The notes under the pieces were generated by a model. The model was not told the origin of the DNA. It made no database searches and saw only the letters and a list, made by a program, of their open reading frames with translations. Made by a program: the position numbers and the translations under genes. A DNA stretch of 64,000 bases from Nymphaea colorata. Taxonomy: Eukaryota > Streptophyta > Magnoliopsida > Nymphaeales > Nymphaeaceae. Shown here piece by piece: positions 1 to 64,000 of this stretch (the first letter of the stretch is position 1; each line of letters begins with the position of its first letter). The stretch is taken from assembly GCF_008831285.2 (NCBI RefSeq), contig NC_045139.1:28809206-28873205 (forward strand), in the 5' to 3' direction.

Positions 1-428
1 TTGAGATGTACAAGTTTATTTTAGCTATACAACTTTGGATAAAATGAACTCATTAAGTGCAAATACATTCACAGTTCGAGCTAAATAATTCATTAATGAG
101 AACATATGAGCTCTGAATCCCGGACTAATGCACTAGCATAGAGCTACACCTCTCCAAACAAGGGTTCTTCGGTCTGAGCTTCACTGAAGGGTTTCTCAAG
201 CTCAGCTAATAAGAAAAAAAGAAAGGTTACATGACATGAAGAACAAACAACAAAATGTTATTTTACAAGCTGATGGAAATAAGAGGCAAGTAACATAGAC
301 TCTTCAAAAGGGTTGTTGTTCTCAAGTCAACACAACCCTGGTAGTGGACCATTTCCCTTTTTATTTCTGTCATATCATTGCTTGAATCGTAGCTTATTAA
401 TTATTGATTATTAGTTTTCTTGTTTGTT

Positions 429-431
<3 letters not shown>

Positions 432-459
<28 letters not shown>
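432..459. repeat. (TA)n microsatellite
   Basis: About 28 bp of pure TA repeat. Confidence 0.97.
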
Positions 460-463
<4 letters not shown>

Positions 464-485
464 GAAAAGTGAATGTGCTGCTCAC

Positions 486-571
486 GGTTGAGAGAAAAAC
501 AATGAGAAGATGATTGACATTTTCATCATTTAGTATGAGTTTATACATTTTTCTTCTTTTTTTTCTCAACC
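486..571. repeat. Short inverted-repeat (MITE-like) element, copy 1
   Basis: It starts GGTTGAGAGAAAAACAATGA and ends with the inverted form (TTTTTCTCAACC). Related copies lie at about 34766-34866 and 55166-55254. Confidence 0.5.
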
Positions 572-2129
572 ATCTATCATGATGGATCGGCTAGCCCTCA
601 TGAGTGAGATGGGTGACTCTGAATAGGCAAAGTGACCATTCTCTACCCATCTTTTCTTGAAAAGTGCTGCACACGCACCCACACCTGCATGCACACCAAG
701 CACCCATGCCTGTGTGACAAAAACATAACTGTCATTTTGAGTCATCAAAGATGATTGCATATGTTCCACGCTAGTGTATATTCAAATAAATAAATAAAAC
801 CTAACTTTCAAGGGAAGCCAATATGTTGAAATGGACCACATTACATAATTTTGCAACTATATCAGAAAAATCTTTAATTTAAAGGGGCATATTGGGACCT
901 CAAACTGGAACTTAGCCAACTACGACAACTTTCTATAGATGTGCTTAGCAATAAAACTCAAGGAATAAATTGTAGGATTTTGCCCAGTAAACTAAAATAT
1001 GGAAAACGTTATCTGCTATAAACTTCCAGACTAACCCAGCTCGCTGATGTGAGAAAACAGGTTATTCATGGGGCTATGTTAAACAACAAGGTTAAAGAAA
1101 GTATGTCAGGGACTGGTGCAATAAATATGCCATTTCTAGGCACCAGTTAATATGGAAAGAGTTGTAGCGTATCCTGGCTCAGCCCACATTTACAGTGCAC
1201 TAATTCATGATAGTTTATTTTGAAGATGACAAGTAATTTCTTAAAAATATTCTGGTTTTCAAACTTCAAAGCTATTTATTTTCTTTCAGCTATTACACTG
1301 AGCTTGCTTGATTTTATGATATTTTCACTGCATTAGGTGGAAATGACTGCAAAACATAGGAGATTAACACTAAGATGGATGACAATCATATATTGAACTA
1401 CTTGCAGACATACTCCACACAAAGAAGAACTAGTTGATTCATTGCAACCTCTTATATCAAAGAAACAAAGGTCAGACATCATGGACGGCATTTGGTAATT
1501 CCAGCTCTTAACATATATGCGTCTATATAGGCCTTTATTGGAGGTGACCAATCACATTTTCTTATTAAGATTTGGTTGATTGAAATCTCCAGTCATGACA
1601 TCAGGACATTTACGCAAGCTGATGAAACATCTTATAAGATTAAAGAAAGAACAAGGCAATATCAAGAACCAAGTTCCAGTGAAAATAGGATGCTTTTCCA
1701 GGTAATAAAGGAAAAATGATCCGATAAAAAATGTATAAGAAAAAGGGAAAGATGGCTCTGTTTGATAGAAAAAACAGTAGAAGCATTGTTGAATTATTAT
1801 GGGAGGAAAGAAAGTAAGAGAAATAGAAAAAAGTTCCTTTTCAAGCTGATTATCATTTACTGTAGAAATTTCTTTCCGAAAGAATTTAGTTGCATTACTT
1901 GGAAATTGCAACTGATGCACTTCCAATTGAGTTATAACTATCAACTTCTTGTTTCATTCAAAAGAGTTGATTAATGCAAAACAAAAGGCAAGAAACATAA
2001 AGATGCTAAAGATGCGAGAAGATATTAAGGAAGTTGGCAATAACAAGCCATCTGAAGTTCTAAACATCAAATAGTGCTCTATTACGCAATCACATAGGTT
2101 TAAGTTCATAAAATGATCACGTAGGCCCA

Positions 2130-3200
2130 AAGTAACACGGGTATGGCTAGGAGGGTGGAGTACCCGTCCGGTACCGGTACTACACCGGTATGGGTACGGG
2201 TACAGGCTTGGGTATGGGATGGTGCGGCGTTGACCGTATCGAGTACGGTCAACGTACCAAAGGCCGTATCCGTCCATTTTTGGATACGGTCAACTTTGAC
2301 TCAGTTCAAATCCATCCGTTTTTTATTTTTAACGATTATTTGATTTTAACTTTTAAAACCATTTTAACGTTAAAAAAAGAAACGAAACCCTTAAAACATT
2401 CGACTTTACTCTTTCTTACCTCTCACCGAGCGACGGCAGCTTCGAGCCTTCGACTGGCGATGACTTCTGTGAGTGTGCAGCGGCAGCGGCGACTGCGACC
2501 GGTGACGGCGACTGGCGACGGCAGCGGCGACCAGCGACAGCATTCGTTCCTCTTTCTCACGGTATTTTTTTTTCTTTCATTTTTCTTTTCATTTTCATCG
2601 GCTCCACCCCTGCCTTCACCACCGGCGATGATCGCCGACGGTGACTGCAACCACTTGCACACTCGCAGGAAGCCCTCTCCTACTGCTCGATCCTTGCCTG
2701 AATATTGAAACCTCTTTCGACAGTGTCATGTTATCGAAACAGAATTTATATTTAATGTGAGCTCTCTTTTTTCTTGTAGTATTAGCCTTTTTTAACTGCC
2801 GTGCCCTTTTAGATGATCTTTTTTTGTTCCCTTTATTTTATTATTTAGTTCTTTACTATCTTTGCAGTTAAAAGCATGAAACAGAGCACACACGGAGAAG
2901 TAAAAAGGAATAGGCAGGGGAACTTGGCTGTCATTTTAGTAGTGTTTGTAGGTAGCTCACAAGTTAGGGTACAGACCAACTATGCATCGTTTTCCTTCTA
3001 TGCTTATTTGAGCGCCCACTGAACTGGTCTCAACTATCAAACCATTTGTCTAAGCACAAGATGCTGCGCTTAATCTTGTGATGCGACCAACTATTATTTT
3101 TTCAGTTGGATGTGTACAGCCGTACCCCGTACCCAAGTTTTTTAAAAATGGTCCGTACCCATGACACTCGTACCTATACCCGTACCTATGTGACAGAGGC
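2130..3200. mobile_element. hAT-like non-autonomous DNA element, about 1.07 kb
   Basis: An exact 8-bp direct repeat TAGGCCCA flanks it (2122-2129 and 3201-3208), the target size of hAT elements. The ends are imperfect inverted repeats (GTAACACGGGTATGG on the left, GTCACATAGGTACGG inverted on the right), followed inward by GTACC/GGTAC-rich subterminal DNA. The centre (about 2420-2700) is unusually G+C-rich, with repeated CGGCGAC-type triplets, and may be captured host DNA. No transposase is visible. Confidence 0.6.
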
Positions 3201-3208
3201 TAGGCCCA

Positions 3209-4897
3209 TTGTTAGCCTAGATACAGCAGGAGCCATGTGTTCATAAGCTATATTTGTACATTCTGGAACTAGAGAATGACATAAGGATTTTGTCATTGAT
3301 AATCATTATGTGCTTTCCTTTTGAATGTTGAATAGAAATTGTTAAGTGTGTCGAGGCTTGACTCCTGTACATCCAGTATGCTGACGATGATGCAAACGGA
3401 GAAATAAAAAAGCGGTTCATTGTTATTTCTTATGCATGATTTATTGCAAAATAAAACTTCATATTTCCTGGTTTTTTGGGGCCCACAGTATCTAAATTAA
3501 CCCAAAAAAACAAGCATATACTTCACAAAGTGTAGACGATAATGGGACATCTAGAAATGACTGATGCACTGAGGAAATCCAAACTATAATTTTCAATCAT
3601 GAAAAAAGAAGACCCTGTACTTCACGAAATATTTTCTTTCATCATATTATATCCAAATTTCTGCTGGTTAAATAAAAGTAACAATTCATATTTCATAGTA
3701 CTTCATTGCACATTCTCCCGTTACATTGTTATTGCTTGATAAAAAAGTACTTGACTTTTGGAACTTTCACAGTTTTTTTTGTTCCTTGTTCTCCAAATAT
3801 CCATTTAACACATTAGATCTGCAATGCTCTTGTTTCTGGTTTCTCCTTTGGCTCATAAATAGCTATTCGATTACAGGTAACTACTTGTCATTCTTTACCA
3901 TTATAACAACATAAATTGCTGACTGAAAGTTTGAAACTCATTTCAGTTGCAAGATGGTTATGTTGGAATGAACAAACATGACAATGACTGGAATTTAGAT
4001 TAGCAGCAATATGACTTTGTGCTGACCTAAAGAAGAACTTTTTTCAGCTCCCTTCCAAAGAAAGATCGAACAGTAGCCATTTGAGCACCTCATCTGCATG
4101 CACATACTCACAACCAAACACATGCTTGTGCTTTTTTGGGGGTGGGTGGGGGTGGGGGCTGATGGGAGGGTAAGATAAGAAAACACACATACACAGACAT
4201 ATAGAAATAGCGTAGGAAAGAGCCACATCGAAACTTCACACGGTTGGATATATTATCAAAGGGACGCTCAGTTAATTCCAATATAAGGGAGGAAAAACAA
4301 AATCCCGAGTTCTCTAACAGAAACTAAAAGTTCTCAACTATTCTAAACTCCTTGTCTGCACATGAAGAGGAAAAAATAGAAGAAAAGAAACGGTTATAGT
4401 AACTGCATCACACAGAGAAAATTCAGAAATACCAAAATATACAGGAATTCTCACACAAAAGAAGGGTAACCTCAAATTATTCTATTAGTTCAACAAAAAG
4501 GAGCGAACCAACATATGGGAACATGAAAAAGTAATATCAGCACGGAGAGATATCCACTCAAACAAAGAGCAAGCTCAATCTAATGGAAGGACAAAGCGAC
4601 CAACAAATCGATGCCCCAATATCTCATTATTATCAAGCAATAGGAATGCCACAATTAGAAAACCACGAAAAGCTCATGATCAGTGGAAGCTGCTGACATA
4701 ATAAGAACATCAAGCTCAAATTTATACGGAACACCGCAAACAACAGACCAAATGCCTCAAACTGTCTCTAAATATTCAAAGAACAACGCCACCAACATCA
4801 GCAAACCCAGAGGACCACCAAATATGCAATTGCGTAACAGATCAGACCATCCAAATTTCAAGAAAAACTTCCGTCTGTGTCTGTCTGTGGGGGCATT

Positions 4898-4956
<59 letters not shown>

Positions 4957-7900
4957 AAGACCTGAGATCCTGCACTGAATCAGATCCTCCCTGGCTTAGC
5001 GAAGCGGAATGGAACCTAGTAAGGCTGCCATCAAACGATCAAGAGGAAGAGGATGATGAGAAAAAGAGGAAAAAAAAAGGATGAAAATCTGGACTTAGCC
5101 TTTTGTGACGTTCAGGTTCGTCCTGCCCACTTCTTGGGTTCAAGTTTCTTAGAACATTACCAGCGATCACTTGTATATATTGTTACTCTTCTCTAACAAA
5201 AATGAATCAGCAAAAAGTTCACTGGCGTTGTGGTCACTTCTTGTGCAGTTACTTACGAAACCATGTACAATTGACCCTTAAACATAAATACATGGCTTAT
5301 TTAAAAGGAAACTGTGTAGATGTAATTTAAGACGATTGACTGCATAGGAACTAAATTTTTAGTCATAGCTTTCTTATATAGAAAATATGTTCTTATAGTT
5401 GCCAATTTTGATACGTTATCTTATCTTCACATACAGTGTATGAGTTCAAAGGTCTATTCTTGTTAAATCTTATGTTCAGATGAAGGGGGGGAAGTCTATT
5501 CTCGTTATGTCATCTATGTAATAGTCAATCTCATGAAATAGCAAGATTTGTGGAGGTTAAGAAAAAGAATTGGAGTTCGGCCACGGATTTCTGTTTTTCA
5601 AGAGATTAGATCATGTGAGGGATGACAAAATACAGCACAAAGTGCCCTCTAGAACTGCAGACTACCCATCTCATGCAGGCCCCCAAATTCTGCGGAATTC
5701 TGCTACTCCATGCATGATGCAATTAATATCTTTTGTGAGACGGGAAACCGTGGTCGTGTCGTCTACTGAGTCAGGTCAGGTGGATTGGCGATCCACAAAA
5801 TCTGCGACATTTTAATGCGGCGACCTGCTCGGCACACTACATTGCATCCTTAATGAAATAAAACGAAGGGTATACGCCCCTTGGCAATGACCCTACAGGA
5901 TCTCACTCCAAAGCAGCTTGTCCATGCAAAAAAAAAAAAGAGATTTGTATGCTGAGAAGAAATGGATGGTCACATACAACAACAAGAAGCTTTTTGTTTT
6001 AAAAATGATTGACTTGCCTACTTGGCTACAAATATCACGGAACTTGGTAACCATGCGCCCGAGTTCATGTACTCCCCCCGTTTTACTTAAAAGTATGCGA
6101 ACGAATTAAAATTTTGGTTTATGCTTTTCAACGAAGATTACAAATTTGACATATTAAACAGGAAACTAGTGAAAAATGAGAATCATGCACGTCAAGCTGG
6201 TCTCTGTCATTTAATATCCTTGGACCTTCTGTCTGGCACAACCTTGCGTCTAAAGGACGGTAAATTGGTGAGAAGCATGAGCGTGGCAGAGCAATAAAGT
6301 TTGTTTACTATTGATGTTTGTGCAAGAACATTTTCTAGCTAATTTGGCCAATAACGAGAAATGGGTACACAGGATTGAACAAAACAAACACCGATTTTTG
6401 TTTGGTTTGGGGTGGGGTGTTGTTGTGGGGTAAGAATAAAACAAAGCAAATCTAGATCTAGATCTGAGGTTGATTTAAGATCCCTTTTATGTGGGATCCA
6501 CAGTATAAGCAAACACTTGATTTTATCATTATGTGAAAAAAAAGATTTGTGATATTTCTCAGTTTATGGTGAAAACTTCATGTTTGAGATCGGACGGAAG
6601 GGGGGTCTAACCTAAATCTGTGTATTTGAGATTTCCAATGATCATAAATTACCTCATATCTCAATCCTAAGACTATCAAACGCTAAGTTCTTTTGGTAAG
6701 ACTTGCAGAGATTAGTACACTTGTAATTTCAAATGCCATTTGCCTCTTTCATGCCGGAGGAAGTTGTTTGAGAATTACGTTGACAACTTGATCGCCAAAA
6801 TGTAACGTCTCAAAAGTTGAGCAACTTTTATTTGTATTTCATCAATCATGCGTAGCTGGCTTATAGTTTCCTGGATATGAAAGGTCCAACACCATGTGTT
6901 CCCGGAAGACTATGAAAATCTGATGTACAGATCAAATTTTATAGTTATTTTACAATTAATGGTGTAACCATTCTCGAGTCGTGCCATCCGTATGGGTACC
7001 CATGCATGAAACACTAGGCAGCACGAACAGAACATCCTGTATGTGCATGTATACATGTCCACTACCGGAAGAAGGCAACGAACATTAATCCATTTCTCTT
7101 TATCATCTTCTCGTGACTTTTTTCTAGTATTTGAGAACATCCCTGTATGCAATTCATCCTTCTTTAGGAGGAACCTGATACTAGATCATCAGTTACCATA
7201 CATAGGCAGGTAATTTCAGATTTTCGAGTATAAGCATTTTTTTTATTAGAAAAAAACATGATGAAGACTTTGTTCCTAATAAAAAGACCAGGATAAAGGT
7301 ACTTATACCGTCGACTTGGCAGCATGTTGAGACACCAAGAATTCACAATTGTTCACAGCCCACAAAAAGGTTGGAAATACATAAAGGATGGGGTGGATGT
7401 CAAACCCTTAGACTCATCGCTAATAATCTTGACAGGAATTGGTTACTATAACTTCCTAATTCTTCACCAATTTTGAACCGTTTGATTTTAAGATCCTCAT
7501 AAATTTAAATTTTTATTTGTATATAAGATTTCACTGAGTTTTTGTCACTCCCATCGATCGATCTGAGTTCATCCGTCAGGCCCAATTGGGAAATCACAAA
7601 CAAACAGGCGGATGGCTACAAATAATGGTTGGGCAACATCAAACTGATACGGTGGAGGAGGAAGATGAAAAAGCTGCCCACAAGAAAATGCAAACGATAG
7701 CTACATTACAAAAGCAAAGAAAGAAAGAACGTAGAGGAAATGGGATTTGCGAAGGAAGAGGTCATGAGACAGGAATTCCATGAAGATGAGAATGGGAGAA
7801 ATCAGCAGCTGAGACTTTTGATTTTCAGAGGAGCTGTCGCCCGGCCGGCGCTATAAGAGTTTTAAGGTTTTCTGGCACTCAGTTCAAGTTGGTAGAACTT

Positions 7901-10900
7901 AAAGTTTCTTGGTACGAACTCCCTTCCCTGCAATGGTGAAACATAGTGCAATCAAATGGAAGTAGAAGAAGGAACAACTTTTCTGCCCGTCACTCTGTCT
8001 TAATTGGGGCCGTAAGTCCCTCTTTGTGTTTAAATCCAACCTTACCTGTTCCTTCTTGGGCATATCTCCGCCCCTTTTAAGCATTTATTCATGCTGCTGT
8101 TCGACAGCTTTTTGGATGACATTAATGGTTGTTACGATTAAAAGGCAATCCCCAATTATATAAATAGTTGCTCGATCGCTTTACGAAAACATAATGCATC
8201 CTACATCTATGGTGGAGAGCATATGGAGAGGCATCCAAAAATGATGCTAAGGTGGTGATGGTGGACCAAGTTTTCACCATTTGCTTTTTCATAGCATCGT
8301 CCACGTAAATTACGGTGATGCGGGTAAGTGCATAGAAGTTTTACCCCTTCCGCCGCAGCTAGGGTTCATTCAACTCTTCTCTTCTCTCTCTTTAAGGTTG
8401 CATTTGATAGCTTCCGATGATAACTCTGTGACTGTGGTGCATACAACAGTAAAATAAAAACAAATGAAGCCCCTCGTGAGTTCCACTCGTTGCACAACTC
8501 TAAATTAATTAAATGTTGGCTGGAGTACTGTAGTGAACACGTCTGTCCACCTTTTCTTCCATATTTTGATCGAGAAGAAACGTTCTTCCCCTGTCAGGGC
8601 ATTTTCTCAACTGCACACCACCACATATACCTCTCCGTTTCTTTACCCAAAAAGAGAACTCTGTCCAGTGTTTAATTCTTGCCTGTCTTCCTTTCCTGGA
8701 ACATGCATCGATACGGGCATCCCATACTGGCTGGCTTCACTTTTAGCCGTGCAAATGTTTCTCAAAGTTTGGAGACCACACCTTATCGTTAGCTAATACA
8801 TCATCAATGTTGTACCTTACTTTCTTTTCTCAATATGCATAGCTAAGATGTTTATAATGGATTCCTTAGCTTTTCTTGTATCTTTTTTCTCTTTTATCTG
8901 CAGTACTACGGGTGCTCGTAATGGTGCTCTATTACTTTGCTCTCTTCTGTTCTGCATGGTAACAGAAAACCCTTTCAAGGGCATGCTTGCTTAATGGACC
9001 CTTGAGCCCCGTCCCGTGTCAAGCTTTGCAAGGAGGAAATGTAAAAATTGGATAACAGTACTACAACTTAAATCTAAGTTCTTTGCCTTGATTTTATGTG
9101 GCCTTAGAAATCCCATGACTCTCTCTTACACACAGCTCAAAACAGTGCATACTGCATTGCATTAGGTTGGATGCGTGGAAGTTAAAGCGGACCGATGATG
9201 TCCGGCGGGTGGCTGTGAGTGGAATGAATTCCCATTGGCCGTAGGGATTCACCTTCCATATATATAACCATTAAATATCTTTTCCTTTCCACGAGTCATC
9301 AATCTTGTATTATAGAGAATTGTTGTGAAAAAGAAAGGCAGGGAAAGCCCATCCTTAGATATGAATGTGAATGTGCGTGCGATAGAGAGGAAGAGTATAC
9401 AACAATACTTAACGGACACGGCTTGTCCTTTCAGTCTCGTGAGTAAAAAGAGGGAATCTACCTAAGCAGTGGAACGGAATTCTATACAAATCGAGGGAGA
9501 TATGATCCACTTCCAACATAAACCCTAACAATTGAAGGCTCCGGGATGAGTCTGAACGAGGGGTTAACTGATGTGACAACCGCACTTTTCTTTTGAAAGA
9601 AAAAAAAAAAAAAAAAGGGAAAGCTTCATTGCTTTTTGAGCTCACCATTAGCCCACGCGTTTGAAGACAATCAGGGGAACTTTATGTGGGTCCGGCATTT
9701 TCACGGTAAACTGTAACTCTGATCATTCGCAAATGCACACGACGGTGATATCATGCCTACCCATTATAAAGCTTACGATTAAAATCATAAAAAAAAGTAG
9801 GCAACCTTCAATGATGACGACCGCTCATCGAATTCCATTCCACTTCAGTAACATAAATCCCCAAAACCATGCTCTAACTATTTACGTCTCAGGGTGCGGC
9901 AGAGGAGATCCGATGAGCCCCTGTACGCACGCCGAGAGGATGACGGAGTCTGGACATCATCTTCGCGTAAGATGGTAAAAAAAGTGAAGTTACAGCTTAA
10001 GGTGAGAAACTGTGGAATTTGCTGTTCTATATCACGCAATGGAATCTTTTGGGCACTGTCCTTTTCATGCTTTTCTCTTAACATTCTATGTGGTCAAAAA
10101 CCAGGTTGTTTTTCTTGCTGCATATTGCTTTTGGATTTAGCAGATCAACTTTTTATGGGGCCTCGGGAATAATTTTCTTGGGCACTGCTTGTTTTACTTT
10201 TAATCACAATGATGACCCCATCTGGTTTGAGAGACCCTCCCGTCGCTCTACCGCCCAAAGAAGGCTGTTTGGAATTTGATCCAATGCGGTTCTCCACTTT
10301 TTCGTGGAATAAATTAAAGCAAGCAAGTAGTTGGAAGTAGAGCAGCTGCTTAAAAGAAGGAGAGAATAACCAAATAAAGGTGCGCAAGGAAGAAAGGAAG
10401 GACTTCCAGTAGTAGTCCTTTCCTGTTCTGAGTCTTTGATTCGATCTCAAGGAAGAGATAGAAACGACCATTCGAGTTAAATCATATTCCTTTTCACTTT
10501 GGTCGCGTTACATTTCTGCAAGAACTTGAGCAAGACCTGCTGCTATGTTATGGAAGAACCCCTGGCTCTCTTCTGCAAAGACCATGGTTCCCTATTTCGT
10601 GATTGACGGCTACAAAAGTACGTGTTGAAACTTTTGTGACATTTCAACTTTGTTTCCTTTTACTATCTTCTTTTTACTGAAAAGTAAATCACACTAGAGT
10701 GGTAGAAATGGAAAATCTCCCGAGAATCTTTCTCAGATGTATCCAGAAATCTCTCCATTTTCTTTTGAACATATTCTTCTGAATTTGTATGATGGGCAAG
10801 GAATAACTCTGTATGAATTGGTTCCATTCAATGTCCCAATCAAATTTCATTTTTGTGTGTAGTATTCTAAGCAATTCCTTTGCAAACAAAGGCTTTCGTG

Positions 10901-12758
10901 AAGTTCATTGTTTAGCGTCTCTTCCAACTTTTTTGAAGCAGCACAGGATGCATGCCACCTCGGTATCCTAGTAAAAGAGGGGAAGGGGGGGCGCAGAAAA
11001 AGAATTGTGTAACAAAGATATAAAGTAACGCCTGATTCTTGATAGCAGACCAACTGAATGTGTAGGTGCACCACCATGGATGGCGTGCAAGTGACAAGAA
11101 GAGAATGTAAAGGGTGTCAAGTTGAAGACGCTATATCATGTCTTAACTATGTCATTTTTGTTGCCTGAGCTTTTCCATGCTATTGTCTTCGGAAGACATG
11201 GCGGTAAGTGTTCACTTTAATGATAAAAAGAACAGAACAACGGAAGGAGTGGGGCTTTGATGCTTACGCAGTTCCTTTCAAGATCAAGAGCGTTACGTTA
11301 ACAGTAGCGATCTTGCTAATTACAAGAGATAGTTCAAAGCTATAACCTGAAACTAAATAGGGTGGATGAGACCTTGTTTGCCTTTTCCGGATTTGCTGTC
11401 AGCCATTAACTTCTACCTTTTATTTTGGCGTTCAATCCACGAGTTCATGGTTGATTCCAAATAGTTGTTCTTTACGGATAGACCATTTTAGTTATTTGAA
11501 AAGTGCACATGCATTATCACATTTTTATTTGGTTATTTTCCAATAGGGGTTTAAACTATTTGACTGGAAACCTATAACTAGTAGTAGGATATGTGCGAAG
11601 ATCTGAATTTTTGTTAAAATGGAAACCGAAGATGTCTCTTTACTGTCGATGGATTCACATGTAATAAATTGGTGAAAGGGACGAAATAAAAAGCTGTCTT
11701 CTGAATTTAATTACAGAAAAAGCAGCTTTCGGACCCAAAAGTTACACAAGGATGAAAAAAAATCATAATAAAACACGTATAACCATTTCAATTTTCTCTG
11801 CCCGAAGCAGAAGAAGCCAACACAAACCTAACATTCTAATGATTTGCTAATATAATAAAAGAAAAGAATAACAGGACAAGAATTCAGATAGCATAATAAC
11901 ACTAGGCAGAATTCCCAATAGGCGTGAATCTAGGGTGATGTCCCCATTATAAGATGCTCAACTAGATTAGTCACCCATCGATAAACAAATCCAACCGTAT
12001 CATTCCTAATCTCCTCACTGCTTCTCGATTCCACTACTTGCTTGGAGAAAAGTAATGATTTTCATTATTCCCCTACGGTAAAATTCCTGCTGGCGACTTT
12101 CCTTTTCCAATTTCTTAGCATCAAAGTTAAGCAGTGAAGCGAACTCATGTGTGTTTATAAGGTATACCTGATAAGGGGTCTGCTCATTGGGATGTGGAGA
12201 GAAATTAGATCCCCCAAATTCATTATGGTGGGGTAGTCCTAGGAGCAAAGGAATCAAAGAAAGAGTGTGAGCAGAAGTAGGCAAACAAGAAGAAGACAGG
12301 GCCACTTTTGCGCCTTTGTTTCTCTTCTCCTTTTTTGTTTTCCTAATCTTCATCTACTTACTGTATTTCAGACTCGGTCGAAGTTCGATTGTTCCTTTTG
12401 CTCTTTACTGCATCAAAGATTCTCGCTTCAAGTCAAAGAAAGAAGCACTAGGAGAATTGGTGAGAAGGGGGGAAGGAAGAACCAGAAACTCATGCATATA
12501 TTCTTGCAAGAAGCCCACTTCTTCGATTAAGATATGCTCGAAGAACAATGACTTATAAATGATACCCCTACGGGCTGAGTTGTCAAGCCATTGAGGAATA
12601 CTCAGAAGCATAGGTGGACGGCACCACAGAGCATCAACTTTATAGAGGAACTCTGGATCGTCTACCTGATCCCAGAAAGTCTGTGATCAACTCCACCCTG
12701 TGGAGAATGTGCTAACCAAGTAGACAAACGGCCCCTTCAGTGAGCACCGTCGGGCAGC
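3209..12758. other. Long stretch with no supported gene
   Basis: No frame resembles a known family and none is long. It contains the (GT)n(GA)n tract, poly-purine and poly-pyrimidine runs, and a small GATCTAGATCTAGATCTGAG repeat near 6452. The last 500 bases may hold the leader of the MYB-CC gene. Old transposon debris beyond recognition by eye is likely. Confidence 0.45.
4899..4952. repeat. Compound (GT)n(GA)n microsatellite
   Basis: About 22 bp of GT followed directly by about 32 bp of GA. Confidence 0.97.
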
Positions 12759-14413
12759 ATGAGTAATGGTAAGTTCAATGGAGACATGGGGCTCATGCTA
12801 TCCACTGATCCAAAGCCCAGACTTAGATGGACGCCGGAGCTTCATCAACGCTTCGTGGAAGCAGTTGCTCACCTTGGTGGTGCTGACAGTAAGTATACAG
12901 CAACTGCGGTGGAGGAATGCCCATCCTTCTACTGTCAACTAAAAGAGCTTTAATTTTTAATGGGGCCTTTACTCTTCTGGCAGAGGCAACACCGAAGTCA
13001 TTGATGAGAGTAATGAGGGTTCCTGGGCTAACACTGTACCACCTCAAGAGCCATTTGCAGGTATGAGCTCTCTATTTTTCATAAATATATGACTGAAGAA
13101 GGTGTGAGCAAAGAACAAAAATTAATTGTGCTTTCTTGATGGTTGCAGAAATACAGGCTTGGTAAGAACTTGAGTACAGAAAACCGCAGCTTTATTAACA
13201 AGGAAGGTAATACTTAAGCCTCCCAACCATTTTTTTCTTCTGAGATGATTGCTATTACCTTTTTTCTTATGTGGAACTTCTGTGATTGTACTACAATGAC
13301 AGGTTACAGACTGAATCATTTCGATGGTAATGGCTATGCAAATGGTGGCTCCGATATGGTGGAAACACATATGCAACATCAATTGAATGAGTAGGAGGCT
13401 ACACCAATCTTTCCATCTGCTTGCAATAATGTTTCTCCTTTTCTTTTCTCCTTTCATAACTTATTAAAAGGACACTATTATTGATACGGCTTTATATCTT
13501 AGAAACCTGCCAATCAATGAAGCACTGAGGTTGCAAATTGAGGTGCAGAAAAAACTACACGAGCAAATTGAGGTGAAACCATTAGTTGATTCATTGATGT
13601 TTTTGGTGTCCCCCACTCCCCCAATGCCCCGACTCTCTCTTCTATTTATGTTTGAAGACAAAGTGTGTACTTGATCTAGGTGCAGAAGCACTTGCAACTT
13701 CGAATTGAAGCCCAGGGAAAATACTTACAAGCAGTACTACAGAAGGCCCAGGAGGCACTCTCTAACAAAAGTTCGGTTTCTCTTGGATTTGAGAATGTAA
13801 ATTCAGAGCTCTTGAAAATTGGCTCTAAGGTAATGAATGGTTGTTTGTGTTTCTAGTTGAACTACCAAAGCAGCAGATATTGATTTGCTTGCATAATTCG
13901 AAATTGTTGTGAATTTACGTGATCTTGTGCTCCTTTCAGCAATCTCCGTTCATGGATAGTTCCATTGACAGCTGCATAACGTCATTAGAGAGTTCAGAAA
14001 GAAATGATCAAAGACTAAAGTTAAGCATAAGCACGTTGGGTCTGCAACCTCCACAAGTGAACTCAGTGCACCACCAAAGAGGAAGCCAACAGAACCAGAA
14101 AGGTCGTTCTTTTCACGATCCATTAATGGGCAGTCACCAAGAGTGGCCTTCCTTTCAAGCACCGAATACCGGCATGTCGATCATGAGAATGAGGATGAAC
14201 AAAAGAAGCTGCAGCACCTTGTCTGATGCAAGGGGAAGTGATATAGATGTAGATGGCACGTCTGTGGAGCAACCACTTAGTAAGAGGACTTCTGAGCTGG
14301 AAAGAAAGGTTGATCCGTTAAAACAATGGTGCGTATATTCTGGAGCTGAAGAGGCTCTTGACCTGAATGCCAAAACCAAAGAAATAGACCTCAATGGTTT
14401 TTGTTTCAACTAA
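12759..14413 (+). CDS. MYB-CC (GARP, PHR1-like/PHL) transcription factor, seven exons
   Basis: Exons 12759-12888, 12984-13060, 13149-13206, 13303-13390, 13503-13572, 13680-13829 and 13940-14413 join in frame at GT-AG sites to give 348 residues. Residues 18-75 form the single GARP-type Myb repeat, beginning KPRLRWTPELH and ending SHLQKYRLGK (66-75). Residues 118-165 form the MYB-CC coiled coil (LHEQIEVQ at 136, then QLRIEAQGKYLQ at 147). The C-terminal exon is polar and carries an LDLN motif near the end. The family binds DNA as dimers in the nucleus; PHR1-type members act in phosphate starvation, and the MYR1/MYR2 (PHL2/3) and APL members act in flowering or phloem identity. The coil and the early LSTDPKPRLRW resemble the MYR/PHL group most, but the exact orthologue is not settled. 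Residue 55 is Arg where the family usually has Gly. The start follows the family pattern; a non-coding upstream exon is possible. Confidence 0.93.
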
Positions 14414-14527
14414 AACATCAGAGTTCTTAGTATTTCCTTTAATGGAGAGGGAGCGAGCGAAAGAGAGTATGTTTCAGAAATTGAGACAATTCAGTTTTCA
14501 CGGATATTCGGAGTCCAATATAGTAAT

Positions 14528-14597
14528 TCTCTCTCTCTCTCTATCTCTCTCTTTCTCTCTCTCTCTCTCTATCTATCTAACTATCTATCTATCTGTG
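14528..14597. repeat. (CT)n/(ATCT)n microsatellite, just after the MYB-CC gene
   Basis: An interrupted CT tract passes into CTAT repeats. It lies about 115 bp past the stop codon, so it may be in the 3' UTR. Confidence 0.95.
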
Positions 14598-17500
14598 CAA
14601 CAACACACACTCACCCCTGTCGATCCACATTTAGCCCATTCCAGTTTCAACTTGTTGATTGACGAATCTTGCGCTGGACGTGCCAATGAGAAAAGAATCT
14701 TACGTTACCAGCTGTTTTGTTTCCCATTGTACGTTGGATTAGTATAATATCGAGCAACCTTGGACGGCTCTGGGTTGGGACCATGTAGAGGACACCCAGG
14801 GGACAGTTTCCCTTTCTGGGCACTGGCTGCAATTGCATGTGAAATGCATTTTTTTGCAGAGATGCTTTTAATCTGACAATTCGTAGGATGGGATGATTCT
14901 TGTAGGCCACTTGTGGCAGGCCGAAAGGATACCAAATCCCTTCACCGCTACGCATTGTAGGTGTGAAACCAACCTGTTGAACATCAAATATCTGTAACTC
15001 TGTTTTGTGCGACAGGAAAATAATGCCTCTCATTAAATTTCAAACCCTCTGTTTACCGTGATGATCTGAGCCTGCCGTGCGCACGATTTGAAAGGCGATA
15101 AAATTACTATCGATGGTCGGTGCCACTGCCTGTGCCACCGTTTCCTACAACTGGATGCTTGTGCTCGTCGGTGAGGCAAAGGTGCGGTAGCCATTTCTTT
15201 GTTTTAATCAGGCACTGCATATAGATTTTGCACGATGTGATCGATGTTGCATGCTCCACAAACTTGACCCAATGCTAGTCATTGTCTTGCCATGTCCTTG
15301 AAGTAGGTTGGTGTTACATCAGCTTCTGTTTCTGATTCATCACCAACCAACAATTGGAATACGAGCTAACTGAATGGGCCACATTTATCATACAATCGTA
15401 CCAAAAAAAAAAAGGCTTTTATCAGCAGATGAAAATAAATGTTGAGGGTCCGTATAGCTACTCTGTTTGCAACTCACAATATTAAATTCCTGCAATCGTT
15501 GTTCATGATTCTGTACATCTGTATGCGATCGAAAGGAGGTGGACGGACTACTGGCTCTATAAGATTGTATTATCAACAGAATATCTCCTGCGAAGTCAGT
15601 TCTTGTTCGACAGGAAAATGCACCACCACCATCACCATCATTGTGTTCAATGCCAGAAAAATGGAAGAACACTTTGGTTGTATTAGTATATACTGATTTA
15701 TGCCAAGCTGCTGTATGGCCATGTCCGTGACTCTGCGATTCATCATTGCTTCATCTAGTCTCGTCCCGACTCATTAAATCACGAGAAGGCATCTTGTGTA
15801 CCTTTGCTTGCTGCGAATGGAATGAATTTTCTTTTCCTTTTCGTCCCAAGAGGAGTTTCAATACGCTGGCTTTGTGGTCAGAGCTCTTTATTCCTGTCGA
15901 ACGCAATCATCTGCCTGGTCCTACCACTTCTTCAAATTACATGATGCTTGGATGCCTACTAACAACCTGATTACTCGGTTAGACTAATGGAAATCCTCTC
16001 GGGCTGTGGGAGTTCAATTAACTCATTGCAGCCGAGAAAGGACCAGTGTATCTGTGTAAATTGGTTTAAGGATCGAAATTTTGGGAGACATACAATAGAA
16101 AGAGAGAATATTGTACCTACCAACTCAAACTCCGGTACTACTGTAACCTGCTTTCTTTTGCAAATCTATGATAATTCATTCTTGTCAAATTCTGGACGGG
16201 ACCTAAAATGTAAACTTGGGATTCAAGTGATTTACACCATCATAAGGGGCCTGGTCTAAGACTAGACGGGAGATTGTCTGATATTAAGTCCATGAATTTG
16301 GGAAAATTGAGGTTCTTCAGATTAGATCATATCTAAGGTAATAAAAAACCTCTTCAGCCTGCCCAATGAAGGAAAACTTTGAATTAGCCTCAAGAACACA
16401 TAAGTTTGTGAGATGACAACAGCTTTCATTAGCTTTGGATCACATGTTCCAGGAACAACGGAGAAGTTTGGGGGTTCATGAATCTAATATAAGACTCAAG
16501 GTTCTGCACATAGCATGGCCAAGTAATGGTTGACAATGTACTCAAGATGTGTACACCTGGGTTTGCAGATTAACAGCTCCAGCATCTTATGAAAAAATGG
16601 AAACGACTGTTGCAAACAGCGGGTTAGAATATTCAACTTTTAATGTGAGGACAGGCCAGGCCTTCTTTCAGAGACAATATTTAAATTGGTAGGCTACTGT
16701 GGTAAAGGAACCCTTTCGCGCTACCAGTCATGCAAGTATTCATGCGATTGGGACTTTACTGAACCTAACCCCTTTTATAACTTAGACCTGGTTCTAGACA
16801 TTGGGGTCCAATAAGATTAATTAACGAAGGGCACAAAAAGGGACCGGAAGATGCCCAAGATTGATAGTACAGCTTGTCACACAGAATTAAAGAAATACGT
16901 AGAGGCGCCGCAAAATTGACTAATATCCTCTTACGAGGGCAACATGGGGAGAGATCAGGCAGCATAATGGCAAGGTTTTGATGTCTTTCAAATTCTCCTC
17001 TTACCACCTGCCCTTAACCTAAAATTTCATATATATGCATGCCCAAGAAGTAGAAACAGGATTGAGATTTTATATACGCCTTATTTGCTTAACATCTGAA
17101 CATGTAGTTCGGTTTTTAACAATAATCATTGTTTCTGAATCCAACCTATACTTGATTTTATTTGTCAATCTTCATGTGGCTGCATGAAATCCAACTTACT
17201 ATGCATTTTGGTTACTGAACATCTTACTCACAAGTTTCGCCTTATCAATGGACAAAGCCTCACCAGAGCAAAAGGTTTGCAAGGGGCGCAGGAATTACAG
17301 AAAAAGTTTTTGGTGAGCTTGTGCATATTAAGATTCAGCAGGCCACTAAGTTCCAACACGTGATTCTGCACAATAATCCCCACTGTCTTCCAGCCAAGTT
17401 GCATACAAGAAAAAAAAAATGAAGGGGAGAAAGTTTTGCTGGTTCATATCTTCTGTGATTTTTCATATACAGGATCAATCAAACTGATATTGCTCTCTTT

Positions 17501-18650
17501 CCAGCACCTTTCGAATGCGCCCGGATAATTGGATCACTGAGTTCAGGGATAGGTCCAACTAGTTTGCTTCCTATAAGAAATGATGGGTATGCATGGTTGA
17601 AGGCACCAAAGTGCTGTAAGAACAAGCAAGCAGTTAGGAATATGGCACCATGAACAGTGGCGGACATGGCAGAGAAACGTATGGGTTGTTGTATAGTTGG
17701 CTCTGCCACCAAAAATGGCCTTCCTCCTGCTGGTTTGGGCTTGGGCCCTTTTCTTGGCCTGGGTTCGGGTGAGAACTTCCCCTACACCGAGCCCAAGGTT
17801 TCCAGGGCTTGGGTTGGACCCCATACATGGTCATGATCAAAAGGCGAAAGCAAAAGAAGGAAACTTTCATGTGATATGTTAATGCGAAAAAGTACTGATA
17901 GTCGCCTACAAAAACTTTTGTCTCCACAGCTTTTCTCGAGATGTCACAACGTTTTGCAAACATAATTATGGAGCTTTGAATTTCTTCCACGTTCAACATT
18001 ACTAATTGGTAAAAAACAAAAATTTGCTGCAGCGCCCGTCCTTATCAGTCATCCCCAAGTAAAATGTTTTCCCTTTTCTCCTAGGACTTGAAAATAGTTG
18101 TATATGAAAGACACAGAAATCTTTAAAGCCATATACTTCTCTTTTATATGACCATTAATTCTTTTGATTCATAAGTTTCTTTGAAGCTACTGCGGTGAAT
18201 TAGGAACTGCATGTCAAATGTGTGACATTGATAGAGTTTGATCTTAACGTATGGAAAGATCGCATTGATGTGGAGATCAAACTTGGCGTCGGGAAAGGAG
18301 TATAGGAGAATGTAATGGCACCATTTGAGGATCATGCTGGTCCATCTCTCAACTAGAAAGGTCGAAAATCTTAGCTCATACGACTGCCATGGTGAGAGAC
18401 TTTGGCTCTTTGGGCAGGTGCTTCCCCGTCATCCTCTAATTGTAAAAATTTCTGAATTGATGGACTTAGGGGCCACATATCATATAGCTATTGACACAGA
18501 AATTCAGCCGTCAAGGCCAACGGTTTCAAACCCAAATTCAAAGATTATGGTGTGCTCATTCCTATAGAACTAATTGGTCTGGCAAAGTCCTCGTCTACCT
18601 GATCTCAACGCCAACTTGTTTTCTAATAGCTGGAAAGCAAACTTGTTTTG

Positions 18651-18924
18651 TAAAGTTTTCTCCCAACAAGTTTGAGTTTCAAGACATGAAAACCTTGAAT
18701 ATGATTGAGACACTGGTAACAAATGGACTATAAGAAATGCGATGATCATATTTGCACCTGTTGTAGTATTTACGACGATGTTAGTAAAGTTTTCTCCCAA
18801 CAAGGTTGAGTTCCAGGGCATGAAAACCTTGAATGTGAATGGCAAGAGAGACTGCATGCTAAAATGGACTATACGAGATGCGATGATCATATTTGAACTT
18901 GTTGTAGCATTTACGACGATGTTA
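18651..18924 (+). repeat. Two-copy tandem duplication, about 134 bp unit
   Basis: Units start TAAAGTTTTCTCCCAACAAG at 18651 and 18785. Each contains CATGAAAACCTTGAAT, GCGATGATCATATTTG and ATTTACGACGATGTTA. They differ at scattered positions, so the duplication is not recent. Confidence 0.85.
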
Positions 18925-19016
18925 ATGACTGCTTCTAAGATGAATTGCTCTCTTTGCCATAGGCATCTTTTTTAACGTGAATTTGAGGGGACTGGTTTTT
19001 GCCCCTGACCTAAGTG

Positions 19017-19018
<2 letters not shown>

Positions 19019-19099
<81 letters not shown>
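19019..19099. repeat. Long (TA)n microsatellite
   Basis: About 80 bp of uninterrupted TA repeat, the longest in the window. Confidence 0.97.
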
Positions 19100-19101
<2 letters not shown>

Positions 19102-19157
19102 ACATGCAAGCAACTTATTCTCTTAGTTATTTACGCCTTGTTTGGTTGGAAGGAAAG

Positions 19158-19179
19158 GGAGGGATTGATCAATCCCTCC
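19158..19179. repeat. Perfect 22-bp palindrome
   Basis: The centre is GGGATTGATCAATCCC. It lies after CGCCTTGTTTGGTTGG, a sequence like Tourist/Harbinger ends, and in a stretch of repeated GGAAA motifs to about 19335. Confidence 0.7.
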
Positions 19180-19573
19180 TGTGTTTGGTTGGCTAATTAG
19201 AAATGAATGAAAGAGAGAAAGTCTGTTTGGATGCGAGGGGAGGGAAAGGAAAGGAAAGGAAGAGATTGTATAGTGTAAATTCAATATCTCCCAAATCGGA
19301 CGGATTGAGAAGGAAAGGAAAGGAAAGGAAGGAAGATGAAGAGTTATAGCCTACCCACAATACCCTTCACGATTTAAACACTATGGCTGGACTGGATCCA
19401 TGTGCCATGAAACCAGGTTATGCATAGGGAGGTCTGGGCTTGGAGTTTTCAAAATCTTTGACGGCAGTATAAGTCTGATTATATATTTATCTCATTAGCC
19501 GAATTAATCCAATCTGCTTGCCGTTCTAAACCTATCCTCCTTAGAAATTCAAACATATATTTGTGGTGTTATG

Positions 19574-19676
19574 CAGGGTATTTGGATAATGAAAAGGCCA
19601 CTTCTTCTACTCTGGAGTCAGAGGGTTGGCTGAAAACTGGCGATTTGTGCTACTTTGATGAAAACAAGGAACAAAA
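19574..19676 (+). pseudogene. Exon relic of a 4-coumarate:CoA ligase-like (AMP-binding) enzyme
   Basis: After a good acceptor (TTATGCAG at 19567-19574) the frame reads [11 protein letters not shown] followed by [15 protein letters not shown]. This is the conserved A8-region TGDL block of acyl-activating enzymes (4CL-like proteins). The frame then loses similarity and no other exon of the enzyme is recognisable on either side. The usual following residues of the block are absent. It is therefore a fragment, not a working gene. Confidence 0.7.
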
Positions 19677-21491
19677 GGTGAAAGTTTGCGTTTTAAGTGT
19701 TGAGTTTGAATATAGAGCTATGACTGCTAGGGTCATTGAATTCATGTGGACTAACTAACTACTTGCTTAAAACTTTATTGATTTATTTTGTGACAATAAA
19801 TTTGATATTCATATAAGTATTTAATCTTATGTTCAGACAAGGGCCATGGTAGAAACTTTTCATTAGAGAGACCAGACTATAATTTCAAAATTTTGACTAG
19901 AACCAAAATATAATTTTTCAGTTTTTTTTTGTTTGTATAGACTAAACAATTTGTTTTAAAATTACATGTAGAATTTGTTCAAAATTTCTGAAGGGAAGGG
20001 GGCTGAAGGGAGGTTATCGCCCTTGGCGACCCTCTTGGCTTTACCCCTAAATATAGAGATCGACCGTCACTATATTTGGAGGATATGATGTTCATATTGA
20101 AAATCTAGATATCCTTCACAATAGAAAAGGATCAAGTTCTGGATGACTCTACTCATTAAGGATACATAACACTTCCTTGAAAAGTTTAATCCTAATGTGA
20201 AGAATTTAAGCAAACTTATAAAAGCGGATGTTAAGTGACATGAGACTGAAATTGAAATTTCTAGAAGGCGGGTTGAGTCTGAATCTGGTATACAAGTAAA
20301 GCTAAGTTGTAACAGTTGGTTGATTATCCTGATTTTTTTATGTTATAATTGAAGCTCAACTGAATCAGCCAAACTGGAAGCCCAAGCTTGTGTAGAAGTG
20401 AAGCAGGTTTATGCCCAATGTTGGGAGAAATTAGAGGAGAAACCACCTCAAAATAAATAAACAAAATTGAATTAGTTGTGATCGATATGCTTGCCATCTA
20501 TTGCTGCATATCCCTATCCGAAAGATTGTAACTGATCTTGTAACAACTCTAGCTACAGTGATATGTATTACACCTCATCATCATCGAGCAAGAGGGTTCA
20601 GTTATTTCTCGTGTCTTTCTCTCTTTGCTACTAAGGCCACAACTTTTTACCGCAGAACTGGGATCTTCTTGTTTATACAGTGCATTTTACACAGCGGCGA
20701 TTTGGTATGCCCCCAAATATGAGATCCGAGGGGAGACGATCATGGCCAGGCGCTGTCATCCCTGTTCACGATAATGGACAGACCACCTTTATCGTGCCCC
20801 GATCTCTTGCTCTCGTAAAGATATTCGTTGGCGAAGCTCAATATAATGGATGAGAGTTTAATTAAATATGCTTCTGGTGTTGCGTTGTGGATGTAGTTCC
20901 ATAAGGGATATAGCGGAACCTTTTAAATCTCTATCCTCTGCTTTTATAGTCTGCTTTTCGGTTCCGTAGAAAGGGAAAGCCACGGACGAGCGAGCGAATC
21001 TTTTTTCCCTTTTCAGATGGCCAACACTAACGACCATCGTTAATCATATTCATCTGCCAAAACATTTATCATTTTCATTAGAAAAGGATCATCATTTTGC
21101 ATAGAAATAATTGACCTCCTTCCTCTCCGATCCCAATATTTGTGTCGTGCGTGAGAAAGAGAGGGAGGGTGGTTGTGGAGCTTCGCATAATCTCAATTTT
21201 AGAATTTTGTAACCAGTTCGCTACAAATTCAATCATACCACAAATATGTGCATCAAATATATGCAGACCTGAACAAGGTTTAGGAGCCGTTCGCGAACAA
21301 GCTTGAACAAGGCGAATCGTTCAACTTCGGCTCGTTTAGTGGCTCCAATACACAGAGGGAGGAAGTACCATCCTAAACTCTTTCTTCCTCGATTCAGAAA
21401 AAAATAAAAAAGAAGAAGAAATTTACAGGCCACACAAAAGAATTGCAGATCAGACCAAAAGAAAATGAAGGCGACCCACCATCTTACGGAG

Positions 21492-22361
21492 CTATAGATC
21501 ATGCTGATCTCCTAAAGTAGAACCGGACTCTTGTCCCAACGTCTCTGAATCAGCATCAGACCTCGCCGCCACCTCCCTCCGCCTCAAGGACATCAATTCG
21601 CCGATAACCAAGGGAACCGACAGAACCACCGTCCTCCTCCTTCTCCTCCTCCTCCCTTCTTCCTCTCCCTCAACACCACCAGCAGCAGCCGGCTTCTTCT
21701 CTTCCACCGGCATCTGAAACCTACAGACAGGGCAGGTGCTGTGTTTTTCCAACCACTTCATTATGCAGCCATGGTGGTACCTATGCCTGCAGGGCATCTC
21801 CCTCGCCTCCCCATCTGCGCCAAACCCCTCCAAGCACACAACGCACCGAGCTTCCTCATCCTCCACCACCACGCTTGCCAACGCCTCCACAGCTTCCTTG
21901 GAGGCCGGAGAAGAAGAGGGCTCGCCGCCGCCGAAGATCCAACCATTCCTCAGGATCTCGTTCTCTATGAATTCGCTCAGCAGCTCATCGGAGCTCCTCG
22001 TTTGGACGATGATGGCCTGGTTTGCAGGATCGACCAGGATGATCCTCTCCTCCACCTGGTCCTCCTCTCTCCCCTGGCTCTGCTCCTGGCTCGTCTCAGG
22101 ACCGGCATCGGAGGACGGTGTTTCAGGGGAAACCGATGAAGCACTTGGGTTTGCAGGAGAAGCGACGAGTCCGAAGAGCAAGGGGAGAAGGAGGGGGATG
22201 GAGCCGCTACTGATCTGCTCCAGGAAGCCTGTGTTGCAGTAAGGACACTGCAACTCGGGCCCATCAGCAGTCGCCGGGTTCACGGTCACCGTTCTTGAAC
22301 AGGTGTGGCACCAATACGGAGGTGCGGTGGAGGGAGGCAAATCGATGGTGGTAGCAGCCAT
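21492..22361 (-). CDS. RING-H2 E3 ubiquitin ligase with N-terminal zinc ribbon
   Basis: This is an intact intronless gene of 289 residues. The N-terminus has a zinc-ribbon pattern (C18-x2-C21, C39-x2-C42), followed by a short hydrophobic run (SIPLLLPLLFGLVAS, 54-68). The catalytic RING-H2 finger has C173, C176, C191, H193, H196, C199, C210 and C213, the C3H2C3 spacing that recruits an E2 enzyme. This zinc-ribbon plus RING-H2 order is that of the plant RING1/CIP8/RDUF-like (BCA2-type) ligases, which ubiquitinate substrate proteins in stress and light signalling; the substrate here is unknown. A run of seven arginines follows an acidic stretch downstream of the RING and could be a nuclear-localisation or nucleic-acid-binding patch. 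The coding region is distinctly G+C-richer than its surroundings, as is common for intronless plant genes. A TATA-like box lies about 145 bp upstream. Confidence 0.93.
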   Translation of the reverse strand: MAATTIDLPPSTAPPYWCHTCSRTVTVNPATADGPELQCPYCNTGFLEQISSGSIPLLLPLLFGLVASPANPSASSVSPETPSSDAGPETSQEQSQGREEDQVEERIILVDPANQAIIVQTRSSDELLSEFIENEILRNGWIFGGGEPSSSPASKEAVEALASVVVEDEEARCVVCLEGFGADGEAREMPCRHRYHHGCIMKWLEKHSTCPVCRFQMPVEEKKPAAAGGVEGEEEGRRRRRRRTVVLSVPLVIGELMSLRRREVAARSDADSETLGQESGSTLGDQHDL

Positions 22362-22502
22362 GACCTTTTCTTTCTCTTTTTTTTTTCCTGGGTATCTGTC
22401 GCCTGTTGGAGTGGAGGAGGAGGAAAGGAGGACGAAAAAATATCGGAGGGTGGGAAGAAGAAGACAGTGAATCTAAACAGGGACAAAAACAGAGGAAAGA
22501 GA

Positions 22503-22509
22503 CTTTATA
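22503..22509 (-). promoter_or_regulatory. Candidate TATA box of the RING-H2 gene
   Basis: The minus strand reads TATAAAG about 142 bp before the ATG at 22361. The intervening leader is G+A-rich on the plus strand and has no other obvious TATA element. The position fits a leader of roughly 110 bases. This is inferred from sequence alone. Confidence 0.4.
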
Positions 22510-22743
22510 CGGGAAGGTGAAGGTGAGGCCGCGGGAAGGCTCGCGTGAAGGTCTGAGAAGGATCTAGAAAGCGGCAGTCTTTATCTGATGCCGTCACGAA
22601 CAATTCATTAGTAGGGGGTTGCCATGGATGTGGCTCCTGAAGTCGGCTGTCAATAAGTCGGTCTGCCATGGCTCATCAGTCATCCCCACAAGAGCGCACA
22701 TAAAATCTTCACCGCTCCAGGTGGGCTCTCCGGCGAGCTCGGG

Positions 22744-22766
22744 CTCTCTCTCTCTCTCTCTCTCTC
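22744..22766. repeat. (CT)n microsatellite
   Basis: About 23 bp of pure CT repeat, followed by a short CACA-rich run. Confidence 0.95.
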
Positions 22767-23570
22767 ACGCACACACATACACAAGTGCGTGCCAACGCTT
22801 GAAATGAACGCTATTTTCTCTAAGGCCCAACTATCGTTGACATTGGAATGTAATGAATGTTAGGTAGCCACCTTCTCATTTCCCTTTCAAACAAGGGAAA
22901 TATATTGGACACCATGTTTAAGGCAACAATTTTCCAAATATTTGCATTGTTATACCTTTTCTTTTATGCATCATTTCCTGTTTTCCGCCCCTTTTTAAAA
23001 CATTCGCCCTCGCTAGACCACTGTTGAACTTGTAGAGAACCCTGTATTTGCTTCATATAATAAACTCGAAAAGATCATTAACATGACATATGTATGCAAA
23101 GGCAAACTCGGTCGGAACAACAAAACAAATCATTCAACATAAGTCCTAGCTAGTAAGAATTATTTACAACCTAACCTAGTTTCTACCATCCATTTTTTGT
23201 GTAAGAGAAAATTTGGAGGCTAGGTTTCTGGGATGCATGTCTTTAAAAGTGGAACCCGCCGATGACCCAAATAAGATATACTGATATACATACATAAGTA
23301 TCGAAAGAAGTGCATTCCCTGCATATCCACGGAAGAAGCTACCATTTCTACTTCCTGTCCATCATCAAAACCCTGCTCCGTTAAATGCCTCGATGTCCAA
23401 AAATTAATCACCATGTCTGCTCGGGGAAGCCAACTAACGAAGCACAAACAAATATGGTAATTGAACAACGTGCCTTCATCTATTTAGGTACGAAGGGCAG
23501 TTCAACTATTTGAAGGTAGGCCATGATCTTTGAGTCTGGCCCTCCTTGCTATTCACAGTCTCAAGATTTA

Positions 23571-23806
23571 GAAATTTAATGGCACGATGTCTATCTACCT
23601 CTTTCTCTTTCTCTTTCCAATTTGTGCGATGGTCTTGCGGTATAGATACAATTTGCATGGTCTCTTTTTTCTTTCGTTAGTAGCCTTGCCAAATTTAATG
23701 GCACGATATCTATCTATCTATCTTTCCCTCTTTTTCTCTTTCCAATTTGTGTGATGGTCTTGCGGCACAAATACAATTTGCATAGTCTCTTTTCTCTTTC
23801 GAATAG
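23571..23806 (+). repeat. Two-copy tandem duplication, about 117 bp unit
   Basis: Both units contain AATTTAATGGCACGAT, CTCTTTCCAATTTGTG, GATGGTCTTGCGG and ATACAATTTGCAT. The CTAT/CTTT microsatellite inside differs in length between them. Confidence 0.85.
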
Positions 23807-26800
23807 ATGAAAAGTTTTTCATTTGATGATATCATGGATATCTACCTTTATTAAATGCAATTTGAATATGGTTTTCACTGAGCATTTTTTTTCATGGGCA
23901 TGAGATGACGAAGGGCTTTTTTCGTACATCGTGCTTACAGCTTGCTTTAACCTTTTGGTGTTGGCTGGTTTCCTCATAATCTCCTTTGAGCTGGGGGGCC
24001 ATACTCGACCATCCAAAACTCTTGCATGATTTATTTTGTTGGACCACACTCAGACTCAAAATAACTTCAAAAGCTCTGGTTTTCATCTTACAAGCACACA
24101 TCTTTTATGTTATTGTGCCGGAGAAACTAGCACTCAACTGTTATGGTTTATCGAGTGTTGTCGCAAGATCTTTATGCGCTTACCTGATCCATAACTCCTA
24201 TTGAAGTAAAAAAACATATCTACAATTCAGGACTTGATCTATAGACCAGTTAGAGTGAGAAACAAAAAAAAAATGGCATACCATTTAGAGAATTTAGTTG
24301 TTTATGTTTTGGTGAGTCATTTGGAACTCTATGGATGATATTATTTATAGGAATGAGGTTGTCTTACTTCAAGGTCCTCTATTTTGTATTATGTCTGGTA
24401 ATTTATGAGAAAATGGTAATATCTTCAACTTCTTATAAGAATTAATAGTTGAACTTTAAATGTAATCTCTAAATAGATTGAAAAACGAACAATCATAACT
24501 CCCATGCATGTTTTTGAATAATATCCTGGCTAGCTGTATACATGTAACTGGTGCCCATGGTAAGGCAGTGGGAGAGGGGGAGGGCCATTCACGTGGTTCT
24601 GTGGGGGCAGAACACGGGGCCCGAGCAAACACGGGGAAGGACGGCTGAGCGGGCCCAATAGAATGGGAAGCCATTTCCTGCCCACATGACCATGAAGAAG
24701 CTCATCCTTCCACTGTTAAAAATCTATGCTCCTTTTTCTGCCAAACAATCGCCCGAGCTCATCGATCACCATCTCTCGAATAACGCTGGCCGACAATGGA
24801 ACATGACACTTTTCACTGTGAAGTTAACACACTGAGCGGCCCATACCCATCCGTTTGCAGAGAAATTAATTTCTGCCTCTGGTCTTTACGCTAGCTAGCT
24901 AGTCATCGACTCAGACGTTCCAATAACCCAAACTAGCATAGGACGTAGCTGGGTACAGTAAACCTCTCACTGTCAAACACGCGGTTCCCCCTCCTCTTAA
25001 GAAAAGTAGACATTAAGAAATATTTTTCTTTCCCAACAGGCAAGCTGAGGATGGACAGGTCCTTGACAAATTATGTCAAAGAGATCGAATTAAACAACTG
25101 GGTGATTGAAGTCTTGGACAAGTTTAAAACTTGAAGGTCTTCTAACCGACTCAAAAGTCATGGATATTATAGCCTTTAAAGATTTTCTTTCGAAAGGCAA
25201 GATGTCAGAATTTGAGGCTTGTCAATGAATTATTATGACAGTTAAAGCCGTGGACATGTATGCTGGTACGTTGGGGCCTCAATTTCTCTCTATATGCAGC
25301 AACAGAATTTGCCAAAGTGCAAGCTATATGTCTAAATATATATAGTTAATATTGACATGTACATGACATGGACCACCTTCACAATTATGAAACTGTAGAA
25401 CATTACTATTGACCAAGGGTCCCTATACTATTCCTCTCATTCCACCGCCCTCACCAACTACTGCACCAATTTCAGCTGTATATAATGTCTTCTTGGAAAA
25501 CGATAACAGGGTTTTCAATTGTTTGGAAAATGCAGGTGAGCCCGTGCCCTCTTCATGGCGCCCATTAGCGTCCGCGACTCTGGTCCTTGTGTTTTTTTTT
25601 TTTTTTTCATTGATTAAGTACATTGCACTCGAACTCAAAGCTACATCGTTGAAACTGCATTTATGAAAGATGATTTCTTGTGGTTAATTGATTTGGCCCT
25701 TTTGCAATGGGTGAAATAGAGGCATCGGATAATTATCGGTGCAAGATGAGCTGCTGCCATCAGCTAGAAAGGAAGAAGAAGATCTAACGTGGAGTGGATG
25801 CTTTGAAGAGTAGGTAGCACATTCAATCTCATCACCCCTTCTCCAGTTTATTTCTTTTTCCTTCTTACTCCGAAATCTTCGTTGAAGATCCTACCTCTTC
25901 CACATCAAACCTAGGGCTGGGCTGGGGCCTCAGTTCCTAACTGTTGCAGGGGCTCGACCTGATTAAAATTATATATATATATATATATTATTAATAATAA
26001 AAAATTAAAAATATCTTATAGAGCTGAATCGGACTGATTCTGACCCACCCAAGCCGAGCCCAAACCCTAGTTAGGCCAATACCGAGTACCTGTCCAGTAC
26101 CAGGTCTGACTAATATCCATATAGCTTCTTGTTATCTATCTAATGTATTAATGAATTAATTAAAAATTTAACTTTTTTTTTAAAGAGAACTACTGGCTTA
26201 CAACGGTTTACCATTGGATCTAAAGCTTTTCACAAGTTCCATACCTGCAGATTCGGATCCGGTTTGGATTACTTAACGGGTCTTCAAACTCAAGAGTCAA
26301 AGTGAAAAGGAGACCATTTTGTAGAGTTGGTAAGCCGACGAACGTTGGCCTTGTTTTTTGCGTCACCGCCATTTTTTTCAGACCGTTGGCACGGGACAGA
26401 GGAAAACTTAAAAACGAAAGGAATTAACAGATAGGCACAAAATTTAGCAGTTATTCTCAAATAACCGTTTCGCAGTGTATACGTTATTGCTATTAGCGGC
26501 TGCTTCGGTTTCGATGCTCGGCCTCGGAATTTACCTTTTGCGTTTTCATTTATGCCATATAAAACTACAGGAGACAATGGGAACCAATAATACAGAGAAG
26601 GGAAAATCAATGTCATGAGGATGGTGCATCTCAGCCGAATAGGAATCTTATTGAAGTCTTTCGAAGGTGCATTAAAACATGAGCTAAATCTTAGGCTCGA
26701 AATTGACCCGATTTAGTTATTAATTTAAATTCGTTCGAAATACACATGCTTTCTTTTTTGGCTTAGCGAATACTTAGAAAAAATAAATAATAGTAATATG

Positions 26801-27206
26801 CTAAGAAAAATTACAAAGTGAAAATTCAAAACAGAATTTCATAATCGAATTGGTTTACTTTTTTAAGAGCTTCCGGAAAAAAATCGCGTCATATCTCATT
26901 CAGGCACTTCATATTTGATGAACGCGATACGCGGCGTTCTACAAATATGTGATAAGCAAGTGGCTTCCAGTGAAATACTTGGGGGTGCGGAGGAAGAACC
27001 AGGTGCGGATGTCTCCAACGTATAAGCTCAGAGATCCTCCGTGTTTTTCCCTCTGGACGTAGGAACCCAAGCATCTGGCATCTTCTCGCCGGACCTACCG
27101 GCTACCAGCGACAGAGAAAAGGAGACGGTTCATTTTCCTTCTTGTTTTGATGCGAAAGAAACCCTAGCGAATCCTTTTTCTCCAGCTTCGTGTTGTCTGG
27201 GTTTCG

Positions 27207-30200
27207 ATGGAAGTCATGGTTCGTGGCTCAACTCCTTTGAGCTCCTCGGACGCCGTGGCGAACATCTACTCTAGATATTGCGGTAAAAGCACCGTCCTAT
27301 TCATCCCTCTTTGTTTTCTTTAATTTTTTCCACTTAGTTATTGGATTTTATTATTTTTTCCCGGATTGGTTTTCTTTTAGATTCATTTTTGCGTTCTCTA
27401 GATTTCTAGTTCCATATTTGTTTGTAGATCTTCAATGGTGCCTGGTCCGCTAGTTATGGTGAGTTAATGGTCTGCTTAACACTGAAATTGATGATATCTT
27501 AGTGAGCTTTAAGTTGATCGAAACCTTATGCTCGTCTGTTGCTAATAAAAAGGTAAATGACGATATGAGGTTCTTTGGTGAGTGATTTGCATGTGGATTG
27601 ATGCAATTCCTTCCGAATGAACCCCTTTTTTGGAACCCCGTAGTTCTTGATGAGTTTTGTGTTGTTAAGATGACTCAAGTGCTAGCAAGTGTTCTTGTTT
27701 TTAATTGTAATCATAGCATTAACTCTGAGGTGATCCGCATGATTTAAAGGGGTTTTCTTATGACTATACCCGTTTGGCTTTTTCCTGTCAATATCGGTCT
27801 TTGTGACAATGTAGATGAATGTGAAAGATGGTCAAAAGGTGAGTTTGAAACCATGAATCTTTCCTTTATACGCAGCATAATCCATTTTCACTAAATAAAA
27901 GTAAAGGGTGCCAAAAATTTTCCTGCATTTAGTTCTCTAATGTATAATACCAACCATAATAAACCTAAAAATCGGCCATCATAATGTCAACTATGTCATA
28001 TAACCCTTGCATTTTGTTGTATTGGACTTTACCATTTGCTACTGAGTGTGGATGGTTGCAAGTAGTGTTGGGTTCCTGATGGGTCACGAACTACAAGGTA
28101 CAAAGTAGTGTGGCTGGGAGGTTGGGTATGTTATATGACGCACATGTTTGCTCTCCTCTCCCACCGGCACCTTGCCTTCCCCTCTTTTTCTCTGTGTGCA
28201 TGCATCTGTGTTTGCAGATGTCTATGTCTATCTGTATGCACTTGTATACCAGTGTGCACGTGCAAGCATGCACCTACACGTGTGTGTCTGTGTGTACTGA
28301 CACACACATCTGCTGTCCTCTCCCACCGCCACTCTGCCTTCCCTTCTTTTTACCTTGTGTGCATATGTGCACTGTGTTTGCGGGTGTCTATGTCTATCTG
28401 TATGCACATGTATATCAGTGTGCACCTTCACATGTGTGTGTCTGTGTGTACTGACACACATATCTGCTCTCCTCTCCCACCGCCACTCTGCCTTCCCTTC
28501 TTTTTACCCTGTGTGCATATGTGCATCTGTGTTTGCGGGTGTCTATGTTTATCTGTATGCACATGTATATCAGTGTGCACATGCAAGCATGCACCTTCAC
28601 ATGTGTGTGTCTGTGTGTACTGCTCCTAGGCATGCATGTATAACCTGTCTGCGAGCACCATATGCATCATGTTTGCAAGGCATGGATATAAGTAACTGAG
28701 ATTCTTGGATAATCAATTGATTTTCTGAATATATAGTCATTAGACGATAGTGTGGCATTTTACAGAGGGGAATGTGAGGTCAAGCACTTAAACGATCATG
28801 CCACAGGAAGATAATGCACCGTTTTGGCTGCATTCATTGTCACTAACGAGAAGCATTCCTGAATGAGGACTAAGGATCGATTGTCTAGATGCTGCTGGTT
28901 TCTTATTTAAATCCGTTGCCAGGAAGCATGACACATCTTAGTATCTTACGATTCTTATACAAGGGATGGTGTTCTTATTATCTCATGTCTGATGTGCCTG
29001 AATTTACATTCATATTAGGTTATGGAGGGCATATATAAATTAGTGGACTCCTTGAATCCAAAACACCTTAAATTCTTGCCAGTTCAGCATTGCATTAATA
29101 TAATATGTTGTTATTAACTTATTGTGAAGTTGAGGGGCCTTAAACTTCATTTGTCAGTGCTACATTCACCTTAAATAACTGTCTACTGTCTTTTGGACTC
29201 TTCGCCTGATGTTCCTGGACTTGTAGGATTGTTCTTTCTTCATTGTTGTTTCTTATTCTTCTATTATGGTAAGATTTTGGGAACATTTTCATCTGATTCC
29301 ACCAAATTTTGTTCTCTTGAAAGCATTGTGGTGCTTAATCTTGATATAGTTACATTAAAAGGGGGATGTATCTCTTACCTTTTCCTTTTTCTTCTAAAAC
29401 ATGGTTCAATTCAGATACGAGAAGAATAAATGATCCTGCAGAGTGCAAAGATGCTTTAGCATTGCTTTCAAAATGGGTGGAATCCAAAGGATTGACAAGG
29501 TATACATAATTTGATTTATGGATGGTTCATTTTCTTTTAACATTTTGATCCTTCAGATAATAATGCAAGAATAAGGCTTTCCATGTGCACACAAGATTAG
29601 CACAATGTGCTACATGCTTTTGGTTAACATGGTCACAGTTATGGATCACCAAAAGAAAATAGATACTCTTTGGATTTTGTCATTCAAATGCTAATCTCCA
29701 CTAAACTGGCCTTCATCGTGTATGTAGGAGTAAATTTAGGACAAATATGTTAAAGCTGATAAAAGTGCTTAAATGCAATTAGATTGCACATCCAAATGAA
29801 TATGCACACACACACACACACATATCATTGTCACAAATATCAACATATTTTTCTTCAAAATATAGTGTCTGAGAAGCAGCAAAATAAGGAAAATAAAAAG
29901 GAAAAGATCACATTACTGAAATATTGCTAAAACAAAAACATCCCTCATTTTTTGACAATTTTTTTTGTTTTTTTTAGAAAAGACATTTTAATGCAACTTA
30001 ATGTTTTGGGTTTATCTTAACATTTTAGTAACTATTTAATACTTTTGTCAATGCTTTCATAAGAAATTTAGTAGAAAATCGAAATTTGCATTTTTTCTAT
30101 TATTTTTATTTCTTTTCTGGTTTTCTGGATTCGCAAGATCTTCATGAGGAAAAAAAAATTCAGCTAGCATCCCATGGAAACCCCCAATTAGTGGCGGAGC

Positions 30201-31721
30201 CATGATTTTCATGTTGGGGGGCCAAAGATTTTGTTTGAACTTTGAAGGGCTTATTATAGCTTTCAAAATTCTCAAAGGGGCCAAGTTATATATATATTTT
30301 TTCTGAAAATATTGTGTTCTTGTATATTTGACTTGCTTGAACTATTGAGAAAATAAGCTTCCCAATTAGTACATGAGAACCAACAAATTCCCAAAAATGA
30401 TATTTGTGACAATGACACATATGTCTACGTATATACACACTTCTTCAAGCTATGTGATATGGACACTTTCAAAAGGCAGAAGTACCCATGTCAATGTTTT
30501 GGTGCTAGTATGGGACAGCGCTTGGGCACTGCAGACTTATTTTTTTTGTAATTTTTGTGGTATATGTTTTTATCTGTTTTTGGTCTATTTTAACATTAAG
30601 TAATTTATATTTTATAAATATATACAATGAATTTATGTATGTATTTGCTTAAAATCTATTATGTATGTACTATGTACATATACACATATACACTTTGTCA
30701 CATGGGTACTTTGTTTGAGTGAGGCACCCTTGTCGACACGCGTACGGATATGGGAACACTCTTGGACATGGCCCATACATGGCCAAATCATTGTCAGGTG
30801 AGGTCAACGCACCCATGGCTGGATCCATCCTTTTTTGGACTTTGTCAAAGTTGACCAAGTCCTCTTTGTCTATTAATTAGGTTTTGTTTTAAACCATCAT
30901 ATATATAGACAATGCAAATGAAGAGCCCTTGATAGACATTAATGGGCTGTTTATGTTCTCTATGGTCTAACTCCACCTGTTCAGCAGGACTTTTCAGCGA
31001 CCGGCAATTTTTTGGTGACTTTTTGGGCCACTTAGTTTTCTTTAATAAAACTTTCTGTATTGTTTTGTTTATTTGAAATCTTATTTTTTGTTTTTTTATA
31101 TATATACATGTGTGTGTGTCTGTGTGTACAGCCGTATCTCCAGACCCAAATTTTTTGAAAGTGCTCTGCATCCATACCCGTACTGGGACCCGTACCCACA
31201 CCTATGTGACTAGCATATACATATTTGTATATATATTTGTATGGCTACATTCCCATGCCCAAGTTTTTTGAAAGTACTCCATATCGGCACCAGTAGCAGC
31301 ACCTGTACTGACATGGTGGCACCCATATCCATATCCATGTGACATAGTCTCCAAGTGTGTCTTATTGCTGTGCTTCCTAGTTTTTTCTTTTTCATCAATA
31401 ATAATGTGTGAAAATTTAGGAGTAAAAGTAAAGTTCATGAACGTTTGGTGTCCAGATTGTTTTTGTGATCTGAGAAAGCTAAGACTGTTACTTTTTAGAA
31501 GCCTTATAAATTTTGATTTACTCACATGATTTTTCAGTTTTTTAATCTTATAAATATATACATTTTGCATCCATCTTTTTGATTGGATTTGTAAAAATTA
31601 ACATTCTTGATGCTCGACAGCTATGAGACAGCAGGCAAGATAAAAGGGAGACGTGTGTATGTGCATTTATAGTAATCAGAGACCTGTGTTTGTATATAGA
31701 TATGCATACACACACACACAC

Positions 31722-31756
<35 letters not shown>

Positions 31757-34627
31757 AGAGAGAGAGAGAGAGAGCATTTCTTATGCATCTCCTCTGTTTC
31801 ATTGCCACTTTGACATGAATAATGTTGGTTTCCATCTCATGCTAAGATGGAAGGTCTACAGACGGGAAGCCATGTGCTAAACATGAACTTCTGCTGCCTA
31901 ACCTGGAAAAGTTAACCAGGTAACATCTACTTTGAGCTGTTTGATCAATTTGATCAGCATGATTTGTAAGTTGTAACTTTGGAAAGGTTGATAGTTGATA
32001 CCAACTATCTGTTATGAGTTGACAGTCCTTATTTAAAATATTAGAAAATCAACTCTTCTTTTTGAGGTGACAACCTTTATAACCCTCTGCATATAAATGG
32101 ATTAGATGTTTGAGGCTGATAGGCGTGGTGTTTATGTTTCCCAGTTCCTCGTAGCTCTTCATTCTTAAAGGTACTGCCTAAGAATACTTCTTCTGATCCA
32201 TATATAGGACTACCTAATTTATGCTGGTGCAACCTGCCACAACTGTCATTTCTAATAGTGTTTTCTTCTTGGAGTCTGCAGTCATAACATTCAAACTGTG
32301 TGATTCCTTTTATGGTTTGTAAAGTTGATTATATGTATGAGTAACATGGTTAACCTTTCTTCTTTGTGGTAATGAAAGCATCTGATGTGTGGTGCACTTC
32401 TAAATTGCAGCCAAATAATTTTTGATGGACTATATAGGCTTATGGTGCAGCTTGATTTATTGGTGAGTTGCTTTTCTTTTGGTGATTTTCTGAGCACTTG
32501 CACTCAGGCTTCTTATTGCAGACTGTGGCCTTTGTTCCAGCTCTTTATATACAAAAATTCTTATTCTTATAAGTGTTCTTTTACTTTTTTTTTCTCTTGG
32601 ATGTTGAAAGTTCTCCACACTAGTCAGATATGGCCGTTATTGCTTGTGAATGTATTTTCCATTTAACAACTTGCAAAAAGATGCTGTGACATTAAGAGAA
32701 AAATTTTTTATGTGAAGCATAGTGATGAACATGGTTATGTAGCTTATTGCGATACCTGGTTCTGACTTTGTTGAAATTCTCTACATCATTCTGATCTTCA
32801 GAATTCTGTTGCCAAATTTTCGTGTACAGTCACATGGGGTGGTTTCCTAGTTCAACCTCAGCAAAACAAGGATTTGGGGCCATGATCTAATCTCATTCTG
32901 TTGAATGGTGTGAAAATGGCTGTTTCTCTACGCACTTTAGTCATCTTGGCGTGCCTTTATTTGACGTCTTTAAGACGGACAGTTTTCCATTCCAATCCAA
33001 CTTTTATCAGTAGGTAATCTAATCAAACAGTTTCTGGACACATTTAAGACAATTGTGTTAACACTTAGAAGTGGTCTGGTATCTGGTCGTACTGGCATTA
33101 TGACCAAGTTAGGCATGTTCTTACAGAAATTCACAAGTTTTCGAGGGTGGGGGCAACCTTGGTTGAGGCCATTTTCTCATATGCTTACATCCAGTGTAAG
33201 TTTCAATTTTATGCTTTTGAGCTAATCTGGTTGTGCCATTAAAAAATCACATCCATTTACCAAGGGATGTCAATATGGTTTGTTGACTATGTCTATTGGG
33301 CTTATTCTAATAACTTCATCTTATGATGGAACTTAGGTTATATTTTTATATGTTTGGTTCTCTACCTTAAAATGGTTAATGCTGAACTAAATCTTACTGC
33401 TTTGATGTTGAATGTGAAGTTTATTGACCCAATTCTGTTATTCTTCTGTAGGCAGATTCTCGTGGATTTCTAACATTCTACAATTTTGTGTTTTTCATTT
33501 GCCGTGAGAATGGTCAAAAGAATATATGTAAGTACTGTTTATGTGCCTTGGCAAATAACGTTGACTTCCTATTTTTATGTCAACAGCAATTAATTTATTA
33601 TTCAATTCTCAATGTTTCTTTTCTTACTATGAATTTACCTTGTTGGAGCATGTGCAGCTGTATCCAGGGCTACTACTGGTTGGAATATGGTCTTGAATGG
33701 CAGGTTCCGTCTTCTTAAACAGTGGTGTGATTTTGTTGAGGTATACATCGAACTTTTCGATCCTTCATGCCTCTTCCTATACTATCCTTTCAAACCCAGG
33801 CATCAATGCAATACTTGAAATTGGGCTGTACAGTCTTTCTCCTTGTAACCTCTTTCCTTATGGGTGCATTTGGTAATCATACACATGAGAAGCAAACTCT
33901 CACCCTGTTAAGGTCATGGTGTCTATGAATTGTTTGGAATATTTTGATGGACCTTACTTTTATGAGATAATGTCTACTTTGCATATTTTGTTCATTTTGT
34001 GGCACTTTTCTAAGGATAAAATGGGTATTATTAGTATGCTTCCTTGATGAATTTGAATTGATTGCTTCTGTTCTGTCTTTCTTTCTTTTGGTTGGCCTCC
34101 TTAGAAGCATCAGCGACACAACATTTCTGAAGATACCTGGAGGCAAGTGTATGAATTCAGCCGATGTGTTCATGAAGATCTTGAAGGCTATGATCCTGAA
34201 GGTAGTTACATGGATGATTATTTCTCTAGTAGGCTAGTCCCCGTTTGTTTCTAAAAGTTACTATTCATATATGTTCAAATAAGAACTGTGTTTTAGATTG
34301 ATAATACACTCCAATAGAAATGAATCTCCGTTTGTATGATTAAGCTCTCAATTAACTTCAACCAGAAGTAGAACTTACTGTCATTGCAAGCTGATACCAT
34401 AATGGTAGGTCCAATGTCATTCCACGTAATTGAACAGATATGAAACGATTCTTGTGTAACAGCATTTTGTTTGATGCTTTATTATTTTATTAAATCTTTG
34501 GTTCCTGATCTTCAGGTGCATGGCCAGTTCTAGTCGATGATTTTGTTGAACACATGTACAAGTAAGGTCCTTTCGTAATTCTTGTCTTAAACAGGGTTTG
34601 AGTTGCATGAATTTCCGGCTTCTTTGC

Positions 34628-34683
<56 letters not shown>

Positions 34684-35941
34684 AGAGAGAGAGAGAGAGA
34701 AATTGGTAGGAGCTATATGCGATGGATAAGGAACAATCTCAGTCCTTGAACTTTTTCAAAGTGGTGTTTGAGAGAAAAACAAGGAGAAAAAGGTGATACC
34801 GTGATAGGGCATTTTGTCGTTCGGTATTAGTTCACACAGCTTTCTCATTGTTTTTTTTTTCAACTGCCGATCTGAAAATGATTAGACATTGCGATTGTTT
34901 CTATATGTCTAGCGTCTAAGTGCCTACCAATCTCTCTCTCTCTCTCATATATGTATATTATATAGAGGAGATGAAATCCTCTAGTCATCCATCAATTGGC
35001 TCTCACATGCGCAGCCCTATGCATCCGGCTGTGTGTGTGAAGGCTGGATAAATGGATATCTTGAGGAACTTGAGAATCTTGTATATGTACATATATAACA
35101 TTTGAGTGCTGTGCATTTTTTGCAACGGCACATTAGAGAGCATCACTTCTTGAGTTTGACTGATGTGAGTGAGTGACTCAGCCGAATTTCTGTATAAGAT
35201 TGTATAACAATCTTTGATGGAAACCTTGATACACTGGGCCATCTGATGTCTCAAAATTACCTCAGGGCAAGGATTTGTGACCTTGTGAACAATTAAAAGC
35301 TATTTCCACCCATGTGTGCCTGGATTCCTGTGATGAACATGCTTTACTTTTCATATTGCAGAACTACTCATTCAAATGGTTGCAGCTGTTTGAATCTTGA
35401 ATGTGATTGTGGCGGAACACAAAAAGATATTGGCTTGTCTAGTCCACTTCCTGGTGAGCTTGGAAATATAATTTGTTTCGATGTGTTAATATTTCCTCAA
35501 TTACTTTTTGTCTCTGGCGCTCGTGTATGCAATTTTTTTTTGGTTTCACTCTGTACTTTCCTCATTCGTAAGTCTCTGGCACGTTCCTTGCTTCACCCAT
35601 CTTTTTGGTGTTTTGCTTTAATAGGGTTGAATGTTTTCCCGGGCTTCAAACGGAAGTATGCTACTGCAGTCAGTGACTGCAAAGTCATACCAGGAAATTT
35701 TTCATCTCGAAATCCATCCAGTGCAAATGACATGATATTAAAGAAAGCTAGAACTCTTTCACTTGACGAGAAACTGGAATACTTGGAAGCTGCTTGTGAC
35801 ACAAATAAGCATAATGTGAAAGTCGGGTTAGGCAGTTCTGTATGTGCCATCGAACGGTTTCTTTCAAAAGGATTCAAGGGGCAGCTTTCTATTGGCTGCA
35901 ATATTCAAATTGATCCGTCAAGAAGAGTTTCAAGTGTATAG
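27207..35941 (+). CDS. AAR3: DCN1-like (DCUN1 domain) protein, AAR3 type, nine exons
   Basis: Exons 27207-27282, 29415-29499, 32411-32462, 33452-33527, 33658-33740, 34105-34201, 34516-34561, 35362-35453 and 35625-35941 join in a single frame at GT-AG sites to give 307 residues. The DCUN1 (potentiating neddylation) domain spans about residues 20-171. Diagnostic pieces are FVFFICRENGQKNI (83-96), the RFRLLKQWCDFVE segment, HNISEDTW in exon 6 and WPVLVDDFVEHMY (159-171). DCN1 proteins bind cullins and the NEDD8 E2 to promote cullin neddylation, activating SCF-type ligases. The C-terminal extension, with a Cys-rich patch (179-188) and an NVFPGFKRK motif, matches plant AAR3, whose mutant is insensitive to the auxin 2,4-D. 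Length is close to Arabidopsis AAR3. Exons 1 and 3 are the least certain because they are short; exon 1 choice rests on frame, donor and family-like YSRYC. Introns 1-3 are unusually long and full of repeats. Confidence 0.88.
28151..28625 (+). repeat. Three-copy minisatellite in intron 1 of the AAR3-like gene
   Basis: Units start near 28151, 28312 and 28466 (about 150-160 bp each). Each begins CTCTCCCACCG, passes through TGTGTTTGC and GTGTCTATGT, and ends TGTGTGTCTGTGTGTACTG. Unit 2 lacks the CATGCAAGCATG segment found in units 1 and 3. Confidence 0.92.
30694..31214. mobile_element. hAT-like element related to 2130-3200, in intron 2 of the AAR3-like gene
   Basis: The left end GTCACATGGGTAC and the inverted right end GTCACATAGGTGTGGGTACGG match the ends of the 2130-3200 element. 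The inner block TACAGCCGTA...CCCAAATTTTTTGAAA also matches 3117-3150 of that element. Possible target duplication ATATACAC/ATATACAT (30686-30693, 31215-31222) is imperfect and lies in A+T-rich DNA, so it is weak. Confidence 0.45.
31235..31346. repeat. Partial hAT-like end, second copy in tandem
   Basis: This has the same right-end pattern as 31125-31210: CCCAAGTTTTTTGAAAGTAC, then TACC/CACC-rich DNA, ending CATGTGACATAG. It is only an end fragment. Confidence 0.45.
31707..31776. repeat. Compound (CA)n(GA)n microsatellite
   Basis: CA tract with one interruption, then an A-run and a GA tract. It lies in intron 2 of the AAR3-like gene. Confidence 0.96.
34630..34701. repeat. Compound (TA)n(GA)n microsatellite
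   Basis: About 51 bp of TA followed by GGGAGAGA...; it lies in intron 7 of the AAR3-like gene, about 70 bp after exon 7. Confidence 0.96.
34766..34866. repeat. Short inverted-repeat (MITE-like) element, copy 2
   Basis: It starts GTTTGAGAGAAAAACAAGGA and ends in a T-run followed by CAAC. It lies in intron 7 of the AAR3-like gene. Confidence 0.4.
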
Positions 35942-38900
35942 ACTATAGGGTTACGTATCCACTGATTGATTGGCTGCTTTAGAATTCCTGGTCTGCTTTC
36001 TGTTTGCTGTGTAATCCAGAGTCATAGGTGATTTTGATTGGGTAGATGGTGCCAATTATTGCTATCTAAATGCTCAGAATATGTTGCCACACCGGTATTC
36101 GCCTCATTCGGCCTCACATTGGAAGATGACATCGTGTAATATCAACCCCTGATGGGGCTTATGTTTCTATTAGTGAATGGGTAGATATTTGGTGTGGTGA
36201 TCATATATTGTTCTTTACTTAATAGTGGTGCTTAATCATAATAAGAATGGGAATGGTTTCATGGCTCTAAATATTTCTGTATTGAGAGTTGTTCTTTCTG
36301 CGGGGTATGGTTGTGTTCTTGACAAAGTTATTGGTAATTATATGAATACACCCGATGTATGGGTGTATAGTTTCACCTGATTTACAAAGGGGTTGGGTTT
36401 ATATGGCCCGAACAGATAGATTTGCACTGTCATTTTGTAGCATATGATACTCGATTGTATCTACTGGTGGGTGACCTCCCACCTTTTTATTAGGCAAAAA
36501 TTAGGCTATATTTACTAAAAAAGTTGAGTGCCGAGCGGATAGGCGATCACAGACCAAAAAGCGGGACTCAGTTGAAGTATGGTTAGGCGCCAGCGGCCAG
36601 CAGTGGGGAGAAAACGCCTCTTCCTTCTAGCAGTGCCAATGTCCATCTTAACCAACCTCTTTGGTTTGTGATTAATTTTCCAGTAACAGGAGGAGTGCGA
36701 TGTTAACGGGAGGCTAGTGTACTACCTAACAAATCTTGTTGCTGTGAAAAAATCCTTATCGTTTTGATGTTGATGCATCCCCAGCGTGGTATGGTTCTTC
36801 AGTGAACTTATCAAAACCTCTCAAGGGCCTTGGTATAGTTGGTCGGGCGGTCAGCTAGGTGAAAGTCTCATAAATAGTGGAGGTTTCGAAGAAGCCTGGG
36901 TCATCGGGAATGGTGGCAGGAGGGGTAGGGTGTTCTCAGCTTCTCTTCTGGGTACCATCAGCAAACAACATACTCGAAAACCACATGCGATGAAATGCCT
37001 CTGTGTTGATTAGCCAGGCACCAGCTGTACTGCTATCACAGTTCACCCATCCATGACAGAACTTGTGGACGGCTAGAAGTTCAGCGCCTTTCTCAAGCTA
37101 GTGCGGAACGCTTTCACACATCGGAGTTTCCCATTTCTTTGTCATGCGAATTCTTCCACTTAGCGGTATCCTGCAAATCAGAAGTCAGAACTCTTACGGC
37201 TATTGGCATATTCGTCCATGTCGTTTAGCAGGAACCATGTTTATGGCTACCTTACATGGGAATTTCAAATTATATTTCTTAAGCAATCAATCAAAATTGT
37301 TTTCGTCTAACGAAATATAAGTATTCTTAAAGAAATGTCATAAACCCATTTTCTTAACCATGCAACTACGGTGAGTTGCTTACAATATATAGTCAAACAA
37401 AAACAATGATCTGCTTGCAAGTCTAATCAAGGAGGATTGTAATAAGTAATCAGAATTTAGACCAATTTGTCATTTGCTGCAAGGAATGAATTTGGAAATA
37501 ATAACCTGCTCTTCTTTTCCAGGAAGGTGTGTTTAAGGTGGGAAACGTGGAATGATTCTAAAATTTTATTTGAGGGTTTCAATTCAGGAGGTGCTCCCAG
37601 TCCGAGTACCTGAGTGTTCTGCCCGGAAACAGAAAGGCTCGTGCAAGTGGCCTCCAATTCATGGGCTTAGACGATCCTTTCTGCCCCTAAGCCTTGTCGA
37701 AGAAATCACGAAAATGACAAGGATTAGCTCGTGAGTATATACATCATGAGTTGCAGATAAATCTTCACACCGTCTTCTTTCTGCTTGTCGATTAAGTTAA
37801 CATGATATTTATTGATAGACTTATCGATGAAGAAGCTGGGGAACATGAAATCTACTTTTGCAACACAACCATGGAGAATTTCATGGTTGGCTATTAGAAT
37901 ACTGATGTGCATACTGTTAAAACGTCCGTAGATGGAGCTATAGATTAGATCTTCCTTAAGGAGGCCAAACAAGGTTAAGGGTAGTTCTCGTCAATAAGGT
38001 GAAAAAGAACAAAGATTTAAGGGGTGGACTGGTTTGGTATTTCATGTGTCTTCCGTTGTATTGTGTGACTTGTTTGATTTTTAGGCACACTGAATCTAGG
38101 ATGGGCCCTGGGGGGAAGGAGGGAAGGGCAGGGGCTTTGGCTCTCAGTCAGGCACGCACTAAAGATGAAATACTCTTTTTTTTTTTTTTTCCCACCCAGA
38201 GTCCGTGGTGGCTTGAAGCCTCCCAAGTTCGAATAATTCAATGTCAAGTTCTTTTATCTGTCCAGCTTTTTATGCCTACAAAATATGGAGACTCTTGTCT
38301 AAAATCTGGAAAATCAGGGGGCTCGTCATTAGGTGCTTTAGCAACACATACAAACAGAGAGCAATCGCAAGCCATTCTGATCTGTCACGGTACTCTATGG
38401 TCAAGGAGAAGGGAAATGTTCTGTCCCGATCTGTTTCGTTCGTGTAAGTCCTTCTTCTGCTATTCATGATTATTCGGTAGTTGTAGGTCGCATACTAGCC
38501 TGAACTGACCATGTTACAACCTGCTTTAATAGTTGTTGTCTTTCACTGGAAAAGGAAAAGGAAGCGTGATTTATGGAGCTAGAACATTTGGAACAACATA
38601 TCAGATTTATAAGCCTCATCACCATCGATTGGCCCGAAATTGTCCGGTAGTTTCTTGCCGTGACTTTGCTGTTAATTTGCTACAGAAATCGATCGTGGCA
38701 AATCGAGGGTTTATTTTTTTTTTTGCTCTTCGATGTGATTGAGTGTGGAGGCTTCTCTCCTTAATACGAAGCAAACTTTAGGTGGTTCGGCCATTCGGAC
38801 GTGCAGTGCATTGAGAACCTGGAATTTAACTCAGTCCTGTTCTTACCATGAATGGGGAATGGGAGACGGAGCCTGTTCTTAAATCTGGTCTATGTTTTCG

Positions 38901-39578
38901 GCAGTCTTGTTTCTCTTATTGTTTCCCTACAGGGTGATCTCCTGCTGAGAGGGGCTTAGTTTTATCCTGTTCATCCTTCAGTATTTGCTGCCTTACTGTT
39001 TATGCCCTTGACTCTCGCTGCTTGTCACCTTTATGAGTAATATTTTCCACTGTTTAGTTATTTCGGAGAAGGTTGCTTACTGTTGTTGGCGGTAAAGATT
39101 GAAAGACCCTGGGAAGCAGCAAACAAAATTGCATCCTTAATTTACCAAGTAAAAATGGATTGTACGTCCATGGAAAAAAGGGCCAGCTTTCAAGCAGCGG
39201 CCTATCCATTAATGTGTTTGGACTGTTACTGCAGTTCAATTACCTGAATTTTTCTGTAAACTCAGCAAGGAACAACGTAAAAGTGGAACTTCTTGGAGAA
39301 TAACGAGTAACCAAAGTTACATTTTGAGATATGCAGGGAGACCTTCCCACCATAGTGTGTCTTATTCATTTTGGAAATATGGTAGCTGATTCTTTTCCAT
39401 GAATGAAGCAGAAGCGAAGCAGACTCAAAGTCAACCATCGAACCCAAGGTCCAAGTATTATTTAGATATATATGCAACTGACAGCACATAGCTAGGTGCT
39501 AAGTACGAGCATCAGGCAAATTTATTAGGGGCTTAGATAGTCCTTGGTTCAGGTAAAGGTGCGCCACTGGCATTGGCT
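35942..39578. other. Stretch without a recognised gene, 3' of the AAR3-like gene
   Basis: Several 60-75-codon frames occur (for example at 37552, 38241 and 38533) but match no family I know, and their frames do not join convincingly. The hairpin-like GGTGGGTGACCTCCCACC at 36467-36484 is a notable small inverted repeat. The first few hundred bases probably include the AAR3-like 3' UTR. Confidence 0.45.
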
Positions 39579-40122
39579 TCAAGGTTTCTTGGCGGAACAT
39601 GGCTTTGGGCAATATGACAAGGGATCTCGGCATCTGCACTGCGGAGGGAAGGACCTGGTGCACAAGCACATTTTACACCCCGGGTAGCAGTGGTCCTTCA
39701 CATCTCCGCAGTGGCATAGTGGAGGAATCGACTTGGTGCAACCACAACCGGCATCGCAGCACGGCCGCCCAGCAGCATCAGAAACTGCACAACAGAAGAA
39801 CACAACCAACTTAGAAATGCAAGAAGAGAACCAGGTTAAGTGATCATGGCGAAAGACTGCGCGTCTCCATTCGCAGGGAAAAATAAAGCTTATTTCCAAA
39901 ATCACATTGCAAATGATTGTAGACTTGATAGTGCACATTGATTTATCGCTGCTAAGCTCACTCAGAAGCTGTAAAAATTAAACAGGGGTTACAGAGCCGC
40001 CATACACCTTCATCATCAGTCACGGTTGGCAGGATCGGCTTATCCACTGCGGCATCAAGCCTAAGGACCGAAATAGCCAGAACAGTGGCCATTAATGCAA
40101 CCAGAACACTCGTTCCCCTCAT
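39579..40122 (-). CDS. Bowman-Birk type serine protease inhibitor, copy 1
   Basis: There are two exons: 40008-40122 (signal peptide and propeptide, 38 codons plus one base) and 39579-39784 (inhibitor). They are joined across a 223-bp phase-1 intron (donor GAAG|GTGTAT, acceptor TGTGCAG|TTTC) to give 106 residues. The first 24 or so residues are a secretory signal ending LRLDA. The mature part has the 14 cysteines of a double-headed BBI, with two nine-residue inhibitory loops: CTKSIPPLC (P1 Lys) and CTRSFPPQC (P1 Arg). Both heads should block trypsin-like proteases, and the product should be secreted or vacuolar. An in-frame upstream ATG at 40146 exists, but the start at MRG is preferred because the paralogue has a stop codon just before it. 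This copy is clearly diverged from the two copies further right. Confidence 0.92.
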
Positions 40123-40180
40123 CTTGGCCAAAGACACTGCTTCCACTTACGTCCACAACGCATCCATATCAAGGCTCAGC

Positions 40181-40190
40181 TATTTATAGA
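40181..40190 (-). promoter_or_regulatory. TATA box of BBI copy 1
   Basis: The minus strand reads TCTATAAATA about 60 bp before the ATG. The same TATA element in the same context precedes the other BBI copies (49605-49614 and 46544-46553), which supports it as the shared core promoter. Confidence 0.65.
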
Positions 40191-40319
40191 CTCAGAAGCA
40201 GGGTCTTCTCACATGCTAGGCCCGTCCAAGTTGTTTCAGTAAATTACTGGAAGGCTGCAGCAACTGAGAACGCGTTGGATGGTAGGCCTTGCAATCTTTC
40301 TGTAGTTTGGCTCGTCTCC

Positions 40320-40740
40320 AAATGTTGACAAGCGCCTGCCAAAACATGCCGTTCTCTTCTTCAGTGTGTGGATGGTTTCTGTCTTCATGTGCAGATCTAG
40401 CATTGTCACAAGCCTCTTCTTATTATTTTCTCTAAAGTGGGTTGTCGTCAATTTCCAAAAAGATATACAATAAGATGTCTGTGGTTGTGAAAGCGTCTCC
40501 GCACATGTATGTATCCTGATCTCCTTGGATACTCTTACTTGATTCGCAAGCATGGGGGCTCCACCCTGGAAAGCAGACATTCATTGATTCATACTTGCTC
40601 GTGTAACCTCTGGACATAATGTTCTTTAATTACACATTGACAGTCCAAGTTTTTATAAACTAATAATATGTTTGAGGATAAGGATGCGATGTGGGTCTAC
40701 AGCAACGGGCTCGAGTGTAATATGAGCACTAAATTTTCGT
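40320..40740 (-). promoter_or_regulatory. Upstream region of BBI copy 1 with a second copy at 41140-41600
   Basis: Several blocks here recur in order, partly degraded, at 41140-41600: CACAAGCCTC followed by AAGTGGGTT, TAACCTCTGGACA against TAACATGTGGACA, and GACAGTCCAAGTTTTTA against GACAGTCAAAATTTTTA. The matching stretch upstream of BBI copy 2 near 49790-49870 shares the CACAGGCCTCTTCTTATC part. The block appears to be old BBI upstream DNA that was duplicated. Confidence 0.45.
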
Positions 40741-41139
40741 CCAATTACACACCAAAAACTGCACTTATTATGTTCTTCAAAATTTCAGTTGTATGGATCC
40801 GTCATGTTTAAAGAAGTTAAAAATTTCCAGATCAGTTTTCTCTTCAATGTTGTAACCTGTAAAGATTGATGGGTATTCACTTTTTTAGTTTATAATTGAC
40901 TATGCAAACATCCGAGCAGACTGACATATAGGAATCACATCTTATGCTCCGAAATTTGAGAAAAGAATTATGACTGTCGAAGTGTAATTGTACAGCTATA
41001 TAAACTTGGAGCAATTACGTAGAAAAAACAATTCGCTGGAATCACAGTGCACCAGGCCTGTCCCTGACCAACATGGGAAACTTTTGCTGAAAAAAAATTG
41101 CTTTGCTTGACAGCATTAATTTACAGCCTCAATATTGTT

Positions 41140-41600
41140 CCCAAGTACCTGCGGAGGTGTTCTGTCCTCTTGAGAGTGAGGATAGTGTCGGCCTTTCTTG
41201 CGCAGATATAGCCATATGGCCTATGATCACAAGCCTCCTTTTTCTCCAAGTGGGTTATTGTGAACTCTGAAAGGGGCGCCATAGACAAGCATGTGATGAC
41301 AACAGTCCCATGCCTTATGACTAAGTTCGGTGTTGGTGATCAGTAAAGACAGAAGACATATGCATGCCCTGCTCTGATTTCTTTTTCATACTCATGCTTG
41401 TGGACAGTGACCGCATGTTCTTTTCATACCAATTCCTGTAACATGTGGACAAAGCTTCTTTAATCATGCAACTATTAAAATACCTATTCTGTAACATGTG
41501 GACAAAAGCTTCTTGATATGCAACACGACAGTCAAAATTTTTACAAGAATGGTATATGCTTGAAGAATTAAGATATTAAGCGGCAACAAATTTTCATGGA
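41140..41600 (-). repeat. Degenerate duplicate of BBI upstream DNA, without a gene
   Basis: This matches 40320-40740 in block order (CACAAGCCTCC, AAGTGGGTT, TAACATGTGGACA, GACAGTC...TTTTTACAA) but no BBI exon lies on its left side. It also contains a short internal duplication (TGTAACATGTGGACAAA at about 41440 and again at about 41490). It is most simply a relic of a lost BBI gene copy. Confidence 0.4.
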
Positions 41601-42069
41601 ATAGCAGTTGAAGTAATAAAATTGTTATATTCTAGTTCTAATTCTCAGATATATGCTAAAAAACTTAAAGTATATCGTCTTTGAAACAGTTTTCTTTTGA
41701 ATACTAACTTAAACGACATTGTAATTAATGTGTACAAATCCGTACTCCAATTAATGGCAATTTTTTCTTTTAATTTTGTCTTGCTTCCCATGTGCACATG
41801 GGGTATCTCATTTTTGCCTAGGTACCTGTGTCGTTACGTGGATACAGCCACATGAGTATATGGTACGGATGCATTTTATAACATTTAAAATTATACTTAA
41901 AAAATATAATTTTTTCTTTAATTTTGATTTTTCTTTTTTTTATATATATATATATATTTTCCTTTTACTAGATTCTATATTTTCTTTTCGTTTTTCTTTA
42001 ATTTTGAGATTTTTTTGTTGATGACAAGACTATTAATTTTTTTTTTTTTCATTTTATCATTTTTAAAAA

Positions 42070-42165
42070 TCCAAAATTTACCTTACCCACATTTTTCAAG
42101 ATTGCCGAACCCATACTGCCGTACCCGAACTCGTACTATACCTACACCAATGTGACATAGCTTAC
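42070..42165. repeat. Partial hAT-like end near the BBI pseudogene
   Basis: CCGTACCCGAACTCGTACTATACC followed by ACACCAATGTGACATAG matches the right-end pattern seen at 3115-3200 and 31125-31210. A possible companion end lies near 41795-41840 (GGTACCTGTG, TACGTGG). Confidence 0.4.
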
Positions 42166-42841
42166 TTTTATTTTTCTTTCTTGACTACCCTTAGTCATAG
42201 ACGGTAGTCTTAGCCATTTTGTTTCGTTTGGGTTATTTTAATTCAATGGTATTTAAGCATTGGTTCTATCAACTAGTCCTTCCAAAACCTTATTGACCTG
42301 TTGCCTTCCATCTTTGGTTTTTCTAAAACTGAGCTTGATTTGTTATTGGCCTCCAATTATAGTTCCTTTGTTGATTTTCTCAACACATTCAAACACTTGT
42401 TTGTTGATTAAGAAATTAGTTCAATGCTAAACTTTGCATCTAATCATTCCAGTCTCCCCTATTTTGCTTAGAGTGGATATCATATTGAGCATAACATAGC
42501 TGGTTGGACAGACAGCATCTAGAAGGCACACCATGCCACCTATTCAATTCCCATAGATCCTATTTTTTTGGACCACAAAAGTAAAGTTGCGATACTCAAG
42601 CTGAAAGGTGAATGGGAGAGCTTCGAGCCTCACTCCAATGAGTGGGGTAACCTCCCATTCGCTGGAATGTCATATAGTGTAGATCAGTCAGTATTAGCAT
42701 GATCTATCTCTTCTGCATGGTGAACAATTAATTGTAGACTTGAGAGTGCACGTCGATTTATCTCTTTTGCCCGCACTCACACTCGGAAAGAAATTATACA
42801 AATTAAACATGCGAGCACACACAGAGCAGCCATATATGCAC

Positions 42842-42883
42842 CTTCATCATCAGGAGTGATCGAAAGGCGCGGCTCGTCCACTA
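42842..42883 (-). pseudogene. BBI pseudogene, 3' part of exon 1 (left of the insertion)
   Basis: The minus strand encodes the propeptide end (DEPRLSITPDDE) and keeps the donor site GAAG|GTGCAT, as in the intact copies. About 110 bp of BBI-like intron follows (42730-42841). Homology then stops and the inhibitor exon is missing. The 5' half of this exon lies 3.5 kb away at 46418-46486, across a transposon. Confidence 0.75.
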
Positions 42884-43019
42884 AAAGATCGTTTGATGAC
42901 CACAGGACACGCAGAACAGGACACGCGTGTCTTGTTTAGTAAATTTCATCAAACGGACATGGTGGACAGAACGAACGGTTGAGCGAAGGTATAAATAAAT
43001 TTTTTGTCCCAGACAGAAA

Positions 43020-43290
43020 TTCGTCTCCTGCCACCGAAGACCCTGAGCCCTCGACCTCTGCCCCCATCTCCTTCTCCCCGAGCCCTCGACCTCTGCCCCC
43101 ATCTCCTTCTCCTCCACCTCCCCTGCCTTTCTCCTCTTCTCCACCCCCGACCTTACTTTCTCCTCCATCTCCGCCCTCATCTACGCCCCCGAGCTGCCCT
43201 ATTCCTATTTCTCTCCTTCTTCTCTGCCGCCCGAGCTGCCCTAGCCGTCACCCTGTAGCCCCTTCTTGTCTCTCCATCTTCCTGTGAATT
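43020..43290 (+). other. C+T-rich, proline/serine-coding low-complexity stretch inside the transposon
   Basis: Reading frames on the plus strand are runs of Pro and Ser, with a near-exact internal repeat (CCGAGCCCTCGACCTCTGCC at about 43045 and 43077). It directly precedes the captured SAG101-like fragment and may be its leader or promoter-proximal DNA. I see no evidence that it is translated. Confidence 0.4.
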
Positions 43291-43301
43291 TTGAGGTAGC
43301 C

Positions 43302-43650
43302 ATGGAAGGTTACAAGTTCAGTGGGCTGTGGGGGCACAGCTAAGGCTAACCTGATTCTCTCCACATGCATCCTTCAAAGGGCGTGGACCTCCATCTCCGA
43401 GCTCCAACAATCGGGCAAACTCCCCTTCATCGTCAACGATCGTTTCCGCAGCTTCACAATCGTAGCTTTTAATGACTTGCAGAACCAGACGCAAGACCTC
43501 CACCTCCTCTCACCCATTCTTGCTCCCCTGCAGCCAACCCATCCCGACTTCGGTTTCCTCATCAGCAAGGACAATCCCTCCATCTCCCTCCACGCCTCCC
43601 CTCTCTCCACCTTCCTCCGCCTCCTCTGCACCACCGACCTCAAAGCCCAG
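43302..43650 (+). pseudogene. Captured gene fragment resembling the N-terminus of SAG101 (EDS1 family lipase-like)
   Basis: A likely original start (ATG at 43302, MEGYKFSGL) runs into a stop after a few codons. A shifted frame from about 43321 then stays open for about 110 codons and ends at a good splice donor (CAG|GTATGT at 43651). Features matching SAG101 proteins are ANLILSTCIL followed by a conserved W, a TIVAF strand, and FGFLISKDNPS near the end of the exon with a closing LKAQ. SAG101 pairs with EDS1 in TIR-type immune signalling. No further exon of such a gene is recognisable downstream, so this is an exon-1 fragment carried by the transposon. The assignment rests on pattern memory, not on a search. 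Confidence 0.5.
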
Positions 43651-43685
43651 GTATGTATGTCTTTACCTTCATTAATCCAAGTGAC

Positions 43686-44672
43686 TAGCTGAGAATTCAC
43701 TGCTTTAATTTCTTTCTTATCAACGATTATGTAGCTACCCACCTTCTGCCCTTTGTTCTGCATATATAGAACTGAAGATTTTCCCGGACTTCATGATAGC
43801 TGCGGATTCGTTTGAGCTTTAATGATCAGTTCACTAATAAACTCTTTTATCAGCTGAAATAAAGAACCCTGACTCTTACAAATTGTGAAGTGGAATTCAT
43901 TAAGAGTAGGGCATGATTCTCATTCACCGAGGGGGAGATCTCAATTCCCATGCCTTGGATATCAACTCTTACATTGCATTCGTTTCTCTTCTAAAAAATT
44001 GTTATTAATATCAATTTACTATAAGTTCCAGGCATGATCTAATATATCGTTTGCTGTATAGTTCCCCGTGTTCTTCCTTACCCATTTCCTGCATGTTATT
44101 TCTGATTCTAGTACTGCTTCCTGTTTCTAATTGTAGTCCGCAGCAACTATGGGGAGAACCACTGTAGTCCTTCCACCATTTTTCTTCTGCAACTGTTCTC
44201 TTCAAGTAGTCTTCTTGAACAAAGAATTCTGTTACAATGTAAAAAATTAGGTAATTTTCCTTTTATTAAATTCATTCAGATTCTCTGCTTTGTGCGTCAG
44301 TGAGTAGTAGTGCTTCTTATGCGTTCTGCACGTCCGCATTTGAGTCAGACCACACCGACAATTTACCAGAGGGTTGAATGATATCTAAGTTAAGGGACAG
44401 CAAGTATCACCAACAGGAACAACTAAATAGCACCTGCCTGTAGATACAAGAAGACCCCCCGAAGTACACAACTCATTGGCAGCAGAAACATGCCGGTAAA
44501 GTGGTTTGCAACTTATTTTTCTGCTTCTTAGCAGAACTCAGAGAAGCAAAAAAACTCGTCTTAAAGGATGGTAAACAAGAACGGAAGCAGAGTCTGGGAA
44601 AAAGCAGATAAGCTGACGATATTATCCTAATACAAGCTTGACAAAGAAATTAAAGCAGTGAATTCTCAGCTA
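43686..44672. repeat. Perfect 30-bp inverted repeat pair about 1 kb apart
   Basis: The 30 bases at 43686-43715 (starting TAGCTGAGAATTCACTGC) recur exactly inverted at 44643-44672. The enclosed 930 bp have no coding potential I recognise. This may be a nested inverted-repeat element inside the Harbinger-like element; no clear target duplication is visible. Confidence 0.6.
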
Positions 44673-44734
44673 CATAATATTTTAACTGACAAATGGAATT
44701 CTATTGAAAATAAAACAGCCTTCATGGAACTATC

Positions 44735-45930
44735 AGGTTAAACCTCTTTGTCCTTATGTACTGCAGAAGAAACTTGCAGGATTTATAAGTGAAACACTGA
44801 AACAGGTCTGTAGTTGTATTTGTAGAAAATATGAGGACAACAAATGTTATTTTGAAGAAAATCAAATGTTTTTAAGTAGATTGATTAAAGATCCAATGGT
44901 TTTTGTAGTTGTTTTTCTGAAAAACGAAATCTGAAACACATCATTTGCGTAGCAATCTGTGGAAACTGGGGAATGAATTGCAACTTTCTGGAATGAGTTG
45001 AAATCTAATTGGATCTGAACCCGTCTACCCATGCACATAAACATCATTCAGTTGTTTATCCTATTTTATTATTTTCAAAAGCTTCCACTAGTCAAAGTTT
45101 AAGCTTATGCAGTCTTAATTTATGCTTTGATGAAAGAATGTAAGGGTCTATCATAAATATGAATGTATATTTGAAAGTTGCTTCTCAGAACAGATGAGAC
45201 ATAAAACTTGTAAAATGCTTCATTAGATCGTCTAAAGTTTGGTTGTTTGAAAGATTTTACCATGTCTATATTCTCTACATGGACAGGCTTTTCTTCTGAC
45301 TTACGGCAGTATGCTTCTTTTGACTGGCAAAGAAATTTGGGGTTAATGAGTCTAGAATTATGTTTCCAAAGTTGTAGCAGAGGAAGTTTAAAGGACAGTT
45401 TGGCCATGGTTGGGGAAAAGAGAACGTTAGGTTAACAACATCTAATTGCAAAGCATGGCCTTGAAATTTTAAGTGGCCTTTTACTTTTAACCAGTCTTCA
45501 CCAGGAACACGTCTCAGTGTGTATTATACATTCTCCCAAGCACATGGCTAATGGATTCAACTTCATTTTCAAACTGAAGGAGAAAGTTCAAAACCCATGC
45601 TGCCCCATGCTGCCTCTCTTGGAAAATCTTGTTGATGCCTGCCAAAAGTAAACTTCTTGTTGATAGAAAGCAAGATTGTTATCTTGCTACTAACATCACA
45701 AGGAGCTGACAAAAAATGTCTTTACAAGCAGATTTCAAAAGGAGGGAAGCAGAAGTTGGGAACAGACGCCTGACCTACAACACAACACCGACATTATGTC
45801 ATGAACGGCAGCTGTTCCATTCTCCAACTTTATTTCTAAAGAACCAAATTGGTATTGCATTATGTTAAACCTCTTTGTCCTTATGTACTGCACAAGAAAC
45901 TTACGGGATTTAGAAGTGAAACACTTGTAT
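44735..45930 (+). repeat. Direct repeat inside the transposon (about 65 bp, two copies)
   Basis: The segment near 44735-44800 (GGTTAAACCTCTTTGTCC...) recurs at about 45863-45930 with a few changes (TGTACTGCAGAAGAAACTTGC against TGTACTGCACAAGAAACTTAC). The intervening DNA is A+T-rich and I see no gene in it. Confidence 0.5.
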
Positions 45931-46417
45931 TTGTACTTTGCTTTTACAGTCGATGTAATAATCCTTGCTTCATCTATCAGATACTTTTGTAATTGTTTGA
46001 TACTTGTTAATACTTGTTAACATTGATAGAGAAAATTGTGAAATGTCCGTTTTTGTACTATGGCATTCAAGAATGATTCATTTTATGTTCAATTGAAAGC
46101 ATTCAAAATATTATCTGGAAATAAATACAGGAGATATTGAAATTGAAGGTTTTGTGTAGTACAAACGTCAGACAAAATTAAACATCGGACATAACGAATA
46201 GATCGGACAAGAAAAAAACAAACGTCAAACAGGACGGACAGAACAGACAGAACAGACACACACGAAACAAACACCGGACAAGAAGAACATAAAGTTCTGT
46301 TCCTAAAATCATCAAACGGTGGACAAGGAACACCATTGTCCATGAGGACAGGACAGTGGTGTAATAGATAGGACGTCCTGTCTGTCCTGTCTCAGTGGAC
46401 AGCAATCAAACGACCTC

Positions 46418-46486
46418 TAAGGCTGAAGACCGAGACAACAAGAAAGTGGCCATTAAGGCAACCATAATAGTACTCATTCCCCTTAT
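46418..46486 (-). pseudogene. BBI pseudogene, 5' part of exon 1 (right of the insertion)
   Basis: This aligns to the signal-peptide exon of BBI copy 2 (49430-49547). The start codon is ATA instead of ATG, and one base is missing in the stretch matching the hydrophobic core, so the frame is lost. A few bases between the two halves of the exon are also missing relative to the intact copies. The TATA region upstream is preserved. With the inhibitor exon absent on the other side, this locus cannot make a BBI. Confidence 0.78.
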
Positions 46487-46543
46487 CTTGGCCTAACACA
46501 CTGTTCACACTTACTTCCCTGACGCATACATATGAAGGAAGGG

Positions 46544-46553
46544 TTATTTATAG
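46544..46553 (-). promoter_or_regulatory. TATA box of the BBI pseudogene
   Basis: The minus strand reads CTATAAATAA in the same context as the intact genes (GACTCAGGAGTTGTG further upstream). The upstream region 46500-46720 is close to that of BBI copy 2, so the promoter outlived the gene. Confidence 0.5.
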
Positions 46554-47113
46554 ACTCAGGACTCAGGAGTTGTGCCTTCTCACATGCATGCTTACTTACA
46601 AGCACAAGCCCATCCAAGTTGCTTTCGGTCATTTACTGGAAGGCTGCAGCATTGAGAACGTGTTAGATAAAAGAACTTTTACTTTTTCACATTTTTAGTT
46701 TTTGCTCGATAGGCTAGAGACGTTGACAATAAGGCATGCTGTCATCTGCTTCAATTTGAAGCTAGACTGTCATCTGCTTCAATTTAATGACTCATCTAGT
46801 CAGACCCATCGTCGGTATAGTACATAAGATATACAAGCTTATTTTTTCTACGTAAAAGTTTTTGGTCACTTTTTCGAAAAGTTAATTTTACACATGACAA
46901 AACATGAATAATCAGTCAGGTTGACTAAATAACTTATAATCATTCTACATAGTTTCAATATTTACTGAGTTCAGATATAAATGAATTGGTTAAACTGGTC
47001 TTACTTTGTGACTGGTTTTTCCAACCCCTATTTTTTTTTCCTCACTCACTAGCTCACTTTCTTCTCTTTTCATTTTCATTTCATGTTTCACAAGCATCAT
47101 GGTGTGTGTGTGT

Positions 47114-47157
47114 GTCTGTATATTAGTTGAATAATGTCTGTATATTAGTTGAATAAT
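47114..47157 (+). repeat. 22-bp tandem duplication
   Basis: GTCTGTATATTAGTTGAATA plus AT is present twice head to tail, just after a (GT)n tract and just before the shared open frame. Confidence 0.9.
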
Positions 47158-47362
47158 GACTTTGATTATCCAGAACCACTCAGCTGAGGGCCAACTGGTC
47201 CATCACAATGAACGGTTAAGAAAAAAAAATAATGATGCCGCAGATGACGCGGATGTTCGATGCTCTCTGCAGGTTGGAGACAAGGAGGCGAAGGGTAGCG
47301 TGAAGCTGGTGCGTGATAATCACATTCACGAGGACATCAACGCGAATGTGTCAATGGAATAA
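47156..47362 (+). other. Short open frame whose last 39 codons are shared by both duplicated units
   Basis: The frame runs 68 codons and ends GDKEAKGSVKLVRDN...ANVSME. In unit B the same frame (from the DAD/DIR codons at the copia junction to a stop near 61602) is also open and ends ANVSIE. About eight amino-acid changes and only one clear silent change separate them, so there is no sign of strong protein constraint. I do not recognise the family. It may be the tail of an old gene. Confidence 0.3.
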
Positions 47363-49450
47363 GTTAAAAGAAGACAGAGCAATGGTTCCTTCTAATTCGT
47401 CCTTTCTTTCTCGTGCCTTTCAATTTGTACCCACATGAAACTCAATCGACAAAGAGCCTGAATAATCCATTCCTGCGCATTGAATATCTGGCTTCATTGT
47501 TTTTCCCTCGGAAGCCTAATGTCCACACGCCCAAAGCATCAAGTCTGATCTCTTATTAGGGATAAGGATCGGCCGGCCTACCGTCATGGCCGCAATATCT
47601 TGTCCGCATTCCTGTGGTAAGCAATTATTTTGGAGGAGAGCAGGGTAGGCGGAGACTCATGGCTAGCTGATTTATAGTGTGCTTGACACTTTCTGGGCTG
47701 CCTAGCTGTAAGATATCATGTCTGACAGTGTATGTACAATGAAATATCTTGAGAGACAAAGTGCCGGGAGAGGAAAGTTAGATGCCAGCCTATATTGCAT
47801 CACACATGCACCGCTCAGCGCACACAATACACAGTACACCAAAAAAAAAAAGAGACATTTTTGAAATTATTGAAAAAGAATGTCCTTTTGAATCTTTTCA
47901 CTCTTTTCAATTTTCTTTTTTATTTTTATAAAAAGTTTTTTTTATCTGTTAAATGAAAGTATTCTCATGATGACCACACACAGGCGTACGAAAATTGCAT
48001 GCATATAATTACCAGCTTCGGAATAAGGATAGGAAACACCATTCAGCTTGGTCACACAGGTAAGTATCTAGAGCTTGGTATTCACTGCCTCTCAAAATGT
48101 TTTATTTTTCTTTAAAAAGTACTTTCAACTTTAGCCTGAAATTCACAGAACGCATCTGATTTTGTAAGCTATCATATACATCCAAGTATACCGAGAGAAC
48201 ACGTGCACAAAAATAATATAATAACAGTTATCAATCAAAGCTAATAGCACGCACATGGCCACAAATCAGAATAAATTAAATCCAATGGATGAGAAAAGTT
48301 CGCTTGTGAAGTGTAAAAAAAAACCGGTTTTTGGTTTTTACCCTGCTGACAGGCCACGCACACACTCTATTCACACGCAAGTCTACGAGAAAAAGGTAAA
48401 TCAAATCGTCTAGTTATCTGCTTGATGACCAAACTGCTGATGCACTGCTCGACCGGTACATGGACTTCCTTGTCAGTGTGGCCTATTATTCACGGAAAGA
48501 ATTGCTTCTTGATCTTGGGGTGTGAAAGGTAGAAAGATCTTGGGGAGCAACAATACTAATTAGAGGACCACATCTGAAAATGATGATTTACTAGCTGAAG
48601 TATTCTAGCATCATCATATAAAAATGGGTGAATCTTGAATTAGTTTCCAGATGGATGATTTTTGTCCGTCGTTCACAACTCAAAATCCTCTGCTTATGGC
48701 ATCCATATATAACAAAATTCGATCCTCCATTTACCAAGTCAACAAGGAAGATAGAGCCGTAATGTGCCTTCTTTAGTTCAGAAATTTGTTCTGCTAAGGG
48801 ATTCAAGTGCAGGGATGAATCGGAAACAACAAAGGCAACCATGCATAGAAACCAAGGTCCAGTCTTATTTGAATATATATCAAACTGACGGTGCACAGCT
48901 AAGTGCTGAACATAGTAGCGTCAGTCGAAGATTAGGGAGTACTATAGGTCCTTGGTTTTGATCCACGTAGTCTTGGCTTCAGAATTTCTTTTCGGAGCAG
49001 GGCTTTGGGCAGAAGGGCAAGACATCTGTGCATTGGCACTGCGGAGGAATGGACTTGGTGCATATGCAGCCTCTGCACCCCGGATAACAGTGGTCCTTAA
49101 CATCTAGGCAATGGCATTGTGGAGGAATCGACTTGGTGCAAGGACAAAGCGAGTCGCAGCATGGCTTCCAACGAGCATCTAAAACTGCACAACAGGAGAA
49201 AGAACAACACAACGGACTCAGAAATGCAAGAACAAATGGAACTTAGTTGAGTAATCATGACGAAAACCAACTCTCTTGTCACAGGAAAAGACAAAAGTTT
49301 CTTTCCAAAAAACCGCATGGTAAACGATTAATTGTAGACTCGAGAGTGGACGTCGATTTATCTCTGCACTCAAGTCGCTCAGAAATTATACAAATTAAAC
49401 ATGCGAGCACACGGAGAGCAGCCGTGCACCTTCATCCTCAGCGATGATTG
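47230..49450. repeat. Duplicated segment, unit A (contains BBI copy 2)
   Basis: This aligns along its length to 56170-56198 plus 61492-64000: the GATGCCGC...CGCGGAT start, the open segment ending VSME, the GGATCGGCCGGCCTACCGTC block (47566 and 61836), the AGCTGTAAGATATCATGTCTG block, and the BBI 3' flank and gene. Unit B differs by the copia insertion (56199-61491), a 24-bp duplication at 61591, an insertion near 62127-62460, and loss of part of the 48190-48480 stretch. Confidence 0.8.
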
Positions 49451-49547
49451 AAAGGAGCGGCTTGTCCACTGCTGCATCAAGCCTGAGGACCGAGACAGCA
49501 AGAAGGATAGCCATGAAGGCAACCAGAACAGTACTCACTCCCCTCAT
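48979..49547 (-). CDS. Bowman-Birk type serine protease inhibitor, copy 2
   Basis: There are two exons: 49430-49547 (signal peptide, 39 codons plus one base) and 48979-49184 (inhibitor). A 245-bp phase-1 intron separates them (donor GAAG|GTGCAC, acceptor TGTGCAG|TTTT), giving 107 residues. The 14-cysteine framework is complete. Both inhibitory loops are identical, CTKSIPPQC with P1 Lys, predicting a symmetric trypsin/trypsin inhibitor. The secretory signal ends around LRLDA. An in-frame stop just upstream of the ATG fixes the start. Second-head sequence and flanks are almost identical to copy 3 at the right edge, because both lie in a duplicated segment. Expression in defence or wounding is typical of the family but cannot be read from the sequence. 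Confidence 0.92.
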
Positions 49548-49604
49548 CTTGGCCTAATACAGTGCTCACACTTACTTCCCTGACGCATCCACGTGAAGGT
49601 GGGG

Positions 49605-49614
49605 CTATTTATAG
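49605..49614 (-). promoter_or_regulatory. TATA box of BBI copy 2
   Basis: The minus strand reads CTATAAATAG about 58 bp before the ATG at 49547, at the same spacing as in copy 1. The surrounding promoter is shared with the pseudogene promoter at 46500-46720. Confidence 0.65.
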
Positions 49615-50098
49615 ACTGAGGACTCAGGAGTTGTGCCTTCTCACATGCATGCTTGCAAGCACCATCCCATCCAACTTGTTTCGGTAATTGACTGGAAGGC
49701 TGTACCATTGAGAACGTGTTGGATAAAAGAACTTGTACGCTTTCACATTTTGTATCTTTGCTCGACCGCTAAGGCAAGATGTCCTCTTCTTCAATTGGAG
49801 GATATTCTCTGCCATTGCAAATCCAATTATGTGGCCTACAAGCACAGGCCTCTTCTTATCGATTTTTCCTCTCCTGTATAGGTAAGTCTTAAACTACATC
49901 CACAAACGACGCTTTAAAGCCTTGAGTGGGTTTTCTCAGAGCCTCTGACGTTTAAGTTTCCCCTCAACGCACAATGAACATGTTGTTTGCTGCTTCTCCG
50001 TCATATGAGAGAGAGGAAAAAAAGAAGAGGAGGGTTTGTTACTCGCCTGCCAATGGTTTTTAGAATATGCATTCTACCTAAATATGAATGATGACTCA

Positions 50099-50382
50099 TG
50101 TGAATTAATGTTCTTAGGAGGGATGACACGTTGGAGAGGAACAAGAAAGGAATTTTATCAATGGAACGAGGTTATTTCTTTATTGAAAATCAAGACCATA
50201 TATACAATAGCTTCACAACGGTAACGAGCTAGCTCTCCTTCATTCACGTAACAAAGTTTTCTAAAATACATTTGATATCTGAGGCAAGTTGAGGTGGAGA
50301 GCCTTGACATGAACGTTGAGATGGACGTTGAGATGAGGTGAACGTTGTAAAGTGTGAACGTTGTAAAGCTTTTCTTTTAACA
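50099..50382 (-). repeat. 3' LTR of the older copia element
   Basis: Plus-strand ends are TGTGAATTAATG and TTTTAACA. It contains a repeated GAACGTTGTAAAG motif near one end. It pairs with 54830-55112. Confidence 0.93.
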
Positions 50383-50394
50383 CTCCCCCTTCAA
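50383..50394 (-). other. Polypurine tract, older copia element
   Basis: The minus strand reads GAAGGGGGAG immediately before the 3' LTR, the plus-strand priming site of the element. Confidence 0.75.
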
Positions 50395-53300
50395 ACATGT
50401 GTGTAAAGATTGACGACACTAAGTTTGAACAATAGATGATAAAAACCTTCTTTTCCTAATGCTTTAGTAAATAAGTCTGTCAGCTGGTCTTTGCTTCGAA
50501 TATAGCATGTGCGTATTGTCCCCTGAAACAATTTTTCTCGTACGATGTGACAATCTAGTTCAATATGTTTCGTACGTTCATGAAAAACTGGGTTTACAGC
50601 TATATGTAATACTGCTTGATTGTCACAGAAAATCATTACTGGATGTAGTTGGCTTACTCCAAACTCGTTCAATAGATATCTTAACCATGTTATTTCACAT
50701 ATCACATTAGCCATGGATCTATATTCAGCTTCAGCAAAGGATAGTGATACTGTTTGTTGTGTCTTTGACTTCCAAGATATGGGAACTGGGCCAAGAAACA
50801 CACAATAGCCAGTGACAGATCATCGCGCGTTTGATGGCAGGTAGCCCAATCTGAATCACAAAAGGCACTTAACTGCAAACTATTCTCTTTACTCATTAGG
50901 ATGCCTTGGCATGGATTTTTCTTGAGATACCGAATCACTCGAAATGCTGCTTGTAGGTGGGGTATTCGTGGTTGTTGCATGAACCTGCTTAGGACGTGTA
51001 CGGCATATTGTATATCTGGGCATGTAATGCTGAGATAGATTAATCTCCCAACAAGTCGGCCATATTGTGTTGAATCCTTGATGTAGTCTCCATGATGTTC
51101 GTCCAACCCATGTTTTTGTTCCATTGTCGTTTCTGTTGGTTTTGCTCTCAAAAGACCTGTTTCATGAATAATATCTAGAGCATATTTTTGTTGTGAGAGA
51201 TATATTCCCTTTGAAGAACGGACAATTTCAATTCCCAAAAAATACTTAGGTTTGCCTAAGTCTTTCATGTGGAACTTTCTACATAGAAATGATTTGAAGT
51301 TATCAATTGCATCCTTCACATTTCCTGCAATTGTCAAGTCATCAACGTATACAAGAATGGCAAGAAAAATTTTATCACGCTTGAGTGTGAAAAGGGAGTG
51401 ATCAGCTTTAGATTGCATAAATCATACCCTTCTAGAGCAGTTGAAAGCTTGTGAAACCAATTTCTTGGATATTGTTTTAAGCCATAAAGAGATTTATGTA
51501 ATTTACATACCTGATTCTCCTCCTGTTTGACATACCCTTGATGTATTTTCAGATAGACTTCTTCATGCAAGTCGTCATGTAGGAAAGCATTATTGACGTC
51601 CATTTGGCACATGATCCAATCTTGATTAGCTGCTATAGTAAAAAGAGTATGTACCATGACCATTTTGGCAACCGGAGCGAAAGTTTCATTATAGTCCAAT
51701 CCCTCTTGTTGAGCATATCATTTGGCCACCAGCCTAGCCTTGTAACACTCTATGGATCCATCTGATTTTAGTTTAATCTTATAAACTCATTTGCACCCGA
51801 TTGGTTTCACTCCGTTTGGAAGTGTAGTAATAGTCCAAGTCTTGTTTTCTTGTAAGGCACGAATCTCACTATCCATGGCGTCTCTTCATTCCTTATGTTG
51901 AGTTGCTTCTTCAAAGGTTTGTGGCTCAGACTTGGAAACAAAAGATGTGAGAAATGCAAAATGATTACTAGAGAAACGATGAAAAGAAATAAATTTTCTT
52001 ATAGAATACCTCGTTCCTTGTTGATAACCTGATTTGGATATGTCGTTGGTTGAGGGTGAGGTAAGAAGCGAACATTGGAAATCTTTTAACCATACTGTTG
52101 GTTTTCTTACACGGGTAGATCTCTTAGATACTAAAGATGGATTTGGATATGAATCTGGATCAACCGAAGATAGGTTTGGTTCATTTAAAGATGGATCTAG
52201 ATCTGGATCAAATGATGATAGGTTTGGTTCATTGGTTTCTAGATCAATGTGTTCTACATTAAGGGGGCTAGAAATGGATGTGTCATTCCTTATAGCCTGT
52301 GTAGGATAGATGTCTAGATCATAAGGAATGGGTAAAGCGATACATCTTTCACCAATTTTTTTATTTTGAAAGGAAAAATATTTTCATGAAAGATTACATC
52401 GCGACTAACAAACACTTTGTTTGTCTCAAGATCATAAAGTTTATAAGCTTTTTGCCCTTCAGGGTACCCAATGAAAATGCACTTAATCGCTCTAGAATCA
52501 AATTTGGTTTTGTTTTGGAAAGTATTTGTGGCATAACATAAGGATAAAAAAACTCTAAAATGTTTGATGTTTGGTTTCTTGCCAAATAATATTTCAAAGG
52601 GAGATTTTTCATTTAGTTTTGAAGATGGTATGCGATTAATTAGATAGGTGGCTGTCAAAACACATTCACCCTAAAAATGCAAAGGTAAGTTAGTTTCAAA
52701 ACGTAAGGCCCTTGCAACTTCAAGAAAATGGCGGTGTTTATGTTCCACTACGCCATTTTGTTGAGGAGTAGCCACACAACTATGTTGATGAGTGGTACCT
52801 TGTTTTTGTAAAAAATCTTTCATTTCATATGAAAAAAATTCAGTCCCATTATCCGTTCGCAAAGATTTAATTTGACAATTAAACTGTGTTTTAATCAAAG
52901 CAAAAAAAAATTTGATAAGATGCAAGGTTTCATATTTATGCCTCATTAACAAAATTCAAGTGGCACAAGAGTAATCATCTACAATGCTAAGAAAATAATG
53001 TGAACCGGAAATAGTGGATTGAGCATACGGGCCCCAAATATCACAATGAATTAAATCAAAAGGTTGCGTCGTAGATATTTCACTCAAACCAAACTTAAGT
53101 CGAGTTTGTTTTGCTCGATGACAAGCATCACAAACATAGTCATCATTCACATCAAAGTTTAAATCTAAATAATTGTTCACTATCTTTAAGCGAGAATGTG
53201 AAACGTGACCTAATCTTTTATGCCAAAGTTCATGAGTAGAAACGGCAAGACAAGCTTGAACAAATGGTGGTCTTTGTTGGAGAACGTACAGTCCACCTTT

Positions 53301-54816
53301 CACCTCACCCTGCCCAATCGTCATCTTCGATTCCAGGTCCAGTGTAATACAATGATCAGGTAGGAAAGTTATGGAACAATTTAAATTTTTAGTTAATTCA
53401 CTAACTGAAAGTAAATTAACGTTAAAAGATAAAATGCATAATACATCATTCGCTTCAAACAAAGGCAATGATAGTTTACCCGCCTGATGAACTGGAATTG
53501 TTTTTCCATTTGGTAATGTCACAGGAACATTGCATGATTTTAAACTTTGGAGCATATTTTCGTCAGCACATATATGGCGACTCGCTCCCAAATCAATAAT
53601 CCAAGTACGAGATTGAGTATTAATAGAACAAACATTACCTCCATGAACTACGTTACCTGCAAAGTTGATATTGGTCTGTTGGTTTTTTTACCAAGGATAG
53701 CAATTTGTGATATTCTTCAAGTGTAAATGCTGGAGCAGAACCTTTAGTATCTAGTCCTCCACAACCTAGACTCCCAACACCATCAAAGGAAGTCAGTTTA
53801 ACATAAAGTGCATAGTTTCTTTGAGACACATTAGCTGCAATTGGCGATTTAAAATTAGGATCATACAAGTGATGTCTTGGAGCGTACCCAATGAGTTTGA
53901 AGCACTTTTCTTTAATGTGTCCAATTCCTCGACAGTGGCTACAAACAGGCCGATTTTGGCGTCCTCCTTTGTTTCTATGAAATCCTCCATAGTCAACATC
54001 GTGACTGGTTTGTTTAACATGCTCACTTTGCTTGACCGCCAAGGCTGCAGTCCCTCCACTAGCTGAACCAGAACACCGTGCCTCACGCTGTTTTTCTTCT
54101 TGGAGGACCATCGCATAAACTTTGTTGACATTGAGAAGGGGATCAAGAAGTAAAATCTGGCCTCTAACAACATTATAAGAATCATTGAGACCCATTTAGA
54201 ATTGGATAGCACGTTCCCTTTGGATTTGTTCCGAATACGACTTCATGGCCCCACAAAAGCACATGGGAATAAGAGAATATGAACTAAGCTCGTCCCAAAG
54301 AGCCTTTAATTTGGTAAAATATAATGCAACAGTCATAGTATCCTGTTGTAGACGACTAATAGCACTCTGGATTTGATAGATCCGAGGAGCGAGACTTTGA
54401 GTAAATCGTTCTCGCAAATCTTCCCAACCTCTCTAACATTAATCGAATAAATAACACTCTCTACAATGTCTTTGTTGACTGAATTCAAGATCCAAGAAAG
54501 TATCATATTGGTGGACCGAACCCATAGATGATAGCTTGGATCATCCTTTTTTGGTTTCTTGATAGAACCATCAATGAAACCAATTTTGTTTTTTTACTCA
54601 AAGAGCCATCAACATGGCTCTACTCCACATCCCATAATTTTTCCCATTAAAATGTTGCGAAACCAAGACATTTCCAGGGTTGTCTGAATGGTGAATAAAG
54701 AAAGGGTTAGACATCACCTGGGATAGATATGCGCCATTGGGATCAACATAAACGACATCATCTGCCTTTCGTCTATCGCTATTCTCATCAACTCCACGGT
54801 CTGCCATTGCCCTCAT
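50391..54816 (-). pseudogene. Decayed copia gag-pol of the older element
   Basis: Fragments in order on the minus strand are: gag N-terminus (54598-54816, with HFNGKNYGMWSRAM), gag middle (54196-54417), gag end with CCHC knuckle (53653-54195, CSHCRGIGHIKEKC), protease and GAG-pre-integrase (52956-53591), integrase (52671-52952, with TDNGTEF and TPQQNGVVE), integrase end (52314-52658), RT (51334-51699, QMDVNNAFLHDDL; then YVDD in 50702-51418) and RNase H (50391-50801). The protease motif is DLG where the family has DSG. At least five frame breaks and several stops separate the pieces, with a T-run at 54589 a probable slippage site. It cannot encode its own transposition. Confidence 0.92.
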
Positions 54817-54817
54817 T

Positions 54818-54829
54818 GCTCTGATACCA
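54818..54829 (-). other. Primer-binding site, older copia element
   Basis: The minus strand reads TGGTATCAGAGC directly after the 5' LTR. This is the standard plant copia site complementary to the initiator methionine tRNA 3' end. Confidence 0.9.
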
Positions 54830-55112
54830 TGTGAATTAATTTTCTTATGAGGGATGACACGTTGAAGAGGAACAAGAAAGGAATTTTATCAATGCAAAGA
54901 GGTTATTTCTTTATTGAAAATCAAGACCATATATACAATAGCTTCACAACGGTAAGGAGCGAGCTCCCCTTCATTCACTTAACAAAGTTTTCTAAAATAC
55001 ATTGGATATTTGAGGCAAGTTGAGGTGGAGAGCCTTGACATGAACGTTGAGATGGACGTTGAGATGAGGTGAACGTTGTAAAGCGTGAACGTTGTAAAGC
55101 TTTCCTTTAACA
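54830..55112 (-). repeat. 5' LTR of the older copia element
   Basis: It pairs with 50099-50382. On the minus strand this is the promoter LTR, lying just upstream of the primer-binding site and gag. Confidence 0.93.
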
Positions 55113-55117
55113 ACTCA

Positions 55118-56169
55118 AGGATCACACATTTCATCCATGAAGGTTGTTCGATACATTGTAATGAATTGTTGAGAGAAAAACAAAGAGAAAAAAGTGATTG
55201 ACATTTTTGTTATATAATATTAACTAACATATTTTTCTCTGGTTTTTTCTCAATCATCTACCACACCACAATGAGTCTGAGTCATAAAAAAAAAAATCAA
55301 ATTGATCTAACATCTATTAAGGTATTAACGAGCAATGAACATCATTAAAAAAATGTGAAAGCAAAAACTAAAATTTTTTTACGTCATTCAGAGAAAAGCC
55401 CCTTGCGTCCACGCCCAAAGCACAATCGATTTCTTATGTTTTTGAAATAAAATACAAGAATGGATCGTGTTTTACATGTCTAGAAAAAGAAAGCCTAATG
55501 GAAATAGCTTCCGTACATGGCTTAAATAAAATTGGATCTTCGACAACCCATGGGACATGAAGCGGCCGGCTCCATCCTCCGCTTCCTTCCACGAGAAACA
55601 TCTTCCATCAAGCCCCTGATTTTACACGACATCTTCTTACTAGAATATACCTACCGAACAATTCCTGCGTTAACATATATTTTTTTCCCGGTCGACATCT
55701 GTGCATATGTATATTTTACATTATCTATAATTCTTTCCCCCTTAACATCTACATTTGTTTTACATCTTTCTATAATCCTTTCGCGGTCAACGTCTGCATT
55801 TATTTATTTGGCAGGCATATGACAGGGTTCACCTTTGGAACCATTCGTAGCACATACTACCACGTTTATATACCCGTATATGAATGATTGAGACGTAGGA
55901 GATGAACCACACGACCCAATTACCTACTTTAATTTGGAATCTAAATGAATTGATCAATACATCCAATTAGTGAAACGATTTCAAATTGGACCCAATAAAG
56001 AGATTCCGCCGCAGATTTGATATGCAGTTCCACAATTAAATCGAAATCTGAAATGAGTAGCCAATAAAAGTATAATGACATTGCATATGAATGCGAATAT
56101 GAATCTAGATAGTGAAAAAAAATTTGAAAGGAATAATGGGGAGCAGGAATGACTTTGGGACGCTAATTA
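55118..56169. other. Spacer between the two copia elements
   Basis: It holds one MITE-like element and otherwise no supported feature. Homology to unit A starts only near 56170, so the left duplication breakpoint lies there. Confidence 0.5.
55166..55254. repeat. Short inverted-repeat (MITE-like) element, copy 3
   Basis: It starts TTGTTGAGAGAAAAACAAAG, shares GTGATTGACATTTT with copy 1, and ends TTTTTTCTCAAT. It lies just outside the older copia element. Confidence 0.5.
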
Positions 56170-56198
56170 ATGATGCCGCCGCAGATGGACGCGGATAT

Positions 56199-56745
56199 TG
56201 TTAAGAGTCAGCACCGACTCAAGAATCATCACCGACTCTCACGAAGCATCTTAAACCTCCTCTTTTATGTCGGTGCATGTAATGATTACATGAAATAAAA
56301 AATAAAAAAATATAGAAAGTGGTGGATTCTTCCACCACCGACTAAGTAATCCCTATAAATAGGGGATGAGGGCCATGTTGAGGTGTACGTGTGAAAAAAG
56401 AGTGAGTGTGTGTGAAAAAATTGTGAGTGTGGTTGAGTCATTTATGTGCTCACTTTGTGAGCGTGTGAGGTGTGTGAGCTTGTGAGGTGTGTCAGAGTTG
56501 TGCTCAGTGCAAGAGCGTCGGGTTTGGAGGTATTTAGGTGTGGAAGTTCACTACGTGAGCGAGGTGAGTTTTTCTTGAGCCTCCTTGTAATGTTTATTTT
56601 GATGAATGAATAGTTGATATTTTAAAGTATACTCTTTCAAAGTTATTATTGAGTATCATTTTGGACGTCGAGACTCTGCTAGATTTTCTCTGCATAAATT
56701 TGAGTTTGTAGCTGAGTTATAGGGCCCGCATTACGTTTTCCAACA
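56199..56745 (+). repeat. 5' LTR of the young copia element
   Basis: It begins TGTTAAGAGTCAGCACCGAC and ends TTTTCCAACA. It contains a likely promoter (CCTATAAATAGGGGATGAG near 56352-56370) followed by a G+T-rich leader with GTGAG repeats. Confidence 0.95.
56354..56361 (+). promoter_or_regulatory. TATA box in the copia 5' LTR
   Basis: TATAAATA lies about 390 bp before the LTR end, in a context (CTATAAATAGGGG) typical of LTR promoters. The same site is in the 3' LTR near 61102, which could drive transcription into the BBI unit B flank. Confidence 0.6.
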
Positions 56746-56747
56746 AT

Positions 56748-56760
56748 TGGTATCAGGGCC
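56748..56760 (+). other. Primer-binding site, young copia element
   Basis: TGGTATCAGGGCC lies two bases after the LTR, complementary to initiator methionine tRNA. Confidence 0.9.
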
Positions 56761-56808
56761 AGGTTCTGTCCGAAGGCCGATTTATTGGAATAGATATATC
56801 CTGAAGTT

Positions 56809-59019
56809 ATGGCGGCATTAGCGGTTGCATTAAACAATATTGAGAAACTTAACAATAGCAATTATGGCTATTTGAAATCATGTATGGAGTCGTATTTTCT
56901 AGGACAGGAATTATGGGAGATAGTATTGGGATCAGACACTAATATTCCTGTCGACGAGGAAGCGAAGAAGAAATGGATGATCAAAGCAGGAAAAGCTTTA
57001 TTTGCAATTAAGGTATCAATCGAGAAAGATTTATTAGAGCATATACGAGATGCTACGACTCCTAAAGAAGCATGGGATGCTTTTGCAACCTTATTTTCAC
57101 GAGCTAATGATGCCCGCCTACAATTATTAGAAAATGATTTAGCTACATTAACTCAGGGAAGCATGTCGATAGCAGAATATTTTATGAAGGTTAAAAATAT
57201 TTGTAGAGAGATATCTCAAATCGACCCTGAGTCTAAAATCAGTGAGGCCCGTATGCGGAGAATACTTATTCACGGACTTCGTCCAGAATTTGGCAGTTTC
57301 ATAATTGGTGTTCAAGGCTGGCCAGTTCAACCAACTTTGTTGGAGTTAGAAAATCTCTTGATCAATCAAGAAACATTAGCGAAACAAATGGTCGGGCTTT
57401 CTCTCAAGGGAAATAATGAGGAAGCTTTGTTTAGTAAGGGTCAGAGATCACGATGGCCAGCTAAGCCAGTCATTAGGTCTCCAAGTAGGAACATTGATGA
57501 CAAGAAAGAGAAAAATGTACAAAAGAAAACAAGAGAAACTACACAGCAGTGGAGACCAAAGGTAAAATGTTTTAGATGTGGGAAATTGGGTCATATTGCT
57601 CGTGACTGCAGAGTGAGAATAAATGAAGGAAATGCAGTCATGATAAGTAAGCAAGATGGGGGAGCTAATGAGACTGTACAGAAAAGTTCATTTTTGTACT
57701 CAATGGAGGTTAAAGAGGATGTTAAACAAGAAAGATGCAATTCCGCCCATATAAAACCTCCAAAAGAAAAAGAAGAGAAGATCAATTATCAAACTGATTG
57801 GATAATTGATTCTGGATGCTCAAATCATATGACTGGTGATGAAAACAAGTTTGTAAGTCTGAAAGAATATGATGGAAATCGAGTTGTTGTTACTGCTAAC
57901 AACACAAAGCTCCCAGTGGCACATATTGGAGAAGCAGAGATTATAGCCAACTTCGGTAAAGACCGGATTTTACGGAACGTTTACCATGTTCCAGGAATGA
58001 CAAAGAATTTGTTGTCTGTGCCACAACTTACAGCTTTAGGGCACTATGTTGTGTTCGGCCCAAATGATGTAAAAGTTTATAAGGATGCAGATGTTCAAGG
58101 AACTCCCATGTTTGAAGGAAGGAAAGTTGAGTCAATATATGTCTTGTCAGCAGAAACAGCATATATTGACAAAGCAAAGAAGCATGACACTGCAGATATC
58201 TGGCATGAGAGACTCGCTCATGTTAGATACAACAAACTTCAGGAGATGTCTAATAAGGGGCAGTTGATTGGCCTGCCCAAGTTTGAGGTACAAACTGACA
58301 AAGTATGCCCAGGATGTCAGTATGGAAAGGCGCACAGGAGGCCATACAAAGAATCAAAATATAGAGCTAAAGCGCCATTCGAACTTGTGCATTCAGACGT
58401 ATTCGGCAAAGTACCAGACCCATCAGTTGGAGGTAAGTGGTATTTTATCACTTTTATTGATGACTTTTCAAGATATACTTGGGTCTATTTTATGAAAGAA
58501 AAGTCTGAAGCACTTGAAAAGTTTAAGGAGTTTCACCAAATGGTGCAAAAAGAACTTGGGCATAGAATTCGGTGTCTACAAACCGATAATGGTGGCGAAT
58601 ATACATCCAACATGTTTATGACATACTTGAGACAACATGGCATTCGAAGACAATTCACATGTGCCTATACGCCACAGCAAAATGGAGTGGCAGAAAGGAA
58701 AAATCGCCACATAGCAGAAACATGTCGAAGCATGATGCATGCAAAGAACATGCCACCAAGATTTTGGGCCGAGTGTGTCAGTACCGCTGTACACGTAATC
58801 AATCGATTACCAATGCCGAGATTTAATTTTAAATCTCCATATGAAATGCTCCATAAAAAGAAGCCATCTGTGACTTATTTTAGAGTATTTGGTTGTGTAT
58901 GTTATGTTTTTATATCTGAGCAGCACAGGACTAAGTTCGACAAAAAGGCACAGAAGTGTGTCTTTGTCGGATATGACCCATATCGGAAAGGATGGAGATG
59001 TGCTAATCCTAGCACATGA
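56809..59019 (+). CDS. Copia gag-protease-integrase (first part of polyprotein)
   Basis: This is 736 residues from the ATG after the primer-binding site. Gag comes first, with the Asn/Tyr-rich NNSNYGYLKSCM region and a CCHC knuckle at C254, C257, H262 and C267. The aspartic protease motif DSG is at 334-336. The GAG-pre-integrase segment with WHERLAH is at 465-471. The integrase core has the D530, D593, E629 triad with 35 residues between the last two. The frame then meets TGA at 59017-59019 where the integrase C-terminal region continues in relatives. Downstream DNA stays open in the same frame, so this is a point stop and not a true end. All catalytic residues named are present. Confidence 0.93.
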   Translation: MAALAVALNNIEKLNNSNYGYLKSCMESYFLGQELWEIVLGSDTNIPVDEEAKKKWMIKAGKALFAIKVSIEKDLLEHIRDATTPKEAWDAFATLFSRANDARLQLLENDLATLTQGSMSIAEYFMKVKNICREISQIDPESKISEARMRRILIHGLRPEFGSFIIGVQGWPVQPTLLELENLLINQETLAKQMVGLSLKGNNEEALFSKGQRSRWPAKPVIRSPSRNIDDKKEKNVQKKTRETTQQWRPKVKCFRCGKLGHIARDCRVRINEGNAVMISKQDGGANETVQKSSFLYSMEVKEDVKQERCNSAHIKPPKEKEEKINYQTDWIIDSGCSNHMTGDENKFVSLKEYDGNRVVVTANNTKLPVAHIGEAEIIANFGKDRILRNVYHVPGMTKNLLSVPQLTALGHYVVFGPNDVKVYKDADVQGTPMFEGRKVESIYVLSAETAYIDKAKKHDTADIWHERLAHVRYNKLQEMSNKGQLIGLPKFEVQTDKVCPGCQYGKAHRRPYKESKYRAKAPFELVHSDVFGKVPDPSVGGKWYFITFIDDFSRYTWVYFMKEKSEALEKFKEFHQMVQKELGHRIRCLQTDNGGEYTSNMFMTYLRQHGIRRQFTCAYTPQQNGVAERKNRHIAETCRSMMHAKNMPPRFWAECVSTAVHVINRLPMPRFNFKSPYEMLHKKKPSVTYFRVFGCVCYVFISEQHRTKFDKKAQKCVFVGYDPYRKGWRCANPST

Positions 59020-61002
59020 CAAGTTTATATTTCTCGCGACGTCATCTTCGATGAAGCATCATCGTGGTGGTCAGAAGAAAAGAAGACGCTTCCAGACTCT
59101 CCAGTTCTTGGAAGAGACGTTCAACACAAAATACAATTTGAGATTAATCAAGGAGAGCCTGAGCTTGAAGACACAGAAGCAAGACAACCAGATAAAGAAA
59201 TTCATTGCACAAGGCAAGAAGAACGTACAGATCCATGGAGAACAGGAGTCAGTCATATCCAACAAAGAACTGCAGAAGAAGAAAGACCATCACAATTTGA
59301 AGAGCCAGAAGGAGCAACGATAGCTCTAAGAAGATCAACGAGAATACCAAAACCAAATCCAAAATATGTAGATGCAGACTGTGCCATCATGGAGGAGATC
59401 GAGCCAGCTTCTTTTGAAGAAGCAAAAGATGTTGAAAAGTGGCAATCAGCAATGAAAGATGAAATGAAGTCACTAGAACATAACGAAACTTGGGAGCTCG
59501 TTCCAAAGCCTAGAGGAGTAAAGCCTATTACTTGTAAGTGGGTTTACAAAATAAAAAGAAAGACAGATGGCTCAGTTGATAGATACAAGGCTCGACTAGT
59601 TGCGAGAGGATTTTCTCAACAATATAAAATTGACTTTGAAGAAACTTTTAGTCCTGTTGCGAAAATCACATCCGTACGTGTTCTGATAGCCATTGCTGCA
59701 AGCAAATCCTGGACGCTATGGCAAATGGATGTGAAAAATGCATTCTTATATGGAGATCTCGACCATGAAATCTGTATGGAGCAACCTGAAGGATTCAAAT
59801 TTCCAAACAAGCCAGACTACGTTTGCAAGTTAAGAAAAGCACTCTATGGACTGAAACAAGCACCAAGAGCATGGTACGGGAAAATAGCTGAATTTTTGGT
59901 ATTTAGTGGATTTCAAGTCTCCTCAGCAGATTCAAGTCTCTTCGTCAAGGTAAGAGGTACGAAACTTACCATGTTGTTAATTTATGTTGATGATCTAATT
60001 ATCACTGGAGATGACAATGAAGAAATTAATCTCATTCGTGAACATCTCACGGTGAGATTTGAAATGAAAGAGCTGAGGGAGTTGCGACACTTCCTTGGAT
60101 TGGAAATTGATTACGAAACTCAAGGATTATTTTTAAGTCAAAAGAAATATGCTCATGACTTACTACGTAAGTATGGTATGCTCAGTTGCAAACCTATCCC
60201 AACACCAATTGAGATAAATGCAAAACTTAGAGTTGATGAAGGAGACAGGCTGGATGATGTTACTATGTATCGACAACTGGTTGGAAGCCTAATCTACTTA
60301 ACATTAACAAGACCAGACATTGCCTATGCAGTTGGTGTTGTGAGCAGATTTATGCAAACTCCAAGGAAACCACATTTAGAAGCACTAAAAAGAATATTAA
60401 GGTATATCAAAGGAACTCTTGACTTTGGTATACTTTATGAAAGAGGGACAACTTGTCAAGTTGTTAGTCATTGTGACGCGGACTATGCAGGAGACTTATC
60501 AACACGAAGATCAACCACTGGATATACATTCAGTCTTGGAAGTGGTGCGATTTCATGGTGTAGTAAGAGACAGCCAACAGTTTCACTATCTACAACCGAA
60601 ACAGAGTATAGAGCAGCTTCTCAAGCAGCACAAGAATGTGTGTGGTTGATGCGACTGCTGAAAGACATTAAACAAAACGTGGATTATGCAGTGAGGCTCT
60701 ACTGCGATAATCAAAGTGCAGTCAGACTTGCAGAGAATCCTGTCTTTCATGCTCGAACGAAACATATAGAGGTGGAACATCACTTTATTAGAGAGAAGGT
60801 ACTCAAAGGGAAGATTCAGTTGCAGCCAATCGCTTCAGAAGATCAAGTCGCTGACATCTTTACCAAGGGCTTACCAGTACAGACGTTCGTGAAACTTCGA
60901 AGAATGTTGGGAATCATAAGTAAAGAGTCGGTAATGAGGGGGAGATTGTTAAGAGTCAGCACCGACTCAAGAATCATCACCGACTCTCACGAAGCATCTT
61001 AA
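59020..61002 (+). CDS. Copia reverse transcriptase-RNase H (second part of polyprotein)
   Basis: This continues the same frame as 56809-59019, directly after the TGA; the first ATG after it is at 59389. Reverse transcriptase shows CKWVYKIK, the [13 protein letters not shown] block and the catalytic YVDD (about residue 1059 of the joint frame). RNase H shows [10 protein letters not shown], the TETEYRA block, YCDNQSA and the [13 protein letters not shown] end. It stops at 61000-61002 inside the 3' LTR. Without readthrough of the TGA, the reverse transcriptase would not be made from this copy, but the element could still move with proteins from intact relatives. Confidence 0.93.
60935..60946 (+). 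other. Polypurine tract, young copia element
   Basis: GAGGGGGAGAT directly precedes the 3' LTR. Confidence 0.85.
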
Positions 61003-61491
61003 ACCTCCTCTTTTATGTCGGTGCATGTAATGATTACATGAAATAAAAAATAAAAAAAATATAAAAAGTGGTGGATTCTTCCACCACCGACTAAGTAATC
61101 CCTATAAATAGGGGATGAGGGCCATGTTGAGGTGTACGTGTGAAAAAAGAGTGAGTGTGTGTGAAAAAATTGTGAGTGTGGTTGAGTCATTTATGTCACT
61201 TTGTGAGCGTGTGAGGTGTGTGAGCTTGTGAGGTGTGTCAGAGTTGTGCTCAGTGCAAGAGCGTCGGGTTTGGAGGTATTTAGGTGTGGAAGTTCACTAC
61301 GTGAGCGAGGTGAGTTTTTCTTGAGCCTCCTTGTAATGTTTATTTTGATGAATGAATAGTTGATATTTTAAAGTATACTCTTTCAAAGTTATTATTGAGT
61401 ATCATTTTGGACGTCGAGACTCTGCTAGATTTTCTCCGCATAAATTTGAGTTTGTAGCTGAGTTATAGGGCCCGCATTACGTTTTCCAACA
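60947..61491 (+). repeat. 3' LTR of the young copia element
   Basis: It is nearly identical to the 5' LTR. Differences seen are one extra A and one G/A change in the A-rich stretch near 61055, a 3-bp deletion near 61194, and one T/C change near 61437. The gag-pol frame runs 56 bases into it. Confidence 0.95.
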
Positions 61492-61590
61492 GATATTCGA
61501 TGCCTTCTGCCGGTTGGAGACAAGAAGGGGAAGGGTAGAGTGAAGTTGGTGCGTGATAATCACATTCACGAGGACATCGACGCGAATGTG

Positions 61591-61637
61591 TCAATTGAAT
61601 AAGTTAAAAGATGTCAATTGAATAAGTTAAAAGATGA
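61591..61637 (+). repeat. Short tandem duplication unique to unit B
   Basis: GTCAATTGAATAAGTTAAAA plus GAT is present twice in a row; unit A has one copy at about 47350. It arose after the segmental duplication or was lost from unit A. Confidence 0.85.
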
Positions 61638-62126
61638 CAGAGCAATGGTCCCTTCTAATTCGTCCTTTCTTTCTCGTGCCTTTCAATTTGTAGCCATATG
61701 AAACTCAATCGACAAAGAGCCTGAATAATCCATCCCTCCGTATTGAATATCTCGCTTCCTTGTTTTTAACTCGAAAGGCTAAACGTGCACATGCCAAAAG
61801 CATCAAGACTGAGTGATCTCTTATAGCGATAAGGATCGGCCGGCCTACCGTCATGGCGGCAATATCTTGTCCGCATTCCTGCGGTAAGCAATTATTTTGG
61901 AGGATATTATTGCCAATTTCCTTTGGGGAGAGTCACTCGCAGGCTGTGCATAAATCCAATTTCACAACTTTATAGTTGCTAGTGGAGGAGAGCAGGGTAG
62001 GGGGGACTAAGGGCTAGCTGATTGATAGTGTGCTTGACACTTTTTGGACTGCTTAGCTGTAAGATATCATGTCTGGGAGTGTATGTATAATGAAATATCT
62101 TGAAAGACAAAGTGCCGGGAGAGGAA

Positions 62127-62460
62127 AATTTTTAAACTGGCATTCCCTCTACGCTACGGAAGGAGATTAAGGGAGTTAACATTGTTCTTTTGTCGTAAGC
62201 TAGCCAAGTGTGGAGATCTAGACAAGTTTTGGAAAGATACTTGGGGAGCGAATATTATGCACTCATATTTCTATGGAGATCTTAATTAGTTGAAGTCAAG
62301 GTGGACATGAAATTGACTATTATGTATGGATGTAGTTAAGTAGAGTCGAGCTCGGCTCCACTTGTTTCTTGCTCGGCTCAAGCTTAAGTCGAGCTTGACA
62401 AGGTCAGATCGAGCTCGATTCAGATAGGCTAGACTGTGTTGAGCTCGAGTTCAACTTGTT
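62127..62460. mobile_element. Insertion unique to unit B, with GAGCTCG-rich end
   Basis: Unit A reads continuously from GAGGAAAG to AGATGCCAGCC at about 47772, whereas unit B has about 330 extra bases. The right part (62345-62455) is rich in GTCGAGCTCGGCTC-type motifs, a composition seen in interspersed plant repeats. TTTAAA lies at both junctions and may be the target duplication. No reading frame is supported. Its family is unknown to me. Confidence 0.45.
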
Positions 62461-63522
62461 TAAAGATGCCAACCTATATTTCATCACACATCCGCCGCTC
62501 AGTACATGCAATACACATACACCAAAAGAAAAAAGGAAACATTTTTGAAATTATTGAAAAAGAGTGTCTTCTGAATCTTTTCACTTTTTTTAATTTTCTT
62601 ATTTTTTGTCTTTATAAAAGTTATTTTTCTGTTAAATATAGGTGTTTTCATCATGGCCACACTGGCGTAAGAAAATTGCATGCGTACGTAATAACCAGTG
62701 GTCACACAGGTAAGCATCGAGAGCTTGGTATTCACGGCCTCTCAAATTTTTTTTTTTTCATTAAAAAATACTTTCAACTTTAGCCTTAAATTCCAAGAAC
62801 GCATCTGATTTTGTAAGCTATCATATACATCCAAGTATACCGAGATAAAAGATTCTTAGCAGCAATGGGCGCATGAAGAATGTCTTTAAGAACTGGAGTA
62901 TTAGAAATGTGAATGGGCAATAGACGGACCTGATCCTACAGTCTTCCGGCCCGATAAGGAGTATGAATACTTTAAATCTTTAATGGTACCTTAGGTATTG
63001 GTTCCATCACGGACACATATTTGAATCCAAATGCAAAGTTATTACTTCTAAAGACCTTCCTTCTTGACCTATTATTCACGGAAAGAATTGCTTCTTGATC
63101 TTGGGAGCAGCAATACTAATTAAAGGACCACATCTGAAAATGATGATTTACTAGATGAAGTATTCTAGCATCATCATATAAAAATGGGTGAATCTTGATT
63201 TAGTTTCCAGATGGATGACTTTTGTTCGTCGTTCACAAAATGGCATCCATATATAACAAAATTCGATCCTCCATTTACCAAGTCAACAAGGAAGATAGAG
63301 CCGTAATGTGCCTTGTTTAGTTCAGAAATTTGTTCTGCTAAGGGATTCAAGTGCAGGGATGAATCGGAAACAACAAAGGCAACCATGCATAGAAACCAAG
63401 GTCCAGTCTTATTTGAATATATATCAAACTGACGGTGCACAGCTAAGTGCTAAACATAGTACCGTCAGTCGAAGATTAGGGAGTACTATAGGTCCTTGGT
63501 TTTGATCCACGTAGTCTTGGCT

Positions 63523-64000
63523 TCAGAGTTTCTTTTCGGAGCAGGGCTTTGGGCAGAAGTGCAAGACATCTGTGCATTGGCACTGCGGAGGAATGGACTT
63601 GGTGCATATGCAGCCTTTGCACCCCGGATAACAGTGGTCCTTAATATCTAAGCAATGGCAATCTGGAATACGCGCCCTGGTGCAAACACAACCCGAGTCG
63701 CAGCATGGCTTCCAACGAGCATCTACAGCTGCACAACAGGAGAAAGAACAACACAACGGACTCAGAAATGCAAGAACAGATGGAACTTAGTTGAGTAATC
63801 ATGAGGAAAACCAACTCTCGTCACAGGGAAAGACAAAGTTTCTTTCCAAAAAACCGCATGGTAAACGATTAATTGTAGACTTGAGAGTGCACGTCGATTT
63901 ATCTCTGCTGCCCGCACTCACACATGCGCTCAGAAATTATACAAATTAAACATGCGAGCACACGGAGAGCAGCCGTGCACCTTCATCCTCAGCGATGATT
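63523..64000 (-). CDS. Bowman-Birk type serine protease inhibitor, copy 3 (cut by the window edge)
   Basis: Exon 2 is 63523-63728 (acceptor TGTGCAG|CTGT). The last 20 bases of exon 1 are 63981-64000 (donor GAAG|GTGCAC at 63981/63980); the signal peptide and start lie beyond the window. The 14 cysteines are all present. The second loop is the standard CTKSIPPQC (P1 Lys). The first loop is CTRARIPDC: P1 is Arg, but P1' is Ala instead of the near-universal Ser, and the usual first proline of the PP pair (P3') is Ile. The loop is still nine residues with correct cysteines, so it may inhibit a different protease or have lost activity. Almost all coding differences from copy 2 sit in and just before this loop. 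Confidence 0.88.

Follow-up and report, generated by a model that had tools for sequence, protein, structure and literature searches.

Clustered divergence over the first reactive loop of a duplicated double-headed BBI gene

Introduction

How do two neighboring BBI genes that resemble each other over most of their length come to differ so sharply in a single reactive loop, and what kind of process put the differences there? The question arises at 63625-63728 on the minus strand of the window (the whole 64-kb stretch of DNA analyzed here), an interval singled out in a sequence-only reading, which runs from the first base of BBI copy 3 exon 2 to just beyond the first head of the encoded inhibitor. 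An excerpt of PMC7760496 gives the canonical BBI loop motif as C-T-P1-S-x-P-P-x-C and a rule that assigns loops with Lys at P1 to the trypsin type. Hypervariability of reactive loops is already known, and the copy 3 loop is a fresh instance of it rather than an unprecedented one: the part of PMC3966226 cited here notes that hypervariability of inhibitor reactive centers has been described since the 1980s and ascribes it to selection with conversion.

Cluster layout and family membership

A BBI gene cluster lies on the minus strand within the final 25 kb of the window, comprising copy 1, a broken copy, copy 2, and copy 3 (Table 1). Two parts of the broken fourth copy lie ∼3.5 kb apart with other sequence between them, and no match to its exon 2 was found within the window. 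For copy 3, only 20 bases of exon 1 fall inside the window, and the gene was checked from exon 2 and the intron. Its exon 2 is an open frame with a splice acceptor, a stop codon, and all 14 cysteines. A promoter and terminator scan returned 0 of each under a sigma-70 model, which does not apply to a plant gene.

TABLE 1 Coordinates of the BBI genes and of the divergent tract in the window
Feature	Position	Strand	Details
Exon 2 of BBI copy 3 (mature two-headed inhibitor, 14 cysteines)	63523..63728	-	Stop at 63523-63525; 35.9 bits to PF00228
Intron of copy 3	63729..63980	-	GT...AG kept
End of exon 1 of copy 3 (last 20 bases)	63981..64000	-	Remainder beyond the window
Hyper-divergent tract of copy 3	63645..63693	-	14/17 in-frame differences from copy 2
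Divergent first reactive loop of copy 3 (codons 15-22, T-R-A-R-I-P-D-C)	63658..63681	-	
Exon 2 of BBI copy 2 (both loops CTKSIPPQC)	48979..49184	-	50.0 bits to PF00228
Exon 1 of copy 2 (open; hydrophobic, signal-like N terminus)	49430..49547	-	Judged by eye
Exon 2 of BBI copy 1 (loops CTKSIPPLC and CTRSFPPQC)	39579..39784	-	40.6 bits to PF00228; 5' end approximate
Broken fourth BBI copy (intron and remnant of the exon 1 end)	42715..42882	-	
Broken fourth BBI copy (upstream region and part of the exon 1 start)	46419..46694	-	Ile at the start codon position

In copies 1, 2, and 3 the 14 cysteines occupy identical positions, in the pattern of double-headed BBIs, and exon 2 of each scores above the curated cutoff of PF00228 (20.4 bits). 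The one stretch of copy 3 that passes is the second head (residues 35 to 57); the second head is the best Pfam stretch in copies 1 and 2 too, and copy 1 likewise has one passing stretch. Copies 1 and 3, the two that were searched, match plant BBIs of known structure. We compared 7 of the 21 distinct BBI sequences matched in the PDB, those with alignments, and set aside three Dickkopf matches; P1' Ser and P3' Pro were present in 14 of the 14 loops of these seven solved BBIs.

Copy 3 has in common with double-headed BBIs (PF00228; PDB 2r33 and 1mvz) the 14 cysteines, two loops, a canonical second head, and a significant sequence match, and it departs from them at P1' and P3' of the first loop, CTRARIPDC. 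The second head, CTKSIPPQC, fits the canonical motif. The first head fails it, with P1' Ser and P3' Pro replaced and P2 Thr and P4' Pro kept, and we therefore do not claim it as a canonical BBI head. The product of copy 3 is predicted to be a secreted inhibitor whose second head would be of the trypsin type by its Lys P1. All three copies read CCDxxCxCT, with one extra residue between cysteines 2 and 3 compared with the CCDxCxCT of the seven PDB BBIs.

Clustered divergence between copies 2 and 3

Copies 2 and 3 were compared in frame over 66 codons and the stop (63723 to 63523; 201 bases). They differ at 17 bases, 16 of which alter amino acids, the sole silent difference being in codon 25. Fourteen of the differences lie in a tract of 49 bp covering codons 11 to 27 (Table 1), and codons 28 to 66 hold three changes, all of which alter amino acids. 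Two further exon differences, at 63726 and 63728 within the five exon bases ahead of the counted codons, change two residues. When the 40 differences found over 888 aligned bases of copies 2 and 3 were redistributed, none of 20,000 shuffles matched the 13 differences of the densest 45-bp window (shuffle maximum, 10). The clustering described in the sequence-only reading therefore stands, at a count somewhat below its ∼15 differences in ∼45 bp. The tract is a real and statistically strong local feature.

The same reading had given the loop change accurately: CTKSIPPQC in copy 2 corresponds to CTRARIPDC in copy 3, with Lys to Arg at P1, Ser to Ala at P1', Ile to Arg at P2', and Pro to Ile at P3', to which Gln to Asp at P5' is added here. 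It was also right that all 14 cysteines are retained. Random placement of the 14 tract changes spared all four tract cysteines in 2.3% of 100,000 simulations. Sequencing error was considered as a source of the tract and judged unlikely because the frame and the cysteines are kept over 14 changes.

Elsewhere the two copies had been called nearly identical, which is roughly true of the 3' flank (63240-63522), where 3 of 283 bases differ, and of the intron, where 11 of 238 differ (8/225 once 63915-63935, where the alignment next to an indel is doubtful, is removed). The interval 63103-63239 shows 7 differences in 137 bases. The distal part of the duplicated block (61492-62130) has 43 differences in 526 bases. 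Gene-proximal divergence minus the tract (26/837) is lower than that of the distal block (P 6e-5), and exchange between the copies may therefore have kept the gene alike. A run-length test for exchange between copies 2 and 3 gave it no clear support: 873 of 20,000 shuffles equaled the longest identical run (136 bases) when the tract was included, and 4,758 of 20,000 did so without it.

Polarity of the changes

Changes were polarized with copy 1 alone as the outgroup. Outside codons 11 to 27, 36 of the 39 variable exon sites unite copies 2 and 3. Inside these codons there are 18 variable sites, of which 9 unite copies 1 and 2 and 4 unite copies 2 and 3; among the rest, 3 place the change on copy 2 and 2 are ambiguous. 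By this outgroup, the 14 tract changes divide into 9 on copy 3, 3 on copy 2, and 2 ambiguous. The amino acid changes on the copy 3 side are the five loop replacements given above (P1, P1', P2', P3', and P5') together with V27I. Eight of the copy 3-side base changes are packed into 17 bp (63661-63677), and the loop bases replaced in copy 3 are common to copies 1 and 2.

Copy 2 itself accounts for the two differences in codon 11 and for one of the two in codon 13, the other being ambiguous. The earlier assignment of the tract changes to copy 3 thus holds for most of them, fails at residue 11, and fails at least partly at residue 13. Residue 11 corresponds to P6 and codon 13 to P4; with copy 2 altered at the first and in one or more bases of the second, diversification around the contact surface seems to have affected both copies.

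At the family level the copy 3 loop is most likely the derived one, judging from the aligned loops, because Ser-x-Pro is carried by 14 of 14 loops of solved BBIs and by the second heads here. The reverse polarity would make the copy 3 loop the older one within the copy 2/3 pair, with copy 2 overwritten by a short conversion from copy 1. In its favor, copies 1 and 2 show 2 differences over the 33 bases of the first loop, against 49 over the 217 bases of the whole of exon 2. Copies 2 and 3 nevertheless agree against copy 1 at positions 30, 62, 69, 74, and 81, so that the converted stretch could be at most ∼30 bp, and the Ser-x-Pro of the solved BBIs and of the second heads likewise speaks against it. 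We regard reversed polarity as very improbable.

Rates of replacement and silent change

Replacement change in the tract amounts to 13 in 39.7 sites, compared with 15 in 561 for local silent change (Fisher P ~1e-9), a ratio of ∼12. The silent pool consists of the intron (11/238), the 3' flank at 63240-63522 (3/283), and silent exon sites (1/40), and leaves out 63103-63239; with that interval it becomes 22/698, and the ratio falls to ∼10. Replacement change is also concentrated within the exon, at 13 in 40 sites of the tract versus 3 in 118 elsewhere (P ~1e-6). The tract excess stands against the higher divergence of the distal block as well (P ~3e-5 at an assumed 9%). Over assumed backgrounds of 9 to 10%, P ranged from ~3e-5 to 9e-5, and against 20% it was 0.04.

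The replacement-to-silent ratio taken alone was not significant, either in the tract (13:1; binomial P 0.15) or in the exon (16:1; P 0.12). Positive selection, which the sequence-only reading had offered as an explanation, is therefore supported in part, by 13/40 replacement sites against 15/561 silent ones and not by the ratio within the tract. Relaxed constraint alone fails as an account of tract replacement change at ∼12 times the local silent level, and such an excess is more than drift or relaxed constraint could produce through single mutations. The authors of the passage cited in support of selection caution, in that excerpt, that drift could mimic the signal.

Origin of the divergent loop

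The reading to which we give the most weight, with confidence about evenly balanced, is that the first head of copy 3 diversified under selection after duplication while the second head was kept. Copy 3 is a close duplicate of copy 2 within a small cluster of two-headed BBI genes. On its branch, as polarized by copy 1, most of the first reactive loop (P1, P1', P2', P3', and P5') was rebuilt, and the frame, the 14 cysteines, P2 Thr, P4' Pro, the intron GT and AG, and the canonical second head were retained. With the second head still a Lys-P1 loop of the trypsin type, the first head would have been free to diverge, and selection may have driven it toward contact with other proteases, those of herbivores or microbes being the probable ones. 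Without the P3' Pro, ordinary tight canonical trypsin inhibition by this head would be doubtful. More speculatively, copies 2 and 3 might afterward have exchanged sequence around the gene, so that the remainder stayed similar and the loop stood out as an island.

Stepwise selection explains what changed, yet it requires numerous hits over a short time. Against it, and in keeping with a single complex event, stand the eight changes packed into 17 bp, the two-base changes in each of three codons, and the local silent divergence of ∼3%; the 14 clustered changes may represent fewer than 14 events. Three sequences from one window do not tell selection on point changes apart from a single compound event. 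The compound event, which we consider possible but doubtful, would have imported the loop in one step by conversion from a BBI paralogue outside the window or made it locally by complex mutation. A single event would fit the tight clustering, the codons changed at several bases, and the low divergence of the flanks. In the local version, one TCC unit of TCCTCC (Pro-Pro) would be lost and a CGT codon gained, turning CTKS-IPPQC into CTRARIP-DC with the loop length kept. The missing triplet sits in a tandem TCC repeat, and such a repeat is a usual site of slippage. When opening a gap cost 1.5, the gapped alignment reached 32.8 against 32.0 for the ungapped one, the latter winning from a cost of 2 up; at least four loop substitutions would be needed in addition to the indels. 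As for conversion, the Ohta review (PMC3966226) credits, in the part cited, conversion followed by selection for the hypervariability of inhibitor reactive centers. No donor, however, was found on either strand of the 64-kb window at up to 3 mismatches, nor by blastn: the pattern search and blastn (word size 7) returned only copy 3 itself, the homologous exons, and chance-level short matches. At positions 62, 69, 74, and 81, which lie within the tract or beside it, copy 3 also has the copy 2-type base, a pattern that favors an edited copy 2-type sequence over distant import. A diverged donor should moreover have brought more than the 1 silent change seen in ∼11 silent sites of the tract. The P value of that count is 0.03 at the whole-exon silent divergence of copy 1 and 0.42 at its tract-specific rate, and with the outcome hanging on the assumed rate, conversion may still have supplied the tract.

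Intragenic conversion from the second head was considered and rejected. Of its 33 bases, the first loop of copy 3 differs at 11 from the second head of the same copy and at 13 from the copy 1 second head, against 8 from the first loop of copy 2.

Decay offers a different account, in which the first head of copy 3 inhibits nothing and its changes are degenerative, constraint on it having been lifted because the second head is enough. Loss of P1' Ser and of P3' Pro, a residue held to be required, fits this account, as does the presence of an already broken fourth BBI copy in the cluster; within copy 3 the second head also gives the best Pfam stretch, though this is equally so in copies 1 and 2. 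Relaxation, however, raises the rate only up to the silent rate, and the tract lies ∼12-fold above it. The frame, cysteines, P2 Thr, and loop spacing of copy 3 are intact, and a multi-base mutation would be needed in addition. We think decay unlikely.

Function of the rebuilt head

The first head of copy 3 may be weak, retargeted, or re-registered, given its Arg P1 and the absence of the P3' Pro that is held to be required. A 2006 study by Daly et al. is said to describe an absolute structural requirement for the P3' proline in BBIs that is surmounted in the small SFTI-1 scaffold. Re-registration would follow if the loop had acquired a codon at its beginning and given up a Pro codon at its end, moving the register by one at the same length. 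As judged from the alignment, this indel reading is about as parsimonious as substitutions, and we hold the register shift itself to be a long shot. Aligned on the kept Ile-Pro, Ala17 would become P1 (with an elastase-like target), Arg18 would be P1', and Pro20 would supply the P3' cis-proline; the closing disulfide would then span P4 to P5' rather than P3 to P6'. If the shift is true, a canonical inhibitor would have been retargeted by sliding its loop and not by a P1 swap. Structure prediction from three-row alignments gave a mean pLDDT of 46 for both copy 3 and copy 2, presumably because the related sequences were so few.

Should the first head be active, it would be a naturally occurring BBI loop that functions despite lacking the P3' proline held to be required. 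Copies 2 and 3 are otherwise alike enough that they would then form a matched control pair, and the locus would offer a clean test of loop diversification by stepwise selection, conversion, or compensated indel. Should it be inactive, the locus would be an ordinary example of the loss of one head after duplication.

Relation to known inhibitors

Serpins and the other inhibitors with which the case can be compared have folds that differ from that of BBIs. They resemble copy 3 in joining a conserved framework to a hypervariable contact loop (Hill and Hastie 1987 and Ohta 1994, as cited in the portion of PMC3966226 used here). In Vigna BBI1 and BBI2, an excerpt of PMC12894363 reports the P1 residue of the first domain to be under positive selection, so that there, as for copy 3, selection is proposed on a contact residue of the first head. 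In the Vigna genes P1 varies between species, whereas here five of the seven inter-cysteine loop residues, P3' Pro included, differ between neighboring copies. The 57 wheat BBIs treated in PMC7995804 include variants at P1 and at P1' and, within the reactive motif, a deletion of two residues. According to the same paper, almost all monocot BBIs are single-headed, the only known exceptions being three double-headed BBIs in banana, which are of the same two-headed type as the copies described here.

The peptide CTRARIPDC was not found in the literature among the matches listed, and a paper containing the peptide alone may exist. An evolutionary study of maize wip1, a plant BBI gene, by Tiffin and Gaut in 2001 may offer a parallel with respect to selection.

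Neighboring elements

A young copia-type retrotransposon lies at 56199-61491, inside the duplicated block of copy 3, its type being assigned from open frames at 56794-59016 and 59020-60999. Its long terminal repeats (∼550 bp) differ by 3 mismatches and 2 gaps, and a GATAT repeat stands on either side; the copy 2 block has an unfilled counterpart of the insertion site near 47236-47260. An apparently older copia-type element occupies 50097-55127 on the minus strand, in pieces, between copies 2 and 3, and its terminal repeats are 93% alike across 300 bases. Farther from the cluster, the cysteine-rich open frames at 28066-28696 were judged by eye to be TG-rich low-complexity repeats read in several frames, and not an inhibitor gene.
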